In this document: positions 1 to 64,000 of the stretch, piece by piece
Layout of the letters: each line of letters opens with the position of its first letter
Numbering within the stretch: position 1 is the stretch's first letter
Assembly (NCBI RefSeq): GCF_000526675.1
Contig: NZ_JAGN01000002.1
Coordinates: 1-64,000 of the forward strand
Length of the DNA stretch: 64,000 nucleotides
Direction of reading: 5' to 3'
DNA from: Atopobacter phocae ATCC BAA-285
Lineage (GTDB): Bacteria > Bacillota > Bacilli > Lactobacillales > Aerococcaceae
Made by a program: the position numbers and the translations under genes
The notes under the pieces: model-generated
Seen by the model: only the letters and a program-made list of their open reading frames with translations
The model's database searches: none
Told to the model about the DNA's origin: nothing

Positions 1-187
1 CGGTATTAGCAGTCGTTTCCGACTGTTATCCCCCACTGATGGGCAGGTTACCCACGTGTTACTCACCCGTTCGCCACTCAGTCCATTCGGTGAGTGCAAG
101 CACTCGGTGAATGAAACTGCGTTCGACTTGCATGTATTAGGCACGCCGCCAGCGTTCGTCCTGAGCCAGGATCAAACTCTCATGAAA
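1..187 (-). rRNA. rrs: 16S ribosomal RNA, 5' end (partial)
   Basis: On the minus strand the conserved 5' motif AGAGTTTGATCCTGGCTCAG begins at 180, so nucleotide 1 of the mature RNA is near 187. It is followed by the conserved GACGAACGCTGGCGGCGTGC stretch and the V1 hairpin. The gene runs off the left edge, so only about the first 190 nucleotides are present. The sequence is of Lactobacillales type, but V1 alone does not let me name a genus. Confidence 0.97.
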
Positions 188-361
188 GAATTTAATTGCT
201 CATTTGTTTGCCAAAACTGGCGTTGTTATCACTTATCCGTGATTTTGAATTGTTGTTTTAATTTGCTCCGTCAGAAACAAATTAACCCTACACATTTGGT
301 TCGTCTTTATTGTTCAATTTTCAAAGGTCACTCGTTAATCGCATGTCGCGACAACTTCTAA

Positions 362-391
362 ATAATATCATAACTTGTATTTCTTTGTCAA
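362..391 (-). promoter_or_regulatory. rRNA operon promoter P2
   Basis: Minus-strand TTGACA (391-386), an 18-nt spacer and TATTAT (367-362), about 175 nt upstream of the 16S 5' end. This is the proximal promoter of an rRNA operon. The stretch between it and 187 is leader RNA with no gene. Confidence 0.75.
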
Positions 392-456
392 CACTTTTCC
401 GAAAAAGTTTTTTGTCGCTTTCCGGATAAAATTGTTTCAAGCACGATATATAATTT

Positions 457-485
457 ATACTATCAGTCCCGTTATCCAAAGTCAA
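457..485 (-). promoter_or_regulatory. rRNA operon promoter P1
   Basis: Minus-strand TTGACT (485-480), a 17-nt spacer and TAGTAT (462-457), about 95 nt upstream of P2. Tandem promoters are usual for rRNA operons. A weaker TTGAAT-17-TATAAA match lies further upstream. The remaining 490-610 stretch is AT-rich with no gene. Confidence 0.7.
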
Positions 486-616
486 TAACAATTTAAATTT
501 TCTTTAAATTTATTTTTTTAACTTCCACAACGTTTTTGACAACTATTTATTTATACCATATCCACCTAATCAATTCAATAACTTTATGACATTTTTTTAA
601 ATTTTACCCTAAAAAA

Positions 617-653
617 AACAACGAGCATTAGCGTTCGCTAATCCCTCGTTGTT
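617..653 (-). terminator. Intrinsic terminator of the pilus operon
   Basis: A long inverted repeat (AACAACGAG against CTCGTTGTT with a further GATTAGCG/CGCTAAT core), followed on the minus strand by eight T. It lies directly after the stop of the last sortase gene and separates the pilus operon from the rRNA promoters. Confidence 0.88.
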
Positions 654-658
654 CATTT

Positions 659-1513
659 TTATATCTTTTGTTTTTTCTTACGATATTGGTAATACACTAT
701 TAATGCTATGAGTAAGAATACTATTAACAACACAAGCAGTACACGTTTATATAGGAATCCAACTGATTCTTTACGAATCGCTTTTTCTTGTTTTTCTACA
801 TAAGGAATTCGATGCCCACGTACTAATAGGCGGTGACTATTAATCATGTATGGGGTACATGTTAATAAGGTGACATAATCTTGGCCCTCTACTAGCTTCA
901 CCGCATCGATGTCTGATGGTTCTACCACTTGAATCTGATCGACTTGGTAAGCTAATGTTTCACCAATGTTATTCACATAAAAAACATCGCCTTTCTTGAC
1001 GTGATTTAGATCCGTAAAGAGTCGTGCATTCGGTAGGCCACGATGAGCGGTAATTACTGCATGCGTAGTTGTCCCTCCAACCGGAAGAGATGTGCCTTCT
1101 AAATGACCCGCTCCTCGTTGCAGAATGTCTTCGCTAGTTCCTGCATAAATGGGTAGTTCCACGTGAATAGAAGGGATGGAAATATAACCTATTTGCTCTT
1201 CCACCTCTAACATCCGCGCATACTCTTTTCGTCCTTCTTTTTGTTTCTCTGTAAATGGATCGCCTGACGCACGCCATTGGACGGTCTCATTATACGCCCG
1301 CGCTAAGTCTAACCTTCGATTAATTTCTGTTCGATCAATTTTTTGAGCTTCTTCTTTAAACTCATTAATTTTCGCATGAGAAGCTCGGTAATATACGACT
1401 TGGCTAACAATTGGATAAGTAACTAGACTTAATCCCATTAAGAACATAAACAATAAAATTAAACGTTGTCTTAACTGTTTTTTATTTGACTGATGAGCTG
1501 ATCGTCTACGCAC
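659..1513 (-). CDS. srtC: Class C pilus sortase (distal copy)
   Basis: A membrane-anchored cysteine transpeptidase that polymerises LPXTG pilins into a covalent fibre. Visible features are an N-terminal membrane helix, a DPF lid motif (ASGDPF) typical of class C sortases, the catalytic His in TAHRGLP, the catalytic Cys in TLLTCTPY with its Arg in RGHRIPY, and a C-terminal membrane helix with a Lys/Arg tail. The longest frame opens at a GTG at 1522, but AGGTGA is correctly spaced (6 nt) only to the GTG at 1513, so I use 1513 (284 aa). The gene overlaps the end of the preceding sortase by 8 nt and is the last gene of the pilus operon. It is about as long as its neighbour and clearly a paralog of it. 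Class is certain; which pilin each copy prefers cannot be read. Confidence 0.93.
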   Translation of the reverse strand: MRRRSAHQSNKKQLRQRLILLFMFLMGLSLVTYPIVSQVVYYRASHAKINEFKEEAQKIDRTEINRRLDLARAYNETVQWRASGDPFTEKQKEGRKEYARMLEVEEQIGYISIPSIHVELPIYAGTSEDILQRGAGHLEGTSLPVGGTTTHAVITAHRGLPNARLFTDLNHVKKGDVFYVNNIGETLAYQVDQIQVVEPSDIDAVKLVEGQDYVTLLTCTPYMINSHRLLVRGHRIPYVEKQEKAIRKESVGFLYKRVLLVLLIVFLLIALIVYYQYRKKKQKI

Positions 1514-2399
1514 GTCGATCACCTACTTTTAACTTTTTCTTCTTCCGACGTTTTCGTAAGTACCATAAAATAAGCAATACGATAACCGCAACGGCTCCAC
1601 CTATTAGATACCAATCAAAGTTATTCGTGCCTTCTACTTCTTTGTCCATTTTCTCTGGGACGTATGGAATGCGTTTCGCATGCACTAAAAGACGATGACT
1701 ATTAATCATATACGGTGTACATGTTAATAGAGTCACCCGGTCTTGTCCCGGAATTAATCGCAACGGGTCAATATTAGTTGGTTCAATTACTTCAATCTGA
1801 TCTACTTCATAAGCTAGCGTTTCTTTCAAGTTACGGACATAAAAAATATCTTTAACTTTTACTTTATCTAAATCCGTAAATAACCGTGCAGTTGGTAAGC
1901 CACGATGCGCCGTTAAAACGGCATGCGTATTTTCCCCACCAACGGGTAATGACGTGCCTTCTAAATGCCCGACTCCCTTTTGTAAAACATCTTCACTTGT
2001 CCCTGCATAAATTGGTAGTTCTTGTTTGATTTTCGGTATGATAACCTGTCCAATTTGTTCATTCACTTCTAACATGCGGGCATATTCTTCACGTCCTGAT
2101 TTTTTCTTTTCTTCCGAAAAAGGATCATGCCATTCAATCTTTTCACTTGGATTGTTAAGCGTTTGGTTATACGCTTGCGCCAACTCAATCCGTCGATTAA
2201 TTTCTGTCATGTCAATTTTTTGAGCCGTTTCTTTAAATTCATTAATCTTCGCGTGGGAAGCTAAATAATAAACCGTTTGACTAACTATTGGGAATCCTAC
2301 TAGACCTAATCCCATTAGAAAAATGAAACCGAATAAGAGTCGCTGTTTCAGCGATCTCCTATTCGGTTGCTTGTTTGTTATTTTTTTGTTTTTTCTCAT
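1506..2399 (-). CDS. srtC: Class C pilus sortase (proximal copy)
   Basis: A second class C sortase (297 aa) with the same layout: N-terminal transmembrane helix, DPF lid motif (WHDPFSEE), catalytic His (TAHRGLP), catalytic Cys (TLLTCTPY), Arg (HAKRIPY), and a C-terminal hydrophobic helix followed by a KRRKKKK tail. Its ATG overlaps the TGA of the basal pilin (ATGA), so the two genes are translationally coupled. Two tandem class C sortases are common in three-pilin loci, where one typically handles the backbone and the other an ancillary pilin; the division of labour here is inference. Confidence 0.94.
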   Translation of the reverse strand: MRKNKKITNKQPNRRSLKQRLLFGFIFLMGLGLVGFPIVSQTVYYLASHAKINEFKETAQKIDMTEINRRIELAQAYNQTLNNPSEKIEWHDPFSEEKKKSGREEYARMLEVNEQIGQVIIPKIKQELPIYAGTSEDVLQKGVGHLEGTSLPVGGENTHAVLTAHRGLPTARLFTDLDKVKVKDIFYVRNLKETLAYEVDQIEVIEPTNIDPLRLIPGQDRVTLLTCTPYMINSHRLLVHAKRIPYVPEKMDKEVEGTNNFDWYLIGGAVAVIVLLILWYLRKRRKKKKLKVGDRRA

Positions 2400-3325
2400 C
2401 CGATTGATCCCTCACTTTTCGTGGAACGACCTAACTTGATTCCGATTCCGATAAGAAGCACACCCACACCAATCATTAATAATGATTCACCCGTTTGTGG
2501 CAACCATGGTGGTGTATTTGGTTTTTTAGGTTCATTTGGTTTGTCTGGTGGTGGCATTAAATGGTTTTCATGCGATACGTAAACACGTTCAGCACTTTGA
2601 ACAGTAAACCATAGGGGACGATCATCTAACTTGTATCCTTTTGGCGCTTGAATTTCTTTAAAGTAGTATCGCCCTGGTGTCAAGTTTGATACCGTGATTT
2701 CCCCCGCTTTATTCGTTGTTAAACGAGTTAAAGCTGACATATCTGTCGTCAATTGTTCATCTTTAACACGTAATGGTGTTGTTCCATTCGCATCATATAA
2801 TTCAAAAACAGCTCCTGCTAGCGGTACTGATTGATTATCTTTAGTTGTATATTTTAACAACGTCACACTTCCACGTTCAATCATTATTTTAGGATAGACT
2901 GTCACGTGCTTATTTCCTTTAATGTCTGGTAATAACACTAAAAAAGGTACACTCTTTTGATGTTTTTGGGCAGTCTTTGGCATTTGACGCACATAGTATA
3001 ACCCTTGTGGTAACTGCGATAAAGTCGTTGCTCCTGCCTCATTGGTCGGATTAGTTTCATAGGATTTAATTGCTTGAGCTTTTAAACGATTCTCATTTAA
3101 TTGATTTAACTGATCCAATTGCGCATCATTATTCACTTGATACACATTAAATGACCAACCACTCATCGGTTTATTTTGCGCATCTGAATCTCCTGCACCA
3201 ACTGCTATAATCGTTAATTCATTTGATTCATCTGCCATAACTGTTGGCATCGCCATTTGCAATGGCATTCCTATCATGCATAGTAATATAAAATATTTTC
3301 TCATTATATTTTTTAAATGTTTCAT
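2396..3325 (-). CDS. Basal/minor pilin, LPXTG-anchored with CnaB domain
   Basis: A secreted, wall-anchored small pilin (309 aa). A signal peptide (about residues 1-30) is followed by an N-terminal domain with a YPK sequence, a CnaB/SpaA-type domain with an E-box (YYFKEIQAPKGY) expected to form an intramolecular isopeptide bond, a proline-rich PPPDKPNEPKKP spacer, the sorting signal LPQTGE (about 275-280), a hydrophobic helix and a positive tail. The frame is open 17 codons further upstream, but AAAGGAGTTATTT sits correctly before the ATG at 3325. Size, Pro-rich tail and position after the backbone gene resemble basal subunits that link pili to peptidoglycan. Its assignment as base rather than a second ancillary pilin is inference. 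Confidence 0.88.
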   Translation of the reverse strand: MKHLKNIMRKYFILLCMIGMPLQMAMPTVMADESNELTIIAVGAGDSDAQNKPMSGWSFNVYQVNNDAQLDQLNQLNENRLKAQAIKSYETNPTNEAGATTLSQLPQGLYYVRQMPKTAQKHQKSVPFLVLLPDIKGNKHVTVYPKIMIERGSVTLLKYTTKDNQSVPLAGAVFELYDANGTTPLRVKDEQLTTDMSALTRLTTNKAGEITVSNLTPGRYYFKEIQAPKGYKLDDRPLWFTVQSAERVYVSHENHLMPPPDKPNEPKKPNTPPWLPQTGESLLMIGVGVLLIGIGIKLGRSTKSEGSIG

Positions 3326-3398
3326 AAATAACTCCTTTCTATTTGCACTCTCTTCCTTGTTAAAACAAACGACCAATTAATTCATTTCCTTTAACAAA

Positions 3399-3420
3399 GA
3401 AGAGCAGTGACCTGCTCTTC
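3399..3420 (-). terminator. Intercistronic hairpin between backbone and basal pilin genes
   Basis: A perfect 9-bp stem (GAAGAGCAG / CTGCTCTTC) with a 4-nt loop, followed only by a weak T stretch (TTTGTT). It lies 25 nt after the backbone stop. It could be a partial terminator or 3'-end stabiliser that lets backbone mRNA exceed that of the basal pilin and sortases. Confidence 0.65.
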
Positions 3421-3444
3421 AACTGTTTAATGTTTTACATCAAA

Positions 3445-4965
3445 TTACGCTTCTTTTGTTTCTTTTAATTTCATGTAAGCTACACCCATTAAGCCTAAAC
3501 CTAATGCGATGAAGATTGCTGAACCGATACCACCAGTTTTAGGAATTTCAGGTTTTTTTCTGTTTTGAATTTGTTGGATATCTTTTTCACTATTATATGA
3601 ATCTTTAGTAACCGTAAATGGAATTGGTTTTTCTGATACCACGTATTCATCAGGTGCAGCGATTTCTTTTAATAAATAACTATCATATTTAAGACCCTTC
3701 ACTTCAAATTCTCCATTTCCTTCCGAAGTAAAGATGTGAGCCGCACTACTACTGTCTTCAAAGTAACTGTCCACTACCGGAATCCATTTCCATTGATTAT
3801 TTGGAGCATCCGCTAAATACATCTTTTTATCTTTACTCATAATTAAAAACTTTGCTCCAGGTAATTGCTTATTCCCTTCTTCATTTGTTTTCACAAACTT
3901 TTTACCACCTGTCTCAACAGTTGGTGGAGTTTTCGGTCCTACTGAGTTTGTATTCCCTGGATTATTTTCAAATTCTAGTTCTACAGTATTTTTTATTTCT
4001 TGTCCCATTTTCGCGTTTCTGTTAATAGTTGTTGTATAGTATACATATAACTTTTTACTATTATCTGAATTTTCATTCAGCTTTTTCAAGCCATCATCCG
4101 TTAATTTTACTGTCAATGTTCTTGATACTTTATTTGGTTTTTCTATACTGTAGTAAGCGCTACTAACTTCTTTCTCTTTTAACATTGCATCTTTAGTCTT
4201 AAAGTTTCCAAAATATACTTTCACAACATCTGTATTTTCATCAAATGTTAATTTTTCATCTAACTTATCTGTTAATTTAAAAGAAACATAATCCTTTAAG
4301 TTAGTCGGTACATCTGCTGTGATAATCCAAGGAACTTTTTCCCCAATTGTATAATTCGCATTATCGTTATCTATTTCTTCAACATCTTTTTCAACTTTTG
4401 GTTCGTCACCTGTAATATTTTTTGGATACACATTGACTACATCTAATTTAGTTCCTTTTCCATCCTTATCTATATTTTTATACAATGGCAAAGAAATTAC
4501 AAAAGGTACTGCTAGCGCACTTGTTACATTCTTAGGTTTATCTGATTCGAAAAAGTAATAAGTGCCGTCCGGTAAAACAACAGATGCAAGTCCGTTACTG
4601 TCTGTTTTTTCAGGAAGGGTAACAACTTCTTCTTCATATGTTTCCATAATTGTTTTTGAAGACATTCCCTTTAGTATTTCCTCAGTTATTTCGTCTGTCA
4701 GTTTAATGTAACTGAATTGTACATCTTGCAAAGGTTTAACTTTCACTCCAAGGTCGTCAAAGTTTTCAATTTCAGCTCCATCTTTATTTTCCTTACCACC
4801 GGCTTCTATCCATTTTTTATTATATGATTCTGCCTGAAGCTTATGAATTCTTAACGTTGTCATATGCTCATTTTCCTCTGCCAATGCCGACATACTCGGT
4901 GCGATAACCGATAGTAGCATTAAGAATGTCGTAAATAGTATTGCTAATTTATTTTTGTGTTTCAT
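3445..4965 (-). CDS. Major (backbone) pilin with isopeptide-forming domains
   Basis: The shaft subunit of the sortase-assembled pilus (506 aa). It shows a signal peptide (MKHKNKLAILFTTFLMLLSVIAPSMSALAEE), a pilin motif containing VVNVYPKN whose Lys would accept the threonyl bond of the next subunit, a Fim/SpaA-type central domain, a CnaB domain with an E-box (YLLKEIAAPDEY), the sorting motif IPKTG (about 474-478), and a hydrophobic C-terminus. The start is the ATG at 4965 preceded by AAAAGGAGAGAT, not the in-frame ATG ten codons upstream. The coexistence of pilin motif and E-box together with two adjacent class C sortases makes this the polymerising subunit. Confidence 0.93.
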   Translation of the reverse strand: MKHKNKLAILFTTFLMLLSVIAPSMSALAEENEHMTTLRIHKLQAESYNKKWIEAGGKENKDGAEIENFDDLGVKVKPLQDVQFSYIKLTDEITEEILKGMSSKTIMETYEEEVVTLPEKTDSNGLASVVLPDGTYYFFESDKPKNVTSALAVPFVISLPLYKNIDKDGKGTKLDVVNVYPKNITGDEPKVEKDVEEIDNDNANYTIGEKVPWIITADVPTNLKDYVSFKLTDKLDEKLTFDENTDVVKVYFGNFKTKDAMLKEKEVSSAYYSIEKPNKVSRTLTVKLTDDGLKKLNENSDNSKKLYVYYTTTINRNAKMGQEIKNTVELEFENNPGNTNSVGPKTPPTVETGGKKFVKTNEEGNKQLPGAKFLIMSKDKKMYLADAPNNQWKWIPVVDSYFEDSSSAAHIFTSEGNGEFEVKGLKYDSYLLKEIAAPDEYVVSEKPIPFTVTKDSYNSEKDIQQIQNRKKPEIPKTGGIGSAIFIALGLGLMGVAYMKLKETKEA

Positions 4966-5086
4966 TTTATCTCTCCTTTTTTTATTAAATGGCATGCTTC
5001 TACAATATATTGCTTTGATATACTATCATACAAATTAAGCGAAATAAATACTTACGTCTTTTTTTATTCAAATTCTAAGCATAATT

Positions 5087-8000
5087 CTAATTATATTTTA
5101 AATTTTCTTGTTTTTCGTTGTGCCACCAACTAAATATCGCAATATTTACCAGTAGTATACCGACAGTTAGGTAAATCATCTCCAACGACGAACCTGTTTT
5201 AGGGAATTCCGATTTTGAAAGGTTTAATACTGTTAATTCAATTGTTTGTTTATATGTATCATATTTCATATCATAAAAATCATCTTTATTTTCTAATTTT
5301 ACATTGCCAGTTTCCAATATTTTTAATTTAATTGGTTGTTTTAAAAGATGATAGCCTTCAGGTTGTTTTATTTCTTGAATTAAATACTCTCCGGGGTTTA
5401 ATTCTAAAATTTCATTTTGTTCATTCTTAAATTCAATAATCCCGTCATCATTAGTCGTTCCCACAGCAAGTTCTTTATTATCTTTCATTATTGAAAACTC
5501 TGCTTCTGATAGTTCTTTTTTAGTATGTGCGTCTTTCTTAATCAATTTTAATTTGTAAGGCTTAAATTCTTTGGTATTAATCCAATGAGAATTATCCTTA
5601 CCTTTTTCAGATTTATAACCTTCTACAGGAATTTCTTTTATATTGTATTTAAATGTTTCTCCTTGATTGTTAAATTCAGGTAACCAATATTCTTTATCAC
5701 TACCTATTTTTTGTTCAGCCAATATTTTTTCTATTCTTTTGTTTTCCCAACCATTTTTGCCATCCATTGCAACATATCCTTTTGCCCAACTTTCACTTGT
5801 CATAGGCGAACGCTCTACTTCAAAGTATATTTCTTTTGGTCGACTGGACGCATCCTTATCATATTCTATCCATTCTTTACTTAATTTCAGCCTTGTCCCA
5901 GGAGCTTTAGCGGAAGGAACGCCAAAGTCAACTTTACTGTCACTATTATGATTCGGTTTAAATGTCGTTTTACCGTTTAATGGATACCACTTTCCAGGAA
6001 TAAATTCTTTTGATTCAGTATTCATGCGGACACGATAATGAATTTGTACTTCTTGCCCTTTACCTAAATTAATATCAGAAACTTTCAATTCACGATCTGA
6101 TTTATCCAATTTTGGTACTGATGGGTTTATTACATTCCCTTGATCTACTCGCTTAATTGTAATATCTGAATTATCGAAGTGAAACATGTTACCTAAAGGA
6201 TCAACGATTTCTCCTTGATTTACAGTATTAAATCCTTCAACAATCGTTTTAGCTTGTGCTACAAGGTATTCAAATATTTGATGAGAATAGTCTGCTGATT
6301 CATACTTTCCTTGAGAGGCCATCAATTCCATTCGATATTTGACATCCTCTTGTGAGAGGTAATTCACGTAATCACTAGCTAACTGAATTCCAAGCACATT
6401 AATATCTATACCTTGACTTTTTATCTTATCTGCTTCTCCTAAAGTCGCCGAGAAGGTATCACTAATTGTCAACCAATAATCTCTATAATACTGATCCCTA
6501 GCATAAATATTTCTGGCATATTGGACAGATTCTAATTTAGATGTGCCACCTGTCCCTTCTATTAAAGTACCGTAGTTGTCCACTCCGTATACTAAATTGC
6601 CCACTCTTTCCGCTGATTCTAAGTGATATGAATAAGTTGGAACTCCGTCTGTTAACACAATTAAACGCTTATCTTCTGCCGTTCCTTTTTTTAATATCCT
6701 GTATCCTTCCATCAATCCTGCCTGAGTAAACGTTCCACCTCTAATAGTTCTTTGCACTCCATCTATAATTTGTTGTTTATTATTTTCTATACTTCCTAAA
6801 TCAACACTGAATTTTATATCAGCTGATCCTGTATACCGGTCATTAATTAACTGTCTTCCAGCATAACCTACTGCCCCAACCTTTATTTTATCTTTGTTTC
6901 CATAATTTTGAATATACTCAATAAATTCGATAACTCCATTTCTCATTTCTATATATTTATTATTGTCCAACATTGACCCAGACATATCAATTACTAAAAC
7001 AATATCTACAGGTTTGACGTTTCTTTTTTCATTCCCTTTAATATTCAAGTAGACATCGTATAATCCTTTTTCATTTGTTTCCCTAGCATATTTACGTATC
7101 GAAAAATCTGGATTAGTTTTATTTTCTCCGTATTCAATATATGAATCCTGTGTATTGTTTGGGTCGCCGTCCCATTGTCCGTTGCCATCCCATGTTCCTT
7201 TTTTTAACGAAAAACCTTGATGATTTATTACGTTTTGCTGGTTAGTTGGCTTCCAACTGTGAGTAGGAAATACCCCTTTTTTATTATCATCATTTGTATA
7301 TTTGGGTGCTTTATTTGTGTAGTTAATCGCTTTTTCATCAATCGATACTCTGTATTCTGCTGAACGAAACGCACGTGGTGTCACTTGATCGATTTGATCT
7401 ACTTCACTGTCAAAACTTGCTTCGAACGTTTGCTGTGTTTCATCTGTCATTGCTATGGTTACATCGACTTTTGAAGTGACATTCGCTGTTCTTTTTTCCG
7501 GTAATTTAATTCGCCATTTTATTACTTGTTTGTTATGGCCTTTAGGAAGCATCATTTGGTACTGCCCATCATTTTTCTGATAGATTAATTGCCATTGTTG
7601 TTCTGCTTCTTCGTTAAATGGATCAATCAGATTTGTTTCTTTTGCTGTTGGTTCAGTCACTTCTGATTCAATCTCTTCTTCCATCAACTCTTGTTCTTGT
7701 TTATCAGCTGTTTCTTCCACCTCTAATGGTGGTGTTTTTTCTGAATAGGATTGTTTTTCAGCTGCTTCTTTTGCTAATTGATACGCTTCTTTCTTATTTA
7801 AGTAGTTTTTATAATTCTCATAATTATTCAAATATTCTTGTTCATTTTTTGTGACTTTTATCGGTTGATACGGATCATCAGAATCTTCATCTAAAATGAC
7901 CTCTTTTAAAGTCACTTTTGGATCATGAAATTGCACATTCAATTGAAAATCTTCAATGAGTTTTTCTTCTTGATTAATGAGTAATGTCCATTCACCTTCT

Positions 8001-8155
8001 CCAGCATGTTCAGAATACGTCCCGTGAATATACGACGTTCGATCATCGGCCTGAATACTTTTGGTTATATTCACACAACTACTTATCAATTGCATGAATA
8101 GACTAAATAAAAATCCGTACGTCATCCATCGATAAAAAGTTTTATTCCTGTTCAT
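5087..8155 (-). CDS. Pilus tip adhesin with VWA domain
   Basis: A large ancillary pilin (1022 aa) and first gene of the pilus operon. Order: signal peptide (about 1-37), a charged Glu-rich segment (about 110-180), a VWA domain from about 380 with an intact MIDAS (D390-M-S-G-S394, Thr in GGTFTQAG, Asp in LTDGVP), a CnaB domain with E-box-like LIQEIKQPEGYHLL, the sorting motif FPKTG (about 984-988), a membrane helix and charged tail. No YPKN-type pilin motif is evident, which fits a tip subunit. It resembles the VWA tip adhesins RrgA and SpaC in layout; the ligand is unknown. The start is the ATG with AAAAGGAGAGC upstream. The three pilins carry different sorting motifs (FPKTG, IPKTG, LPQTG). 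Confidence 0.92.
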   Translation of the reverse strand: MNRNKTFYRWMTYGFLFSLFMQLISSCVNITKSIQADDRTSYIHGTYSEHAGEGEWTLLINQEEKLIEDFQLNVQFHDPKVTLKEVILDEDSDDPYQPIKVTKNEQEYLNNYENYKNYLNKKEAYQLAKEAAEKQSYSEKTPPLEVEETADKQEQELMEEEIESEVTEPTAKETNLIDPFNEEAEQQWQLIYQKNDGQYQMMLPKGHNKQVIKWRIKLPEKRTANVTSKVDVTIAMTDETQQTFEASFDSEVDQIDQVTPRAFRSAEYRVSIDEKAINYTNKAPKYTNDDNKKGVFPTHSWKPTNQQNVINHQGFSLKKGTWDGNGQWDGDPNNTQDSYIEYGENKTNPDFSIRKYARETNEKGLYDVYLNIKGNEKRNVKPVDIVLVIDMSGSMLDNNKYIEMRNGVIEFIEYIQNYGNKDKIKVGAVGYAGRQLINDRYTGSADIKFSVDLGSIENNKQQIIDGVQRTIRGGTFTQAGLMEGYRILKKGTAEDKRLIVLTDGVPTYSYHLESAERVGNLVYGVDNYGTLIEGTGGTSKLESVQYARNIYARDQYYRDYWLTISDTFSATLGEADKIKSQGIDINVLGIQLASDYVNYLSQEDVKYRMELMASQGKYESADYSHQIFEYLVAQAKTIVEGFNTVNQGEIVDPLGNMFHFDNSDITIKRVDQGNVINPSVPKLDKSDRELKVSDINLGKGQEVQIHYRVRMNTESKEFIPGKWYPLNGKTTFKPNHNSDSKVDFGVPSAKAPGTRLKLSKEWIEYDKDASSRPKEIYFEVERSPMTSESWAKGYVAMDGKNGWENKRIEKILAEQKIGSDKEYWLPEFNNQGETFKYNIKEIPVEGYKSEKGKDNSHWINTKEFKPYKLKLIKKDAHTKKELSEAEFSIMKDNKELAVGTTNDDGIIEFKNEQNEILELNPGEYLIQEIKQPEGYHLLKQPIKLKILETGNVKLENKDDFYDMKYDTYKQTIELTVLNLSKSEFPKTGSSLEMIYLTVGILLVNIAIFSWWHNEKQENLKYN

Positions 8156-8204
8156 AATGCTCTCCTTTTACTTCTTTTACTTCTAAACACTCCACTAATC
8201 AGAT

Positions 8205-8210
8205 ATTATA
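8205..8210 (-). promoter_or_regulatory. Putative -10 of the pilus operon promoter
   Basis: TATAAT on the minus strand about 50 nt before the tip pilin start. No good -35 hexamer lies 16-18 nt upstream, so the promoter may need an activator. The rest of 8211-8486 is very AT-rich and contains no gene that I can see. Confidence 0.4.
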
Positions 8211-8486
8211 CAATAACCTCTACTTTTTTACGATATAAATGTTTATTTTTATTCATATTTTTTGTTTTATTATAATCATTAAATATATATGAGACCGGTT
8301 TTGCTCATTTTTTCACCTATTTAAAATCGTTTTATGATTATTCCTAATTTACAATTTAAAATTATTCATACTATATTTTTCTTATTAAATTTGCTATTAT
8401 GCTTCTTTATTCGTTATTTTGTATTAATTAGACATTTTGACTTTACATATACTATTACTTAAAGTTATTAGCTATATTTTCACAAA

Positions 8487-8530
8487 CAAAAAGAAGGAGT
8501 AGGTAGCTGGGCTACTTCTCCTTCTTTTTC
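8487..8530 (-). terminator. Intrinsic terminator after the amylase gene
   Basis: The arms AAAAAGAAGGAGTAG and CTACTTCTCCTTCTTTTT form a long stem around a short GC-containing loop, with a T-rich 3' end on the minus strand. It lies 45-85 nt after the amylase stop. Confidence 0.88.
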
Positions 8531-8572
8531 CGCTTATATTATTGGTATTGTTTCACTGATTCTAATTAATAA

Positions 8573-11500
8573 TTAATTATTTTCTTCAGTTTTCTTCATC
8601 GTCATTGGCGCTAAACCTAACCCAACTAATGCCATAAGGGCTGCCGTTTGATAAACCGTTGCTTCGCCTGTTTGTGGTAAAGCACTTTGGGTTGTTAGTT
8701 GAACTTGTTTGCTTATTTCTTTAGCGGATTGAATCGCTAATGTTTGAGCTAATTGGTCTGTCGCTTTTTTAAGTGCTTGTTGCTCTTCTTTAGCTTTTTC
8801 AACTAATGGTTTTAATGTTTCTTTGTTCAATGCTTTTGTGTCAGTTGATGGCTCAACGTTAGGCGTTTGCGCATCTTTTGATGGTTTATTATCCGGTTTG
8901 ATGGTTTCATCTGTCCCTTTTAACTGATCTTGAGCATCTTGTTTTTCTGTTTGAATGCCTGGTACTAATGGCGTCATTGGCACAGTTTCTTTTGGTGTTT
9001 CGCCATTTAGTTTTGTATTTGGCTTTGTATTTGGTTCTTCATTTTGTTTGCCTGGTGCTGATGGTTTTATCGGATTCGTTTCTTTTCCTTCTGACGTTTG
9101 GTCATTTGGCTGTTGTTTAATTGGTTTGCCTGGTACTAATGGTTTCATTGGTACGGTCTTTGGCTTTTCTTGTTTAAGTGGTGTAAATTCATCTGATGGC
9201 AATGCACCTGGACGAACATACATTGTATTATTTCCTGCATCGATATAAATTACACGATTTGTATCTAGTTGAGTAAATACATAATCTGCTGTTTTCTTTT
9301 TATTTACACGATCTACAATTTGAAAACCAATTTTCTTAGCATTTGTTGCTAAAGGTACATCCACATAATGACCGATGTCATCTACACCTGAAAATGCTTG
9401 GGCTTCCATTGGCCATTTATCTTTATCGTTATCTGTCTTTGCATGTTCTGCATCAAACCAAACCCATGCACCTAAATTTTGTGAAGAGGTACTTGGTAGC
9501 GGTGATTGATCATCAGTTGCAGTAGGTCCGTTATAATAAATTCTTACATGCCCATCTTTTAAATTATCTGGAGTTGTCACAACGGACTTCGCTTCTTGAA
9601 TGATTCCTCGATCTACTGATAATAGAACTGTTCCGCCTTCTTTAATCGTTGGCATCATCAGTTGAACTTCACCCGCATCATTTGATTGATACGTTTGATT
9701 ACTATAATGATCCGTTACAATAGCATTTGGTGTTGTTTTTAATGTTAAATGCATTGGTGCTGATGACAAGTTATAACCAATGTATACGTCATTTGTTGTT
9801 GTATTGGCTGAACGCATTTGAACAGTTGGTTTTACTGCCTTTTTGCCTTGGCTTCGTTTGGATAATAACCAGCGTTCTGCATCTGATCCACCCACTACTT
9901 CTAGCGTACCACGTGCTAATAATTCCGAATGATCTTTTCTGAATTGAAGTAATTTTTTGTAATGTCTTAGTACAGGGCTAGTTTCGACCTTATTCCAGTC
10001 TAAATCATAACGGTTGCCATATTCTGGCCAATTATTCGCTCCACTTTGCCCTAATTCTTCACCATAGTAAATCACCGGTTGTCCTTTTGACATCATTTGT
10101 AAAGTTGCAGCAATTAAGGCGAGGTCTTTTTTATGTGCTAAATTTTTGTATATAAATCCGTCTTCGTCATGACTACTTAAAAATTGTCCTAATGTTTCGT
10201 TACTTGTTAATTTTTGGTTCCGTTTAATTAATTCATCATGTGCTTCTTGTAATTGACCATTAATTAATTGTTTCGCAATATTCTTGAACCCAAAGTCTAA
10301 CAAGCTGTCCATCATACCATAGCCTAAATGACCTTTTGTATCTCTGTATTCTGCGTCCCATGACTCCCCGATTAAATGGAATCCTGGATCAATTTGAACG
10401 AGCTCATTTTTAAAGTGTTGCCATGTTTCAGGATCAACGTGCTTCACTGTATCGACACGGTAAGCATAAATTGAATTACCTTTTTCTGTTTTAGCTGTTT
10501 TCAGCCATTGTTTTTGCCAGTCAACCAGTTGTTTACGTACGTTGTGATCTTCTGTTTTAAAGTCAGGTAATCCAGCTAAAGTAGAATGAATTGGATCACT
10601 ATCAACATTGTCAGCAGCGTTTTGACGTAACATGCCTTCGAATCGTTTACGTTCTGCTTCGGTTGGGAATCCTGGTGCATTTCTGTTTCCTTTTCCATCC
10701 ATTCCATATCCTGCATGGTTTAAAACGACGTCAACCATAATTTGAATGCCTTTTTCAGCCGCTTTGTCAATTAATTCATGAAACTCTTTAAGTGTTCCTA
10801 AATGTGGATTTAATTTTTCGAAATCTGATGCCCAATAACCATGATACCCGTAGTACGCACCATTTTTTGTTCCATAAGATGGATTATGTTCAACGTTTTG
10901 AACAATTGGTGTCACCCAAATCGTATTCACGCCTAAATCGCTTAAATAATCTAATTTTTCTGTGATTCCTTTGAAGTCTCCACCGCGATAAACACCCCGT
11001 TGATTTTTAGCTTCAGCGTATGGTAAATGATTTGGATTATTATTCTCTTTGTTTCCATCGTTAAAGCGATCTGTTACCATGAAATAAATAACGCGTTCAT
11101 CCCAATCAAAGGTTCCCGGTTTTTTATTGCGTTCAACCACTTCTACTTCAGTTGTTAAATGATATTCGCGGTATTTAGAATCCATAACCGTTACTGGGAT
11201 TTTATATTTGCCCGGTTTTACATTATGGTTTACTGAAAAGCTTACTTTCTTCAAAATAGGAGATATTAATTGAACGCTTGGTCCACCTACTGCAGATATA
11301 TCTGCTTTAATGCCTGTAATTTGAGCTTTCTCTTCGCCAGTCGCTTGAATCGACAATACAGCTGATTGGTCATAATGAATTGCTCGGTTCACTGATGCTG
11401 TAACATTTAATGAAATCGGTGCATCTGGATTTGCTTCACCGTGGTTATAGAATGGGTCTTTAAAAATAATGAAATCTTCATCTTTTAAGAAGATTTGTCC

Positions 11501-12502
11501 GCCAGAATTTTTTCTTAAGACAGATAAATCTCTTGATTGATACCATTTGTCATTAGATTTCTCTTTGTTGACTAATAGGAATTTTAAGTTGGATTCAATT
11601 CCTTTCGAAAGTGGAACGTCGATATATCGTCCGAACGAACCTTCTTCTTTAAATTCGATGGCATCTGTTACACCTTTATTAGAATCACTATGCTTTTGTG
11701 CGTCGCCCCATAACCATACAGACCACCCTTTATAATCTCCGTCTGTTCGCTTGTAGTTAATACGCAATACATTTTCTTCTAATGGTTTATAATCGCGTTG
11801 AGCGAAATCCGGTTCAACCCACGCTTCTTTTTGCGATTGGTCTCTTAAATGAATCGCTTTATTGCCTTCTTCAACCTTTTTCCCATTTTTTAATAAAATA
11901 TAGTTGATATCACTTGGCACAGCTGATTGCTTAATGTCTACGTAACTTCCGTAAGCTGTTGTATGGTCTGATTCAATCGGAGTTGCACCATCAGGCCAAG
12001 GGGCAACATCTTGTGAGATTTTTTCTACACCTCCCCAAACCCAAACGCTATATTTATCTTCATTGGTTGTTTTTATTCCTTTAAAATGTATGCGGAAATT
12101 TCCATTTTGAACTGCCGGCGCTTCTTTTTCTACGTTTTGTACTTGAGTTGGTGTAGTTGTTTCTGACACATCACCTGTTTTAAATTTCTTCTCTTCCGTT
12201 AGTGTTTCTTCCTTTTTTGAATCCGATGCAGTTACTTTTGTATCTTCTTCAGATAAATCACTTGCGACAGCTGATGTTTCTTGTGCATTTAGTGCAACCG
12301 GTTGCTCTTTATCGTTTAAAATTTCTAATCGTTCTGTTGTTCCACTCTCTTTTACACTATCAGCTAAAATTGTTGAATGGTTAATACTTGGTGCGAAAAA
12401 TAACCCTGTAAATAGTAATACTGAACCTACGCCTGTTTTCAAACGGCGAATACTGTATCGTTGAACTGTCTTTTCAACTTGAAATTCTTCCATTTTTTTC
12501 AA
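8573..12502 (-). CDS. Cell-wall-anchored alpha-amylase/amylopullulanase-type GH13 enzyme
   Basis: An extracellular alpha-glucan hydrolase (1309 aa) anchored to the wall. A YSIRR-type signal peptide is followed by two CBM41/PUD-like starch-binding modules (about 135-235 and 245-355, each with an FRIHFKG/LRINYKR start and a WVWG/WLWG motif), a GH13 catalytic domain (about 465-900), a third PUD-like module (about 985-1085, YYNGP..GAWVWF), a Pro-rich linker with three LVPG/SAPG repeats, and LPQTGE (1275-1280). GH13 residues: RVDTVKHVD (nucleophile Asp), GESWDAEY (acid Glu), SSHDEDGF (transition-state Asp). The pullulanase signature YNWGYDP is absent, so alpha-1,4 activity is more likely than debranching. 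The start is a TTG at 12502, 8 nt after AAAGGGG; the ATG at 12493 is too far from it. The enzyme would degrade host glycogen or starch. Confidence 0.9.
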   Translation of the reverse strand: MKKMEEFQVEKTVQRYSIRRLKTGVGSVLLFTGLFFAPSINHSTILADSVKESGTTERLEILNDKEQPVALNAQETSAVASDLSEEDTKVTASDSKKEETLTEEKKFKTGDVSETTTPTQVQNVEKEAPAVQNGNFRIHFKGIKTTNEDKYSVWVWGGVEKISQDVAPWPDGATPIESDHTTAYGSYVDIKQSAVPSDINYILLKNGKKVEEGNKAIHLRDQSQKEAWVEPDFAQRDYKPLEENVLRINYKRTDGDYKGWSVWLWGDAQKHSDSNKGVTDAIEFKEEGSFGRYIDVPLSKGIESNLKFLLVNKEKSNDKWYQSRDLSVLRKNSGGQIFLKDEDFIIFKDPFYNHGEANPDAPISLNVTASVNRAIHYDQSAVLSIQATGEEKAQITGIKADISAVGGPSVQLISPILKKVSFSVNHNVKPGKYKIPVTVMDSKYREYHLTTEVEVVERNKKPGTFDWDERVIYFMVTDRFNDGNKENNNPNHLPYAEAKNQRGVYRGGDFKGITEKLDYLSDLGVNTIWVTPIVQNVEHNPSYGTKNGAYYGYHGYWASDFEKLNPHLGTLKEFHELIDKAAEKGIQIMVDVVLNHAGYGMDGKGNRNAPGFPTEAERKRFEGMLRQNAADNVDSDPIHSTLAGLPDFKTEDHNVRKQLVDWQKQWLKTAKTEKGNSIYAYRVDTVKHVDPETWQHFKNELVQIDPGFHLIGESWDAEYRDTKGHLGYGMMDSLLDFGFKNIAKQLINGQLQEAHDELIKRNQKLTSNETLGQFLSSHDEDGFIYKNLAHKKDLALIAATLQMMSKGQPVIYYGEELGQSGANNWPEYGNRYDLDWNKVETSPVLRHYKKLLQFRKDHSELLARGTLEVVGGSDAERWLLSKRSQGKKAVKPTVQMRSANTTTNDVYIGYNLSSAPMHLTLKTTPNAIVTDHYSNQTYQSNDAGEVQLMMPTIKEGGTVLLSVDRGIIQEAKSVVTTPDNLKDGHVRIYYNGPTATDDQSPLPSTSSQNLGAWVWFDAEHAKTDNDKDKWPMEAQAFSGVDDIGHYVDVPLATNAKKIGFQIVDRVNKKKTADYVFTQLDTNRVIYIDAGNNTMYVRPGALPSDEFTPLKQEKPKTVPMKPLVPGKPIKQQPNDQTSEGKETNPIKPSAPGKQNEEPNTKPNTKLNGETPKETVPMTPLVPGIQTEKQDAQDQLKGTDETIKPDNKPSKDAQTPNVEPSTDTKALNKETLKPLVEKAKEEQQALKKATDQLAQTLAIQSAKEISKQVQLTTQSALPQTGEATVYQTAALMALVGLGLAPMTMKKTEENN

Positions 12503-12545
12503 TTTTTATACCCCTTTCTTTAATCCCATCCTTATGTTCCCGTTT

Positions 12546-12574
12546 ATTATACATTTAAGAGAAAACGTTTGCAA
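12546..12574 (-). promoter_or_regulatory. Amylase promoter overlapped by a cre-like site
   Basis: TTGCAA (12574-12569), a 17-nt spacer and TATAAT (12551-12546). The 14-mer TGCAAACGTTTTCT (12573-12560) matches the catabolite-responsive element pattern TGNNANCGNTNNCW and covers the -35 region and spacer. This suggests CcpA repression of the amylase when preferred sugars are present. Confidence 0.72.
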
Positions 12575-12627
12575 CATCTAACAATAATTATTTTATAAAG
12601 AATCTAATTTCTTCTCTCCTATATAAA

Positions 12628-12658
12628 AAAACATCTATGGCAATCACCCATAGATGTT
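12628..12658 (-). terminator. Intrinsic terminator after the small secreted protein gene
   Basis: An 11-bp stem (AACATCTATGG / CCATAGATGTT) with a 7-nt loop, followed by seven T on the minus strand. It lies about 100 nt after the stop of the 187-aa gene. Confidence 0.85.
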
Positions 12659-12753
12659 AATCATATTTTTCATATTTTAATGTTCTCACTTAATTTTATA
12701 CTTTCAATTATTATTTTTTACTATATATTATGTTTGTTAATCACGCTAATGTA

Positions 12754-13317
12754 TTATTTGAAAAGATTCTGTACCCAACTCGTAAAGTTTCCCCAAGTAT
12801 TTCGGAAAGGATCACTTACTTTAGTTTTCCATGACTTAGAATTGTCATATTTGACATATCTTTCATATAAACTCTCGTTTCTATCTTTTTCGCGTTCTTC
12901 TCTTCTTTCTGCTTCTTCTTTTTCTACTGCAGCCTTGCTACGGTACACAGCCGTTCCTAAATATACATTACCGTCTGCTGCTATTTTTAATCTAATAGTA
13001 TCACTTTCTTCTAAGGGTCTATGTAGTTGTACCGTATAGTATCCTTTTCCATCTGCTCGAAAACTTGGTTTCTTTTTATTTTTTTCCTTATCTTTTTCAA
13101 AATTAAAGTTTTGTTCTACATTATTAACATAAGGGATAACATATCCATTATCGTAGATTTTAACTGTGAATTTATCTTGCCCTATTTTCATATTAGTAAC
13201 TTCAACAGGTGGATATTTTTGCCCTGCCCTTGCAAAATCATTAGAATCGTCCGCTTTTACACTGACTGATAAACCAATTGCTAACATCGTAAATAATAAC
13301 ATTATTTTTTTGATCAT
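12754..13317 (-). CDS. Small secreted protein of unknown function
   Basis: A 187-aa exported protein I do not recognise. A signal peptide (MIKKIMLLFTMLAIGLSVSVKA, cleavage near DDSND) precedes a beta-rich domain (about 35-120, with VTNMKIGQDKFTVKIYDNG and VQLHRPLEESDTIRLKI) that looks like an Ig-like or carbohydrate-binding sandwich. This is followed by a highly charged helix (EKEEAERREEREKDRNE) and an aromatic C-terminus (WGNFTSWVQNLFK). There is no LPXTG and no membrane anchor. A GTG at 13326 also opens the frame, but the AAGGAAG site is 8 nt before the ATG at 13317. It has its own terminator and sits between two wall-anchored proteins. Function unknown; a secreted partner of the neighbouring surface proteins is only a guess. 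Confidence 0.75.
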   Translation of the reverse strand: MIKKIMLLFTMLAIGLSVSVKADDSNDFARAGQKYPPVEVTNMKIGQDKFTVKIYDNGYVIPYVNNVEQNFNFEKDKEKNKKKPSFRADGKGYYTVQLHRPLEESDTIRLKIAADGNVYLGTAVYRSKAAVEKEEAERREEREKDRNESLYERYVKYDNSKSWKTKVSDPFRNTWGNFTSWVQNLFK

Positions 13318-13388
13318 TTTATCCACTTCCTTTTTATATAACTATTACGCTTAATTTAAACAGATACGTTTTGATCAATTCATCAATT

Positions 13389-13430
13389 GTTACAAAAAGC
13401 GCCCTCCATTAAGAGCGCGCTTATTGTAAC
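13389..13430 (-). terminator. Large hairpin after the second VWA wall protein
   Basis: An extended inverted repeat (GTTACAATAAGCGC... / GCGCTTTTTGTAAC) 45 nt after the stop at 13476. The T run lies inside the 3' arm, so it may act in the minus direction as an imperfect intrinsic terminator. Confidence 0.65.
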
Positions 13431-13475
13431 AAAGATGTTCAGACCTTTGATTTTTAGTTATTTCATTGAACAATT

Positions 13476-16157
13476 TTAATTTTCTTGTTCTTTTGTTTTA
13501 GTTGAGCGAATACCTAGGCCTAATCCTTCTATTAATGCAAGACTTGCTAAGGCATAGTGTGAACCCTCACCTGTTTGAGGCAATGTTGCTTGTTGAGTAT
13601 TTGATGGTGTAGATGTTTGACCTTTGTTTTGATCTTCCGCTTTTTCTTCGTGTTTTGGTTGATCTTTCTTAGGCATTTCTTCTACTTTTGGCTGTTCTTT
13701 TTCATCCTTTGCATCCTCATGTTTTTCAACTTTTGGTGCTTTTTCCGGTGCTTGATGTTTATTTAATGCATCTTTTCCATCATTTTGTGTTTCTTTATTA
13801 GGTTTTTCTTTCTTAGGTACTTCTTGTTTTGGTACTTCTTGTTTTGGTACTTCTTGTTTTGGTTCATCTTTCTTAGGACTTACTTCAGGTTTTTTAGGCA
13901 ATGGTTTAGATTCTTTCGGCATGTCTTTCTTAGGTTCTTGATGTTCACCTTTTCCTAAGTTTTCTTCTTTTGGCTTAGGTGCTGGTGTTTGAGATAATTC
14001 TGGTGTTTTTTCTGATTCATTTTTACCTGCATTATCATGATTTAAATCTTCTTGGCCTGAATCATTTGGTTTATCCATTGAACCATTGTTTTCTAGTTCA
14101 GGTTGGTTATTTCCATTGTCTTGAGGTTGTTCTTTTACTGGTGGAACAACTTCAGGTGTTGGTTTTTTATCATCCTCATGCACTGGTGGTGCTTGTTGTT
14201 CATCTTCTTTTTTAGGTACATCTTGACCTTGAGGTTCAATTGGTTGTTGAGGTTGTTCTTGAACTTTTAAATCAGTTAGTTTTGGAACTTTAATTTGTTC
14301 TTCTTTATCTTTGTTAAAGACTTTATAAGTTAATTTGGAGTCGATTGTATTATTTACATCAGAAACGCTTAATTTATAAGTCATCTTAACCGGTTTTTTT
14401 GAAAAATCATCTTTATTTAACTTCCACGTTACATTTGCTGGGTTTTTCCAAAATATTAAAGTTGTAGACATAGGTGTATATTCACTATTGCCAACAGTTT
14501 GTGTTAATGAGTCTTTTATCAATTTAGCATCATCTGGTAAGATATCCTTTATTTCAATGTTATTTAAAGTGAATCTTGAACGAATATCTTCGTCTTTCGA
14601 ATTCATGATATCAAAAAATTTGCCGTCACTTGACATTCTTTTAATTAATCTATCATATTTCGTTTCGGAATTATTTATATTTATAGCATGAATATGGATC
14701 CCAGCTTTTTGAGCTAATCTAGCTTCCGAAATCGCATTATTAATATGATTATAATAGATAATTTTACGTGGTTGAGTAACTGTTTCAATTAGTTTTTGAG
14801 CAGCATCATCATACGGATCATTATCTTTTATTATATTTTTAAAGAAACTGCCTTGTTTCGACAGCCATTTAAATGGACTATTTGGACTAATTTTCTCCAT
14901 GATTTTTTTTGTTACCGTTCCACTTGGTTTGCCATCTTTCATCTGCTTTCCTAATGAATGGATGTGAGTACCTTCACCAATTTTTGTATTATAATCGTAA
15001 ACATCTTCTTCTGTATCTTTTGTTTCTTTCAATCGAATATAATTTAATTGTGGAAATGCATAAGAAGCTAGTTTGCCCAATCCCCCTGTCAAATAGCTAG
15101 GGAACTTTATATTAAAGAAAGCACCTAATTTTTCAGCATCTTCTATTACATAATGAGATTTGTGGGTTGTTTGATATGGAATTAGATTAAACAAATATCT
15201 AGTATCTGTAACTTCTTTAACATCATCAATTGGTAAAATGTTTTCTAAATTCTCTTTATTAACTCCATAGCTATAATTTGCTTTCCCATGAGTTAGTAAT
15301 ACAATATGCTGCTCTTTGTGTGGTTGTTTTTTGTCTTGGATTTCTTTAAAATCTTTAAGCGCTTCATGAATTGCACCTTGTGTAAAAGCTCCGTCAACAA
15401 AATGTCCAACTTCTTTTACTTTATCTAATGCATCTAATATTTTTTGTTTATTAGATGTGAATTCGACTAATGTTGTAAATTTAGAATTAAATGTCATTAA
15501 CTGCATGCGATGCAGATTATTTTCATTATCTAAAAGTACATCAGCTAATTTTTTAATACTTTCTTTTGCTTTTTCTAATCGATTATCTTTCCCCATTATA
15601 TTTGATGTGTCTAATAACACACTAACATCAGATCCAAATTCCATTTTTTCTGGATCAACAATTGTTTCTACTTCATAAATAACATTTCCATTTTCATCTG
15701 TAGTTCTTGTGATTTTTTTATTAATTGCACCGATTTTTGTTTGTGTATTTTCTTCTGCGCTTTCAACTACTGGTTTTTTATGGGATTCTTCACCCGTTGT
15801 TTCCTCGGCTTTATTTTGCTTTTCTTCTGCTTCGCTACCTTCAGTTGAAGATGTTACATTTTCAGCAGTTGGTTCTTCATTATTCGTTTGTAATTCTGTA
15901 TCTTTTACCTCCGTTGCATCCACTGCAGTTGCTTGTGGTAACACAATTGTCGTATCGTCTGCCGTTGTTTCTGTTTCAACAGGAGCTGGTGCAGTAATTG
16001 CTGGAGAAGCTGTTTCTGCCGCCATAACTACTGGTGTTGTTGATAAAATGAAGCTTCCTGCTCCAAATGATACTAAGCCGATTGCTAATTTACGTAAAGT
16101 GTACCTTCTAGTGTTTTTCGATAATTTTAATCGATTACTACTACGTTTATTTTTCAT
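13476..16157 (-). CDS. LPXTG wall protein with VWA-like domain and degenerate MIDAS
   Basis: A surface protein (893 aa). A YTLRKLAIGLVS (YSIRK-like) signal peptide is followed by an Ala/Thr/Glu-rich low-complexity stretch (about 50-145), a VWA-like domain (about 170-530), a beta domain, a long Pro/Lys/Glu/Gln wall-spanning region (about 640-850) with EVPKQ repeats, and LPQTGE at 859-864. Compared with the pilus tip protein, DMSGS reads DTSNI and LTDGVPTYSY reads LTHGKANYSY, so two metal ligands of the MIDAS are replaced, while the Thr (GAFTQGA) is kept. The start is the ATG preceded by AAGGAGATTAAACTT. It is monocistronic, with its own promoter and a hairpin downstream. Probably an adhesin or host-binding protein; the ligand is unknown. 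Confidence 0.87.
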   Translation of the reverse strand: MKNKRSSNRLKLSKNTRRYTLRKLAIGLVSFGAGSFILSTTPVVMAAETASPAITAPAPVETETTADDTTIVLPQATAVDATEVKDTELQTNNEEPTAENVTSSTEGSEAEEKQNKAEETTGEESHKKPVVESAEENTQTKIGAINKKITRTTDENGNVIYEVETIVDPEKMEFGSDVSVLLDTSNIMGKDNRLEKAKESIKKLADVLLDNENNLHRMQLMTFNSKFTTLVEFTSNKQKILDALDKVKEVGHFVDGAFTQGAIHEALKDFKEIQDKKQPHKEQHIVLLTHGKANYSYGVNKENLENILPIDDVKEVTDTRYLFNLIPYQTTHKSHYVIEDAEKLGAFFNIKFPSYLTGGLGKLASYAFPQLNYIRLKETKDTEEDVYDYNTKIGEGTHIHSLGKQMKDGKPSGTVTKKIMEKISPNSPFKWLSKQGSFFKNIIKDNDPYDDAAQKLIETVTQPRKIIYYNHINNAISEARLAQKAGIHIHAININNSETKYDRLIKRMSSDGKFFDIMNSKDEDIRSRFTLNNIEIKDILPDDAKLIKDSLTQTVGNSEYTPMSTTLIFWKNPANVTWKLNKDDFSKKPVKMTYKLSVSDVNNTIDSKLTYKVFNKDKEEQIKVPKLTDLKVQEQPQQPIEPQGQDVPKKEDEQQAPPVHEDDKKPTPEVVPPVKEQPQDNGNNQPELENNGSMDKPNDSGQEDLNHDNAGKNESEKTPELSQTPAPKPKEENLGKGEHQEPKKDMPKESKPLPKKPEVSPKKDEPKQEVPKQEVPKQEVPKKEKPNKETQNDGKDALNKHQAPEKAPKVEKHEDAKDEKEQPKVEEMPKKDQPKHEEKAEDQNKGQTSTPSNTQQATLPQTGEGSHYALASLALIEGLGLGIRSTKTKEQEN
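13816..13860 (-). repeat. Three tandem 15-bp repeats in the wall-spanning region
   Basis: Three identical copies of GGTACTTCTTGTTTT (plus strand), encoding QEVPK units in the wall-spanning part of the VWA protein. Exact identity at DNA level points to recent slippage or expansion; copy number is likely to vary between strains. Confidence 0.9.
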
Positions 16158-16211
16158 TAAGTTTAATCTCCTTGAAATTTAGTATTATTCGCTGCGTCAA
16201 TTTTTCAATTT

Positions 16212-16239
16212 ATTATAGCACAGCGTTTTGACAATTCAA
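16212..16239 (-). promoter_or_regulatory. Promoter of the second VWA wall protein
   Basis: TTGAAT (16239-16234), a 16-nt spacer and TATAAT (16217-16212), about 55 nt before the ATG at 16157. Confidence 0.6.
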
Positions 16240-16363
16240 GGATTTTTTTGTATTAAAAGAGTGTTTTTCTATATTATTAGAGAATTTTTAGTTTAAATTA
16301 ATTTATTAACCATTTTAAAAGCATTTTTTAACTTTAATATGTATCGCATTCGTGCTTATTTTA

Positions 16364-17119
16364 TCATTTTTTTGCTTTTTCGTGCTGTAATCGATAAACA
16401 AATGCGGTTACTGGTAAAGTTAACAGTGCGAAGCCACCTGCTAGGCACATGCCTAACACTTGTCCGGTAATAATTTTTGCGTTAACAATCATTTGCCAAG
16501 AATAATGTAGATCAAACACCCAAATGACTAGTCCAATATATTGTCCAAAAAAGGCAAATAATAATGTGTTCACAGTTGTTACTAAAATATCTTGACTCAC
16601 ATTCATTCCACTGCGCATGAGTTGTTTTGGTGAAATGAGCGGATTGGCTAATCGAATTTCGTCCATTGCTGTTGCTACTGCGATAGCGGCGTCGATCACT
16701 GCTCCCATCATTGAGACGAGTACAACCATTAAGCTAATAGCGCGGTAACTAATCCGTCCATTCATTGAGAAGATATCCATCTCATGTAATTCTTCACTAC
16801 TAAACCCGTGAATATAAACTGCATCGAGAAACATCGGTGTGACGAACCAAGCAAAAACAATTAATAATAAGCCCGATAGACATGCTACTTTCATTGCGGT
16901 ATGGTCGCCATTTAAAACTAACGTATTAAAATACAGCATGCCTAACCCTAACAATAGAACTGCCAGTCGTGGGGGCATGCCCATACCAATCAGATGAACC
17001 ATTAAAAAGATACTGCCAATATTAATGAATAAACCAATAAACGCTAAACTGCCACGCTGACCACCCACTGCGGTCATTGCAATAAAAACGATTAAACTCA
17101 TTAAAACAATTGCATTCAT
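16364..17119 (-). CDS. YibE/F-like multispanning membrane protein (second of pair)
   Basis: A 251-aa polytopic inner-membrane protein with about seven hydrophobic helices, belonging to the YibE/F-like family. It contains the family stretch GAVIDAAIAVATAMDEI and a conserved RSGMNVSQDI segment. The frame stays open 46 codons further, but the real start is the ATG at 17119, which overlaps the TAA of the preceding gene by one base (TAATG) and has AAAAGGGGGGC before it. The two genes are therefore translationally coupled. The function of the family is not established; export or a channel role has been suggested only by topology. No clear terminator follows. Confidence 0.8.
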   Translation of the reverse strand: MNAIVLMSLIVFIAMTAVGGQRGSLAFIGLFINIGSIFLMVHLIGMGMPPRLAVLLLGLGMLYFNTLVLNGDHTAMKVACLSGLLLIVFAWFVTPMFLDAVYIHGFSSEELHEMDIFSMNGRISYRAISLMVVLVSMMGAVIDAAIAVATAMDEIRLANPLISPKQLMRSGMNVSQDILVTTVNTLLFAFFGQYIGLVIWVFDLHYSWQMIVNAKIITGQVLGMCLAGGFALLTLPVTAFVYRLQHEKAKK

Positions 17120-18195
17120 TATTTTGCCCCCCTTTTCAATAATATTGAACTTAAGTAGGCACTCACCGGAACAGTTAGAGTAATACCTAATGCACCGACC
17201 AATGCACGCATTAATTCCAATGATAAAGTTATTTGAGCGGTTTGAGTATAGGTCCAATCATTCTCTAAGTAAAGGAACATTAACGGTAAAGCTTCACTTA
17301 CATAGACGAAAAATAAAATATTAATCATTGGTCCTAAAATATTACGTCCTACGCGTCGACTCGCTTGTAACATCTCTTTTGCTTGCATACCGGGATGTTG
17401 TTCTAATAACTCACTCATTGTCGACACAATGGTAACCGCCACGTCTGTTGTCGCACCTAATGTTCCGATTAATAAACTAGCGACAAAAACTTGTCGATAG
17501 GGACGCGTTAAGAATTCCATTTCCTCGAAGCGTATGCCTTGATCACCGGTTAATTTCATAATGATTGAAGCTGTCCCCCATGCGAGGGCTGTGCTGATGA
17601 GTGTACTTCCTGCCATCACCACACTTTTGGCGTTCCAGCCATTCATGGAAAATGCCATTAATAGAACCGCTAAGACACTAAATGTGACAACTGCCGGTAG
17701 CAATGGTACAGCGAGTTGACTCGTATAAATGTAGATGACGACGATATACAGTAATAAATTGCCGAAAATACTAAGAACAGCTGCTACGCTTTTCATTCGC
17801 CCGACTGCTAGAACAATCATTAAAAAGAGCATCATCCCGGCCCATACGTAACGATCGCGTTTCACCGAACGGATTTCGATGGCGGTTCGATTAGCTGTGA
17901 CGAATACTTCGTCTCCGACGCGATAGCGCATGGAACTTGCTTCTGAAGGAATGTAGTGATGACGGATGGTGATCTTTTGATCTTTTTGTGGTCCGTTCAG
18001 ACGTTTGGCTTGAAACTGTTGGAATTGTGTATCGTGAGATTGCTCTTTCGATGGCTTCATCGGTTGCTCTTCTTGAATGAGTTGAACAATAGGTTCGTTG
18101 TACCATTCATAATTGGTGGATAAGATTAGCCATCCGATGATGGCAACGACTCCGACGATGAATAATGTTTGATTGTTTTTTATATGTTTTTTCAT
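17119..18195 (-). CDS. YibE/F-like multispanning membrane protein (first of pair)
   Basis: A 358-aa membrane protein. One N-terminal helix (about 8-25) is followed by an extracytoplasmic, largely polar domain (about 30-105, including a VGDEVFV motif of OB/SH3-like character), then about seven to eight helices containing GATTDVAVTIVSTMSEL, which parallels the GAVIDAAIAVATAMDEI of its partner. It belongs to the YibE/F-like family. A GTG three codons upstream is in frame, but the ATG at 18195 follows GAGTGAGG and gives the more normal MKKHIKNN start. It forms a two-gene unit with the following gene, diverging from the membrane protein at 18377. Confidence 0.8.
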   Translation of the reverse strand: MKKHIKNNQTLFIVGVVAIIGWLILSTNYEWYNEPIVQLIQEEQPMKPSKEQSHDTQFQQFQAKRLNGPQKDQKITIRHHYIPSEASSMRYRVGDEVFVTANRTAIEIRSVKRDRYVWAGMMLFLMIVLAVGRMKSVAAVLSIFGNLLLYIVVIYIYTSQLAVPLLPAVVTFSVLAVLLMAFSMNGWNAKSVVMAGSTLISTALAWGTASIIMKLTGDQGIRFEEMEFLTRPYRQVFVASLLIGTLGATTDVAVTIVSTMSELLEQHPGMQAKEMLQASRRVGRNILGPMINILFFVYVSEALPLMFLYLENDWTYTQTAQITLSLELMRALVGALGITLTVPVSAYLSSILLKRGAK

Positions 18196-18376
18196 AAGCC
18201 TCACTCTTTTATTTTTATTTATATATATTATAGAAGAAACACATCATTTTTTTGTCTCATTTTGTGAATCTTAAAAGTTTATCTCGAAAAAAATAGTGAA
18301 TCATTTGAATGTTTTTCGTATCTGCATCCTATTTTATTACATTTTGTATTATACTTAAATGAAGCGAGGTGTATCA

Positions 18377-19525
18377 ATGAATAAAAAAATAGCGTATCAA
18401 CCAAGTATTAGTCGTGAAAACTTTGTGTTTTCTATTATCTTTTTTGGATGTTTTGGTTTGATGGCTCATATTATGGGCGTTTCTCATTTATTAATGACTT
18501 TAATGCGTACAGCTAATGATTTGTTAATTAATGTGTGCTTTTATATTATGGCCATTTCCGTATTAGCTGGCGCCATTTCTGGTTTATTCTCAGAGTTTGG
18601 TGTCATTGCTTTAGTCCATCATATTTTATCGCGGTTTATGAAGCCCGTTTATGATTTACCGGGAGCTGCTTCATTAGGTGTTTTAAATTGTTATTTATCC
18701 GATAATCCGTCGATTTTGACGTTAACGAAAGAAGCGAATTTTCTTAACTATTTTAAACAGTATCAATTACCTGCTCTAACTAACTTAGGGACTTCTTTCG
18801 GAATGGGGCTAATCATTACAACAACAATGGTCGGTTTGGATGTTCCTGGTGCTGTCACTGCCGCTTTAATCGGTAATGTGGGCGCTATTGTCGGCAGTAT
18901 TATTAGTGTCCGTATGATGTTGTATTATACACGGAAACAGTATGGAACGACAGCTCTCGTGGAAAATGAAGAAGTGAGTCAATTGCCTGATAATACACGT
19001 ATCGTTCGACAAGGAACATATGGGACGCGTCTGATGGAAGCTTTATTGGACGGTGGAAAAGTTGGTGTTCAAACAGGTATGGCAATTATTCCAGGCGTAA
19101 TCACCATTTGTTCGATTGTCATGCTGTTGACTAATGGGCCAAGTGAAGCGGGAACTTACACGGGAGGATTAAATGAAGGTATTCCCTTACTTCCTTACTT
19201 AGGCGATCATCTTTCTTTTATTATTCAGCCGTTATTTGGGTTTAGTTTTAAGGAAGCTTTAGCAGTGCCGATTACAGCACTAGGATCAGCTGGGGCAGCG
19301 ATTGGTTTAGTGGGACAGATGAGTAAGAACGGCTTAGTCCAAGGTAATGATATCGCCGTTTTTACAGCAATTTGTATGTGCTGGAGTGGTTATTTATCCA
19401 CACATATTGCGATGATGGATGCTTTAGGGACGAAAGAAATGACAGGGAAAGCGATTTTAAGTCATACAATTGGTGGCATATGTGCTGGAATTTCAGCACA
19501 TTGGATTTACTTATTACTTGGTTAA
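18377..19525 (+). CDS. Nucleoside-recognition (Gate)-like membrane protein
   Basis: A 382-aa polytopic protein with about nine hydrophobic helices. It has the look of the conserved membrane family sometimes labelled CD0519/CD1768 with nucleoside-recognition Gate segments; CYLSDNPSILTLTKEANF and GAVTAALIGNVGAIVGSIIS are the most conserved-looking stretches. GAGGTG is 6 nt before the ATG at 18377, which I prefer over the ATG six codons upstream. It is a single gene between a divergent pair and its own terminator. The substrate is unknown; nucleoside transport is not demonstrated for this subgroup. Confidence 0.72.
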   Translation: MNKKIAYQPSISRENFVFSIIFFGCFGLMAHIMGVSHLLMTLMRTANDLLINVCFYIMAISVLAGAISGLFSEFGVIALVHHILSRFMKPVYDLPGAASLGVLNCYLSDNPSILTLTKEANFLNYFKQYQLPALTNLGTSFGMGLIITTTMVGLDVPGAVTAALIGNVGAIVGSIISVRMMLYYTRKQYGTTALVENEEVSQLPDNTRIVRQGTYGTRLMEALLDGGKVGVQTGMAIIPGVITICSIVMLLTNGPSEAGTYTGGLNEGIPLLPYLGDHLSFIIQPLFGFSFKEALAVPITALGSAGAAIGLVGQMSKNGLVQGNDIAVFTAICMCWSGYLSTHIAMMDALGTKEMTGKAILSHTIGGICAGISAHWIYLLLG

Positions 19526-19559
19526 TTCTTCCACAGACAATTTTAAGTAGAATTTTATA

Positions 19560-19589
19560 AAGGATGACGAGCCGATGCTCATCATCCTT
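19560..19589 (+). terminator. Intrinsic terminator after the Gate-like membrane protein gene
   Basis: The arms AAGGATGACGAGC and GCTCATCATCCTT form a strong stem with a 4-nt loop and a short T-rich tail, 35 nt after the stop. From here to 19778 I see no gene, only non-coding sequence. Confidence 0.8.
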
Positions 19590-19778
19590 CTTTAGTTTGG
19601 CGATTTACTATCTAAGCACTTAATAATCGATCTCTTATGCCTTCTCTTGCTTGTTTTAAACTACTTCTATGCACAATGTTAAGCGAAACGAATATCGCGT
19701 TGTTCGTATTCCTATGCCGTTTGAGCAGATGCTATTTAGTCATTCAAATGATTACTTTTGATGCTCAAAACAAACAAA

Positions 19779-19816
19779 AACACCTCAACTCATTTGGTGG
19801 ATGAGTTAAGGTTTTT
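19779..19816 (-). terminator. Intrinsic terminator of the oligopeptide-binding protein gene
   Basis: Minus strand: CCTTAACTCAT, a 7-nt loop, ATGAGTTGAGG, then TGTTTTTG. It lies 45 nt after the stop at 19860. Confidence 0.85.
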
Positions 19817-19859
19817 CGTTCTCTCTCGTTATAAAGAATCATAACGCTTTATTGGTTGT

Positions 19860-21644
19860 TTATTTTGCTCGTTTTTCGTCGAGTAATTCAAGCTTGTTCA
19901 AGCTGAATTTACTTGGAATTGAGCTATTTTCAATCGAGTAGTTTTTCACACGGTTGTTAACAGCTGTAATGCTCGATCTGAACAATGTTGGTAATGCAAA
20001 TACTTGTTCATGAGCATATTTTTGCCATTTGTTGTAAGCTTCTTTACGGAATTCCATATCAAAGGCTTTATTTGAAGAAATATCTTCTAATAATTTTGTA
20101 TGTTCTTCAGATGAGAAACGTGTCATATTAAATTGTGCTTTCGGTCCGTATAATCCTGAAGGATCTGGATCAGAGCCTGTTCCCCATGCAGCTGAATAAA
20201 TGTCAATTGCTGGATCATCAGCTTTTACTTTATCGTAGAATGAGTTAAATTCAATTGGACGACCTGTCGTTAGACGAACGTCTAATCCAATTTCGTTCCA
20301 CCATTGGATATATGCTTGTGCTAATGTTTCATCATTGGCACCACCAGCCATTGTCGCATAGTTAATGACAAAGTCTTTTCCATCTTTATCTTTACGGAAC
20401 TCGTCGCCTTCTTTAGCATATTTGTAGCCTGCTTCATCCAGTAATTTGTTTGCCATTTCTAGATCTTGATGGTAACCATCTTGTCCATTATTTTCTTCAA
20501 ATACGGGTGGAATTAAGCTGTTCGCACCATGACGTGTACCTTGATAGAATTTCTCAGCAATTTTGTCATTATCCACCGCATAGGCCATTGCTTGACGTAA
20601 TTTAACATCTGCCATTTTTGCATTTGGATCAGGTACTACTTCACCTTTTTCATTATCCCATTTACCTAGTTTGAATCCGATATAGCTATAAGCTAAATCT
20701 TCTGTTCCTAGAATTTTGAAGTTTGTTGCGTCTTTATAGTTGTCATATTGATCTTCAGGCATTTTAGCAATATCATAGTTGCCATTTTCCATTTCTGAAA
20801 CAATGTTTTTACTTGAAACGACTTCAATGATGACTTTATCTACTTTTGGTTTACCGTTCCAGTAATATTCATTGGCTACAACCGTTACTGATTCGCCTGA
20901 TACTGATGAATCGACTTTGTATGGTCCAAAGTCTACTGGTGATTTACGTACGTAATCACTTTCCATTACTTTATCCATTGGGATATCTTTAAAGATATGT
21001 TTTGGAATAGTCATTCCTAATAAATCGCCACCCGCTAGGAAAATAGATGGTCCCATTTCTGTATATTTTAAAATAACTGTTTGATCGTCTACTTTTTCTA
21101 AACCAGAAATTGAATCGGCTTCGCCGTTATGGAACGCTTCTGCTCCTTCAATTTTCCCTACGTAGTTCGGGTAACGAATTCCTGGATATTCAGGATGAGC
21201 GATGAATTCATGTGTAAAGATGTAATCATCAATTGTCATTGGTTCGCCATCTGACCATTTAGCGTCTTTAGGGAATGTTACTTTTACGCTCTTTTCTTCT
21301 TCATTTACTTCAAACTGAGCAAATCCATCGTTTGTTAAATGGAAGCTGTTGTCTGTTGTAAAAATACTATCATTTGTAAAACCTAATACATTGGAATCTG
21401 GATTAGAATCATACAATGCGATATTAAAAATTCCTGAAATTGGTGAATCTGAAACAAGCGCGTATTTTAACTCGCCACCTTTAATTGCTTCACCTTCTTG
21501 TTCAATTTTACTGTCGAATGTAACGATTTTTGCTTCACCATCTTTTGAAGATGATTTGTCGTCTGATTTTTCTCCACTACCACATGCTGCTAATAGTAAC
21601 GCTGATGCGAATACGGGTACTGATCTTTTTAATAATTTATTCAT
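19860..21644 (-). CDS. oppA: Oligopeptide ABC transporter substrate-binding lipoprotein
   Basis: An extracellular solute-binding protein of family 5 (594 aa) that captures peptides for an Opp-type importer. It has a lipoprotein signal with lipobox LLAAC (Cys near residue 21), a Ser/Lys/Asp-rich tether, and the family-5 fold with the typical W-S-D-G-E-P-M-T and YAVDNDKIAEKFYQG segments. The length is usual for Lactobacillales OppA proteins. The gene stands alone: no Opp permease or ATPase gene is adjacent, so it must work with a transporter encoded elsewhere or as a peptide or pheromone receptor. GAGGAAATTAA precedes the ATG. Confidence 0.93.
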   Translation of the reverse strand: MNKLLKRSVPVFASALLLAACGSGEKSDDKSSSKDGEAKIVTFDSKIEQEGEAIKGGELKYALVSDSPISGIFNIALYDSNPDSNVLGFTNDSIFTTDNSFHLTNDGFAQFEVNEEEKSVKVTFPKDAKWSDGEPMTIDDYIFTHEFIAHPEYPGIRYPNYVGKIEGAEAFHNGEADSISGLEKVDDQTVILKYTEMGPSIFLAGGDLLGMTIPKHIFKDIPMDKVMESDYVRKSPVDFGPYKVDSSVSGESVTVVANEYYWNGKPKVDKVIIEVVSSKNIVSEMENGNYDIAKMPEDQYDNYKDATNFKILGTEDLAYSYIGFKLGKWDNEKGEVVPDPNAKMADVKLRQAMAYAVDNDKIAEKFYQGTRHGANSLIPPVFEENNGQDGYHQDLEMANKLLDEAGYKYAKEGDEFRKDKDGKDFVINYATMAGGANDETLAQAYIQWWNEIGLDVRLTTGRPIEFNSFYDKVKADDPAIDIYSAAWGTGSDPDPSGLYGPKAQFNMTRFSSEEHTKLLEDISSNKAFDMEFRKEAYNKWQKYAHEQVFALPTLFRSSITAVNNRVKNYSIENSSIPSKFSLNKLELLDEKRAK

Positions 21645-21782
21645 TTAATTTCCTCATTTCTTTGTCCATATCTAAATGACTATAATCTAATATTAACACC
21701 TTTCTCATTTTATTGCAATCATTTAATGAAAATATTCTAATCTTTTACTAATATTTTTAATTTTTCGTTCATAATTATCATT

Positions 21783-21811
21783 TTGACGTCTTTCTATGGG
21801 TATGATATACT
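21783..21811 (+). promoter_or_regulatory. Promoter of the MerB-like gene
   Basis: TTGACG (21783-21788), a 17-nt spacer and TATACT (21806-21811), about 60 nt before the ATG at 21873. No dyad resembling a MerR operator (long -10/-35 spacer of 19-20 nt) is visible. Confidence 0.65.
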
Positions 21812-21872
21812 TCATTCAAATCGTTACCATGTCGATTTAGTTTTATATCATTTCACCTTTAGGAGGAGTATT

Positions 21873-22484
21873 ATGTCTATTACACCAAGCCATTCGCTAC
21901 TTCAATCGCTTCATTCCATTGAATCAAAACTTTCACCAGAAGAAATTCAATGGCGTAATCAAATGATTGATGCCTTATTATCCGACGAATTATTAGAATA
22001 TGCTAAAAAACATCCCAGTCGAGTATCTGCTCTACAAAAGAAAGATGTCTTGCAATTAAATTCTAATGAAGAGATTATGACGTTCTATCCATTTTCGTTA
22101 CAACCTACTCCACATCACGTGACGATTTTATCCACTGGTCAAACATTTTATGCGATGTGTGCGATTGATTCCATTGGTATTGCTTATATGTTACAAACAG
22201 CTATTTCTATTACGAGCCAATGTCATCAAACCGGTGAGCAGGTCACGCTTCATGTGACGCCGGAATCAATTACGAGTGAACCAAACAATGTGCACGCTCT
22301 GTATGTTGACTTAAGTCAGTCTGATACGTGGTCTACTTGTTGCTGTTGCCAAATGCATTTTTATAAGGATCCAGAAGCATTTCGTGCATTTGTCGCTCAA
22401 CAGGGTGCCCCGAACTTGCCCTACGAATTACTCGATTTAAACGATTCAGCTCGTTATGCTCAAAAACTATTTGAACGTCAATAA
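21873..22484 (+). CDS. MerB-like organomercurial lyase family protein
   Basis: A 203-aa cytoplasmic protein similar in layout to alkylmercury lyase MerB, which cleaves the carbon-mercury bond. After an N-terminal helical region comes the MerB core: FYAMCAIDSIG matches the LYAWCALDTL segment of MerB carrying catalytic Cys96 and Asp99; SQCHQTGEQVTLHVTP matches its CAATGAPVSLTVSP; and CCCCQMHFYKDPEAF matches CCHVHFFAS with catalytic Cys159. All three catalytic residues are therefore present. The N-terminal winged-helix part is divergent. AGGAGG precedes the ATG at 21873; the in-frame ATG at 21783 lies in the promoter. No merA, merR or mercury transporter is adjacent, so a role in mercury resistance is uncertain and another thiol or metal chemistry is possible. 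Confidence 0.82.
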   Translation: MSITPSHSLLQSLHSIESKLSPEEIQWRNQMIDALLSDELLEYAKKHPSRVSALQKKDVLQLNSNEEIMTFYPFSLQPTPHHVTILSTGQTFYAMCAIDSIGIAYMLQTAISITSQCHQTGEQVTLHVTPESITSEPNNVHALYVDLSQSDTWSTCCCCQMHFYKDPEAFRAFVAQQGAPNLPYELLDLNDSARYAQKLFERQ

Positions 22485-22490
22485 CAAAAA

Positions 22491-22522
22491 AATACCTTAT
22501 CCATTTTTCTGGATAAGGTATT
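22491..22522. terminator. Bidirectional terminator
   Basis: AATACCTTATCC and GGATAAGGTATT form a 12-bp stem flanked by A7 and T5, between the convergent MerB-like and YjdM genes. It can serve both strands. Confidence 0.9.
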
Positions 22523-22537
22523 TTTATATGAAGTGCA

Positions 22538-22858
22538 TTACATTTTTTTAACGACTTCAGATTTTAAGTAAAGCGCGCCTACTCCATCCACACGACCTTC
22601 TAAGTCATGTCCATTTTTAGGTTCGTCTAAAATACGAATATTTTTAGCGCGTGTTCCACGTTTCAAGGTATCTTTACCCATTTTTAAATCACGGATAATC
22701 GTAACGTCGTCGCCTTCTTTTAATTCATTTCCGACTGCGTCTAATACTTTTTCTTCTTCTAATGAATGGTCTGTCCACATATGACCGCATTCTGGGCAGT
22801 TGTAGGCCATTCCATCACTATAACCATATTCACTTTGGCATTTTGGGCATTGAATCAT
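22538..22858 (-). CDS. yjdM: PhnA/YjdM family zinc-ribbon protein
   Basis: A 106-aa protein of the PhnA/YjdM family. An N-terminal zinc ribbon (CPKC and CPEC, residues 4-7 and 21-24) is followed by the family C-terminal SH3-like domain (LKEGDDVTIIRDLKMG, YLKSEVVKK). The name phosphonoacetate hydrolase applied to some family members is not supported for these short forms, and the cellular role is unclear. It is monocistronic with a good AAAAAGGAGAA site before the ATG. Confidence 0.92.
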   Translation of the reverse strand: MIQCPKCQSEYGYSDGMAYNCPECGHMWTDHSLEEEKVLDAVGNELKEGDDVTIIRDLKMGKDTLKRGTRAKNIRILDEPKNGHDLEGRVDGVGALYLKSEVVKKM

Positions 22859-22930
22859 TTGTTTTTCTCCTTTTTCGCTGATTGTTTCTTCTATTATATC
22901 ATATTCACTAACTGAAATAAGTCATGCGCG

Positions 22931-23710
22931 TTATTTCGAATGTTTTTCTTTCACGTCATACGATGCGAGCAATTCGTAAAGTGACGTCGTCGTTAACTGG
23001 GCTTTTTCTTCTGCTGATAAATCCCGAACGATTTCTCCTTGATGCATAACGATTAAACGATTGCCATATTCAATCGCATCGGACAACTGATGTGTGATCA
23101 TTAAAGCCGTCAAGTGATCGGTTGTAATTTTTTCTTGCGTTAGTTCCATCATCATGCGTTGTGTTTTGGGATCTAAAGCCGCCGTGTGTTCATCGAGTAA
23201 TAATAGTTTTGGTGCTCGAATAGTCGCCATCAATAACGCGATTGCTTGCCGTTGTCCCCCCGATAAGACGCCCATCTCACTGTTTAAACGATGCTCTAAT
23301 CCTAAATTCATTGCTTGCAGTTGTTGATAAAATTGTTCGATTTCTTGTGACGTTTTACCTCTTTTTAATCCTCGACGACAACCGCGTCGTTGGGCTAAAG
23401 ATAAATTTTCCGCAACGGTCATTCGTGGGGCCGTACCTTGTAATGGATTTTGGTACACTCGGCTAATCGTTTGTGCTCGTTTACTTTCGCTTTGATGACT
23501 AATATCTTTTCCTTCTATAAGAATAGCACCAGCATCTAAAGGAAAGCTTCCCGCAATGGCATTGAGAAAGGTCGATTTTCCTGCGCCATTTCCGCCAACA
23601 ATGGTAATGAAGTCCCCTGGGGTAATTGTCAAACTGACTTGACGCAATGCATGGTGTGCTCGATTCGTTTGTGGATTAAAGGTTTTATCGATAGCTTGTA
23701 TTTGAATCAT
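22931..23710 (-). CDS. trpZ: TrpXYZ-type ABC transporter, ATP-binding protein
   Basis: The ATPase subunit (259 aa) of a probable tryptophan importer. It shows Walker A GGNGAGKST, Q-loop region SRVYQNPLQGT, signature LSGGQRQAIAL, Walker B LLLLDEHTAALDP and switch His MITHQLSDAIEYG. Its ATG overlaps the TGA of the permease gene (ATGA). It is the last gene of a three-gene unit. The DEHTAALDP Walker B and the association with a family PF04392-like binding protein match the streptococcal TrpXYZ arrangement. The substrate assignment leans on the Trp leader upstream of the operon and is inference. Confidence 0.85.
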   Translation of the reverse strand: MIQIQAIDKTFNPQTNRAHHALRQVSLTITPGDFITIVGGNGAGKSTFLNAIAGSFPLDAGAILIEGKDISHQSESKRAQTISRVYQNPLQGTAPRMTVAENLSLAQRRGCRRGLKRGKTSQEIEQFYQQLQAMNLGLEHRLNSEMGVLSGGQRQAIALLMATIRAPKLLLLDEHTAALDPKTQRMMMELTQEKITTDHLTALMITHQLSDAIEYGNRLIVMHQGEIVRDLSAEEKAQLTTTSLYELLASYDVKEKHSK

Positions 23711-24603
23711 ATCGTTCGCCCTCCTATCGGTAACACGCGTTGAAATAATCGTCTAAATTGTGGTAGCGTTAAGCATAAAGCGATTAAGAGCGCTGTAAAT
23801 AATTTGAAATCATTTGCATCAATGATTTTTAATTGTAAGACGCCCATTACAAAGAGTCGGTAAATAATCGATCCTAATACAATACAAATCAGTCTTAAAA
23901 TAAAGGTGACTTGACCAAAGAACACTTCTCCAATAATGATTGCAGCTAACGCAATGACAATCGTGCCTACTCCACTATTAATATCAGCAAATCCGTTATG
24001 TTGCGATAGAATACCTCCTGCTAGAGCAATAATACTATTAGATAGCATCAATCCTAAAATAATCATTCGATTCGTTGAAATACCTAAAGAGGTTGCCATC
24101 GTTGGATTATCACCTGTCGCAATAATAGCTTGACCGATTTCAGTTAAAAAAAAGCCATACATTAAGTCAATCAAGAGGATGACAAAACCTCCTCCTATTA
24201 AAATTAGGTCATAATATAGCGGTAAGTTAAATCCGCTGAATGCTTTAAAAATGGTTGATTCATTTAACAAACTTAGATTAGGTCGTTGCATCACTTTCAA
24301 GTTGATGGAGAGTAGACCGGTCATCGTTAAAATTCCCGCTAACAAGCTCGGTATTCGACAGACCGTAATCATCACCCCGGTCACTAACCCAGCTAGTGCC
24401 CCTGCTATCATTGCTAATAACGTTGCTAATAATGGATGAACGCCTTGATGAATAAGCATCACGCAGGTCGCTGCGCCTAATGGATACGAACCTTCTGTTG
24501 TCATATCCGCCACATTTAATATGCGAAAACTAATGAACAACCCTAATGATAAAATGCTCCACAAAATACCTTGAGCAATTGCTGAAACGAATAATTCCAT
24601 CAT
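23707..24603 (-). CDS. trpY: TrpXYZ-type ABC transporter, permease
   Basis: The membrane subunit (298 aa) of the same importer, of the branched-chain-type/ribose-type permease superfamily, with about eight to nine hydrophobic helices and the early motif SLGLFISFRILNVADMTTEGSY-like segment typical of the family paired with PF04392 binding proteins. GGGAGG precedes two adjacent ATG codons (24603 and 24600); either may be used. It lies 12 nt after the binding-protein gene and overlaps the ATPase gene by 4 nt. Confidence 0.87.
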   Translation of the reverse strand: MMELFVSAIAQGILWSILSLGLFISFRILNVADMTTEGSYPLGAATCVMLIHQGVHPLLATLLAMIAGALAGLVTGVMITVCRIPSLLAGILTMTGLLSINLKVMQRPNLSLLNESTIFKAFSGFNLPLYYDLILIGGGFVILLIDLMYGFFLTEIGQAIIATGDNPTMATSLGISTNRMIILGLMLSNSIIALAGGILSQHNGFADINSGVGTIVIALAAIIIGEVFFGQVTFILRLICIVLGSIIYRLFVMGVLQLKIIDANDFKLFTALLIALCLTLPQFRRLFQRVLPIGGRTI

Positions 24604-24615
24604 GTTCCCTCCCTT

Positions 24616-25638
24616 TTACTTTGATTGTGTTACATTCACATCGATTACTTGTTTCTGATTCGTTGACGGTAATTGAATATTGAATTGAGTCGCTTTATTT
24701 TTGTTTATGTAAATAATTCCTTCATTCGCTAATACTAGTGGTATATGAGTTGGACGTTTTCCTTTTAATACCTCCACCACTACTTGACTCGTTTGATAAC
24801 CGATTTGATATTGATCGACCCCAATCGCTAACACGCCACCATCTGCTACCATTGTATCGGATGAGGGGAAAACTGGAACGTTGTATTGATCGGTTATCGG
24901 TATAACAATATTCATTGCACTCGCAATCGTATTATCGATGGGAATGTAAATCGCGTCTACTTGGCGGGCTAAATGTTCAGTCACCGGTTGAATATCATTT
25001 GAATGATTCACCGTTGCTTCAATAGCAGTCCATCCCATGGCTTCTATTATTTCTTTTGCTTCACTTGCTTGTTTCGTCGCGTTATCTTCACTAGTCGTAT
25101 ATAAAATGCCTACTGTATTCAATGAGGGTAAAACGTCTTTCATTAAAATAAGCTGATCTTTAATGGGTGTTCGATCACTCACACCGGTCACATTATTTTC
25201 TGAAGCGACCTCACTTTTCATCAATCCCGCTTCAACGGGATATGTAATGCCTCCCATCACAATCGGAATAGTGCTCGTACTATTTGCCAACGATAACGTT
25301 GCGGGTGTCGTAATGCCAACGATGACATCATTCGCGTCTTGCACCAATTGTGTACTCATCATATTCAAATGACCTTGATCACCTTGGGCATTTTTTAAAT
25401 CCAATGTCATGTTCTCTCCATCTACATACCCACTCGCTTCTAATCCATCAACTAATCCTTCATAAATTCGATCTAATGCGGGATGACTAAGTAATTGCAA
25501 CACGCCTATTTTATAATGGGATTGCTCTTGGGTCAGGTTAACTGCTTGATTGCGATTAGGCATGTTAAAAAATCCATAAATTAAAATGAGCAGGATAACA
25601 GTGACACAGCCATATATTCGTGTAGTATTTTGTTTCAT
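24616..25638 (-). CDS. trpX: TrpXYZ-type ABC transporter, substrate-binding protein
   Basis: The extracytoplasmic binding protein (340 aa) of the PF04392-like family to which streptococcal TrpX belongs. An N-terminal hydrophobic helix (about 8-25) lacks a lipobox Cys, so it is probably membrane-tethered by an uncleaved anchor. Two Rossmann-like lobes follow (IGVLQLLSHPALDRIYEGL; VGILYTTSEDNATKQ; FPSSDTMVADGGVLAIGVD). A strong TTGGAGG site precedes the ATG. The gene is first of the operon and follows a leader peptide containing Trp and a terminator/antiterminator array, which is the main evidence for tryptophan rather than another substrate. Confidence 0.85.
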   Translation of the reverse strand: MKQNTTRIYGCVTVILLILIYGFFNMPNRNQAVNLTQEQSHYKIGVLQLLSHPALDRIYEGLVDGLEASGYVDGENMTLDLKNAQGDQGHLNMMSTQLVQDANDVIVGITTPATLSLANSTSTIPIVMGGITYPVEAGLMKSEVASENNVTGVSDRTPIKDQLILMKDVLPSLNTVGILYTTSEDNATKQASEAKEIIEAMGWTAIEATVNHSNDIQPVTEHLARQVDAIYIPIDNTIASAMNIVIPITDQYNVPVFPSSDTMVADGGVLAIGVDQYQIGYQTSQVVVEVLKGKRPTHIPLVLANEGIIYINKNKATQFNIQLPSTNQKQVIDVNVTQSK

Positions 25639-25678
25639 TCGTTTCCTCCAATATCCCTTGATTTACTTTTAAAACAAC

Positions 25679-25799
25679 AAAAAACCACGTAGACATTTAC
25701 TCTACGCGGTCATGTTAATCCTTGTTGTCGCCCACATAGATACTCGTTCATCTGAAATGAAGGTTGTATCCATGTAGAATAAACATGCACAGACAACCT
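25679..25799 (-). promoter_or_regulatory. Probable ribosome-mediated attenuator of the trpXYZ operon
   Basis: Five RNA segments can pair in alternative ways (minus-strand coordinates). Segment 1 (25799-25783) pairs with segment 2 (25775-25761): AGGTTGT/ACAACCT and CATGT/ACATG. Segment 2 (CTACATGGATAC, 25777-25766) also pairs over 12 bp with segment 3 (GTATCTATGTGG, 25743-25732). Segment 3 can instead pair over 9 bp with segment 4 (CCGCGTAGA, 25709-25701). Segment 4 pairs with segment 5 (TCTACGTGG, 25693-25685) to give an intrinsic terminator followed by T6. A ribosome at the leader stop codon would cover segment 1 and favour 2:3 plus the terminator; stalling at the Trp codon would free segment 1 and favour 1:2 plus 3:4 read-through. 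The pairings are read directly; the mechanism is inference. Confidence 0.8.
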
Positions 25800-25803
25800 G
25801 TAT

Positions 25804-25857
25804 CTAGTCGACTTGCCAATTTTTATTTAGTGGATGGGTCATTCGATTCAAGTGCAT
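25804..25857 (-). CDS. Trp-containing leader peptide
   Basis: A 17-codon open frame, MHLNRMTHPLNKNWQVD, with AGGAG 8 nt before its ATG and a promoter 35-60 nt upstream. The single Trp codon (25818-25816) lies four codons before the UAG stop (25806-25804), which is only 4 nt from RNA segment 1 of the attenuator. Placement is what a Trp-sensing ribosome would need. A single Trp codon is fewer than in the enterobacterial trp leader. Confidence 0.75.
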   Translation of the reverse strand: MHLNRMTHPLNKNWQVD

Positions 25858-25888
25858 GCCTTACTCTCCTTTTTGATGCGTTGTTCCT

Positions 25889-25916
25889 ATTATAGCGTGC
25901 ATCAAATAAAAGTCAA
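25889..25916 (-). promoter_or_regulatory. Promoter of the trpXYZ leader
   Basis: TTGACT (25916-25911), a 16-nt spacer and TATAAT (25894-25889), placing transcription initiation just upstream of the leader-peptide ribosome site. Confidence 0.75.
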
Positions 25917-25951
25917 TGCTTTATGGCATTTATTCTTTTTATCTTCTCACT

Positions 25952-26578
25952 TTATTTTAATGAAGGGTCGCTCGACTCGAGTTGGTCTAAGGTTTGAATC
26001 AATTGACCTTTAGTTACTTGATGCCATTTCAAGCGTTCAAGTAAATGTTTCCCATTCACATAGCCCATGCGTAACGCCTCTAATAAGGCTTCCCGACGAC
26101 GCCGTGCTTTCGGATGACCAACGAGATGCAGTGCTAATAAATCGGACGCGTTCAGATCGCTAGCGGTTTGTGCTTGGCGTTCTGATTCAGTCGTTATTCT
26201 CGCCATACCACTCCACAAAACTTCTCGTAACGTTTCTAATTGCGCGTGTTCAATCCCTAAACTTTTGTCTTTATTGCGCGATGAGCGGGCTTCATGTCGT
26301 CTTAAGTACAAATCAATCGGTGGATGTGACAATCGTTCTTTTAAAATGCGTCGAATTCGTTCTCCTTGTACATCCGGATCGGTAAAAATCATGAGCCACT
26401 TCGTTTGTTCCAATTGTGCTAATTCGATTTGAACTGCTTCAGAAACAGCTGAACCACCCGTTGCAATCGTTTGAAGACGTGAATCAACTAATGCTAAACG
26501 CTGTTGATCACTCTTTCCTTCGACTACAATGACTACCGATTCAAAAGGAAAATCTTCCCAGTTGTATTCCTTATTCAA
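25952..26578 (-). CDS. rnmV: Ribonuclease M5
   Basis: A Toprim-fold endoribonuclease that matures 5S rRNA (208 aa). The Toprim motifs are the catalytic Glu in VVIVVEGKSDQ, an ATGGSAVSEAV segment and the Asp pair in IFTDPDVQGERIR; the C-terminal part contains the family LEHA-type and GYVNGKHLLERL segments. A TTG at 26599 opens the frame, but GAGGG lies 8 nt before the TTG at 26578, and that start overlaps the tatD stop by 8 nt. It is the third gene of metG-tatD-rnmV. ksgA, which often follows rnmV in Firmicutes, is absent here. Confidence 0.93.
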   Translation of the reverse strand: MNKEYNWEDFPFESVVIVVEGKSDQQRLALVDSRLQTIATGGSAVSEAVQIELAQLEQTKWLMIFTDPDVQGERIRRILKERLSHPPIDLYLRRHEARSSRNKDKSLGIEHAQLETLREVLWSGMARITTESERQAQTASDLNASDLLALHLVGHPKARRRREALLEALRMGYVNGKHLLERLKWHQVTKGQLIQTLDQLESSDPSLK

Positions 26579-27365
26579 CCGCCCAACCCTCTTTTTCAAG
26601 TCCGAAGAGTTTCATCGCATTTTGCGTCGTTTCTCTTCCCACTTGTTCATAGCTAATTTGACGGACTTTTGCCATTTCTGTCGCTACATATTGAACATAC
26701 GCTGGTTCATTTTGTTTGCCCCGGTATGGAACAGGCGCTAAATATGGGCAGTCTGTTTCAATTAAATAGCGGTTGGCCGGAACGATTTGTGCAGACGCAC
26801 GAACTTCTGGTGCATTTTTGAACGTTAACACCCCGCTATATGATAAATGCATATCTAAATCTAAAAATCGCTCCGTATACTCTGGATCTCCATTAAAACT
26901 ATGCATTACACCACCTGTTTCGTATACTTTTTCTTCTTTTAAAATACGATAACAATCAGCAATTGCATCACGATTATGAATAATAACAGGTAATTTCATT
27001 TCGCGCGCAATGGCTAGTTGGCGACGAAAGGCCCGTTCTTGATCAGCCGGTGTTGACGTGTCCCAATAATAATCTAATCCCATTTCACCCATTGCTACTA
27101 CTTTCGGATGGGCTAGTTGCTCGATTAAATACTTTTCAACTGTCGCATCATAAGCGTAACTTTCTGTTGGATGCCAACCAATAATGGCCCAAACTTGTTC
27201 GTATTGCTCAGCCAGTTCAATGGCGCGTTTAATCGTTGGATAGTCAAATCCAACGACATTTAAATAGTGAGCATGAAATGTTTTTGCACGTTCAATCGTT
27301 TCAGCTTCTTTTCCAAAGAACACTTCTGTATTAATGTGCGTGTGCGTATCAAATAAACGAACCAT
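26571..27365 (-). CDS. tatD: TatD family metal-dependent hydrolase/nuclease
   Basis: A TIM-barrel metallohydrolase (264 aa) of the TatD/YabD family. Metal ligands are visible in DTHTHIN near the N-terminus, the Glu in AMGEMGLDYYW, His in VIIHNRDA, His in GVMHSFNGD and Asp in IETDCPYLAP. Family members are DNases or RNases implicated in quality control. GAAGGATTAG precedes the ATG. The gene lies 30 nt after metG and overlaps rnmV, forming the usual Firmicutes metG-tatD-rnmV cluster. Confidence 0.94.
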   Translation of the reverse strand: MVRLFDTHTHINTEVFFGKEAETIERAKTFHAHYLNVVGFDYPTIKRAIELAEQYEQVWAIIGWHPTESYAYDATVEKYLIEQLAHPKVVAMGEMGLDYYWDTSTPADQERAFRRQLAIAREMKLPVIIHNRDAIADCYRILKEEKVYETGGVMHSFNGDPEYTERFLDLDMHLSYSGVLTFKNAPEVRASAQIVPANRYLIETDCPYLAPVPYRGKQNEPAYVQYVATEMAKVRQISYEQVGRETTQNAMKLFGLEKEGWAVE

Positions 27366-27395
27366 CTAATCCTTCTTTCTTTTGTTTCAACTCCA

Positions 27396-29414
27396 TTAAG
27401 CGATGATTGCACCGTTTGGAATATTTTTCGGTGCACGAACGATTTCTAATTGACCATCTTTTTCAGCTGATAAAATCATTCCTTGGCTTAATTCGCCACG
27501 CATTTTACGTGGTTTTAAGTTGGCCACAATACATACTTTTTCTCCCACTAATGCTTCGGGGTCTGGATAAAATTCGGCAACGCCGGATAAAATTTGGCGG
27601 TAACCTTCATCGCCTGCGTCTAATTTAAATTGTAATAATTTATCGGCACCTTTTACTTTTTGACAAGCAATGACTTCCGCTACTTTTAATTCAATGGCTT
27701 CAAATTGATCATACTTGATTGCCTTTTTCGTTAAATTCAACGTCGTTTCGCTCGGATCAAATGCGCCTTCCTCTTCTTCTGACACTTCTTCTGCTTGCTT
27801 AGTTGGTGTCATCCAATCACGAATAACTTGTGTTTCTTCTTCTAAATCTAAGCGTGGGAAGATTGGTTGTCCTTTTTTAACAACGGTCAATTGTTCTGGT
27901 AATTGACCGGATTGAATTCCTTCTAATTGTTCTAAAACACGAACGTCAAAACCTAATTGGGTCACAATCGCTTCTGGTGCGTCTAGTAAAACTGGCTGAA
28001 CTAAAGTTGCCACAATTCGTAAGGCATCTACTAGTTCTACCATCACACGTGCTAAAGTGCCACGTTCTGCTTCGTCTTTAGCTAACGTCCATGGAGTTGT
28101 TTCATCGATATATTTGTTTGCCCGACTTACGATTGTCCATGCACTCATTAATCCACGAGAGAAGCGCATCGCTTCCATTTCTTCAAAGTAAGTGGTTACT
28201 TCTTGTTGAATAACCGCTCTAAAGTCTGCATCAAAGGCTGTTTCAGTCGCTTCAGCCATTGGAACTTCACCGTCAAAATACTTATTAATCATCGCAATCG
28301 TACGGTTTAATAAGTTACCTAAATCATTCGCTAAGTCTACGTTAATTCGTGTAATGTAGCTTTCTGGTGTGAAGACGCCGTCGCTACCAAAGCTTACTTC
28401 ACGCATTAAATAGTAACGTAAAGCGTCTAAGCCATAACGTTCTACTAATTGATCAGGATAAACGACATTTCCTTTTGATTTAGACATTTTACCGTCTTTC
28501 ATCAATAACCAGCCGTGACCAAAAATTTGTTTTGGTAATGGTAAATCAAGTGCCATTAAGAAGATTGGCCAATAGATAGCGTGGAAACGAACAATTTCTT
28601 TTCCAATCATATGCACATTGGCTGGCCAGAATTTTTGGAACAATTCATCTTCATCCGTACCATATCCTAATGCTGTAATGTAGTTTGTTAGCGCGTCTAA
28701 CCAAACATAAATGACATGTTCAGGGTCACTCTTCACTGGAACACCCCATGTGAAGCTTGTTCGTGTTACGGATAAATCTTCTAAACCTGGTTTGATAAAA
28801 TTGTTAATCATTTCATTTTTACGTGATTCAGGTAGGATGAATTCAGGCATTGCTTCGTAATATTCTACTAAACAATCAGCATAGCGACTCATTTTAAAGA
28901 AATATGTTGGTTCTTCTACCCATTGTACTTGATGGCCACTTGGTGCTACTCCACCAATGACTTGACCATTTTCATCTTTATATACTTCTTCTAACTGTGA
29001 TTCAGTAAAGAATTCTTCATCAGAAACCGAATACCAACCTTCATACTTGCCTAAATAAATATCGCCTTGTTCTAAGAAACGTTCAAAAATATTTTGAACA
29101 GCTGCCATATGTTTAGGATCTGTTGTACGAATGAAGCCGTCATTAGATATTCTTAATTGTTTCCACAACTTTTGAATGTCCTCTGCCATACCATCTACGT
29201 AAGTTTGTGGATCTAATCCTAGTTCTTTCGATTTCAATTCGATTTTTTGACCATGTTCATCCATTCCTGTTAAGTAATAAACATCATGTCCCATTAAGCG
29301 TTTGTAACGGGCCATTACATCACAGGCAACTGTGGTATAAGTATTTCCTATATGTAATCGTCCACTTGGGTAATAAATAGGTGTTGTTATGTAAAATGTT
29401 TTATTCGTCGTCAT
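27396..29414 (-). CDS. metG: Methionyl-tRNA synthetase
   Basis: A class I aminoacyl-tRNA synthetase charging tRNA-Met (672 aa from this start). HIGH-type motif RLHIGNTYTT and KMSKS loop DGKMSKSKGN are present. The zinc-knuckle region lacks paired Cys, as in the Bacillus-type enzyme. The C-terminus (about 565-672) is an EMAP-II/Trbp111-like tRNA-binding domain (IELKVAEVIACQKVKGADKLL, ANLKPRKMRGELSQGM). AGGAGG is 3 nt before the ATG at 29417 and 6 nt before the ATG at 29414; I use the latter. A TATAAT lies at 29449-29444. It is first in the metG-tatD-rnmV unit. Confidence 0.96.
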   Translation of the reverse strand: MTTNKTFYITTPIYYPSGRLHIGNTYTTVACDVMARYKRLMGHDVYYLTGMDEHGQKIELKSKELGLDPQTYVDGMAEDIQKLWKQLRISNDGFIRTTDPKHMAAVQNIFERFLEQGDIYLGKYEGWYSVSDEEFFTESQLEEVYKDENGQVIGGVAPSGHQVQWVEEPTYFFKMSRYADCLVEYYEAMPEFILPESRKNEMINNFIKPGLEDLSVTRTSFTWGVPVKSDPEHVIYVWLDALTNYITALGYGTDEDELFQKFWPANVHMIGKEIVRFHAIYWPIFLMALDLPLPKQIFGHGWLLMKDGKMSKSKGNVVYPDQLVERYGLDALRYYLMREVSFGSDGVFTPESYITRINVDLANDLGNLLNRTIAMINKYFDGEVPMAEATETAFDADFRAVIQQEVTTYFEEMEAMRFSRGLMSAWTIVSRANKYIDETTPWTLAKDEAERGTLARVMVELVDALRIVATLVQPVLLDAPEAIVTQLGFDVRVLEQLEGIQSGQLPEQLTVVKKGQPIFPRLDLEEETQVIRDWMTPTKQAEEVSEEEEGAFDPSETTLNLTKKAIKYDQFEAIELKVAEVIACQKVKGADKLLQFKLDAGDEGYRQILSGVAEFYPDPEALVGEKVCIVANLKPRKMRGELSQGMILSAEKDGQLEIVRAPKNIPNGAIIA

Positions 29415-29552
29415 CATTATCCTCCTTTTATTCAATCTCTACTATTATATCATAAAGGGTACTTTACTTGAGCGTATGGCCTTATTTTTATACCGAATTA
29501 TTCAATTTTTTCAAAAAGAATCACGTCAATATTCCTTCATATTTGGCAATAA

Positions 29553-29580
29553 AAAAAAGAGCAAGCCTCAGCTTACTCTC
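29553..29580 (-). terminator. Terminator of the NlpC/P60 gene
   Basis: Minus strand: GAGTAAGC, TGAG loop, GCTTGCTC, then eight T. It lies 20 nt after the stop at 29600. Confidence 0.93.
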
Positions 29581-29599
29581 ACTTATTGTTATATGATAA

Positions 29600-30832
29600 T
29601 TATAGACGAACTGCGAAACTTGGTGCGCTCCAGCTGTTTGAACGGATACCTACTGTACCACCTGGTTGAGGTGCGTCGATGTATTGACCGTTACCCATAT
29701 AAATTGCTACGTGATAACTTGAACCTTGTGCGCCCCAGAATAATAAGTCGCCTGGTTGTGCTTCACTTACTGAAATATATGTTCCTGCATGTTCCATATT
29801 GTAAGTTACACGTGGTAAGTTAATACCCATTTGTGCATATACATATTGAACAAATCCTGAACAGTCGAAACCACTGTTAGGGTTTGAGCCACCCCACACG
29901 TAAGGTGTTCCAATATATTGTTGTGCAATCCCTAATACGCCACCTGTTGTTGATGGAGCAACTGGTGCTGATTGAACAGGCGCTACTGGTGTTGCAATTG
30001 GTGCTGTATAAGTTTGAGGTGTTGCTACTTCTTCAGCAGCTTGAACTTGTTGTGCTGCATGAGCTTGTTCAGTTGCTCGAACTAATGCACGTGCTTCTTC
30101 TGCAGCTTTTTCTTCTGCTTCTTTAGCTGCACGTTCTTCTGCAATACGACGAGCTTCTTCTGCTTCTCTAGCTGCTTGTGCCGCTTGTTCTGCTGCTATA
30201 CGACGTTGTACTTCTTCTGCTTCTTGTTTGCTCAAGTTTTGTGAGCGTTCATTTAATGCTAAATATTCGTTAGATAAAGAATCTTTCAATGATTCTAGTT
30301 CATAAGCATTTTTTTGTTGTAAAGCTAATTTTTGTTCTAATTGAACTTTATCTTGTTCTAATTGTTGTTGATCTTGTTTTTGTTCTGACACTAGATGGCT
30401 GTTTGCATTTAATAAGTTTGTAACAATACGTAAACGGCTAATCACTTCTTGGAAGTCTTTTCCGCCAAATACAAATTCTACTAACGCTTTGTTTAAACGT
30501 TTTGATTGCATCATACGTGCTTGTTGTTCTAATTTTGATTGACGTTTTTCAATCTCCATTGATTTTTGATTAATTTTTTGTTTTAATGCTTCAATTTCTT
30601 TTGTTGTTTCTTGTTGACTTAACATAATCGCATTAGCGCGAGCTTGTGCTTCTGCCAAACGACTAGATACATTATTCATTGCAGATTGTGTTTCTGCTTG
30701 TTTTGCTTTAATTTCTTCTAAAGTAGTTCTGCTTACTTCATCTGCATTGATTGATGCAATATTTAAAGGTGCAACGGCGCTAACTGCTAATAATGAACTA
30801 GTTAATAATAACTTTAATGATTTCTTAGACAC
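29600..30832 (-). CDS. Secreted NlpC/P60 peptidoglycan hydrolase, PcsB/P60-like
   Basis: An extracellular cell-wall endopeptidase (410 aa). A signal peptide (about 1-31, ending near INADE) is followed by a long coiled coil (about 35-260, heptad-rich with Ala/Glu/Gln repeats), a Pro/Val/Ala linker (about 265-295) and an NlpC/P60 domain with the catalytic Cys in FDCSGFVQYVY, His in HVAIYMGNG and a following polar residue. The layout parallels PcsB and p60-type hydrolases that act with FtsEX in cell separation, though those often carry a CHAP domain. The start is a GTG with GGGAGG 9 nt upstream. A WalR-like box lies about 160 nt upstream. Confidence 0.9.
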   Translation of the reverse strand: MSKKSLKLLLTSSLLAVSAVAPLNIASINADEVSRTTLEEIKAKQAETQSAMNNVSSRLAEAQARANAIMLSQQETTKEIEALKQKINQKSMEIEKRQSKLEQQARMMQSKRLNKALVEFVFGGKDFQEVISRLRIVTNLLNANSHLVSEQKQDQQQLEQDKVQLEQKLALQQKNAYELESLKDSLSNEYLALNERSQNLSKQEAEEVQRRIAAEQAAQAAREAEEARRIAEERAAKEAEEKAAEEARALVRATEQAHAAQQVQAAEEVATPQTYTAPIATPVAPVQSAPVAPSTTGGVLGIAQQYIGTPYVWGGSNPNSGFDCSGFVQYVYAQMGINLPRVTYNMEHAGTYISVSEAQPGDLLFWGAQGSSYHVAIYMGNGQYIDAPQPGGTVGIRSNSWSAPSFAVRL

Positions 30833-30993
30833 GTGTGTTTGCCTCCCAGCATTTTTTCGTCGTTATCTCGATACATCTTATCGATGGATAATTTTAGTTT
30901 TATAAATCAAATAAACTCTGTCTTTTACTGACTGATAAAATCATATCATGTTTTCTATTAAAATAAAGGCGTTATACGGATTCGTATCTAAAT

Positions 30994-31010
30994 TGTAACA
31001 TAGCTGTAAT
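30994..31010 (+). promoter_or_regulatory. WalR/VicR-like binding site
   Basis: TGTAAC-ATAGC-TGTAAT, an exact match to the WalR consensus TGTWAH-N5-TGTWAH, in the intergenic region between the divergent NlpC/P60 gene and tyrS. Genes of the NlpC/PcsB type are known WalRK targets. The box lies about 50 nt upstream of a TATGAT -10 (30945-30940) of the NlpC gene, but in opposite orientation to it. Around it I see no coding sequence. Confidence 0.6.
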
Positions 31011-31101
31011 TTAAGACTTTGGTCTGAGCCGTTGTATGTCATATAAAACCCTTTTTACTTTGATTTGTAACAAATAATTTGCAAGTGGCTCCATTAACAT
31101 C

Positions 31102-31130
31102 TTGCTTATTGTGATGACTTTCGTTACAAT
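31102..31130 (+). promoter_or_regulatory. Promoter of tyrS
   Basis: TTGCTT (31102-31107), a 17-nt spacer and TACAAT (31125-31130), directly upstream of the T-box leader. Confidence 0.65.
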
Positions 31131-31136
31131 GTTTTT

Positions 31137-31342
31137 AATAATTAAATCATATGAAGCTAATGTTGAACGCAGTAGTTAAGTCAATGGACACACAGAAAGT
31201 TAAGGGAAGCTGGAACTTAACCAAGGTGACTTAATGAATTACACTCAACACTATCATTTAGCTCCTGGTCACAGTGATGAAAAGAGTGAAACACTTGGGT
31301 GGTACCACGTTCAGCGTCCCTATTTTTATAGGGGCGTTTTTT
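31137..31342 (+). ncRNA. Tyrosine T-box riboswitch with terminator
   Basis: The leader contains the T-box core TGGGTGGTACCACG (31296-31309). A specifier stem is formed by TTAAGTCA/TGACTTAA and GTTGA/TCAAC, and its loop (TGAATTACAC) displays a TAC Tyr codon at 31240-31242. The UGGU bulge fits the A discriminator of tRNA-Tyr. A terminator (CGTCCCTAT/ATAGGGGCG, 31315-31336, then T6) completes the element. Uncharged tRNA-Tyr should allow read-through into tyrS. Confidence 0.93.
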
Positions 31343-31387
31343 GTCGTTTTTTTATATGATTTAAATACAATAAAAGGAGTGTTATCT

Positions 31388-32653
31388 ATGAATATTATCG
31401 AAGATTTATCATGGCGTGGCGCGATTAATCAACAAACTGACGCTGAAGGTTTAGCGGCATTAACACAAGAGCAAGCGATTCGCGTATACTGTGGCTTTGA
31501 TCCAACGGGAGATTCTTTGCACATTGGTCATTTAATTCCCTTTATGTTACTTCGTCGTTTTCAATTAGCTGGGCATACCCCTGTTGTATTAATTGGTGGT
31601 GGGACTGGTTCAATTGGAGATCCATCAGGACGTACGTCAGAGCGTAGTTTACAAACGGCAGAACAAGTGAAACAAAATACACAAGCTTTAATGGAACAAA
31701 CTCGTCGAATTTTCCCAAGTAATGATTCTCATTTACCAGAAGTTGTCTTTGTTGATAACAACGAATGGTTAAGTGAATACAGCTTACTTGATTTTTTACG
31801 TGATGTTGGTAAAAACTTCAACATTAACCAAATGTTAGCAAAAGATGTTGTCGCAAGTCGTTTAGAAACAGGGATTTCCTTTACAGAATTCTCTTACCAA
31901 ATTCTTCAATCCGTTGATTTCCATCACTTATACAAAACGCATGGCATTCAACTACAAATTGGTGGAAGTGATCAATGGGGAAATATTACATCTGGTCTTG
32001 ACTTCATTCGTAAAAAAGAAGGTCCTGAAGCGAAAGCATATGGTCTAACTATTCCATTAATGTTAAAAGCTGATGGGACTAAGTTTGGTAAGTCAGCTGG
32101 TGGAGCTGTTTGGTTAGATCCTAAGAAAACGACACCTTACGAATTCTACCAATTCTGGATTAATCAAGATGATCGTGATGTCATTAAATACTTGAAATTC
32201 TTTACTTTCTTATCACAAGAAGACATTCAAGCATTAGAAGAATCGGTTGCGAATGAACCGCATAAACGTTTAGCTCAACGGACTTTAGCAGAAGAAGTGA
32301 CTCGTTTTGTTCATGGCGAAGCTGGACTTGAAAGTGCCCTTCGTATTACAGAATCTCTCTTCAAAGGCGATATTAAAGCTTTGACAGCTGATGAAATTGA
32401 ATCTGGTATGAAAAATATGCCACATGTAGTCAGCGAAAAAGGAACATTTGACTTAGTTCCTTGGTTAGTTGATTTAGCGATTGAACCAAGTCGTCGTCAA
32501 GCTCGTGAAGATATTAAAAATGGTGCACTATCGATTAACGGTGAGCGAATTACCGATGTTGATGCACAAATTAGCGAGCAATTGGCGATTGAAGAACGCT
32601 TTATCGTTATTCGTCGCGGTAAAAAACGTTACTTCCTTGTTAGCTTTGCCTAA
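31388..32653 (+). CDS. tyrS: Tyrosyl-tRNA synthetase
   Basis: A class I synthetase for tRNA-Tyr (421 aa). HIGH motif DSLHIGHLIPF, tyrosine-site segment IGGSDQWGNITSG, KMSKS-equivalent KFGKSAGGAVW, and a C-terminal S4 RNA-binding domain (SRRQAREDIKNGALSINGERI). The frame is open from 31274 through the T-box terminator, but AAAAGGAG lies correctly before the ATG at 31388. Regulated by the upstream tyrosine T-box and followed by a strong terminator. Confidence 0.97.
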   Translation: MNIIEDLSWRGAINQQTDAEGLAALTQEQAIRVYCGFDPTGDSLHIGHLIPFMLLRRFQLAGHTPVVLIGGGTGSIGDPSGRTSERSLQTAEQVKQNTQALMEQTRRIFPSNDSHLPEVVFVDNNEWLSEYSLLDFLRDVGKNFNINQMLAKDVVASRLETGISFTEFSYQILQSVDFHHLYKTHGIQLQIGGSDQWGNITSGLDFIRKKEGPEAKAYGLTIPLMLKADGTKFGKSAGGAVWLDPKKTTPYEFYQFWINQDDRDVIKYLKFFTFLSQEDIQALEESVANEPHKRLAQRTLAEEVTRFVHGEAGLESALRITESLFKGDIKALTADEIESGMKNMPHVVSEKGTFDLVPWLVDLAIEPSRRQAREDIKNGALSINGERITDVDAQISEQLAIEERFIVIRRGKKRYFLVSFA

Positions 32654-32676
32654 TTGAATCAATTATTTCACAAAAA

Positions 32677-32709
32677 AACTCCCTGCCACCTGTCGTGGTG
32701 AGGGAGTTT
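32677..32709. terminator. Bidirectional terminator between tyrS and the convergent operon
   Basis: AAACTCCCT and AGGGAGTTT arms with an inner GCCACC/GGTGG stem, flanked by A and T runs. Confidence 0.9.
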
Positions 32710-32725
32710 TTACTTTGTCTTTGTT

Positions 32726-32911
32726 TTATTCTAATGATGTGTCGTGTGCCCATAAATAGGCATCTAATTCGCCTTGTGCTTGTTGCAGTCGTTTTTCTTG
32801 TTCGAGTAGAATCTGTTCAATTTCGACTAACAAGGCGCGCTCCATATAATGCGTACTCGTCTGATCTAGCGCTTGCAATTGTTCAAATAATTGCGATTGT
32901 CTCACTTGCAT
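32726..32911 (-). CDS. Small coiled-coil protein of unknown function
   Basis: A 61-aa acidic protein predicted to be almost wholly helical, with a heptad-like pattern (LFEQLQALDQ, ALLVEIEQILLEQEKRLQQAQGELDAYLW). Its ATG directly follows the TAG of the oxidoreductase gene with no gap, so translation is probably coupled. It ends 16 nt before the shared terminator and is the last gene of a three-gene unit. I do not recognise a family. The perfectly abutted start and lack of any overlapping alternative make it likely real. Confidence 0.6.
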   Translation of the reverse strand: MQVRQSQLFEQLQALDQTSTHYMERALLVEIEQILLEQEKRLQQAQGELDAYLWAHDTSLE

Positions 32912-33601
32912 CTAATCACGCTCCCAACGAAAAGGTTCTAATTCATGTTCTAAATCCAGTCGTTGTTGTTGATTGTTCAACAGTACATCGACTACAAGTT
33001 GCAGTTGCATTTTTCTCGACGCATCGGTTGTTTGTGCAATCAATTGCTCTAACTCGTTGACTGCCCAAGTTTCTCGTTGAATCAATGAATCCTCACGATT
33101 ATGAGTCACATAGCGACGATAACGAATAAGTAATAATTTCTTTTCATCTTCTGTTAACTGCGCAAACTTAAAAACGTTCAACGGTGGTAAAAAAGTCCAA
33201 TGCAATGTCTGGGCAAGGGCATGAAATGGTCGATATAACTCCGATAAAGTAAACCCTTCTCGTCCACCACTTTGAAAATGACTCGCCTTCACTCCTAATG
33301 TAACTACTAACCCGAGTTCCTTTGAGGATTTCTTTTTTAAGTTCCAATCAATGACTTCATCGATCCATTGCTTCAATAAGAACGGCGCACTGTACCAATA
33401 CAAAGGGAACTGGAAAATAATGCGATCATGAGTTGCTACTAATTGTTGTTCAGCAGTAACATCAAAATGCCCATCTGCTTTAATTTGTTGGTCTAAAACA
33501 TGCCAAGTGACTTGTTCTAATCCAGCTGTACTCTCTTTAAAAAAATGTTGGGTCGTACTGCTTGTATAGGATGGATGTGTCACAATAATTAAAGTTCGCA
33601 A
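32912..33601 (-). CDS. NAD(P)H oxidoreductase, flavodoxin-like (NQO/MdaB family)
   Basis: A flavodoxin-fold quinone or flavin reductase (229 aa). The N-terminal strand and phosphate loop (LIIVTHPSYTSSTTQHFF), the IIFQFPLYWYSAPFLLKQWIDEV segment and a GGREGFTL stretch are characteristic of the NAD(P)H dehydrogenase (quinone) family that binds FMN/FAD. The C-terminal 50 residues are helical and unusual in length. The start is TTG at 33601, with GAGG 7 nt upstream lying across the GTPase stop codon. It is the middle gene of a GTPase - oxidoreductase - coiled-coil operon. Confidence 0.87.
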   Translation of the reverse strand: MRTLIIVTHPSYTSSTTQHFFKESTAGLEQVTWHVLDQQIKADGHFDVTAEQQLVATHDRIIFQFPLYWYSAPFLLKQWIDEVIDWNLKKKSSKELGLVVTLGVKASHFQSGGREGFTLSELYRPFHALAQTLHWTFLPPLNVFKFAQLTEDEKKLLLIRYRRYVTHNREDSLIQRETWAVNELEQLIAQTTDASRKMQLQLVVDVLLNNQQQRLDLEHELEPFRWERD

Positions 33602-33603
33602 CG

Positions 33604-34950
33604 TTATTCCTCACTTTTCTTTTTATATCGTTTTAATAGATTGTATAGACGTTTTTTTCCTAATTGACTCAACGGCCGACCAATTTGATTCAACTGACGT
33701 TTCGAGTGGGTCAATGATAGCGCCGCTAAGTGCGTCATCACACGGACATACTGTTTCCCACGTTCTGATACCGTTTGTTCATCATTTGCTGCATGATTTT
33801 CGAGTAAAGGGACTAATTCTTCTTTTATAGCGGTCAATGGGGTATGTTCAATGCGCATGTCGATTTTTCGTTTTAACATGTTTGCGAGCGCTTCTGGTTC
33901 AATAACTTGCTGCGCGATTTCTTTTCGATTGAACAGTGCTAATACTTCGATATAACTGTAGCCTAAAGCAGTTGTTAAGCTAGCAGCAGTTGCGCCACTA
34001 ACTAAAGAACCCGCAACCGTTCCAATGCCTGGCACTAATTTCACAATATTTGAAACGATAAATCGACCAACAAAAGTTGCGCCAGTCGTTCCCCCAATTG
34101 TTCCGATCATAGCAGTTAATGTGGCTTGATCTAACGTCACCCCAAAAATAGCGGTAATATGTGCCATCATCGTCACTTGCATCGGAACAAGTAACGTCGC
34201 GTCAGAAAAAGGAATGGGCGTAAATCCTACACCAAATGAACTATAGATGTACTTTTTAACCCATTTACGTGCTCGTGTCACTTTTTGAGTCGTATCTACT
34301 TTTTGCATGTTGGTAAATGCATTACGACTCGATTCAGGAATTGTTTCAAATGTTTGATCCACTAATTCTTTCAAACCACTTGCGGGAATAGTCACTTGTT
34401 CATAAATCGGATAAGGCTTCGCCATAACGTTAAATATTCCTTCAATCGGTAAATTCAGTGATTGAATGTATTGGGCAAAATCTGCAGCAGGCGTTCCAAT
34501 CGATTGAGTAATCACTAATAAAACCGGCACTTCACTCGCTATTCGTTTGATGAGTTGTATTTCTGCCGGCTCAATCCGTTTGCTTTGTGCGTTTATACAA
34601 TAGTAGACTAAGTGCAATTTTTCAAAATGATTCGCTTTATTTTCAGTTAATACTTCTTGTAATTCTTGTTCAAACAGCTCATCAATATTCTCATTCAGTT
34701 CTAAACCGCGTGTATCGTAGAGAATCATTGGCACGCCCTTTTTTTCAATGCGTTCCAAATGCTGTGTGACGGGTTGCCCCATACCGGTTGTCGCTAAATT
34801 TTCGCGAAACAAGCTATTAATTAACGTACTCTTTCCTACACCTGTTTTTCCCGCAACCATAATTCGTAAAGGCGCCATCTTTTTTACTTCTTGTTCTGTT
34901 TTGTCGAGTAATTCTCTTACTAAATTGAAATCAACTGGTCGAGTCAACAC
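33604..34950 (-). CDS. Era-like GTPase with DUF697/YcjF-type membrane-associated domain
   Basis: A 448-aa P-loop GTPase. Walker A GKTGVGKST (about 33-41), switch Thr region TGMGQPVTQH, G3 DTRGLEL. The G4 position reads TQSIG rather than NKxD. After the G domain (about 1-215) comes a DUF697-like region with hydrophobic helices (PFSDATLLVPMQVTMMAHITAIFG; GTIGGTTGATFVGRFIV) and a basic C-terminus (KKRLYNLLKRYKKK). Relatives are membrane-associated GTPases of unclear function. The start is a GTG at 34950 after AGGAAGG; a TTG directly follows it and cannot be excluded. First gene of a three-gene unit. Confidence 0.86.
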   Translation of the reverse strand: MLTRPVDFNLVRELLDKTEQEVKKMAPLRIMVAGKTGVGKSTLINSLFRENLATTGMGQPVTQHLERIEKKGVPMILYDTRGLELNENIDELFEQELQEVLTENKANHFEKLHLVYYCINAQSKRIEPAEIQLIKRIASEVPVLLVITQSIGTPAADFAQYIQSLNLPIEGIFNVMAKPYPIYEQVTIPASGLKELVDQTFETIPESSRNAFTNMQKVDTTQKVTRARKWVKKYIYSSFGVGFTPIPFSDATLLVPMQVTMMAHITAIFGVTLDQATLTAMIGTIGGTTGATFVGRFIVSNIVKLVPGIGTVAGSLVSGATAASLTTALGYSYIEVLALFNRKEIAQQVIEPEALANMLKRKIDMRIEHTPLTAIKEELVPLLENHAANDEQTVSERGKQYVRVMTHLAALSLTHSKRQLNQIGRPLSQLGKKRLYNLLKRYKKKSEE

Positions 34951-35068
34951 GTCACCTTCCTTCTCTAACTTTTGTTCCTTATTTTAAGTTCATTATAATT
35001 CTTTTTATAAGGAATAACGAATAAAATGAGTAAAAAAAATAAAAATCATGCTAAAGGCCGATAAATAA

Positions 35069-35106
35069 AAAGCAGTAAATACAACTCGCGTCGTACTTAC
35101 TGCTTC
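35069..35106 (-). terminator. Terminator of the uracil permease gene
   Basis: Minus strand: AAGCAGTAAGTAC ... GTATTTACTGCTT, then TTTATTT, 18 nt after the stop. Confidence 0.85.
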
Positions 35107-35123
35107 GTTTCTTCTTTTATCGT

Positions 35124-36410
35124 TTAATCGTTATATCCGGTTTTGGGTAAAATTAAGTTCATAATCACTCCAGTGAATGCACATAGAGTCGTTCCTGTTA
35201 AAGTGATTACACCTAAATCTAATGTCGCTCCACCCATTCCTAAAACAAGCATGGAACTCGCAATAATTAAGTTTCTGACTTCCCTAAAGTCTACATTATT
35301 TTCAATCAAGACTTTCAACCCATTTGATGCAATCACACCATACAATAGAATGGACATGCCACCTAAAACAGCAGCTGGGATTGTTGCAATTAAGGCGGTG
35401 AATTTTCCTAAGAAACTTAATACAATGGCGATACATGCAGCTTGTTTAATCACTGACACAGAAGCAATTCGCGTTAAAGCAATCACTCCTGTATTTTCAC
35501 CGTATGTCGTGTTCGCTGGTCCTCCGAGTAATGCAGAAACACTCGTTGCAATCCCATCACCGACTAATGTACGGTGTAAGCCTGGATTTTTTAAAAACGG
35601 ACGGCCGACGATTTGACTCAATACCGTATGATCCCCAATATGTTCCGCTATGGTCACTAGGGCAACAGGGACAATCGCTAATGCTTCCGGGCCAAAGTAT
35701 AAATCGTAGTGGTCAAAGTATGATGTTTTTACCGGTAAAATAAATTCTGGCAATTTAAACCATGGCGCATCTAAGACTGGAGTGAAGTCTACTAATCCAA
35801 GAACAACAGCTAGTAAATACCCACCTACTATCCCAAAGATAAATGGAATAATTTTGAAAAATCCTTTGCCTCGTGTATTAATAAAAGCTGAGATTAAAAA
35901 GGTTGCAATCGCCACCAGTATCTCTCTTGCCGAGCCTTCACTAGTAAACCCTGCATTTTTCACTGCACTCGCTGATAAGCCTAATCCTATGACGATAATC
36001 ATCGGCCCAATAACAATTGGTGGAAGTAAACGATTAATCCAGCCCGTTCCTAATTGACGGACGAATAATGCCACAATAACATAAACTAGTCCGACTAATA
36101 TCATTCCACTTTGAGCAGCCTTCACATCTCCACCCATTTGTTCCATTGCAAATGCCATAGCAGAGATAAAAGCAAAGGAAGAACCTAAATAAACAGGAAC
36201 TTTACTTTTCGTTGCTACACTATAAATTAAAGTCCCTATCCCACTTGAAAATAATGCGACTGAAACGGGCATACCAAGTATTAATGGGACTAAGATGGTT
36301 GCTCCAAACATTGCAAATACGTGTTGTAAACTTAATAACCCACTTAATAAAGGTTCTGGTCGCTCATCCACATCATATCGCATCTCTATTTTCCGTGTTT
36401 CTAATTCCAT
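35124..36410 (-). CDS. uraA: Uracil permease
   Basis: A proton-coupled nucleobase transporter of the NCS2 family (428 aa) with about 14 membrane helices. Recognisable segments are LLSLQHVFAMFGATILVPL, YLGSSFAFISAM, VPVALVTIAEHIGDH (with the substrate-binding Glu) and GGPANTTYGENTGVIALTRI. The name pyrP is used for the same gene in bacilli. GGAGGAG precedes the ATG by 8 nt. It stands alone behind a PyrR-type attenuator, which supports a pyrimidine rather than purine substrate. Confidence 0.95.
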   Translation of the reverse strand: MELETRKIEMRYDVDERPEPLLSGLLSLQHVFAMFGATILVPLILGMPVSVALFSSGIGTLIYSVATKSKVPVYLGSSFAFISAMAFAMEQMGGDVKAAQSGMILVGLVYVIVALFVRQLGTGWINRLLPPIVIGPMIIVIGLGLSASAVKNAGFTSEGSAREILVAIATFLISAFINTRGKGFFKIIPFIFGIVGGYLLAVVLGLVDFTPVLDAPWFKLPEFILPVKTSYFDHYDLYFGPEALAIVPVALVTIAEHIGDHTVLSQIVGRPFLKNPGLHRTLVGDGIATSVSALLGGPANTTYGENTGVIALTRIASVSVIKQAACIAIVLSFLGKFTALIATIPAAVLGGMSILLYGVIASNGLKVLIENNVDFREVRNLIIASSMLVLGMGGATLDLGVITLTGTTLCAFTGVIMNLILPKTGYND

Positions 36411-36437
36411 TGATCAATCTCCTCCATTTGGGCATCA

Positions 36438-36600
36438 AAAAAGAGCCCTTTTTATTCAAAAGGACCCTTAACTCCATCTCAAATGAATGGCATGTATCGA
36501 ATACACGAGAAATCATGAAATGCGTTTGATGCACTTCATGCTTTCAGTTAACTGATTCGGCTTTTCTTACCTCACGGGATAAGTTTAAAAGTCCTAATGT
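36438..36600 (-). promoter_or_regulatory. PyrR-binding attenuator of uraA
   Basis: The minus-strand leader contains a PyrR-loop-type sequence (ATCCCGTGAGGTAAGAAAAG, about 36581-36562) and, near the gene, an intrinsic terminator (AAGGGTCCTTTT ... AAAAAGGGCTCTT then T6, 36470-36438). PyrR bound to UMP would stabilise the anti-antiterminator and stop transcription when pyrimidines are plentiful. The binding loop and terminator are visible; an antiterminator fold was not computed. Confidence 0.8.
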
Positions 36601-36608
36601 CTTCATGT

Positions 36609-36636
36609 ATTATAATTGAAATACTTCGTTTGTCAA
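36609..36636 (-). promoter_or_regulatory. Promoter of uraA
   Basis: TTGACA (36636-36631), a 16-nt spacer and TATAAT (36614-36609), just upstream of the PyrR leader. Confidence 0.8.
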
Positions 36637-36682
36637 CCTTTTTTCAAAAATAACTGCTATTTAATCGTCTATCTGTTCATCA

Positions 36683-37960
36683 TTATGCTTCGTTTTTTTG
36701 ACGATTACGTGAACGATCTTTCTTTTGTTTACGAATCATATCAAAACGTTGCACAGGTTGTTCGACTTTAGTTTGGCAAATCATCATCGCATGCGGTGCA
36801 CGATCAATGTCATTGCCATCTTCGTCTTTCAACAACTCAATTTTTTGTTGAAAATGGCGCATACCTGGCCCGAAGAATTCCACTGTATCTCCTACACCAA
36901 AGTTATTTCGTTGTTGGATTGTTGCAATTTGTGTTGCTGGATCATAATCTAAAACTTGTCCAACAAAGGCGTATTGTGGAATTTTACGACGTGGTCCGAA
37001 TAATTGTTCATCCTCGCTAGGTGTTTTGTAGAAGAATCCAGTAGCTAACTCGCGTTGAGCCACTTTCCATAATTCATCTAACCACTCTTGTTTAAATTCA
37101 TAGTTGTCTGGATCCGCACAGTAACTATCGACCGCAGCACGATAAACGTTCGCAACCGTCGCAACGTAATGAATCGATTTCATCCGTCCTTCGATTTTTA
37201 AACTATTTACACCGGCTTCAACAATATCGGGAATATGCTCAATCATCGCTAAGTCAACAGCACTCATCGAGAATGCTTCTTCAATGCCTTCTTCGCCTTT
37301 TCCCACTGCGGTAGTCAAACCAGGTAACTCTTGTTCAAATAAGCCATACTTCCAACGGCAACTTTGCGCACAGCCTCCACGGTTAGCGTCTCGATTCGTC
37401 ATGTGATTACTTAAAACACAACGCCCGGAATACGAAATACACATAGCGCCATGAATAAATGCTTCAATTTCCACGTCGACTTTTTCACGCATTTCTTTAA
37501 TTTCTTCAATCGACACTTCACGTGCTAATACAACACGTTCCAATCCTTCTTCTTTCCAGAAATTCAATGTTTCGTAGTTCGTTGCACTCGCTTGAGTCGA
37601 TAAGTGAATCGGTAAGCCAGGCGCTTCGGTCACACAAATATCCATTAACGCCGGATCACTAATTAAAACCGCATCAACTCCGATATCGCGAATTGTCCGG
37701 AAAAACTCTCCTGCGCCTTTTTCGTCACCTTCATGAGTCACCATGTTTGCTGCTACATAAATTTTGGCATTATGTTCATGTGCGAATTCGACAGCTTCTT
37801 TCATCTCTGGATAATCAAAATTTCCTGCGCGGCTTCTTAAGCCATACGCTTCTCCCCCGATATAACAAGCATCGGCTCCGTATAAGATTGCTGTTTTTAA
37901 TTTTTCTAATGTGCCGCCAGGAGCTAATACTTCTGGTTTGTTTTTAATTTGTCGTGCCAA
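36683..37960 (-). CDS. trhP2: U32 family protein TrhP2 (YrrO-like), tRNA U34 hydroxylation
   Basis: A 425-aa peptidase-U32-family protein. Relatives (TrhP; YrrO in Bacillus) are needed for prephenate-dependent 5-hydroxyuridine formation at tRNA position 34. It contains APGGTLEKLKTAILYGADACYIGG, the U32 signature EAFIHGAMCISYSGRC, and the Cys cluster for an iron-sulfur centre (GGCAQSCRWKYGL), followed by the C-terminal domain (YAFVGQVLDYDPATQ). The start is TTG at 37960 with AGGAGG 7 nt upstream. The gene lies only 20 nt behind an ArsR regulator and is probably read through from it. Its usual partner trhP1 is 2.5 kb away, beyond a metal-resistance cassette. Confidence 0.93.
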   Translation of the reverse strand: MARQIKNKPEVLAPGGTLEKLKTAILYGADACYIGGEAYGLRSRAGNFDYPEMKEAVEFAHEHNAKIYVAANMVTHEGDEKGAGEFFRTIRDIGVDAVLISDPALMDICVTEAPGLPIHLSTQASATNYETLNFWKEEGLERVVLAREVSIEEIKEMREKVDVEIEAFIHGAMCISYSGRCVLSNHMTNRDANRGGCAQSCRWKYGLFEQELPGLTTAVGKGEEGIEEAFSMSAVDLAMIEHIPDIVEAGVNSLKIEGRMKSIHYVATVANVYRAAVDSYCADPDNYEFKQEWLDELWKVAQRELATGFFYKTPSEDEQLFGPRRKIPQYAFVGQVLDYDPATQIATIQQRNNFGVGDTVEFFGPGMRHFQQKIELLKDEDGNDIDRAPHAMMICQTKVEQPVQRFDMIRKQKKDRSRNRQKNEA

Positions 37961-37980
37961 GTCAGATCCTCCTCGTTATT

Positions 37981-38298
37981 TTAGTGCGTACATTCTTCTC
38001 GTGTATGCGTTAATACTTGTTCTAAAATACTAAAAACATGTAAATCGTCTAATTGATAAATCACTGATTTCCCTGAACGTTCTGATTTTACTAAGCGTGC
38101 TTCTTTCAAAACTTTTAATTGGTGAGAAACGGCAGATTGTTCCATTTGTATACTCTCTGCAATCGCATTGACATTTAACGGTTCTTTCTTTAAAAGAAAT
38201 AAAATGGATAAACGTGTCGGGTCACTGATTGTTTTGAATATTTTACTGACGGCTTGAATTTCGCTATCAGCTAAGCGTTCTTCTGATAATGCTGTCAT
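37981..38298 (-). CDS. ArsR/SmtB family metal-sensing repressor (CzrA/SmtB-like)
   Basis: A 105-aa winged-helix repressor. The recognition helix is QSAVSHQLKVLKEARLV. The alpha5 metal site can be aligned: D-L-H at the start of alpha5 and His eleven residues later match D84, H86 and H97 of CzrA, while the fourth ligand position (H100 in CzrA) reads Glu; the C-terminus adds EECTH. No Cys-based ELCVCD alpha3 site is present, so a Zn/Co-type sensor is more likely than As, Cd or Pb. GAGGTG precedes the ATG. It diverges from the ATPase gene whose promoter carries the palindromic operator. Confidence 0.93.
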   Translation of the reverse strand: MTALSEERLADSEIQAVSKIFKTISDPTRLSILFLLKKEPLNVNAIAESIQMEQSAVSHQLKVLKEARLVKSERSGKSVIYQLDDLHVFSILEQVLTHTREECTH

Positions 38299-38327
38299 TC
38301 GTCATCACCTCTTTCAACTGTCTCTTT

Positions 38328-38356
38328 ATTTTATTCACAAATATGCTAAATGTCAA
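38328..38356 (-). promoter_or_regulatory. Promoter of the ArsR-trhP2 unit
   Basis: TTGACA (38356-38351), a 17-nt spacer and TAAAAT (38333-38328). No ArsR-type palindrome overlaps this promoter. Confidence 0.7.
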
Positions 38357-38407
38357 AAACAAACTTAATAATTATCTAGCTGATTATATTTAGTTAGCTT
38401 AACTTAT

Positions 38408-38465
38408 TTGACTTTACATAACTTACGATATATGCTTATTTTAACATATGAATATATATTCATAT
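38408..38465 (+). promoter_or_regulatory. Promoter and ArsR-type operator of the P-type ATPase
   Basis: TTGACT (38408-38413), a 17-nt spacer and TATGCT (38431-38436), followed at 38446-38465 by a perfect 20-bp palindrome with half-site ATATGAATAT. This matches the 12-2-12 class operator of CzrA/CadC/SmtB repressors and covers the expected transcription start, so the repressor would block initiation until metal binds. Confidence 0.85.
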
Positions 38466-38510
38466 TTAATCGGAATGGTTATTGTTTATAAAATTAGGAA
38501 GGTGATTCGA

Positions 38511-40406
38511 ATGGAAATAACTTCAAACACACATGGACACTCACATCATCATACTCACGGAAATTGGCCAATCGTTCTTTATTTTATCGGACTTATGCTG
38601 GCGATTCTTGCGTTTTTTACATCGCCATCTATTATTTCAGCCATTCTTTACATCACGGCTTCTCTTTTAGCGGGGTATCATGTCATTTTGATTGAAGGGA
38701 TTAGTGAAACCATCGAACATTCTAAAATCGCTCAACGCTTCACTCCTAACTCGCATCTTCTAATGGGGTTAGCCGCGATTGGTTCAGCTATTATGGGAAA
38801 TTATGGGGAATCCGCTTTACTCGTATTAATTTTTGCTGGTGCTCATTTATTAGAAGATTATGTAGAAGGACGTAGCAAAAGAGATATTAATGCTTTACTC
38901 GCTATGAATCCGACAACTGCACGTTTACTTTTAGACGACGAGTCGACAGAAGTTGTTGATGTCCACACATTAAACGTTGGAGACCATTTACTTGTATTAA
39001 ATGGCGATAGCATCCCTATTGACGGCATCATTATTGCAGGAACAACAACGGTTAATGAATCTTCAATTAATGGCGAAAGCTTACCCAAAGACAAAACAGT
39101 AGGTGATGCGGTCTTTGCAAGTACAATCAATGTGACAGATTCTTTTAAAATGAAGGTCACTAAACTTCATAAAGATACGGTGTTTTCAAAAATCACTCAA
39201 TTAGTCCAACAAAACCAAGCTAATCAAGCACCTATCACGACTAAAATTCAACACATTGAACCTCTTTATGTCAATGCTGTACTCATAATGATTGCTCTAT
39301 TTATGGTGTTCATGCCCCTTTTATTTAATTGGTCTTGGTCTGAAAGTGTTCAACGTGGACTCACTTTACTCGTTGCCGCATCTCCTTGTGCGTTAGCAGC
39401 AACTTCTATCTCCGCATCACTAAGTGCTACTTCTAACTTAGCAAGACACGGTGTTTTGTCTAGGGGAAGTGCTTATTTAGCAAAATTTGCGGATATCGAA
39501 GCAATCGCCTTTGATAAAACAGGGACGTTAACATCTGGCCAACCTCAAGTGGTTCATTCTTTTTTTAACAATGACTATCCTCACGAATTTTTATTCAATG
39601 TAATTGTTGCTATGGAGCGTCAATCGAATCATCCGCTTGCAAAAGCGATTGTGAATTTCTTTGACCCAACTGAAATTTTTGATTTAGAAGTGGAGAATCA
39701 AATTGGGAAAGGTCTAACTAGTTATTTCAATGATGATTTATATCAAATTGGAAAGCCTGATTCATTTAACCTAGTTGATCCAACGATTCACGCTTATCAA
39801 CAACAATGGAGTCAAGAAGGACAGACTGTCGTTTTTGTTGCAGTTAATCATCACGTCGTTGGTTTAATTGGATTACGTGATGAACCTAGTCCCCATGCCA
39901 AAAACGCTATCCATTATTTTAATCAACAGCAAGTACATACAACACTCCTTACTGGAGATGCTCAACTCACCGGGGACGCCATTGGAAAGCAACTCGGAAT
40001 AGAAGAAATAATAGCCCACGTTATGCCCGATGATAAATCTAAACTGATTCAAAAACATCAACAACATTATGGTTATACAGCAATGGTTGGTGACGGTGTG
40101 AATGATGCCATAGCGTTAGTTTCAGCAGATGTCGGAATTGCAATGGGCGAAGGAACAGATGTTGCTGTCGAAGTGTCTGATTTAGTACTTATGAAAAATG
40201 ATTTAAATCGATTAATACATACACATCAATTGGCGAAAAAAATGAAACGCATTATTCAACAAAACATTGGTTTTGCGATGTTTATTGTTGCTTTGCTCGT
40301 TACGGGTACACTTCTCGATAAAACTAATATTACTTCCAGTATTCTTATTCATGAAGGAAGTACACTTGTCGTTATTTTAAATGGCTTAAGATTGTTAAAC
40401 GATTAA
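38511..40406 (+). CDS. P1B-4-type heavy-metal translocating P-type ATPase
   Basis: A membrane metal exporter (631 aa). It shows a His-rich N-terminus (THGHSHHHTHGNW), about eight membrane helices, an SPCAL translocation motif in place of CPC, the phosphorylation site DKTGTLTSG, TGE-like NGESLP, GDGVNDAIAL, and HEGSTLVVILN in the last helices. SPC plus HEGS/T is the P1B-4 signature (Co, Zn, Fe(II) or Cd exporters such as CoaT/PfeT-type). No N-terminal metal-binding (CxxC) domain is present. The frame opens at 38448 inside the operator; AGGAAGGTG and the ATG at 38511 are the correct start. Controlled by the divergent ArsR-type repressor. Confidence 0.93.
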   Translation: MEITSNTHGHSHHHTHGNWPIVLYFIGLMLAILAFFTSPSIISAILYITASLLAGYHVILIEGISETIEHSKIAQRFTPNSHLLMGLAAIGSAIMGNYGESALLVLIFAGAHLLEDYVEGRSKRDINALLAMNPTTARLLLDDESTEVVDVHTLNVGDHLLVLNGDSIPIDGIIIAGTTTVNESSINGESLPKDKTVGDAVFASTINVTDSFKMKVTKLHKDTVFSKITQLVQQNQANQAPITTKIQHIEPLYVNAVLIMIALFMVFMPLLFNWSWSESVQRGLTLLVAASPCALAATSISASLSATSNLARHGVLSRGSAYLAKFADIEAIAFDKTGTLTSGQPQVVHSFFNNDYPHEFLFNVIVAMERQSNHPLAKAIVNFFDPTEIFDLEVENQIGKGLTSYFNDDLYQIGKPDSFNLVDPTIHAYQQQWSQEGQTVVFVAVNHHVVGLIGLRDEPSPHAKNAIHYFNQQQVHTTLLTGDAQLTGDAIGKQLGIEEIIAHVMPDDKSKLIQKHQQHYGYTAMVGDGVNDAIALVSADVGIAMGEGTDVAVEVSDLVLMKNDLNRLIHTHQLAKKMKRIIQQNIGFAMFIVALLVTGTLLDKTNITSSILIHEGSTLVVILNGLRLLND

Positions 40407-40408
40407 AA

Positions 40409-40452
40409 ATACCTCTATCGAATCGGATACTACTCCGCTCGATAGAGGTATT
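40409..40452. terminator. Bidirectional terminator after the P-type ATPase
   Basis: AATACCTCTATCG and CGATAGAGGTATT arms with flanking A and T stretches, between convergent genes. Confidence 0.9.
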
Positions 40453-40454
40453 TA

Positions 40455-41375
40455 TTATTGAATTTCTTTTGGATCTTTGTAATAAAATCCTGTATCAAAT
40501 TCTCGGTTTTTACGTTTTAATTGACTCAGTTTTTGGTAAGCAATGGTTGCCATTTCACGGTTAAATTGTCCGTTACTAATGGCTTCACGTAAACGGGTTA
40601 TAATCGCCACAATTTCTGTATAAGGCTCTTCTTCACTGAATAGTCCATCGATTTTCCAAATGCCTACGCCCATTTGATTTAGTTCTTCTAATTCCATTAC
40701 TAAGTTAATATCATTCGAAGCAAAAATATGTGTGCCATTGATATCTTCATAAATAGAATAATGTGTATCATCTTTCATCGGTTCGCTAATAAACAAGTCG
40801 CGCTCTCTTGATCGACCTTCTTCTTTTTGAACATAGTTAAAGTAGTTTTCTAAGAGTGGACGTTTTGACTGGTGAATAGCGGTTGGGCCATATACTAGCA
40901 CTTCAATCGGTACATTAGCACCTTGAACGAGCGCTTTTAATTCATCACGTGGTACTTCGCGTGCCACGACTGCACTTGTCGCTCCACGGTTCGCCCAAAA
41001 ATTAATTTGACGCGCATTCGTCACCATGACTTGCATGTCATAACGCATTGCTGGCTTTTGTTCTAAACGCTTTAATACTTGAACTACTCCTGGATCACCA
41101 ACAACAATCGAATCCACACCAATTGATGTTAGAAAACGTAAGTATTCTTCCACTTGATTGATGCGATCATTATGAAAAATTGCATTCACTAATACATCGG
41201 CCTCTTTACCGTATGCATGGGCTAAGTCCACTAATTCTTTTTGTTCGTCGCGTGTGAATGAACGTTTTAATCGTAAACCAAAGTAATCTTCTCCAAATTG
41301 AATGGCATCCACTCCTGCTTCAAGCACTTTTTTCGCTTGTGCAACGGATTCTACTGTTGCTATTATTTTCGCCAT
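40455..41375 (-). CDS. trhP1: U32 family protein TrhP1 (YrrN-like), tRNA U34 hydroxylation
   Basis: A 306-aa U32-family protein, the shorter partner of TrhP2. It contains the N-terminal barrel start (MAKIIATVESVAQAKKVLEAGVDAIQFGEDYFGLRL), VARE in SAVVAREVPRDELKAL, and the LVYGPTAIHQSKRPLLENYFNY stretch in place of the U32 signature; the iron-sulfur Cys cluster of TrhP2 is absent. GAAGGT precedes the ATG. In Bacillus the two genes are adjacent; here they are separated by the ArsR - P1B-4 cassette. It follows tenA by 126 nt with no obvious terminator, so it might be partly read from the thiamine operon. Confidence 0.9.
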   Translation of the reverse strand: MAKIIATVESVAQAKKVLEAGVDAIQFGEDYFGLRLKRSFTRDEQKELVDLAHAYGKEADVLVNAIFHNDRINQVEEYLRFLTSIGVDSIVVGDPGVVQVLKRLEQKPAMRYDMQVMVTNARQINFWANRGATSAVVAREVPRDELKALVQGANVPIEVLVYGPTAIHQSKRPLLENYFNYVQKEEGRSRERDLFISEPMKDDTHYSIYEDINGTHIFASNDINLVMELEELNQMGVGIWKIDGLFSEEEPYTEIVAIITRLREAISNGQFNREMATIAYQKLSQLKRKNREFDTGFYYKDPKEIQ

Positions 41376-41501
41376 TGTTTTCTACCTTCTTTCATTGGAA
41401 TTCATCCATTTTCTCTGATTTATCGATCATATCATTCTCCCCATCATTTTTCAATGGTGGTCCTTTGTCCGCTTAATATTTCAACTACTTGTTCGATCGT
41501 T

Positions 41502-42182
41502 TCAATCGATGGCATCACGTGATTCAGCTTTTGTATAGACCGATTCAAAAAAAGCGAATTCATATTGTGCACACTGTTTAAATATGGTCAGTATTTGATT
41601 GCGTTCGGTGACTGTTAAGTGGTGTGCTAATGCATCGACTTGATCAATTAACTGTTGATTATTCTGTTGATATGATTCGTTAACATACGATTGAAACCAT
41701 TCCCCATAAAGCGCGTGTTGCACAGCTTCTGGATAGTGCTTGACTACTTCTTTAGCAAGATACGCATACGCCCAAGAGCAATTCAGTAAAATAACTAATC
41801 CGGTGAGTTCGTCAGACGTTCGAGCAGTATTTAACATAAACTGTGTATAAGCGGTATTGGTTGCATTCGGATGACCTACTTCAATCATCGTTGGTGTTAT
41901 ATTCAGTTTTTCCATTGCGGGTAGATGAACGTATTCAATTTCGATTAATAATTCACTGAGCGCTTCATTGTATTGTTTCGTATGACTCAAATGTTGTGAG
42001 TGATTGATTAGTATGCCATATAATTTGATGTACTCGTTTAAATACCAATAATCTTGCAACATATATTCGCGATACTTACTTTTGGGTAATGTTCCTGTTG
42101 CCATTTCGATTAAGAAGGGATGTTGTGCACATTGTTGCCAAATGGTATGTACTTCGTCATATAACTGCGCTGAAAACGTCAC
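41502..42182 (-). CDS. tenA: Aminopyrimidine aminohydrolase / thiaminase II
   Basis: A TenA family enzyme (226 aa) that hydrolyses degraded thiamine or aminopyrimidine to HMP for salvage. Heme-oxygenase-like all-helical fold; active-site segments are YMLQDYWYLNEYIKLYG, the nucleophilic Cys in LLNCSWAYAYLAKEV and the Glu in YEFAFFESVY. It is the last gene of the TPP-riboswitch operon, 14 nt after the methyltransferase gene. Its presence with thiM, thiD and thiE indicates salvage, not de novo synthesis. Confidence 0.94.
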   Translation of the reverse strand: MTFSAQLYDEVHTIWQQCAQHPFLIEMATGTLPKSKYREYMLQDYWYLNEYIKLYGILINHSQHLSHTKQYNEALSELLIEIEYVHLPAMEKLNITPTMIEVGHPNATNTAYTQFMLNTARTSDELTGLVILLNCSWAYAYLAKEVVKHYPEAVQHALYGEWFQSYVNESYQQNNQQLIDQVDALAHHLTVTERNQILTIFKQCAQYEFAFFESVYTKAESRDAID

Positions 42183-42196
42183 GTTATTCGCTCCTT

Positions 42197-42895
42197 CTAT
42201 TTATGTGCAATAATTGCGACATAACCACCTTGTTTATAGCCTTCAATCACTTCTTCCACTTGTTCATTGGCATACATTGGGTGGTTTAAAAGTGTTTGAT
42301 AAAATTCAAATTGTTCAAACCCGATTGCTTTTAATACGTCGATTTTTTCTTCAGTGGAATGCCAAATACCATGTACACATAGTTCAAGTGGATAAGGTAA
42401 TTGGGGCAACACATCTCTTAAATCGTCATGATCGAATGTGCCCACTTGTTTCGCTAATAAATACATGAACCCAAAACCACTTTCTTTCGGTACATCAAGC
42501 AAGATTAATCGACCATTTGGTTTAAGGGCACGACGGCATTTTTCATAAGGTGCCGTAAGGTCTTCAATATAACTTGAACTTCCATTAAAATAAATGACAT
42601 CATAAGCTGCTTCTTCTAATTCAACTTGTTCAATCGTGCCAAATTGAATCATCTCCACACCCCGTTTTTGAGCGATTTCTCCCATGTCACGTGATGGTTC
42701 AATCCCCTCAATCTGTGCATCCGTTAACATACTTTCGAACAAACCACTACCACATCCTACTGATAAAATGCGTTTGTCACGGACGTCCCCTAATACTTTT
42801 TTATATAGTTTTAATTCACTTTCAAACAGTTGATTATTTTCCATAAACCATGAGTCGTATGCTGTTGCGTATCCATCAAATGCTGCTTGTGTCAT
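42197..42895 (-). CDS. Class I SAM-dependent methyltransferase in the thiamine operon
   Basis: A 232-aa Rossmann methyltransferase. Motif I ILSVGCGSGLFESML, acidic Glu in IEGIEPSRDM, motif IV DVIYFNGSSSYIEDL and post-motif LKPNGRLILLDVPKESGFGF are clear. It resembles general methyltransferases of the 11/25 type and no substrate can be read. It sits between thiD and tenA (14-nt gaps on both sides), under the TPP riboswitch, so a link to thiamine salvage or to a pyrimidine or thiazole derivative is suggested but not proven. AAAGGAGGAAAT precedes the ATG. Confidence 0.88.
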   Translation of the reverse strand: MTQAAFDGYATAYDSWFMENNQLFESELKLYKKVLGDVRDKRILSVGCGSGLFESMLTDAQIEGIEPSRDMGEIAQKRGVEMIQFGTIEQVELEEAAYDVIYFNGSSSYIEDLTAPYEKCRRALKPNGRLILLDVPKESGFGFMYLLAKQVGTFDHDDLRDVLPQLPYPLELCVHGIWHSTEEKIDVLKAIGFEQFEFYQTLLNHPMYANEQVEEVIEGYKQGGYVAIIAHK

Positions 42896-42909
42896 TTTAT
42901 TTCCTCCTT

Positions 42910-43719
42910 TTATCCTTGGTTGGCTTGTGTATTAAGTTGCTTCAAAAGAAAAGCATGATTCATTGGGCCACTCCCTTGACCGATATCTAATCCGTCAGCT
43001 AATGCGCCAGATAGATAATCTTTCGCTTGTCTAATCGATTCAACTAACGAAAAACCTTGCGCTAAATAGGCCGCTATTGCACTAGACAGTGTACATCCTG
43101 TTCCATGTGTATTGGGATTATCAATGCGTTGCCCATAAAACCATTGATCGAATCCTTCGCCATATAAATAATCGTTCGCATCATTAATCCGATGCCCACC
43201 TTTACAAAGCACGTTACATTGATACTTTTCACTAATAATTTGTGCCGCTTTCATCATGTCTTGTTCATTTTTGATGGAATAGTCAGCCAATAATTCAGCT
43301 TCTTCAATATTCGGCGTGATGACTGTTGCGATTGGAAGTAACTTGCTTTTTAATGCCTCAATCGCTTCATCGGAAATCAGTTTCGCTCCACTTGTTGCGA
43401 CCATCACTGGATCAACGACAATGTTTTGTGTTTGATAAAAGGCTAATCGCTCACTTATTTGATGAATTAATGCAGAAGAAGCGACCATTCCAATTTTAAC
43501 TGCGTCAGGACGGATATCTTCAAATACGGCATCGATTTGATGCGCTAGAAATTGCGGGGACACTTCTTCTATTGCGCGTACTCCTGTTGTATTTTGAGCG
43601 GTTAGAGCGGTAATGGCACTCATCGCATAAACCCCATTTAAAGTCATCGCCTTTAAATCCGCTTGAATCCCTGCACCACCACTTGAATCACTTCCTGCAA
43701 TCGACAATGCTGTTTTCAT
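42910..43719 (-). CDS. thiD: Hydroxymethylpyrimidine / phosphomethylpyrimidine kinase
   Basis: A ribokinase-family enzyme (269 aa) phosphorylating HMP and HMP-P. N-terminal ALSIAGSDSSGGAGIQADLKA, VVDPVMVATSGAKL, VLCKGGH and the anion-hole GTGCTLSSAIAAYLAQG segment are diagnostic. GGAAGGAAAC precedes the ATG. Fourth gene of the thiamine salvage operon, 55 nt after the HAD gene. Confidence 0.96.
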   Translation of the reverse strand: MKTALSIAGSDSSGGAGIQADLKAMTLNGVYAMSAITALTAQNTTGVRAIEEVSPQFLAHQIDAVFEDIRPDAVKIGMVASSALIHQISERLAFYQTQNIVVDPVMVATSGAKLISDEAIEALKSKLLPIATVITPNIEEAELLADYSIKNEQDMMKAAQIISEKYQCNVLCKGGHRINDANDYLYGEGFDQWFYGQRIDNPNTHGTGCTLSSAIAAYLAQGFSLVESIRQAKDYLSGALADGLDIGQGSGPMNHAFLLKQLNTQANQG

Positions 43720-43774
43720 ATTGTTTCCTTCCTTTCACCCATCATTAATAGATTTTCACATGCCTACCCTTCAA

Positions 43775-44437
43775 TTAGTGGCTAAATAGTTCCTTATCCT
43801 GACGAACTTCCCACGCTTCAAAGGATGTAATATATTTTGTTGCGAGCTGTTTCACCTCTGTTTGACGAGCTTCAGATGCATCGAATACCCCTATTACTTT
43901 AAATCCATCCGCTGTTGCTGTTTTAATTGCATGCAAAGCATCTTCAAATACCCAAGTATCTTGTTTCGTCGTCTTTAAATACGTCAATGCTTCTCGATAA
44001 ATTAATGAGGATTGTTTACTTGCTCCCACCATTTCTTCCGTCACAATGGCAGAAAAATACGATTGAATGCCACACCGATTTAACGCCTGTTCAATGAGTG
44101 ATCGATCAGACGCAGTCGCTATGCACATCGCAACACCTTGTTCCTTTAAGTCGCTTAACAAGTCTTTGACGCCTGGTTTGAGCTGAACGTCATGTTGATA
44201 GAACGCTTCCATCATTTGGTGTAGTTCAGTAGCCAGCTGATGCCGTGATTGATTGAGTTGATACGTTTCGATTAAATAAGACAATCCTTCATCTAATGAC
44301 TGTGTCGCCAACGTTTCTTTTAAATTGATAGCAGGTTGAATGCCTTGCTTTTTCAAGTACTGCGCTGCGAGATTATCCCACATTGCCATCGAATCGAATA
44401 ACGTCCCATCTGCATCAAAAATTGCTCCGCGCATCAT
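43775..44437 (-). CDS. HAD-superfamily phosphatase in the thiamine operon
   Basis: A 220-aa HAD hydrolase of the beta-phosphoglucomutase/phosphatase subgroup. Motif I FDADGTLFDS (nucleophile Asp), motif II IATASDRS, motif III Lys in GASKQSSLIY, motif IV FEDALHAIKTA; a helical cap lies in between. It overlaps thiE by 4 nt (ATGA). HAD phosphatases in thiamine operons of other bacteria act on thiamine phosphate or on side products, so TMP phosphatase or housekeeping dephosphorylation are candidates. Confidence 0.9.
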   Translation of the reverse strand: MMRGAIFDADGTLFDSMAMWDNLAAQYLKKQGIQPAINLKETLATQSLDEGLSYLIETYQLNQSRHQLATELHQMMEAFYQHDVQLKPGVKDLLSDLKEQGVAMCIATASDRSLIEQALNRCGIQSYFSAIVTEEMVGASKQSSLIYREALTYLKTTKQDTWVFEDALHAIKTATADGFKVIGVFDASEARQTEVKQLATKYITSFEAWEVRQDKELFSH

Positions 44438-45072
44438 TCTTTCACAAGCTCCCTTGCCATGCGATATAATGTTCGTGTTTGTTCTTCTATCTGTTCGGCT
44501 GAAAAAATAGCTGAAACCATCGCGACGCCATCAATGCCAGTCCCTGCTAATTGCATCATATTATTTTCCTGAATTCCTCCGATTGCAACAACAGGTATAT
44601 GAATCGCCGCACTAATTGCACGTAATTCATCCATTGTGACTTCAACCGCATCTGCTTTTGTCGACGTCGTAAATACAGCCCCTACGCCAACATAATCAGC
44701 CCCTGCTTGTTCAGCTACTTTCGCTTGATCAATCGTTTGAACCGATACACCTAATAGCTTGTTTGGTCCAATCAGTTGACGTACTTGTTCAGCGGGCATA
44801 TCGGATTGCCCCACATGTACGCCATCAGCGTCGCATTGTAGTGCTATATCCACATTATCGTTAATAATAAATGGTACGTGATACACTTGGCACCGTTCTT
44901 TTATTTGACGTGCTTCCACTAAAAAATCCGTCGCATTTAAATGTTTTTCACGTAACTGTACACAGGTTACGCCCCCTTTTAAAGCTGCTTCAACTTGCTC
45001 TAATAAGGTTTGACGGCCTACCCATGCACGGTCTGTCAATGCATACAATAACATTGCTTGTTTAACTTCCAT
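44434..45072 (-). CDS. thiE: Thiamine phosphate synthase
   Basis: A TIM-barrel enzyme (212 aa) joining HMP-PP and thiazole phosphate to give thiamine phosphate. Family segments are VTCVQLREKHL, FIINDNVDIALQCDADGVHVGQSDM, LLGVSVQTIDQA, GADYVGVGAVFTTSTK and VVAIGGI. AAGGAGG lies 9 nt before the ATG. Second gene of the operon; overlaps the HAD gene. Confidence 0.97.
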   Translation of the reverse strand: MEVKQAMLLYALTDRAWVGRQTLLEQVEAALKGGVTCVQLREKHLNATDFLVEARQIKERCQVYHVPFIINDNVDIALQCDADGVHVGQSDMPAEQVRQLIGPNKLLGVSVQTIDQAKVAEQAGADYVGVGAVFTTSTKADAVEVTMDELRAISAAIHIPVVAIGGIQENNMMQLAGTGIDGVAMVSAIFSAEQIEEQTRTLYRMARELVKE

Positions 45073-45086
45073 GCGTTGTGACCTCC

Positions 45087-45908
45087 TTACATTCTCTTTA
45101 ATTTTGCGCGTTGCTTCAACGTTTCTCCATCTAAGTGATACATCGCATCGATCATGTAATTTCGATAAGTCGCATTGCCATCTTGAGGTGTTAGGCGTTC
45201 ATGAGCTATTTCTCCACATACCCCCATAGCGGTTATCGCTGCAACCGCTGCTTCAAATGGCTCAGTCGGATTAGCAGCTAAATATGCTCCTGTTAAAGCG
45301 GATAATTGACAGCCTGTTCCAGTCACTCGACTCATCATGGCATGCCCATTGTAAATGCAACACGCTTGGTTCGCATCAGCTACAATATCAATAGCACCCG
45401 TGATTGCAATGACCGCACCTGTTTTTTTCGCAAAATCTTTCGCAAAGGCTACTGCTTGTTCCATTGTGTCTTCAGTCACTTGATCAGCCACATCTGCATC
45501 GACGCCTCGTGTCGTTCCACTTCCATTCGCCAACGTTTTAATTTCTGAAATATTCCCGCGAATTACTGTGAATTGAACGGTATCTACTAACTCATTAGCC
45601 GATGTTGTTCGTAATGGAGAAGCTCCCGCACCCACTGGATCAAAAACAACCGGATGATTTAACTCATTGGCCTTTTTCCCAGCTGCTTTCATAGCTGCAA
45701 ACGAACGATCATTTAATGTCCCTAAATTAATATTTAAACTGTCACAAATGCTCGTAATATCTTCTACTTCGGTCACATCATCGGCCATAATCGGCGACCC
45801 ACCACATGCCAGCAAAATATTGGCACAATCATTGGCAGTTACATAGTTTGTAATATTATGGACTAAAGGGGATGTCTCTTTTACTTGGTTTAACATTTTT
45901 TCTAACAT
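45087..45908 (-). CDS. thiM: Hydroxyethylthiazole kinase
   Basis: A ribokinase-fold kinase (273 aa) salvaging hydroxyethylthiazole. Family features: VHNITNYVTANDCANILLACGGSPIMADD, VFDPVGAGAS, VIRGNISEI, and GTGCQLSALTGAYLAA. The frame is open ten codons further, but AGGAGG is 8 nt before the ATG at 45908. It is the first gene after the TPP riboswitch. The thiM-thiE-thiD-tenA set without thiC/thiG-type genes in the window implies growth on salvaged precursors. Confidence 0.97.
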   Translation of the reverse strand: MLEKMLNQVKETSPLVHNITNYVTANDCANILLACGGSPIMADDVTEVEDITSICDSLNINLGTLNDRSFAAMKAAGKKANELNHPVVFDPVGAGASPLRTTSANELVDTVQFTVIRGNISEIKTLANGSGTTRGVDADVADQVTEDTMEQAVAFAKDFAKKTGAVIAITGAIDIVADANQACCIYNGHAMMSRVTGTGCQLSALTGAYLAANPTEPFEAAVAAITAMGVCGEIAHERLTPQDGNATYRNYMIDAMYHLDGETLKQRAKLKRM

Positions 45909-46006
45909 TTGTTTTCCTCCTCTTATTTTATCGCTCATTTTTTTATCTTTTGCACGGGTATATGAATAATTTCGTTGGCCACTTCCTTTCTTTAAATATA
46001 AAAAAA

Positions 46007-46032
46007 CAGAGATTACCTATTCAGTAATCCCC
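46007..46032 (-). terminator. Expression-platform terminator of the TPP riboswitch
   Basis: Minus strand: CGGGGATTAC, 6-nt loop, GTAATCTCTG, then T6. It lies between the riboswitch and thiM and is expected to form when TPP is bound. Confidence 0.82.
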
Positions 46033-46050
46033 GTAAAATACGTTCGCTCA

Positions 46051-46138
46051 TTGTATTCTCCCTACGTTGGCATTATCCAAATCAGGTTAGCGGTCTAAGG
46101 TCACACCTTACTCTCAGCCTGTTTACAAGCTCCCGTAT
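46051..46138 (-). ncRNA. TPP riboswitch (THI element)
   Basis: The conserved thi-box elements are present in order on the minus strand: GGGAGC..., CTGAGAGT, ACCTGATTTGGATAATGCC and AACGTAGGGA. It controls the thiM-thiE-HAD-thiD-methyltransferase-tenA operon, repressing it when TPP is high. Confidence 0.96.
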
Positions 46139-46153
46139 CTTTTAATTGTCTTC

Positions 46154-46182
46154 ATCATAAAAGAGATTAATCTATGTGTCAA
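46154..46182 (-). promoter_or_regulatory. Promoter of the thiamine salvage operon
   Basis: TTGACA (46182-46177), a 17-nt spacer and TATGAT (46159-46154), about 15 nt before the riboswitch. Confidence 0.85.
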
Positions 46183-46199
46183 TGATTTTACTACTCGGT

Positions 46200-47159
46200 T
46201 TAACGACTCACAACATTTTGTGGATGACCGTTTAAAAACGCAACTGCATTATCAAAAGCAATTTGTGCGCGTAATTCCATCGACTCATTACTTAAATAGG
46301 CGATATGAGGTGTCAGTATTGCACGTTTAGCATATAATAGCGGATAATCTGATGGAATCGGTGGTTCCATGCCGTACACATCAATCCCCGCTCCAGCAAT
46401 CTGCCCTGTATTTAACGCCTCGGCTAATGCTTCATTATCTACTACTGGGCCACGTGCGCAATTAATTAAAATAGCCGATTTTTTCATTAAGGCTAACTTT
46501 TCTTTTGAAATTAATCTTCGTGTACTTGGTATTAATGGCGTATGTAATGACACAATATCAGCCTGTTGCATCAATTCTTCCAACGGCATAAACGCTATTC
46601 CTAATTGTCGCGCTTCTTCAGAAGGATGTGGCGAGGTACCAATCACGCGTGCACCAAATGCTTGAAATAATTTAGCGGTCATTAAGCCAATTTTTCCTAC
46701 TCCAACAATACCGACTGTTTTTCCTTTTATTTCGGACCCTTGAAATGGACCAGGAAATTGCTCTGCTTGACGTGTATCTTGATCGCTTGAACCAATTTGA
46801 CGGTACAAACTGAGTGTTAGTCCAATGACCAACTCTGCAACGGCCTGATTTGCATAACCGGCTGCATTTAAGACCATAATATCTTGATTTTTAGCTTGTG
46901 ATATTCCGATATGATCTACTCCTGTAAAAGCTACATCAATGCATTTTAGGCTTTCAATTTGATCGATGACTTCGGTTGGATACGGAGTATTTCCGATAAT
47001 AACTACGTCTGCCCCAGCGCTTCGTTGAGCTAATTCTTTAGGATCCGTAGTTCGTTGATTGTAATAAACAAATTCATGTCCTAGCGCCTGAATGGGTTGC
47101 GCTAATGCTTGAATGCGCTCATCAGGGACCTTTAACGGTTCTAATAAGACTACTTTCAT
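46200..47159 (-). CDS. D-isomer-specific 2-hydroxyacid dehydrogenase
   Basis: An NAD-dependent oxidoreductase (319 aa) acting on a 2-hydroxy/2-keto acid pair. Nucleotide-binding GIVGVGKIGLMTAKLFQAFG, catalytic Arg in NCARGPVVDNEAL, Glu in DVYGMEPPIP and His in LTPHIAYLS are all present. The exact substrate (phosphoglycerate-like, glyoxylate or other) cannot be assigned. AAGGA is 8 nt before the ATG at 47159, which I prefer to the ATG three codons upstream. It is a single gene next to a small membrane protein. Confidence 0.93.
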   Translation of the reverse strand: MKVVLLEPLKVPDERIQALAQPIQALGHEFVYYNQRTTDPKELAQRSAGADVVIIGNTPYPTEVIDQIESLKCIDVAFTGVDHIGISQAKNQDIMVLNAAGYANQAVAELVIGLTLSLYRQIGSSDQDTRQAEQFPGPFQGSEIKGKTVGIVGVGKIGLMTAKLFQAFGARVIGTSPHPSEEARQLGIAFMPLEELMQQADIVSLHTPLIPSTRRLISKEKLALMKKSAILINCARGPVVDNEALAEALNTGQIAGAGIDVYGMEPPIPSDYPLLYAKRAILTPHIAYLSNESMELRAQIAFDNAVAFLNGHPQNVVSR

Positions 47160-47216
47160 TGCTATCATCCTTTTCTTTTTAGTTCTATTAATGTTACTCG
47201 CTTGATGTGTATGTCA

Positions 47217-47426
47217 TTATTCATCAAATGCTTGATAAGGTTCTTCTGGTTCAATTGAATGCTGTTGATCCTTTTTGTTTTTTAAATCGCGTTGTTGTAA
47301 ATAAAGAAAACTGATTAGCCCAACCACTACACCCAATCCGGCACTTGGCCATTGTTTCATGCCGAATCCTAAACTAATGACTACCGTTAAAAAGGCGATA
47401 ATAACGGCATAATTTCGTTGAATCAT
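47217..47426 (-). CDS. Small two-helix membrane protein
   Basis: A 69-aa protein with two hydrophobic helices (YAVIIAFLTVVISLGFGM and GLGVVVGLISFLYL) and a charged, acidic C-terminal tail (KNKKDQQHSIEPEEPYQAFDE). GAGGTGGAAG precedes the ATG. It is 57 nt upstream of the dehydrogenase gene on the same strand. No family recognised. Confidence 0.65.
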   Translation of the reverse strand: MIQRNYAVIIAFLTVVISLGFGMKQWPSAGLGVVVGLISFLYLQQRDLKNKKDQQHSIEPEEPYQAFDE

Positions 47427-47529
47427 CTTCCACCTCGTTTCTACTCACTAAATTTTATGAATAACATAAAAAAACAATTAAATAACTAGACATATCGTTA
47501 GTGCATTCGGTATAATAACTAATGTTATC

Positions 47530-47602
<73 letters not shown>

Positions 47603-47615
47603 TCACTTTTATCGA

Positions 47616-47651
47616 AACGAAGACGGTTTATCAACTGTTCTTCGTTTTTTT
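47616..47651 (+). terminator. Terminator after tRNA-Thr
   Basis: The ACGAAGA...TCTTCGT stem with an inner GTT/AAC pair is followed by a T run, 13 nt after the tRNA. It extends into the stop codon of the convergent sirtuin gene. Confidence 0.75.
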
Positions 47652-48393
47652 ATTGTTCTAATTGTTTCTCTAAAGCTTTAACTACCGTGTTAATATTCTC
47701 ATGAAAGCAAGCAGTAAATAATGAATCATAGGGTGTTGGATCACGATTAATGAGATAACTCGACCTTCCTGTGAAATAACTCGGCAAACTGGCTACTGGA
47801 TACACTTTTAAGCTTGTCCCCATCACTAACATAATATCTGCCGTTAAAAAGGCTGATACTGCTGCTTCCAAAACTTGTTGATCTAACATTTCTCCATATA
47901 AGGTAATTGCTGGACGCACGATTTCTCCCCGATTCACTAACAGTCCATCGCGTTGAGTTACATCCTTTAAATCTACCGGTTCACCCTCCATCGTTTCAAA
48001 ACGCATTGCACTCCCATGAACTTCGTATACTTGTGAACTTCCTGCCTTTTGATGCAATTCATCAATATTTTGTGTCACAATTTGTATGTGATGCCCATTT
48101 TTTTCTAGTTTTGCTAAAAAATCATGCGCTCGATTGGGCTGCGCATCCGGGTAGTAAATATGGTCTAAAAAGTTTTGATAAAATAACTTCGGATTTTCTT
48201 TCAAAAATTTAATTGATAAAGCTTCTTCCCCTGTATAATGCTGGCCACTTAGTTGATTAAATAATCCCCCACTAGAACGGAAATCGGGGATACCACTAGC
48301 AGTTGAAATACCCGCTCCCGTTAACACAACAATTCGTTGGGGTATTTTTAGTTCTTGCGCCAATTGATTGAATGCCATTTGATTCATCTTCAT
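47650..48393 (-). CDS. Sir2-family NAD-dependent deacylase lacking zinc cysteines
   Basis: A 247-aa sirtuin. The NAD-binding and catalytic motifs are intact: GAGISTASGIPDFRSSGG, TQNID, the catalytic His in EVHGS, GTSLKVYPVA and LINRDPTPYD. Between the catalytic His and RPAITLYGEML, where most sirtuins carry four zinc-binding Cys, there is no cysteine; the only Cys in the protein is near the C-terminus (TACFHEN). The small domain is therefore zinc-free or differently stabilised. AGGAGG precedes the ATG at 48393. It is a single gene. It could deacylate proteins or have another acyl or ADP-ribosyl specificity. Confidence 0.9.
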   Translation of the reverse strand: MKMNQMAFNQLAQELKIPQRIVVLTGAGISTASGIPDFRSSGGLFNQLSGQHYTGEEALSIKFLKENPKLFYQNFLDHIYYPDAQPNRAHDFLAKLEKNGHHIQIVTQNIDELHQKAGSSQVYEVHGSAMRFETMEGEPVDLKDVTQRDGLLVNRGEIVRPAITLYGEMLDQQVLEAAVSAFLTADIMLVMGTSLKVYPVASLPSYFTGRSSYLINRDPTPYDSLFTACFHENINTVVKALEKQLEQ

Positions 48394-48541
48394 CCATCCT
48401 CCTCGTCAATCGATAAACTACACTATTTTCATTTTTTATCTTATCTTTCCATTTTATTCTTACTTTAAGTTTAACATGTTTCCGTTAACAAACAACTCCC
48501 GTCCGCTGTTTATTCCTTTTACGTCATAATGATTGAAACAC

Positions 48542-48569
48542 AAAAAATCCCCTCACCACAAAGGGGGAA
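48542..48569 (-). terminator. Terminator of the YknWXYZ-type operon
   Basis: Minus strand: TCCCCCT, loop, AGGGGA, then six T, 45 nt after the permease stop. Confidence 0.82.
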
Positions 48570-48613
48570 GGGACGGCTAATTAATTGATTACTCTTCTAA
48601 TATTTCATTCAAT

Positions 48614-49855
48614 CTATCTCAATATATCAATCACGTTCTTAGATGCTGCACTTTTCGCTGGGAACACACTAAATACTACACCAATGAATACGGAAATAGA
48701 AATGGCAAGAATAATCGTAAACGCATCTGGATAAATCGAGAATGGTAAAAATTGGCTAATCACAAAGGCGATTGTAATCCCAAGAATATACCCAATCATT
48801 CCACCCAATACGGTTAAGGCAATTCCTTCAATTAAAAATTGATTTTGAATGTCCTTTGCCGTTGCTCCTAGCGCTCTTCTAATACCAATTTCTTTAATTC
48901 GTTCCGATACAGAAATGTACATCATATTCATCACCCCTACCCCGGCAATAACGAGGGAAATACCCGCAATTGAAGAAACAAAGTAGGTTAAAGTATCTAA
49001 CGTTTTACCGATACCGTCCAATATTTCAGACATATCAAAGTAAGTGTACTCTCCGTTATTTCGTTCCGGACCATTCGCTTTTAAATAATTTTTAACGTCT
49101 TCCGAAACGGTCTTCGAACTAAATCCTTGTTTAATATATAAAGTAGCTTGTAGATTGGATCCGGCATCTTGATTTAAATAACGCATATAGGTATCAAACG
49201 GAATATTGACTACACTGTTCTTTGGATCAATTTTTGATGGCGAGTCAAAACTAAATGATAGCCCCATCGCTGGTTCACCATAAGAATATGTCCCAATAAT
49301 TGTGAAATCAATTCCATCAATTGATACGGTTTTATTCAAACTATTCTCTTCTGTTCCATACATCTCTTTTGCCGCATGATCAGCTACTAAGGCTACCCGA
49401 TGATGCCTTTTATTGTCTAAAGATGTAATTCCACGTCCATGATTAACGGTAACATGTGGCCCACTTCCTTTAATTAAGGCATACATATCACTTACATCAT
49501 ATTTACGCGCTTTGATCGAACCAAATTGTTCCATTGGCATGTCGCGTGACATCATTTCCATTCGATCGACACCTTCAATGGTTTTTACTTCTTCAAATAC
49601 TCGATCATTAAATGGATGAATTTGCTGGATGTCTTGGTCAAAATTAGTCGGTTGAAAGGTAAAGGTTGTAGAAACTGATCCACCATCATCTTGCGTTAGC
49701 GTTTTAGCAGTATGACGTTGGAACCCTTTCCCCAAACTAATAATGGTAATCACAGCAGCGATACCAATAATGATACCTAACATCGTCAATATCGAGCGTC
49801 TAGCATTTTGTCGTAACGAATGGAGCGCTTGACGAATTAGAACACTTGTTTTCAC
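48614..49855 (-). CDS. yknZ: MacB/YknZ-type ABC permease
   Basis: A 413-aa FtsX-like permease of a mechanotransmission export system. One N-terminal helix (MLGIIIGIAAVITIISLGKGF) is followed by a large extracytoplasmic domain (about 45-280) and three C-terminal helices with the typical ERIKEIGIRRALGATAKDI segment. The start is GTG, overlapping the TGA of the ATPase gene (GTGA) with GGTGG upstream. With the adaptor and ATPase it forms a YknXYZ-like exporter; such systems act in antimicrobial peptide or toxin resistance. Substrate here unknown. Confidence 0.93.
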   Translation of the reverse strand: MKTSVLIRQALHSLRQNARRSILTMLGIIIGIAAVITIISLGKGFQRHTAKTLTQDDGGSVSTTFTFQPTNFDQDIQQIHPFNDRVFEEVKTIEGVDRMEMMSRDMPMEQFGSIKARKYDVSDMYALIKGSGPHVTVNHGRGITSLDNKRHHRVALVADHAAKEMYGTEENSLNKTVSIDGIDFTIIGTYSYGEPAMGLSFSFDSPSKIDPKNSVVNIPFDTYMRYLNQDAGSNLQATLYIKQGFSSKTVSEDVKNYLKANGPERNNGEYTYFDMSEILDGIGKTLDTLTYFVSSIAGISLVIAGVGVMNMMYISVSERIKEIGIRRALGATAKDIQNQFLIEGIALTVLGGMIGYILGITIAFVISQFLPFSIYPDAFTIILAISISVFIGVVFSVFPAKSAASKNVIDILR

Positions 49856-50535
49856 TGCGCCACCACCTTATCAGAAATAATTTGTCCATCTAAAATTTTG
49901 ATTTGATGATTAGCAAATTGCTCTAAATTAGGATCATGGGTAACCATAATAATTGTTACCCCGTCATTTTTATTTAAGTCATCAATGAGTTCCATTATTT
50001 TTGCACTAGTCTTTGTATCTAACGCACCGGTTGGCTCATCCGCAATAATGAATTTAGGATGATTAACAATCGCACGTGCTATCGCTACCCGTTGCTTTTG
50101 TCCACCTGATAGTTGATTAGGATAGTGATCCATACGGTCGCCTAGACCGACACGCGTTAGTACTTCTTTAACACGTTCTTCTGTTTCAGCTACCGTTTGT
50201 CCTCGATACAATAAAGGGACCCGCACATTATCTGCCACTGTAATGGTTTGAATCAAATTGAATTCTTGAAAGACGAAGCCAACCGTTTGATTACGCATTT
50301 TTGCTAATAAATTATCGGTCCGTGCTTTTACTGATGTGCCATTGAATTCATATTTTCCTTCAAACTTTCGATCTAAAAAACCTAACACATTAATAAGTGT
50401 GGATTTCCCAGAACCACTCGGCCCCATGACACTCACAAATTCACCTTCATCAATATTTAAATTAATATCTTTTAATACGTGTAAGCGACTGTCACCACTG
50501 GGAAAATATTTATTAATATTACTTAAGTTGATCAT
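49852..50535 (-). CDS. yknY: MacB/YknY-type ABC ATPase
   Basis: A 227-aa ABC ATPase. Walker A GPSGSGKST, Q-loop FVFQEFNLIQ, signature LSGGQKQRVAIARAI, Walker B FIIADEPTGALDTKT and switch His MVTHDPN; the DEPTGALD Walker B is characteristic of MacB/LolD-type ATPases. I start it at the ATG at 50535 (MINLSN...), which matches the family start, rather than the ATG seven codons upstream; either way it overlaps the adaptor gene. Confidence 0.93.
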   Translation of the reverse strand: MINLSNINKYFPSGDSRLHVLKDINLNIDEGEFVSVMGPSGSGKSTLINVLGFLDRKFEGKYEFNGTSVKARTDNLLAKMRNQTVGFVFQEFNLIQTITVADNVRVPLLYRGQTVAETEERVKEVLTRVGLGDRMDHYPNQLSGGQKQRVAIARAIVNHPKFIIADEPTGALDTKTSAKIMELIDDLNKNDGVTIIMVTHDPNLEQFANHQIKILDGQIISDKVVAQ

Positions 50536-51808
50536 CTGGGTTCGCCCCACTTTCATCCACTGGTTCTTGCACTTTTACCGTATCGCCTGATTTTAAATCA
50601 TGAGGATCAACAATGATGCGATCGCCTGCTTTTAAGCCTTTTGTAACGATTTGATTTAATCCTTGTTTTTCAAGAGTGACTTTCACTTTTTTCGCCTTGC
50701 CATCTTGATAAAGGTAAACGTAATTTTCTTCGCCTTCCATTACAACAGCAGTTTCAGGCACTTCGAATCCTTTTACTGGTATTTCTAAGCTAACTGAAAA
50801 TCCAATATGAATTGGGTCATTAGGGATCACTTGGAAACCATAAGTAGTTGGGTTTGAATAGTCTGTCGCTCCTCCACCACTACCTCCAGGCACATCACTT
50901 GAAGCTTGGAATGTCGTTCCTCCAGTTGTTGGTGCACTTGACTCAGGTAATTGGTCAATCGCAGAAATCTTACCTTCTACATTTTGATCAGTTGCTTTTA
51001 CATAAATATGAACTTTACTTTCTACTTCTAATGCATGGTAATCATATTCGCTTACTTTTGCATTAATCACTAAATTTTGTGTCACTAAACGAACTAATGG
51101 CATCGTTGGATTATTTAAAGCATCTTGATTCACATAAACAATTCCAGCATAATCTGCTTTTACAGCTGCCTTTTGGTCGCGACGAGCACGAATCAATTTT
51201 TTCTCTACTTCTTTAATTTTCATGTTCACTTCATCAATGGCTGCGTCTCCTGTTGAAGGAATCGATGGGTTTAAAGGTTTACCGTCTGGTGTTGTCGTTG
51301 GCGCTTGATCACTTGAAACTCCTGCACCATCTGTGTTGACAGCACCTTTACCATAAACTTCACCGGTAATCGGATAGCCTGCATAGTTATATTCTTGTCC
51401 GGTCATTTGTTTACGATCTCGAATTAAACGTAACCGTTCATTATACAACTGTGTTTGTTCTTCTTCTAAATCTTGAATTTGATCAAGTACTTGACTATTT
51501 TTGTTATCATAGTCAAATAATAAATCACCTTTTTGAACTGTTTGACCGTCTTTTACATAAATAGTGGCAATTTCTCCCATTTCTGGATTAAACATATAAT
51601 TACGGTCCACATTACTCGCTACTTTACCATTTGTAGACAATGGTGGTTGTTCGTATATATCCATTACTTCATAAAAATCTTGTTCATCTGATGGATTAGA
51701 TGCGCCACCCATTATAGCTGTACGAGTCGCATCAATCCCAATAATCAGCGCAAATACTGTCAATAAACCGACTAAAGCGTACTTGGCAATTTGTGTTGCT
51801 TTTGCCAT
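50519..51808 (-). CDS. yknX: YknX-type membrane fusion (adaptor) protein
   Basis: A 429-aa HlyD/RND-adaptor-family protein. One N-terminal helix (about 10-27) anchors it; then come a split biotinyl-lipoyl-like domain (YVKDGQTVQKGDLLFDYD; VKADYAGIVYVNQDAL), a helical hairpin (about 115-215), a beta-barrel with a Gly/Ser-rich insertion (SSDVPGGSGGGATDYS), and a membrane-proximal domain (ETAVVMEGEENYVYLY; GLKAGDRIIVDPHDLKSGDTV). The ATG overlaps the preceding TAA by one base (TAATG). It would connect the MacB-like permease to the cell surface. Confidence 0.92.
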   Translation of the reverse strand: MAKATQIAKYALVGLLTVFALIIGIDATRTAIMGGASNPSDEQDFYEVMDIYEQPPLSTNGKVASNVDRNYMFNPEMGEIATIYVKDGQTVQKGDLLFDYDNKNSQVLDQIQDLEEEQTQLYNERLRLIRDRKQMTGQEYNYAGYPITGEVYGKGAVNTDGAGVSSDQAPTTTPDGKPLNPSIPSTGDAAIDEVNMKIKEVEKKLIRARRDQKAAVKADYAGIVYVNQDALNNPTMPLVRLVTQNLVINAKVSEYDYHALEVESKVHIYVKATDQNVEGKISAIDQLPESSAPTTGGTTFQASSDVPGGSGGGATDYSNPTTYGFQVIPNDPIHIGFSVSLEIPVKGFEVPETAVVMEGEENYVYLYQDGKAKKVKVTLEKQGLNQIVTKGLKAGDRIIVDPHDLKSGDTVKVQEPVDESGANPDDQLK

Positions 51809-52431
51809 TATTTTTGGCCTCCTTTTTGTTTAAGTGCTCTTGAACCACGAGGTACTACTTTTCTTTTTACTTTTTTACGTCCCATTACTTTACTTTTTAA
51901 TCGTGTGAAGCGTTCTTTCCATTTAACCTCATCTTCAGTTGGGACGTAAGTTATCACTTGGCTCGCTTGTTTACGGAAATAAAGCATCCCCGCTAAGAAG
52001 GCGATTGAAATAATTGCTACTACCAATGGAGCGTTTAGTGCATTCCACGCGTCTAATCCAGCATAACTAGCGTTTAAGTGCCACATGCTAAAGAATGACA
52101 ATACGCAGGTTACTATATCTGCCCAGTACACAAATGAACTCGGTAAATCTTCCTCTTTCATGCGTTGATTAGCCTCAATATATAAGACGAATAATGCAAC
52201 TGTAACAATCAACGAAAGAATTAATGTTAGACGATTATATCCACTCGCTTGGGCATCAACTAACATGGCGTTTGCATAAGGAATACCCGGCTCTGTCTTT
52301 GGGAAAAATGATTGAAATAAACTATATAATGTACCGATTATACTTATTCCATTAATTATAATTAATGCTAGTGTTCCTCTTTTTAACCATACAAATGGTT
52401 GATTGGCTTTTTTCATTTGTTTTTGTGCCAC
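51808..52431 (-). CDS. YknW-like membrane protein of the export operon
   Basis: A 207-aa protein with about four to five hydrophobic helices (GTLALIIINGISIIGTLYSLFQSFF; LILSLIVTVALFVLYI; IVTCVLSFFSMWHL; VAIISIAFLAGMLYF) and a strongly basic C-terminus (KKVKRKVVPRGSRALKQKGG). It is the first gene of the yknXYZ-like operon, in the position of yknW, but I see no sequence motif to prove homology. AAGGAG is 8 nt before the GTG at 52431, so I take that rather than the GTG at 52440, which abuts the site. Confidence 0.75.
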   Translation of the reverse strand: MAQKQMKKANQPFVWLKRGTLALIIINGISIIGTLYSLFQSFFPKTEPGIPYANAMLVDAQASGYNRLTLILSLIVTVALFVLYIEANQRMKEEDLPSSFVYWADIVTCVLSFFSMWHLNASYAGLDAWNALNAPLVVAIISIAFLAGMLYFRKQASQVITYVPTEDEVKWKERFTRLKSKVMGRKKVKRKVVPRGSRALKQKGGQK

Positions 52432-52537
52432 TTTTTTCACTCCTTGTCATTTTAACTACGTCTAATTGATACAATTGTAACCGTATTAATCAGTTCTATT
52501 TTTTCACACTATGTATTGGAATGCAATTCTTTTTTTC

Positions 52538-52930
52538 TTAAATTTTTCTTGAGCGAGTCTTTTTAAAATAGCGCCAATAAAAATAAACTACCATGATCAA
52601 GTAAACTAGCGCTGCAGCAAGTGATGTTTCTGTAAAACGAAGCGATTGACTGAAGCCTAAAATGGCAAATAATCCAGTTGCTAATTTAGAAAACAATCCT
52701 TGTTCTTCTTTCATTCGATTAATCGTTAAAAATAAATACCAATAAGCAACGCCAGCAATAAACATAGCAATTAATGGGTACTTAACCAATGCTGGATCTA
52801 AAATAACTTGATTATTCCAATCAGTTAGTACAAACGTTAAGCTTAATAAAATACCGCCCGCTAAACACATGACCACGCGTTTAATCATGGGGAAACGTCG
52901 GCCCATATCTGTTAATTCATATTGCAGCAT
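52538..52930 (-). CDS. Small membrane protein of unknown function
   Basis: A 130-aa protein with about four hydrophobic helices (MCLAGGILLSLTFVL; YPLIAMFIAGVAYWYLFLTI; LATGLFAILGFSQSL; AALVYLIMVVYFYWRYF) and a basic C-terminus. The longest frame is open 28 codons further, but AAGGAGG lies just before the ATG at 52930. It lies about 105 nt upstream of the yknW-like gene, same strand, so it may be cotranscribed. No family recognised. Confidence 0.65.
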   Translation of the reverse strand: MLQYELTDMGRRFPMIKRVVMCLAGGILLSLTFVLTDWNNQVILDPALVKYPLIAMFIAGVAYWYLFLTINRMKEEQGLFSKLATGLFAILGFSQSLRFTETSLAAALVYLIMVVYFYWRYFKKTRSRKI

Positions 52931-53070
52931 GATTTCCTCCTTTTGTGAGAGAATTAGACATAATTTTCTTCTCAATATCCCCATTTTAATGGGTTTCTGA
53001 TATAATGTAAACAAAAGACAGCGATTAAATTGTATATTCGTCGTTCAATAAAAAGAAAGTAGTTGAGCTA

Positions 53071-53874
53071 ATGATTCCCCCATCATTTAAAATTTTTAAT
53101 GCTTATTCTAAATTACAAGAAAATATTCTTTATCCTATTGTTTTAGATGATTTATTTCTAAATATGGTCAATCAAGAACCGACTGAAGGAATCATCCATT
53201 TTTGGCCTATTCAACGGATGGTATTATTAGGTATGACCGATACACGACTGCCTCATTTGAATGATGCTTTAACTGTTTTAAAGGACGCAGATTACCCGAC
53301 AGTTGTTCGTTCTGCTGGAGGATTAGGTATTGTCATGGATGAAGGGATCTTGAGTTTCTCTATTATTTTACCTAACCCTTCTAATATGATGAGTATCGAA
53401 GCAGGCTATGAATGGCTCGTTTCTTTCATTAATAAGTGGCTAGCTACGTATGACTTAAATGCACAAGCGTTCGAAATTCCTACGTCCTATTGCCCGGGCA
53501 CCTATGATTTATCGATTAATGGCTTAAAAATTGCCGGTTTAGCACAACGTCGTTATAAACAGGGAATTGGTTTAATGTTTTACTTAAGTGTCAACGGACC
53601 ACAACGAACACGTGGTGAATTAATGCGAGCTTTTTATGATGCCGGTCTTAAACAAGAAGAGACACCTTTTCATTACCCTAACATTGATCCCGATTCCATG
53701 ACTTCTTTGGAGCGTATTTTAGGGCAGTCGTTAGATATGAAACGTGTCCAACTTGAATTTGCACAAACCTTACAATCTTATGGTTTAGTGGATACCATTG
53801 AATTTGATCAGATTCCTTGGTCACTTGCTTCATCTTATATTGAAAAAATGGAAAAACGTCAACAAATTATCTAG
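53071..53874 (+). CDS. lipL: Octanoyl/lipoyl-[GcvH]:protein N-acyltransferase (LipL)
   Basis: A 267-aa protein of the biotin/lipoate ligase fold, matching LipL, the amidotransferase that moves octanoyl or lipoyl groups from GcvH to E2 subunits of 2-oxoacid dehydrogenases. Family segments visible are RSAGGLGIVMDEGILSFSI, the catalytic Cys in TSYCPGTYDLSINGLKIAG, AQRRYKQGIGLMFYLSVNG and a C-terminal LEFAQTLQSYG helix. It lies 23 nt before the ywfO-like gene; the Bacillus lipL (ywfL) and ywfO genes are also near neighbours. No lipoate ligase or lipM is in the window. Confidence 0.92.
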   Translation: MIPPSFKIFNAYSKLQENILYPIVLDDLFLNMVNQEPTEGIIHFWPIQRMVLLGMTDTRLPHLNDALTVLKDADYPTVVRSAGGLGIVMDEGILSFSIILPNPSNMMSIEAGYEWLVSFINKWLATYDLNAQAFEIPTSYCPGTYDLSINGLKIAGLAQRRYKQGIGLMFYLSVNGPQRTRGELMRAFYDAGLKQEETPFHYPNIDPDSMTSLERILGQSLDMKRVQLEFAQTLQSYGLVDTIEFDQIPWSLASSYIEKMEKRQQII

Positions 53875-53897
53875 TCCCATTAAAAGGAGATATGCGT

Positions 53898-55256
53898 ATG
53901 TATTTTGATAGTCCGGAGTTACCTAGAGAAAAAGTATTTCGTGATCCAATTCACGACCATATTCACGTACAGCATCAACTCATTCTTGACCTCATTAATA
54001 CAAAAGAATTTCAACGTTTAAGACGAATCAAACAAACGGGTACGTCCCTCTTTATTTTCCATGGTGCAGAACATACTCGTTTTGGCCATTCGCTTGGTGT
54101 ATATGAAACTGCTCGTCGCATTTGTGATCAATTCCAACGTAATTATCCTAGCCAATCACCAGATGACGGGTTATGGGATGATCGCAATCGCCTACTCGTG
54201 TTATGCGCAGCACTCTTACATGATATCGGCCATGGTCCTTATTCTCACGCATTCGAAAAAATATTCAATACGAACCATGAAGCGATTTCTATTCAAATTA
54301 TTACATCACCTGAAACAGAAGTGAACCGTGTGTTAGCTAGTGTCCATCCTGACTTTCCTGCTGCGGTTGCTAGTGTCATTGAAAAGACATATCCTAATCC
54401 GCAAGTTGTTCAACTCATTTCAAGTCAAATTGACGCGGACCGTATGGATTATTTAATTCGTGATGCTTACTATACCGGTGTAAATTATGGACGATTTGAT
54501 TTAGCTCGTATCCTTCGAGTGATGCGTCCGCACCGTGGCGGTATTGCTTTTCACTTTTCAGGTATGCATGCGGTAGAAGATTATATTTTAAGTCGTTATC
54601 AAATGTATATGCAAGTCTACTTCCATCCAGTATCACGCGGAGTAGAAGCGATTTTATCTCATCTTTTGGAACGTGCAAGTTATAATTATGGGCATTTTGA
54701 ACATCCACTTAAACATTCTGCCACCTTACTTGTTCCATTCTTTGAAAAAAATTGGACACTTAGTGATTATTTACGATTAGATGATGGTGTACTAACGACG
54801 TACTTCTTACATTGGTTAGATGAGGATGATCCAGTACTAAGTGATTTAGCGCGTCGTTTCTTACATCGTAAACCGTTCAAATCGGTAGCTTATCATAATG
54901 AAACCGATCAAGCGCGAGTAGATCGTATGATTCATTTAGTCGAAGCTATGGGATACAATCCAGATTATTACACGTCATTAAATTCGAGCTATGATTTACC
55001 TTATGATTTCTACCGTCCACATCAAAAAACTAAACGAACACAAATTGAACTGGTCGAAAGTGATGGTACATTAACCGAATTAGCTCAAGCGAGTCAAATT
55101 GTGAATGCTATTGCCGGAAAAACATGGGGCGACCACCGCTTATACTTCCCTCATGAATTACTCAAAGACCAACCTGATGATTTGTTTAAAGAAATACACC
55201 AAGAATTTCTTGCGTTATATCAAGAATTAAGACAGTTACAAATCACACCCGAATAG
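53898..55256 (+). CDS. ywfO: HD-domain phosphohydrolase, YwfO/dNTPase-like
   Basis: A 452-aa metal-dependent phosphohydrolase of the SAMHD1-like family. The HD site is assembled from HTRFGHSLGVYETA, CAALLHDIGHGPYSHAFEK (HD pair) and the downstream Asp in SSQIDADRMDYLIRDAYYTGV. Family members such as YwfO hydrolyse dNTPs or similar nucleotides. AAGGAG is 8 nt before the ATG at 53898; the ATG two codons earlier is only 2 nt from it. Second gene of the lipL unit, followed by a strong terminator. Confidence 0.93.
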   Translation: MYFDSPELPREKVFRDPIHDHIHVQHQLILDLINTKEFQRLRRIKQTGTSLFIFHGAEHTRFGHSLGVYETARRICDQFQRNYPSQSPDDGLWDDRNRLLVLCAALLHDIGHGPYSHAFEKIFNTNHEAISIQIITSPETEVNRVLASVHPDFPAAVASVIEKTYPNPQVVQLISSQIDADRMDYLIRDAYYTGVNYGRFDLARILRVMRPHRGGIAFHFSGMHAVEDYILSRYQMYMQVYFHPVSRGVEAILSHLLERASYNYGHFEHPLKHSATLLVPFFEKNWTLSDYLRLDDGVLTTYFLHWLDEDDPVLSDLARRFLHRKPFKSVAYHNETDQARVDRMIHLVEAMGYNPDYYTSLNSSYDLPYDFYRPHQKTKRTQIELVESDGTLTELAQASQIVNAIAGKTWGDHRLYFPHELLKDQPDDLFKEIHQEFLALYQELRQLQITPE

Positions 55257-55263
55257 CACAATA

Positions 55264-55299
55264 GAAAAAGAGAAGTAGCTCGCCTACTTCTCTTTTTTC
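55264..55299. terminator. Bidirectional terminator after ywfO
   Basis: AAAAAGAGAAGTAG and CTACTTCTCTTTTT form a 14-bp stem with a short loop between convergent genes. Confidence 0.92.
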
Positions 55300-55358
55300 G
55301 CTTCGGTTATATTATAATGGTATCGATTATTTGAACATTCTCTTTCTTTTTCACTCGA

Positions 55359-56381
55359 TTAACTTGGACGTGGTTGATCAATTTCCCATCCTGGATACGC
55401 ATTAACGTTCGATGCTGCAAAATCTTGTGCTTGCCATTGTAAATAAGCAACGGCTCCAATCATGGCTGCATTATCTCCACACAATGATAACGGCGGCATC
55501 AGTAAGCGTGGCGCATCATCTAATTGCTCTAAAGCTTCTGTTAAGCCTTCTCGTAATCCTCGATTAGCAGCTACACCACCTGCGATAATTAGTTGCTTCA
55601 CTGGATACTCTTTTAATGCACGCATTGTTTTCGTCACTAATACCTCTACCACAGCGGCTTGGAAACTAGCGGCTACATTTTCTTTAATAACTGATTCACC
55701 ACGCTGTTCTTGATTGTGTAACGTATTGATGACTGAACTCTTTAACCCACTAAACGAGAAATCATAATGATTCTCTTCCATCATGGCTCGTGGGAATTGA
55801 TACGTGTCTTCTCCTTGATGTGCTAACTGATCCATCTCTTTACCTGCAGGGTAGTTTAATCCTAAGACTCGTCCTACCTTATCATACGCTTCACCGACTG
55901 CATCATCTCGTGTTTCGCCAATAATTTCAAAATGTAAATGATCTTTCATATACACTAATTCCGTATGTCCACCACTAACTACTAAACTCATTAGTGGAAA
56001 CTCTAACGGCTCCACTAATTGATTAGCGTAAATATGTCCAGCCATATGATTGACCGCAATTAACGGTTTTTGTAAGGCAAAAGCTAATGATTTACCCGCT
56101 TGAACGCCTATCAACAAGGCACCTACCAGACCTGGTCCAGCGGTAACGGCAATCGCATCAACCTCTTCATATGTGAGATTTGCATCTTGCATTGCTAACG
56201 CTAGTACTTCATTGATTCGTTCAATATGATGGCGACTAGCGACTTCTGGTACAACACCACCAAAACGTTCATGTGACTTGACTTGGCTTAAAACGATATT
56301 GCTCAAAATTTTTTCGCCATTTTCAACGACTGCTATACTCGTTTCATCACAACTCGTTTCAATTGCTAATATTTTCACCAC
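55359..56381 (-). CDS. tsaD: tRNA N6-threonylcarbamoyladenosine transferase subunit TsaD
   Basis: The catalytic ASKHA-fold subunit (340 aa) that transfers threonylcarbamoyl to A37 of tRNA. Family motifs are [33 protein letters not shown] (metal His pair), [41 protein letters not shown] and LCGDNAAMI. It is third in the tsaB-rimI-tsaD operon, 29 nt after rimI. A TsaE gene is not in the window. Confidence 0.98.
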
Positions 56382-56410
56382 TTTTTTTCCTTCTTTCTAC
56401 CATTCATGGT

Positions 56411-57490
56411 TTACTTATGCGGTTGATTTGTTTCTGTAGATTTTGTCCATTTCATTAATATTGCATCCTCTACAGGTTCTTGGTAATAATTCGGTCGACT
56501 ATGGTACGCAACAAATCCTAACGACTGATATAGTTGTTGCGCGGCTTGATTACTTGCCCGAACTTCTAAAAAGACCTCTTGTACTTCTTCTTGTGCTAAC
56601 TTCTTTAACGATTGACGAACTAATGCTGATCCAATACCTTGTCGTCTAAAATCTGGTAAAACACCGACTAACATTACATCTGCTTGACCTGCAACCACTT
56701 GATACATAATCCAAGCGACGGGATAAGTCGCATAATACGCGATAAACGTCCGATTGATTGCTAATGATGTGCTATCTTCTAACATGGCGTGTGTCCAAGG
56801 TGCTGAATCAAACGCTAATTGCATCACTTGTTCCATTTCGTTAACTTGTGGCGCTTGAACATTTGGAAGATATTCAACACGCAACGGCCAATTTCTTAAT
56901 GGCTTCACCATATAATACGCATCACTTTGATCGGCCCGATAATAATTTGGCAAGCGACGCAAGCGTTTGAATCCTGATTCGCGATACAAATGAATCGCAA
57001 CATGATTGGTGACACGACACTCTAACCCCATGCTCAATGCGTCATACGTCTGAGCATGTCGTATGGCTTCTTTCATTAATAGATGACTTAATCCTTGTCC
57101 TTGGTGCGTTGGTTGTACTGCAATTTGAGTAATATGTGCTTCATGGGGATCCAAGCGCACGCCAACATAACCAATCACTTGTTCATTCCAGACAAGTGAA
57201 TAATAGCAAGTATTCACTCGATATAAATCATGGTGAAAACCAACTGTCCCCCACGGAGGATGTGGTTCATACACTTGTTGTTCAATGGTGACGTACTGTG
57301 GCAAATCACCTGGCATATAGCGACGAATCAAAAACTTTTTATCCCTGATTTGAACCACTCTTTCCACATAAGGATACGTTTCTGAAACTGTTCCCCCCAC
57401 AACATCAGGTGGAATAACTTGTTCTACCGCACGATTCATTTGATCATTCATTTTTTTAATATATGCTTTAAACGTATCGAACATACTCAT
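56411..57490 (-). CDS. rimI: Double-GNAT RimI-like N-acetyltransferase
   Basis: A 359-aa protein with two tandem GNAT domains. Domain 1 (about 50-185) has QVIGYVGVRL, ITQIAVQPTHQGQGLSHLLM and GLECRVTNHVAIHLYRESGF; domain 2 (about 210-350) has VLPDFRRQGIGSALVRQSL and FLEVRASNQAAQQLYQSLGF. Both keep the Q/RxxGxG/A acetyl-CoA loop. RimI in most relatives is a single about 150-aa GNAT that acetylates ribosomal protein S18 or other N-termini, so this form is about twice the usual length. Residues 1-45 form an extra N-terminal segment. It overlaps tsaB by 23 nt and precedes tsaD. Confidence 0.92.
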   Translation of the reverse strand: MSMFDTFKAYIKKMNDQMNRAVEQVIPPDVVGGTVSETYPYVERVVQIRDKKFLIRRYMPGDLPQYVTIEQQVYEPHPPWGTVGFHHDLYRVNTCYYSLVWNEQVIGYVGVRLDPHEAHITQIAVQPTHQGQGLSHLLMKEAIRHAQTYDALSMGLECRVTNHVAIHLYRESGFKRLRRLPNYYRADQSDAYYMVKPLRNWPLRVEYLPNVQAPQVNEMEQVMQLAFDSAPWTHAMLEDSTSLAINRTFIAYYATYPVAWIMYQVVAGQADVMLVGVLPDFRRQGIGSALVRQSLKKLAQEEVQEVFLEVRASNQAAQQLYQSLGFVAYHSRPNYYQEPVEDAILMKWTKSTETNQPHK

Positions 57491-58187
57491 TTACCACTAA
57501 ATTCGGATGACTTTGTTGCCATTTTTCTTCCGCTTCAACTGTCTTTAAATAATCTGGCACAAACGTTTTCGGATCCACTGCTTGTTCTTGATAACTCAGC
57601 TGAACTAAGTGATGAGCTTTAGGATACGCATCCACCGTTAGATGGTGTTGTGCCACTTCAAAGTTCGCCTCGAACCACTCTGGATGTTCACCTACAAAAT
57701 AAAGTGGTGCTTGTTGTTCCTTTAATTGATTAATCCATTCTTCACGGGTCACATATTGATCTGGAATAACATTAATAAGTTGTTCGTTTTCATAGCGATA
57801 TGCGCCCGTATAAACGGCTTCGCGACGTGCATCCATATAAGGCACTATTAATACATCTGACGAACTCACACGCGCTAACGCATTGCCCGCTAAAACCGCT
57901 AAACTGGAGACGGGAATTAAAGGGACGCGAAGTACATCGGCCATGATTTTAGCCGCGGTTCCTCCAATTCGTAATCCCGTATACGATCCAGGACCTTTCG
58001 CTACTACGATTTGTTCAATCGCTTGTGGGGCTGTTTGCGTCACTTGACACACCCGTTCAATGGCTGGCATCAGTTCCGTTGCATGTTGTAATTTTTCATT
58101 GACCGTCCACTCTGCTAATAATTTTTGATTTTCCATCAACGCTACACTTAATGTTCGGTTCGATGATTCAATCGCTAAAATACGCAC
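57468..58187 (-). CDS. tsaB: tRNA threonylcarbamoyladenosine biosynthesis protein TsaB
   Basis: The scaffold partner (239 aa) of TsaD. N-terminal ILAIESSNRTLSVALM, the VVAKGPGSYTGLRIG motif and the region VPVSSLAVLAGNAL are diagnostic. GTG codons at 58196 and 58187 can both open the frame; the second gives the family-typical start (MRILAIESSN) and is used, although the Shine-Dalgarno signal is weak for both. The reading frame overlaps rimI by 23 nt. First gene of tsaB-rimI-tsaD. Confidence 0.95.
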   Translation of the reverse strand: MRILAIESSNRTLSVALMENQKLLAEWTVNEKLQHATELMPAIERVCQVTQTAPQAIEQIVVAKGPGSYTGLRIGGTAAKIMADVLRVPLIPVSSLAVLAGNALARVSSSDVLIVPYMDARREAVYTGAYRYENEQLINVIPDQYVTREEWINQLKEQQAPLYFVGEHPEWFEANFEVAQHHLTVDAYPKAHHLVQLSYQEQAVDPKTFVPDYLKTVEAEEKWQQSHPNLVVNEYVRYV

Positions 58188-58510
58188 ACTATCCACTTCT
58201 TTCTATATAAATCATTCATTTTATTCTTAGCTGTTTATATTGTTACTCTGACTCATTACTATTTATATTAACGCATTCCACACATACGATTCAATAAATC
58301 GTGGCGCAATCATTCAAGTATTATATTCCCCTTATTATACGCAATATTTAATTCAATTGGTACCTTTTTAGCCGCCCTTTATTTAGACTAATGCCTTTCT
58401 TCTGGTCCACAACTTCCTACACATTTTCGCGTAATACAGGGAAGTATATTTTTCTTAATCCCTTATCCACTCAATTTTTTAGTGGTTTGCTTCAAATAGA
58501 ATCGTTTTAC

Positions 58511-58539
58511 TTTCAATCTGATAAAGCGTTTTCTATAAT
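58511..58539 (+). promoter_or_regulatory. Putative dhaKLM promoter with partial cre-like sequence
   Basis: TTTCAA (58511-58516), a 17-nt spacer and TATAAT (58534-58539). The spacer contains ATAAAGCGTTTTCT, which keeps the CGTT core of a cre but lacks the conserved TG at its start. The stretch 58197-58510 holds no gene that I can see. Confidence 0.5.
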
Positions 58540-58568
58540 AGAATTATCAACAGAAGGCGAGGGATTTG

Positions 58569-59555
58569 ATGAAAAAAATTATTAATAAACCTGAACAGGT
58601 TGTACAAGATATGCTAGCTGGTTTAGCGTATGCATATAGTGATAAAATCAAAAAATTACCACAAGCTGATGTAATCATTCAAAAAGAATTCAAACAACCA
58701 CAAGTCGCGTTAATTAGCGGAGGCGGTAGTGGTCATGAACCTTCTCATGCTGGCTTTGTTGGCGATGGCATGCTAAGTGCGGCCGTTTGTGGAGCTGTTT
58801 TCACTTCTCCTACACCTGATCAAATATTTGAAGCCATTCAAGCTGCTGACCAAGGGCAAGGTGTGTTCTTAATTATTAAAAATTATTCTGGTGATGTTAT
58901 GAACTTTGAAATGGCTAAAGATTTAGCTGAAATGGAAGACATTGCCGTTGATTATGTTGTTGTTGATGATGATATTGCGGTTGAAGATAGTCTATATACT
59001 CAAGGAAAACGAGGCGTCGCTGGTACTATTTTAGTTCATAAAATATTAGGTGCTGCGGCTCGTCGTGGCGCTAGTTTAGAGGAAATTAAAGCTTTAGCCG
59101 ATCAATTAGTACCGCAAATTAAAACCATTGGCGTCGCCCTATCTGGTGCTACTGTCCCAGAAGTAGGACAACCAGGATTTGTTCTAGATGATAACGAAAT
59201 GGAATATGGTGTCGGAATTCATGGAGAACCTGGTTACCGTCGTGAAGCACTCAAACCATCTAAAGATTTAGCAGAAGAATTAATCCATAAATTAAAAGAC
59301 GCGTTCGATTTCCAATCGGGAGAAACTTATGGGGTACTAGTGAATGGATTAGGTGCTACACCGTTAATGGAATTATTCGTGTTCACTCATGATATTGCTC
59401 AACTTTTTGAAGCCGAGCATTTGACGATTCCATTCAAAAAAGTAGGCGACTATATGACCGCCATTGATATGGCCGGTCTGTCTGTGACGATGATTAAATT
59501 ACAAGATAATTGGTTGGACTACTTAAATGAATCTGTCGACACCATTGCTTGGTAA
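58569..59555 (+). CDS. dhaK: Dihydroxyacetone kinase subunit DhaK
   Basis: The substrate-binding subunit (328 aa) of the PEP-dependent dihydroxyacetone kinase. LISGGGSGHEPSHAGFVG and the covalent-binding His in EYGVGIHGEPG are present. GAGG is 6 nt before the ATG at 58569; a TTG directly upstream of it also opens the frame. First gene of dhaKLM, which phosphorylates dihydroxyacetone with phosphate from the PTS. Confidence 0.96.
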   Translation: MKKIINKPEQVVQDMLAGLAYAYSDKIKKLPQADVIIQKEFKQPQVALISGGGSGHEPSHAGFVGDGMLSAAVCGAVFTSPTPDQIFEAIQAADQGQGVFLIIKNYSGDVMNFEMAKDLAEMEDIAVDYVVVDDDIAVEDSLYTQGKRGVAGTILVHKILGAAARRGASLEEIKALADQLVPQIKTIGVALSGATVPEVGQPGFVLDDNEMEYGVGIHGEPGYRREALKPSKDLAEELIHKLKDAFDFQSGETYGVLVNGLGATPLMELFVFTHDIAQLFEAEHLTIPFKKVGDYMTAIDMAGLSVTMIKLQDNWLDYLNESVDTIAW

Positions 59556-59578
59556 ATAGAGACGAAGGGAGTTTTTTG

Positions 59579-60154
59579 ATGTTAGATGTTAATACAACAA
59601 AACAATGGTTGATCACTTTTAATCAACTTATTCAAGCTAACAAAGCTTATTTAAGTGAACTTGATACACCAATTGGCGACGGCGATCATGGTGGTAATAT
59701 GGCACGTGGTATGGACAAAGTCATCCAAATCATCGATACTACCGAATTTGATCAAGTTGCTGACTTATTCAAAAAGGTAGCAATGACCTTAATTTCTTCA
59801 GTTGGTGGAGCTTCTGGTCCGCTATATGGTACGGCTTTTATGGAAATGGCAAAAGTCTCTAAAGAATCAACGGATATCATCGCTTTATTATCAGCAGGCC
59901 TAGCCGGTATTCAAAAGCGTGGTAAAGTAACAATAGGTGAAAAAACAATGGTCGACGTTTGGGCGCCTGCTATTGAATTATTTGGAAAAGATGAATTAAC
60001 TGAAGAATCTATTCAATCATTAGTTGAAGCAACCAAACCGATTCGTGCAACTAAAGGTCGTGCTTCTTATTTAGGTGACCGTTCCATTAATCACATTGAT
60101 CCAGGAAGTCAATCGAGTGGTTACTTATTAACCGCTTTGATTCGTACGATTTAA
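59579..60154 (+). CDS. dhaL: Dihydroxyacetone kinase ADP-binding subunit DhaL
   Basis: The ADP-carrying subunit (191 aa). The Mg-binding DTPIGDGDHGGNMARGM segment and SSVGGASGPLYGTAF are characteristic. The frame opens 10 codons earlier, but AAGGGAG precedes the ATG at 59579. Second of three genes. Confidence 0.96.
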   Translation: MLDVNTTKQWLITFNQLIQANKAYLSELDTPIGDGDHGGNMARGMDKVIQIIDTTEFDQVADLFKKVAMTLISSVGGASGPLYGTAFMEMAKVSKESTDIIALLSAGLAGIQKRGKVTIGEKTMVDVWAPAIELFGKDELTEESIQSLVEATKPIRATKGRASYLGDRSINHIDPGSQSSGYLLTALIRTI

Positions 60155-60178
60155 CATTAAATAGGAAAGGAGTTTCTT

Positions 60179-60553
60179 ATGAATGAAATAGGGATTATCA
60201 TTGTATCTCACTCTGAATTAATTGCGCAGGGGATTGAACAACTCATTAAAGAAGTCGCACCGAATGTTGCTATTTCCGCTGTTGGTGGAACAGAAGATGG
60301 CGATATTGGTACTAGTTTTGAAAAAGTGATGGAGGCGGTTGAATCGAATCCATCTCATACTTTGTTAACCTTCTTTGATTTAGGAAGTGCACGAATGAAC
60401 TTAGACATGGTTAGCGATATGACTGAAAAAGAGATGACCATCTACTCTGTGCCTGTTGTTGAAGGTGCCTATACTGCAGCCGCATTACTTGAAGCACAAG
60501 CAGATTTAACAGCGATTAACGAACAACTTAATGCTTTAACCATTCAAAAATAA
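60179..60553 (+). CDS. dhaM: Dihydroxyacetone kinase phosphotransfer subunit DhaM
   Basis: A 124-aa single-domain EIIA-Man-like protein that carries phosphate from HPr to DhaL-ADP. The active-site His is in IIIVSHSELIAQGIEQL; TFFDLGSARMN and VVEGAYTAALL-like segments match the family. It is the short form without fused HPr or EI domains. AAAGGAG precedes the ATG. A strong terminator follows. Confidence 0.95.
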   Translation: MNEIGIIIVSHSELIAQGIEQLIKEVAPNVAISAVGGTEDGDIGTSFEKVMEAVESNPSHTLLTFFDLGSARMNLDMVSDMTEKEMTIYSVPVVEGAYTAAALLEAQADLTAINEQLNALTIQK

Positions 60554-60556
60554 AAT

Positions 60557-60599
60557 AATCCCGTCAACTTCTTGCGTAACACAAGAAGTCGGCGGGATT
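60557..60599. terminator. Terminator shared by dhaKLM and metNIQ
   Basis: AATCCCGTCAACTTCTTG and CAAGAAGTCGGCGGGATT form a long stem with a 7-nt loop and T5, between convergent operons. Confidence 0.92.
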
Positions 60600-60618
60600 T
60601 TTCATTCTCTAAAAATAT

Positions 60619-61467
60619 TTATTTAAATGATTTCCATGCAGGGATTTGAGAACCTTTTGATGTTTGCTCAATCACTTTAATGGTTTCATCTGTTTGATAA
60701 ACTTCAACAATTTTCTTATAAATTGGGTTATCTTTGTCTTCATCACGTGACGCAATAATATTAATATATGGTCGTGCATCTTCGTTCACTTCTTCTAAAA
60801 AGATTGCATCTTTTGCCGGAATAAATCCAGCATCAACAGCGACATCACTATTAACTACGGCAATATCCACATCATTTAACGCGCGAGCTGTTTGAGAAGC
60901 ATCTAATTCCACTACTTCAATTTGTTTCTTATTATTCTTAATATCTTTGATTGTTGGCGTTTGACCAGCCGCTTGATCCAACTCGATTAAACCAGCTGTT
61001 TGAAGTAATAAAAGCGCGCGCCCACCGTTTGTCACATCATTTGGAATAGCTACTTTGGCGCCTTTTTTAAGTTGTTTTATTTCTTTTACTTGTTCTGAGT
61101 ATATGCCCATTGGTTCATTAATTGTTTGGCCAATCGAAACGATTTGTGTGCCGTGTTCTTCATTATAATTATCTAAAAAGAATTGATGTTGAAATGCATT
61201 TAAATCAATCGATCCATCCGCTAGTGCACGATTCGGTTGATTATAATCTGAGAAATTGACATATTCTAATGTTATATTTTCATCTTTCAAACGTTCTTTC
61301 ACATCATCCCAAACATCTGTATTAGCTCCCATGACACCTAATTTCACTGTCACAGCGTCTCCCAATTTGGCATCCTTCGCTTGTGTGCCTTGACTACCAC
61401 AAGCGGCTAAGCAAGTGATTACGCCGATACTTAATATACTTTTCACAACTTTTTTCCATCGTTTCAT
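60619..61467 (-). CDS. metQ: Methionine-binding lipoprotein MetQ
   Basis: The NlpA-family binding protein (282 aa) of the MetNIQ importer. Lipobox CLAACGS, LGVMGANTDVWDDV, FQHQFFLDNY and VAIPNDVTNGGRALLLLQTAGLIEL are present. It lies 14 nt after metI with GAAAGGAAG upstream of the ATG. Methionine as substrate is supported by the upstream T-box and the family. Confidence 0.96.
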   Translation of the reverse strand: MKRWKKVVKSILSIGVITCLAACGSQGTQAKDAKLGDAVTVKLGVMGANTDVWDDVKERLKDENITLEYVNFSDYNQPNRALADGSIDLNAFQHQFFLDNYNEEHGTQIVSIGQTINEPMGIYSEQVKEIKQLKKGAKVAIPNDVTNGGRALLLLQTAGLIELDQAAGQTPTIKDIKNNKKQIEVVELDASQTARALNDVDIAVVNSDVAVDAGFIPAKDAIFLEEVNEDARPYINIIASRDEDKDNPIYKKIVEVYQTDETIKVIEQTSKGSQIPAWKSFK

Positions 61468-61481
61468 ATGCTTCTTCCTTT

Positions 61482-62159
61482 CTAATGTTCAATCCGTTTT
61501 AAAATTCGATTACTAACTTCTTGTGTCACAAAAACAATTAGCAAAATCATAGCGGTCGTTACGATTGTCACATCTGTTTGATACCGATTATACCCTCTTA
61601 AAATCGCTAAATTCCCAAGACCACCTGCCCCAACAGCTCCAGCCATTGCCGTTAAACCAATAACATTAATAATCGTCAATGCAAAGGCACGAATAATTCC
61701 GGGTAAGCCTTCACGTAAATAAACGCGACATACAATTTCAGCGGGACTTAGGCCCATTGATTGTGCTGCTTCAATGACTCCTGGATCCACTTCTAGCAAA
61801 GCATTCTCGATTTGACGAGCAAAAAATGGCGTCGTTCCTGCCACTAAAGGTACGAGTGCAGCAGTTGCCCCGATTGCCGTTCCTACAATCAAACGAGTGA
61901 TTGTAACAAGTAAAGCCAATAAAATAATAAATGGAATCGCTCGTGTCATGTTAACAAATTGATCCAACACGCGATAAAGCATTGGACGTTCCAATAAACC
62001 GCCAGGACGCGTTACTAACATACATACTCCAATTACAGTTCCAAGTACTCCCGCAATAATACATGTCCATATCGACATATAGATGGTTTCCCATAACGCC
62101 TGCATAATCTCACTCCAAATAGGAAGGACATTCGGTAATAATTGATTAAATAGATTCAA
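61482..62159 (-). CDS. metI: Methionine ABC transporter permease MetI
   Basis: A 225-aa permease with about five helices and the coupling EAA-type segment (GVIEAAQSMGLSPAEIVCRV). The start is TTG at 62159, with a perfect AGGAGGT 8 nt upstream inside the end of metN, so the two genes overlap by 14 nt. Confidence 0.96.
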   Translation of the reverse strand: MNLFNQLLPNVLPIWSEIMQALWETIYMSIWTCIIAGVLGTVIGVCMLVTRPGGLLERPMLYRVLDQFVNMTRAIPFIILLALLVTITRLIVGTAIGATAALVPLVAGTTPFFARQIENALLEVDPGVIEAAQSMGLSPAEIVCRVYLREGLPGIIRAFALTIINVIGLTAMAGAVGAGGLGNLAILRGYNRYQTDVTIVTTAMILLIVFVTQEVSNRILKRIEH

Positions 62160-63234
62160 AACGATCCACCTCCTCTTGTTTCTTCATTGCTAATTCAACT
62201 GCTTGAATATCAATAATTGTTGTTGTCACATCGTTTGCCTTTAAGTAATTAAAAGCAGCTTGTCGTTGCTCCGATGTTCCTGCAATAGTCACCATGAGAC
62301 GCCCTACTGGAATACCTTGAATCATTTCAATATTACCGTATAAAATATTTGTTGATACATCAAACCGCTTGTATAAATCTTGAATTAATGGCTCACTCGT
62401 TGTTTCACCAACATATTTAAGTTCAACTAATTGTGCATCCTCACTTAACTGTGCTACTGTTTGATTCGTAATAATTGTTTCCAATGCTTGATCCATATGA
62501 GTTGCTGTTTGGATAAACTGTTGGGTTAATTCTTTCTTTGGTTGACTGAAAATCGTCACACTATCTCCCAATTCAATTACTTGTCCCGCTTCCATCACAG
62601 CTACACGATGACAGATTTCTTTAACGACTTGCATTTCATGTGTAATCATAACGATTGTTAGGTTTAACTGTTGATTTAATCGTTTAAGCAATTTCAAAAT
62701 TTGATTTGTTGTTTGAGGATCTAATGCACTAGTTGCTTCGTCACATAATAAAATTTCTGGATCATTTGCTAGTGCGCGCGCAATCGCTACGCGTTGCTTT
62801 TGTCCTCCTGATAGTTGGCTAGGATAACTTTTGGTCTTATCTTTTAAGCCAACCAAATCTAGTAATTGTAACGCTTTTTCTTCTTGTTCTTTTTTAGTCA
62901 ATCCACTTTTTTTCAATGGAAAAGCCACATTACTTACAACATTTAAACTATTCATTAAATTGAAATGTTGAAAAATCATACCAATTTTACGACGTTTTTC
63001 ACGTAATTCCTGCGCCTTTAATTGTGTCATATCCGTATCGCCAATACGAACGGTACCGCTACTTGGTCGTTGTAATAAATTAATAACACGAACTAACGTA
63101 CTTTTTCCAGCTCCAGAATAGCCAACAATTCCAAATATTTCACCTGCTTGAATTGTTAAAGAAACGTCCTTTACTGCATGCACGGTCTTTTTATCCGTTT
63201 GAAAGGTTACGTTTATTTGATCTAACTCAATCAT
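62146..63234 (-). CDS. metN: Methionine ABC transporter ATP-binding protein MetN
   Basis: The ATPase subunit (362 aa). Walker A GYSGAGKST, signature LSGGQKQRVAIARAL, Walker B ILLCDEATSALDP, switch His MITHEMQVV, and the C-terminal NIL/ACT-like domain (IPVGRLMVTIAG) that lets intracellular methionine inhibit transport. AAGGAG lies before the ATG. First gene after the T-box leader. Confidence 0.97.
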   Translation of the reverse strand: MIELDQINVTFQTDKKTVHAVKDVSLTIQAGEIFGIVGYSGAGKSTLVRVINLLQRPSSGTVRIGDTDMTQLKAQELREKRRKIGMIFQHFNLMNSLNVVSNVAFPLKKSGLTKKEQEEKALQLLDLVGLKDKTKSYPSQLSGGQKQRVAIARALANDPEILLCDEATSALDPQTTNQILKLLKRLNQQLNLTIVMITHEMQVVKEICHRVAVMEAGQVIELGDSVTIFSQPKKELTQQFIQTATHMDQALETIITNQTVAQLSEDAQLVELKYVGETTSEPLIQDLYKRFDVSTNILYGNIEMIQGIPVGRLMVTIAGTSEQRQAAFNYLKANDVTTTIIDIQAVELAMKKQEEVDRFESI

Positions 63235-63275
63235 TTGTCACACTCCTTCTCATTCTTTTCCTCGTATTTTTGATT

Positions 63276-63578
63276 AAAAAAAGTCCTTTCACTAGTTATC
63301 TAGTAAAAGGACGAATATATTTTCGTGGTACCACCTTTATTCGGAAGCGAACTTCCCTCAGCCCAACGTCATGAACTAATTAGTCGTGAGATTGGTTTCT
63401 CTTTTAACGGTGAGAGCTTCCGAAGTTACCTACTTATCGACAACTTATCCTAAAAGGCCATTTTCAACTCGTCTGAACTTAGCGTTTTCCACCTAACAAC
63501 GCCTCTCTATTAAGCATTCGAGCTTACTTTCCTTCTCAGTCAGATTTACTTATTAATTTAATGTTTTGATTAAGGTTA
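63276..63578 (-). ncRNA. Methionine T-box riboswitch with terminator
   Basis: The T-box core AAAGGTGGTACCACG (63338-63324) is followed by an intrinsic terminator (GTCCTTTTACTAG/CTAGTGAAAGGAC, 63312-63283, then T7). Stem I region contains AGTA-type and specifier-like sequences, with GAAAATGGCC placing an ATG Met codon at about 63461-63459. UGGU fits the A discriminator of tRNA-Met. Uncharged tRNA-Met should induce metNIQ. The 5' boundary follows the promoter and is approximate. Confidence 0.88.
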
Positions 63579-63584
63579 CATTAA

Positions 63585-63613
63585 ATATTACTCATATCAA
63601 GCTGTTATGTCAA
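63585..63613 (-). promoter_or_regulatory. Promoter of metNIQ
   Basis: TTGACA (63613-63608), a 17-nt spacer and TAATAT (63590-63585), just upstream of the T-box. Confidence 0.7.
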
Positions 63614-63668
63614 GTAGAACTTATCGATTGTTCTTCTTTTTATTATGGTTGAAATCCAATATATAAAA

Positions 63669-63710
63669 ATGCTTCCAAGGTTTAGTGTATGAACTAAGCC
63701 TTGAAAGCAT
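63669..63710 (-). terminator. Terminator after the right-edge LPXTG gene
   Basis: ATGCTT-CCAAGG-TTTAGT and its complementary ACTAA-CCTTG-AAGCAT form a long stem, followed by TTTTTATAT on the minus strand, about 60 nt after the stop at 63772. Confidence 0.85.
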
Positions 63711-63771
63711 CAATTCTCATAGTAATGATTTGGTTATTTCACTGAACAATCATTCCCCATGATTTTTTGAA

Positions 63772-64000
63772 TTATTCTTTTTCTTCTTTTTTAAAACCTG
63801 GGATAGCAAATCCTAACCCTGAAAGAACAGCAATGAAAGCAGCTCCTAATGAACTAACTGCACCGGTTTGAGGTAATTCTTCTTGCATTTGTTTAGTTGG
63901 TGTTTCTGTTTTCGGTGTTTCTGTTTTTGGTGTTTCTGTCTTTGGTGTTTCTGTCTTCGGTGTTTCTGTCTTCGGTGTTTCTGTCTTTGGTGTTTCTGTC
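63772..64000 (-). CDS. LPXTG wall-anchored protein, C-terminal part (partial)
   Basis: The last 75 residues of a surface protein that enters from the right edge. A Thr/Glu/Pro/Lys repeat region (TETPK units) is followed by TPTKQMQEE, the sorting motif LPQTGA, a hydrophobic helix (SLGAAFIAVLSGLGFAIPGF) and the tail KKEEKE. Function cannot be read without its N-terminal part. Its wall-spanning repeats are unlike the EVPKQ repeats of the VWA protein. Confidence 0.9.
   Translation of the reverse strand, partial: TETPKTETPKTETPKTETPKTETPKTETPKTETPTKQMQEELPQTGAVSSLGAAFIAVLSGLGFAIPGFKKEEKE
63899..64000 (-). repeat. 15-bp tandem repeats encoding TETPK
   Basis: Six complete 15-bp units of the form GGTGTTTCTGTYTTY plus 12 nt of a seventh reach the right edge of the window. 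Each encodes one TETPK unit of the wall-spanning region. Units differ only at third codon positions, indicating recent expansion. Confidence 0.95.

Follow-up and report, generated by a model that had tools for sequence, protein, structure and literature searches.

The RNA ahead of the tryptophan transporter genes trpXYZ in Atopobacter phocae ATCC BAA-285 is very probably a ribosome-mediated transcription attenuator that responds to tryptophan and controls this operon, the evidence on its function being comparative or computed. It lies on the minus strand of the window, by which we mean the whole stretch of 64,000 nucleotides analysed (contig NZ_JAGN01000002.1, positions 1 to 64,000). Features by which an attenuator is recognized were found: a predicted short leader ORF has regulatory codons that specify the operon's amino acid; the terminator and antiterminator helices exclude one another and have been preserved by compensatory changes (at E 0.05 only in 1:2 and 4:5); and, by computation over 112 loci and 34 Tyr/Phe loci, the fold is set by a ribosome at the regulatory codon. 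This reading offers a specific and testable explanation for the orphan riboswitch candidate RF04312, and leader-peptide attenuation would then be widespread in an order whose genes of this kind are better known for T-box control.

Leader gene and RNA segments ahead of trpXYZ

A promoter-like site, a Shine-Dalgarno sequence, a leader ORF, alternative helices and a terminator all lie directly ahead of trpXYZ on the minus strand of the window (Table 1). The 17-codon leader with its ATG and a single Trp codon four codons before the stop had been proposed in a preliminary description of this DNA, and we recovered it as described; its stop was also said to lie only a few bases from segment 1, which in the window copy starts 4 nt past it, at 25799. 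The five nested segments of that description were found as well, but the total is six, as the segment at the 3′ end of the leader gene (segment 0) had been overlooked. The RF04312 match listed in Table 1 is likewise absent from it. The TrpX call of the window gene lies barely above its NCBIfam cut-off.

Table 1. Features of the trpXYZ locus in the window
Feature	Position	Strand	Remark
Sigma-70-type promoter-like site, TTGACT-N16-TATAAT	25916-25889	-	consensus match alone
Shine-Dalgarno AAGGAGAG	25871-25864	-	
Predicted leader peptide gene MHLNRMTHPLNKNWQVD*	25857-25804	-	17 codons, ATG at 25857, TAG 25806-25804
Regulatory TGG of leader	25818-25816	-	Trp four codons before stop
Segment 0, leader gene 3′ end and stop region	25799..25818 (limits approximate)	-	pairs with segment 3
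Segment 1, AGGUUGU	25793..25799	-	partner is ACAACCU of segment 2; outside Rfam model
Segment 2, 5′ arm of Rfam hairpin P1	25761..25776	-	
Segment 3 GUAUCUAUGUGG, 3′ arm of P1	25743-25732	-	hub, partners 0, 2 or 4
Segment 4 CCGCGUAGA	25709-25701	-	terminator hairpin arm
Segment 5 UCUACGUGG	25693-25685	-	terminator hairpin arm, then UUUUUU
Rfam RF04312 match (trpB ncRNA motif)	25673-25776	-	62.3 bits, gathering score 59
trpX, tryptophan ABC transporter substrate-binding protein	24616..25638	-	NCBIfam NF041285 390.7 bits, cut-off 390; Pfam ABC_sub_bind
Permease, trpY position	23707..24603	-	Pfam BPD_transp_2
ABC ATPase, trpZ position	22931..23710	-	Pfam ABC_tran

On folding, the region is more stable than 200 of 200 dinucleotide shuffles (z -3.75), and the duplex energies in the window copy are -15.1 (0:3), -13.3 (1:2), -14.2 (2:3), -13.6 (3:4) and -17.3 kcal/mol (4:5). 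We infer tryptophan starvation as the signal, together with the following order of events during transcription and their effect on expression. With the leader free of ribosomes, either segment 2 or segment 0 would occupy segment 3, the latter while enclosing 1:2, upon which 4:5 would form and transcription would stop; the 0:3 pairing would help to keep the switch off when the ribosome is absent. When Trp-tRNA is scarce, the ribosome would wait with the Trp codon in its A site, covering segment 0 but not segment 1, so that 1:2 would form, segment 3 would be left free to form 3:4, the terminator would be blocked and trpXYZ would be transcribed. With ample Trp-tRNA, the ribosome would get as far as the stop codon and cover both 0 and 1, and 2:3 followed by 4:5 would form and transcription would stop. 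Folding predicts a six-segment circuit that is OFF unless the ribosome is at one place.

The E. coli trpL attenuator has four segments, and there a stalled ribosome sits over segment 1, which allows 2:3 to form as the antiterminator. Like it, the present type of element has Trp codons in a predicted leader peptide, helices that exclude one another and an intrinsic terminator, and by folding across the family it would be ON with the ribosome waiting at Trp. It differs in its six segments, in that 1:2 would be left intact and 3:4 would be the antiterminator, and in that a segment of the leader gene joins the pairing. We rejected an E. coli-type four-segment arrangement for the element, as the U run follows 4:5 and the antiterminator is 3:4 in folding. 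The label "classical-type" used in the preliminary description therefore holds for the class, ribosome-mediated attenuation, but not for the circuit.

Leaders, pairings and codon position among relatives

The DNA was read around 160 RF04312 loci in Lactobacillales. It may be noted that the loci are related, so that the counts are of non-independent events, and that the sets are defined by the Rfam model and our scripts. A short ORF ends near the start of the motif in 158 of the 160 loci, of which 154 have Trp and 4 have FYFSYF; the ends seen most are WQSWRR, WQNWRR and WQSH. One locus lacking a leader (L151) was rejected as a true element, being apparently an unrelated palindrome, and at another near a contig edge (L142) there is a TGGCAAAGCTGG stretch without an accepted start. 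Eighty trpX loci were also chosen by TrpX protein homology, which avoids RNA-based selection; relatives were obtained by an alignment search, a single-protein query having given none, and a Trp leader was counted where the leader end pairs with downstream RNA better than -8 kcal/mol. The leader search upstream of trpX homologues proposed in the preliminary description thus gave a Trp leader at 78 of the 80 loci, against 1 in the opposite-strand control. An additional leader with a GTG start (L252) comes beyond these, that of a Mobiluncus locus (L275) is doubtful, and there is none at L261. A first, narrow regular expression had matched the element in 43 of the 80, and in nine upstream regions that we read there are Trp leaders where the P1 arm or the leader itself has diverged. 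In 20 trpX loci scanned with Rfam, which were picked among those missed by the narrow script, plus L247, RF04312 is detected in only 1, while 18 of the 19 others have an upstream Trp ORF (L275 doubtful). At L247, from a Coriobacteriia MAG, a TrpX relative is preceded by the leader MKVYKNGWWQAYIV and an element of similar form; the contig is labelled actinobacterial, and the element may be there by transfer or contamination.

For the pairings, a MAFFT alignment of 112 representative loci was used. The helices are paired in 95% (1:2 outer), 95% (2:3), 88% (3:4), 95% (4:5) and 78% (0:3) of the loci, every one of the five above shuffled and slid-register controls; the comparison therefore backs the 1:2, 2:3, 3:4 and 4:5 pairings first proposed from the window alone. 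In the 4:5 helix double changes occur at 9 of 10 pairs, and a 1:2 pair (columns 34-68), seen in A-U, G-C and C-G forms, ranks second among all column pairs. A covariation test, also suggested beforehand, was run with a tree-based null of low power, and this check was borne out in part: three pairs pass at E 0.05, of which one lies in the outer part of 1:2, one in its inner part and one in 4:5, while 0:3 and 3:4 have no such pair. For each of 0:3, 1:2, 2:3, 3:4 and 4:5, cognate duplexes are stronger than unrelated non-cognate ones (p about 5e-12 or less), the 0:3 duplex over the 112 loci having -14.7 kcal/mol for cognate, -11.4 for unrelated non-cognate and -5.9 for shuffled segments. The controls 0:4 and 1:4 gave no cognate advantage over unrelated loci in the same set, and 0:5 a weaker cognate effect, which is expected because segment 5 resembles segment 3. 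Two codons past Trp, most leaders have AGC or AAC, in agreement with the facing base past segment 3 (p 0.0004, relatedness uncorrected), an agreement by which part of the conservation of the leader peptide may be RNA pairing. The preliminary description had staked its reading on the conservation of the Trp codon and of compensatory pairs in relatives, and both are conserved.

In 96 of 108 loci the first Trp codon precedes the invariant base of segment 1 by 20-21 nt (sd 0.76), whereas the stop codon wanders from 13 nt after to 9 nt before this base (sd 5.1). Therefore, the Trp codon appears to be registered on the RNA switch and not on the peptide end and, its position being fixed, leader codons could help to predict transporter substrates. 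On the sequences compared, we take the predicted leader, the position of its codon and the pairings as established. Ribosome placement was modelled by folding the transcript to segment 4 with all bases up to 12 nt past the first base of the A-site codon removed. The probability of 3:4 exceeds 0.5 in 7% of the 112 loci without a ribosome and in 90% when the first Trp codon occupies the A site; for the two codons that follow the figures are 92% and 83%, for the third 56%, and with the ribosome at the stop about 5%. With footprints of 10 to 16 nt, between 75 and 92% of the loci are ON at Trp, and with 8 nt 60% are. Such ribosome-constrained folding had been put forward as a check, and its outcome is divided, as the family is ON at Trp but the window copy has a P(3:4) of 0.07 with the ribosome at that codon, its equilibrium fold favouring 2:3. 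It is one of eight among the 112 loci with P(3:4) below 0.4 at Trp. The best fold (2:3) and the best 3:4-enforced fold of this borderline copy differ by 0.8 kcal/mol, and the co-transcriptional order could decide between them.

Leaders with a single Trp near the stop, of which the window's is one, would also suit a TnaC-like arrest, in which free Trp and the nascent peptide stall the ribosome at the leader stop, covering segment 1 and enforcing termination; the fold is indeed OFF when the ribosome is placed at the stop, and a QLN tripeptide with synonymous Leu codons recurs in many leaders. We give this a slight chance, since the Trp-to-stop distance ranges from 3 to 11 codons in RF04312 leaders while Trp-to-segment-1 is nearly fixed, 94 of the 155 non-redundant leaders have two Trp codons, and the Tyr/Phe leaders described below have the RNA design without Trp residues. 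The recurrence of this tripeptide with synonymous Leu codons hints at a role for the peptide itself; the RNA pairings leave it unexplained. A QLN/ELN-like tripeptide stands ~3-5 codons before the first regulatory codon in leaders of both RF04312 and RF02863.

A probable Tyr/Phe sister family

A degenerate pattern for FYFSYF leaders was scanned in 395 genomes of the order, with the reversed pattern as control, and occurs in 78 of them against few reversed-pattern matches. One match (L168) was rejected as a leader, being inside an unrelated reading frame. Downstream of these loci we mostly read a TrpX paralogue or a shikimate dehydrogenase-like gene (aroE), both named by sequence reading. Seven loci were compared with Rfam, and 6 of them score around or above the cut-off of RF02863 (Enterococcus sRNA_2410); at E 0.001, 158 of 295 genomes contain RF02863 itself. 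Its leaders have Tyr/Phe codons at the places of the RF04312 Trp codons. The two families have the hub GUAUCUAUG in common and are similar in their 0:3, 1:2 and 3:4 pairings and leader geometry; RF02863 differs by Tyr/Phe in place of Trp, by the TrpX paralogue or aroE downstream and by a further hairpin beyond 4:5. When 34 Tyr/Phe representatives were folded with a placed ribosome, the share with P(3:4) above 0.5 was 85% for the first Tyr/Phe place and 74% for the second Tyr, but 6% for the sixth codon and likewise 6% with the ribosome left out, which is the same ON window as in the Trp type. RF02863 is filed as an sRNA, and these findings suggest that it is a sister attenuator. In E. faecium sRNA_2410 has been reported as a 195-nt RNA with two transcripts on Northern blots; we infer that the 195-nt RNA is the terminated leader. 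With modest confidence, we favour uniting RF04312 and RF02863 in one codon-programmable attenuator superfamily of Lactobacillales, in which the codon would keep a constant spacing from the switch helix downstream, a swap from Trp to Tyr/Phe having altered specificity as the transporter genes diverged. The hairpin past 4:5 is seen in RF02863 loci L162-L211 (for example L208), with a U run in several of them, and the chain may thus hold more segments than in the Trp type.

RF04312 as published, other sensors and neighbouring features

RF04312, the trpB ncRNA motif (SRC-39-1), was published in 2024 as a strong riboswitch candidate and is an orphan; in the source paper (PMC11109978), it is reported from Firmicutes and Fusobacteria, mostly before an uncharacterised ABC transporter homologous to amino acid transporters but also before trpB. 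By the Rfam cut-off, the window RNA from segment 2 to the terminator is RF04312, with the same gene links. Because the Rfam model begins at segment 2, it covers neither the leader gene nor segments 0 and 1, and the pairings 0:3 and 1:2 are absent from it; a term search of the paper gave no mention of a leader peptide for RF04312. In the literature searched, mostly open papers, so that an earlier report is possible, we found no experiment or expression data on the element, and the string FYFSYF nowhere. RF04312 is present in 57 of 100 genomes of relatives and 210 of 395 genomes of Lactobacillales, but in only 4 of 348 genomes of the phylum, including two weak matches outside the order (L212, L213), neither with a Trp leader. 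A TrpX relative follows 143 of the 155 non-redundant elements and trpB follows 6. Three RF04312-type elements with Trp leaders (L034, L061, L065) instead precede lipoproteins resembling peptide-binding proteins and not TrpX, the leaders of L061 and L065 having WW. At L071 the first long ORF past the element resembles, by its sequence, a group II intron reverse transcriptase.

The published candidacy, with an antiterminator region proposed within P1 (PMC11109978), is what speaks for RF04312 as a metabolite-binding riboswitch with an incidental leader ORF. We hold this to be very unlikely, because the Trp leader is nearly universal, the regulatory codon is at a fixed distance from the switch helix and switches to Tyr/Phe where the downstream gene changes, and much of the P1 conservation is explained by the 3′ arm of P1 having segments 0, 2 and 4 as partners; the discoverers themselves left a classic attenuator possible. 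That a Trp T-box controls the window trpXYZ, like the experimentally tested one at trpX of Streptococcus suis (PMC9382623), has virtually no probability, since Rfam at its gathering score gives no T-box leader (RF00230) upstream of the window trpX and its sole T-box in the window is at 63304-63550, a pattern search found no T-box core upstream of 80 of 80 trpX loci, and the 20 of these scanned with Rfam had none.

Attenuation by a leader peptide being the preferred reading, the S. suis trpXYZ T-box, which brings about transcription attenuation following Trp-tRNA charging (PMC9382623), serves a transporter operon of the same kind. Uncharged tRNA is bound directly by the S. suis RNA, whereas at the window element a translating ribosome would read the codon. 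Two different Trp sensors would therefore serve trpX in one order. The leader-peptide attenuator (His leader) of hisS paralogues in bacilli likewise has a codon-sensing leader peptide in the stead of a T-box (PMC2965389), for another amino acid and other genes, and is likened here by description and not by RNA sequence. The T-box leader of the window (minus strand) stands ahead of genes for an ATPase, a permease and a lipoprotein resembling metNIQ, so this genome uses a T-box elsewhere. Rfam also places a TPP riboswitch at 46042-46146 (minus strand), and a MerB-like protein is encoded at 21783-22484 (plus strand), with a Pfam MerB match and scores below the NCBIfam cut-offs for SaoL and MerB.
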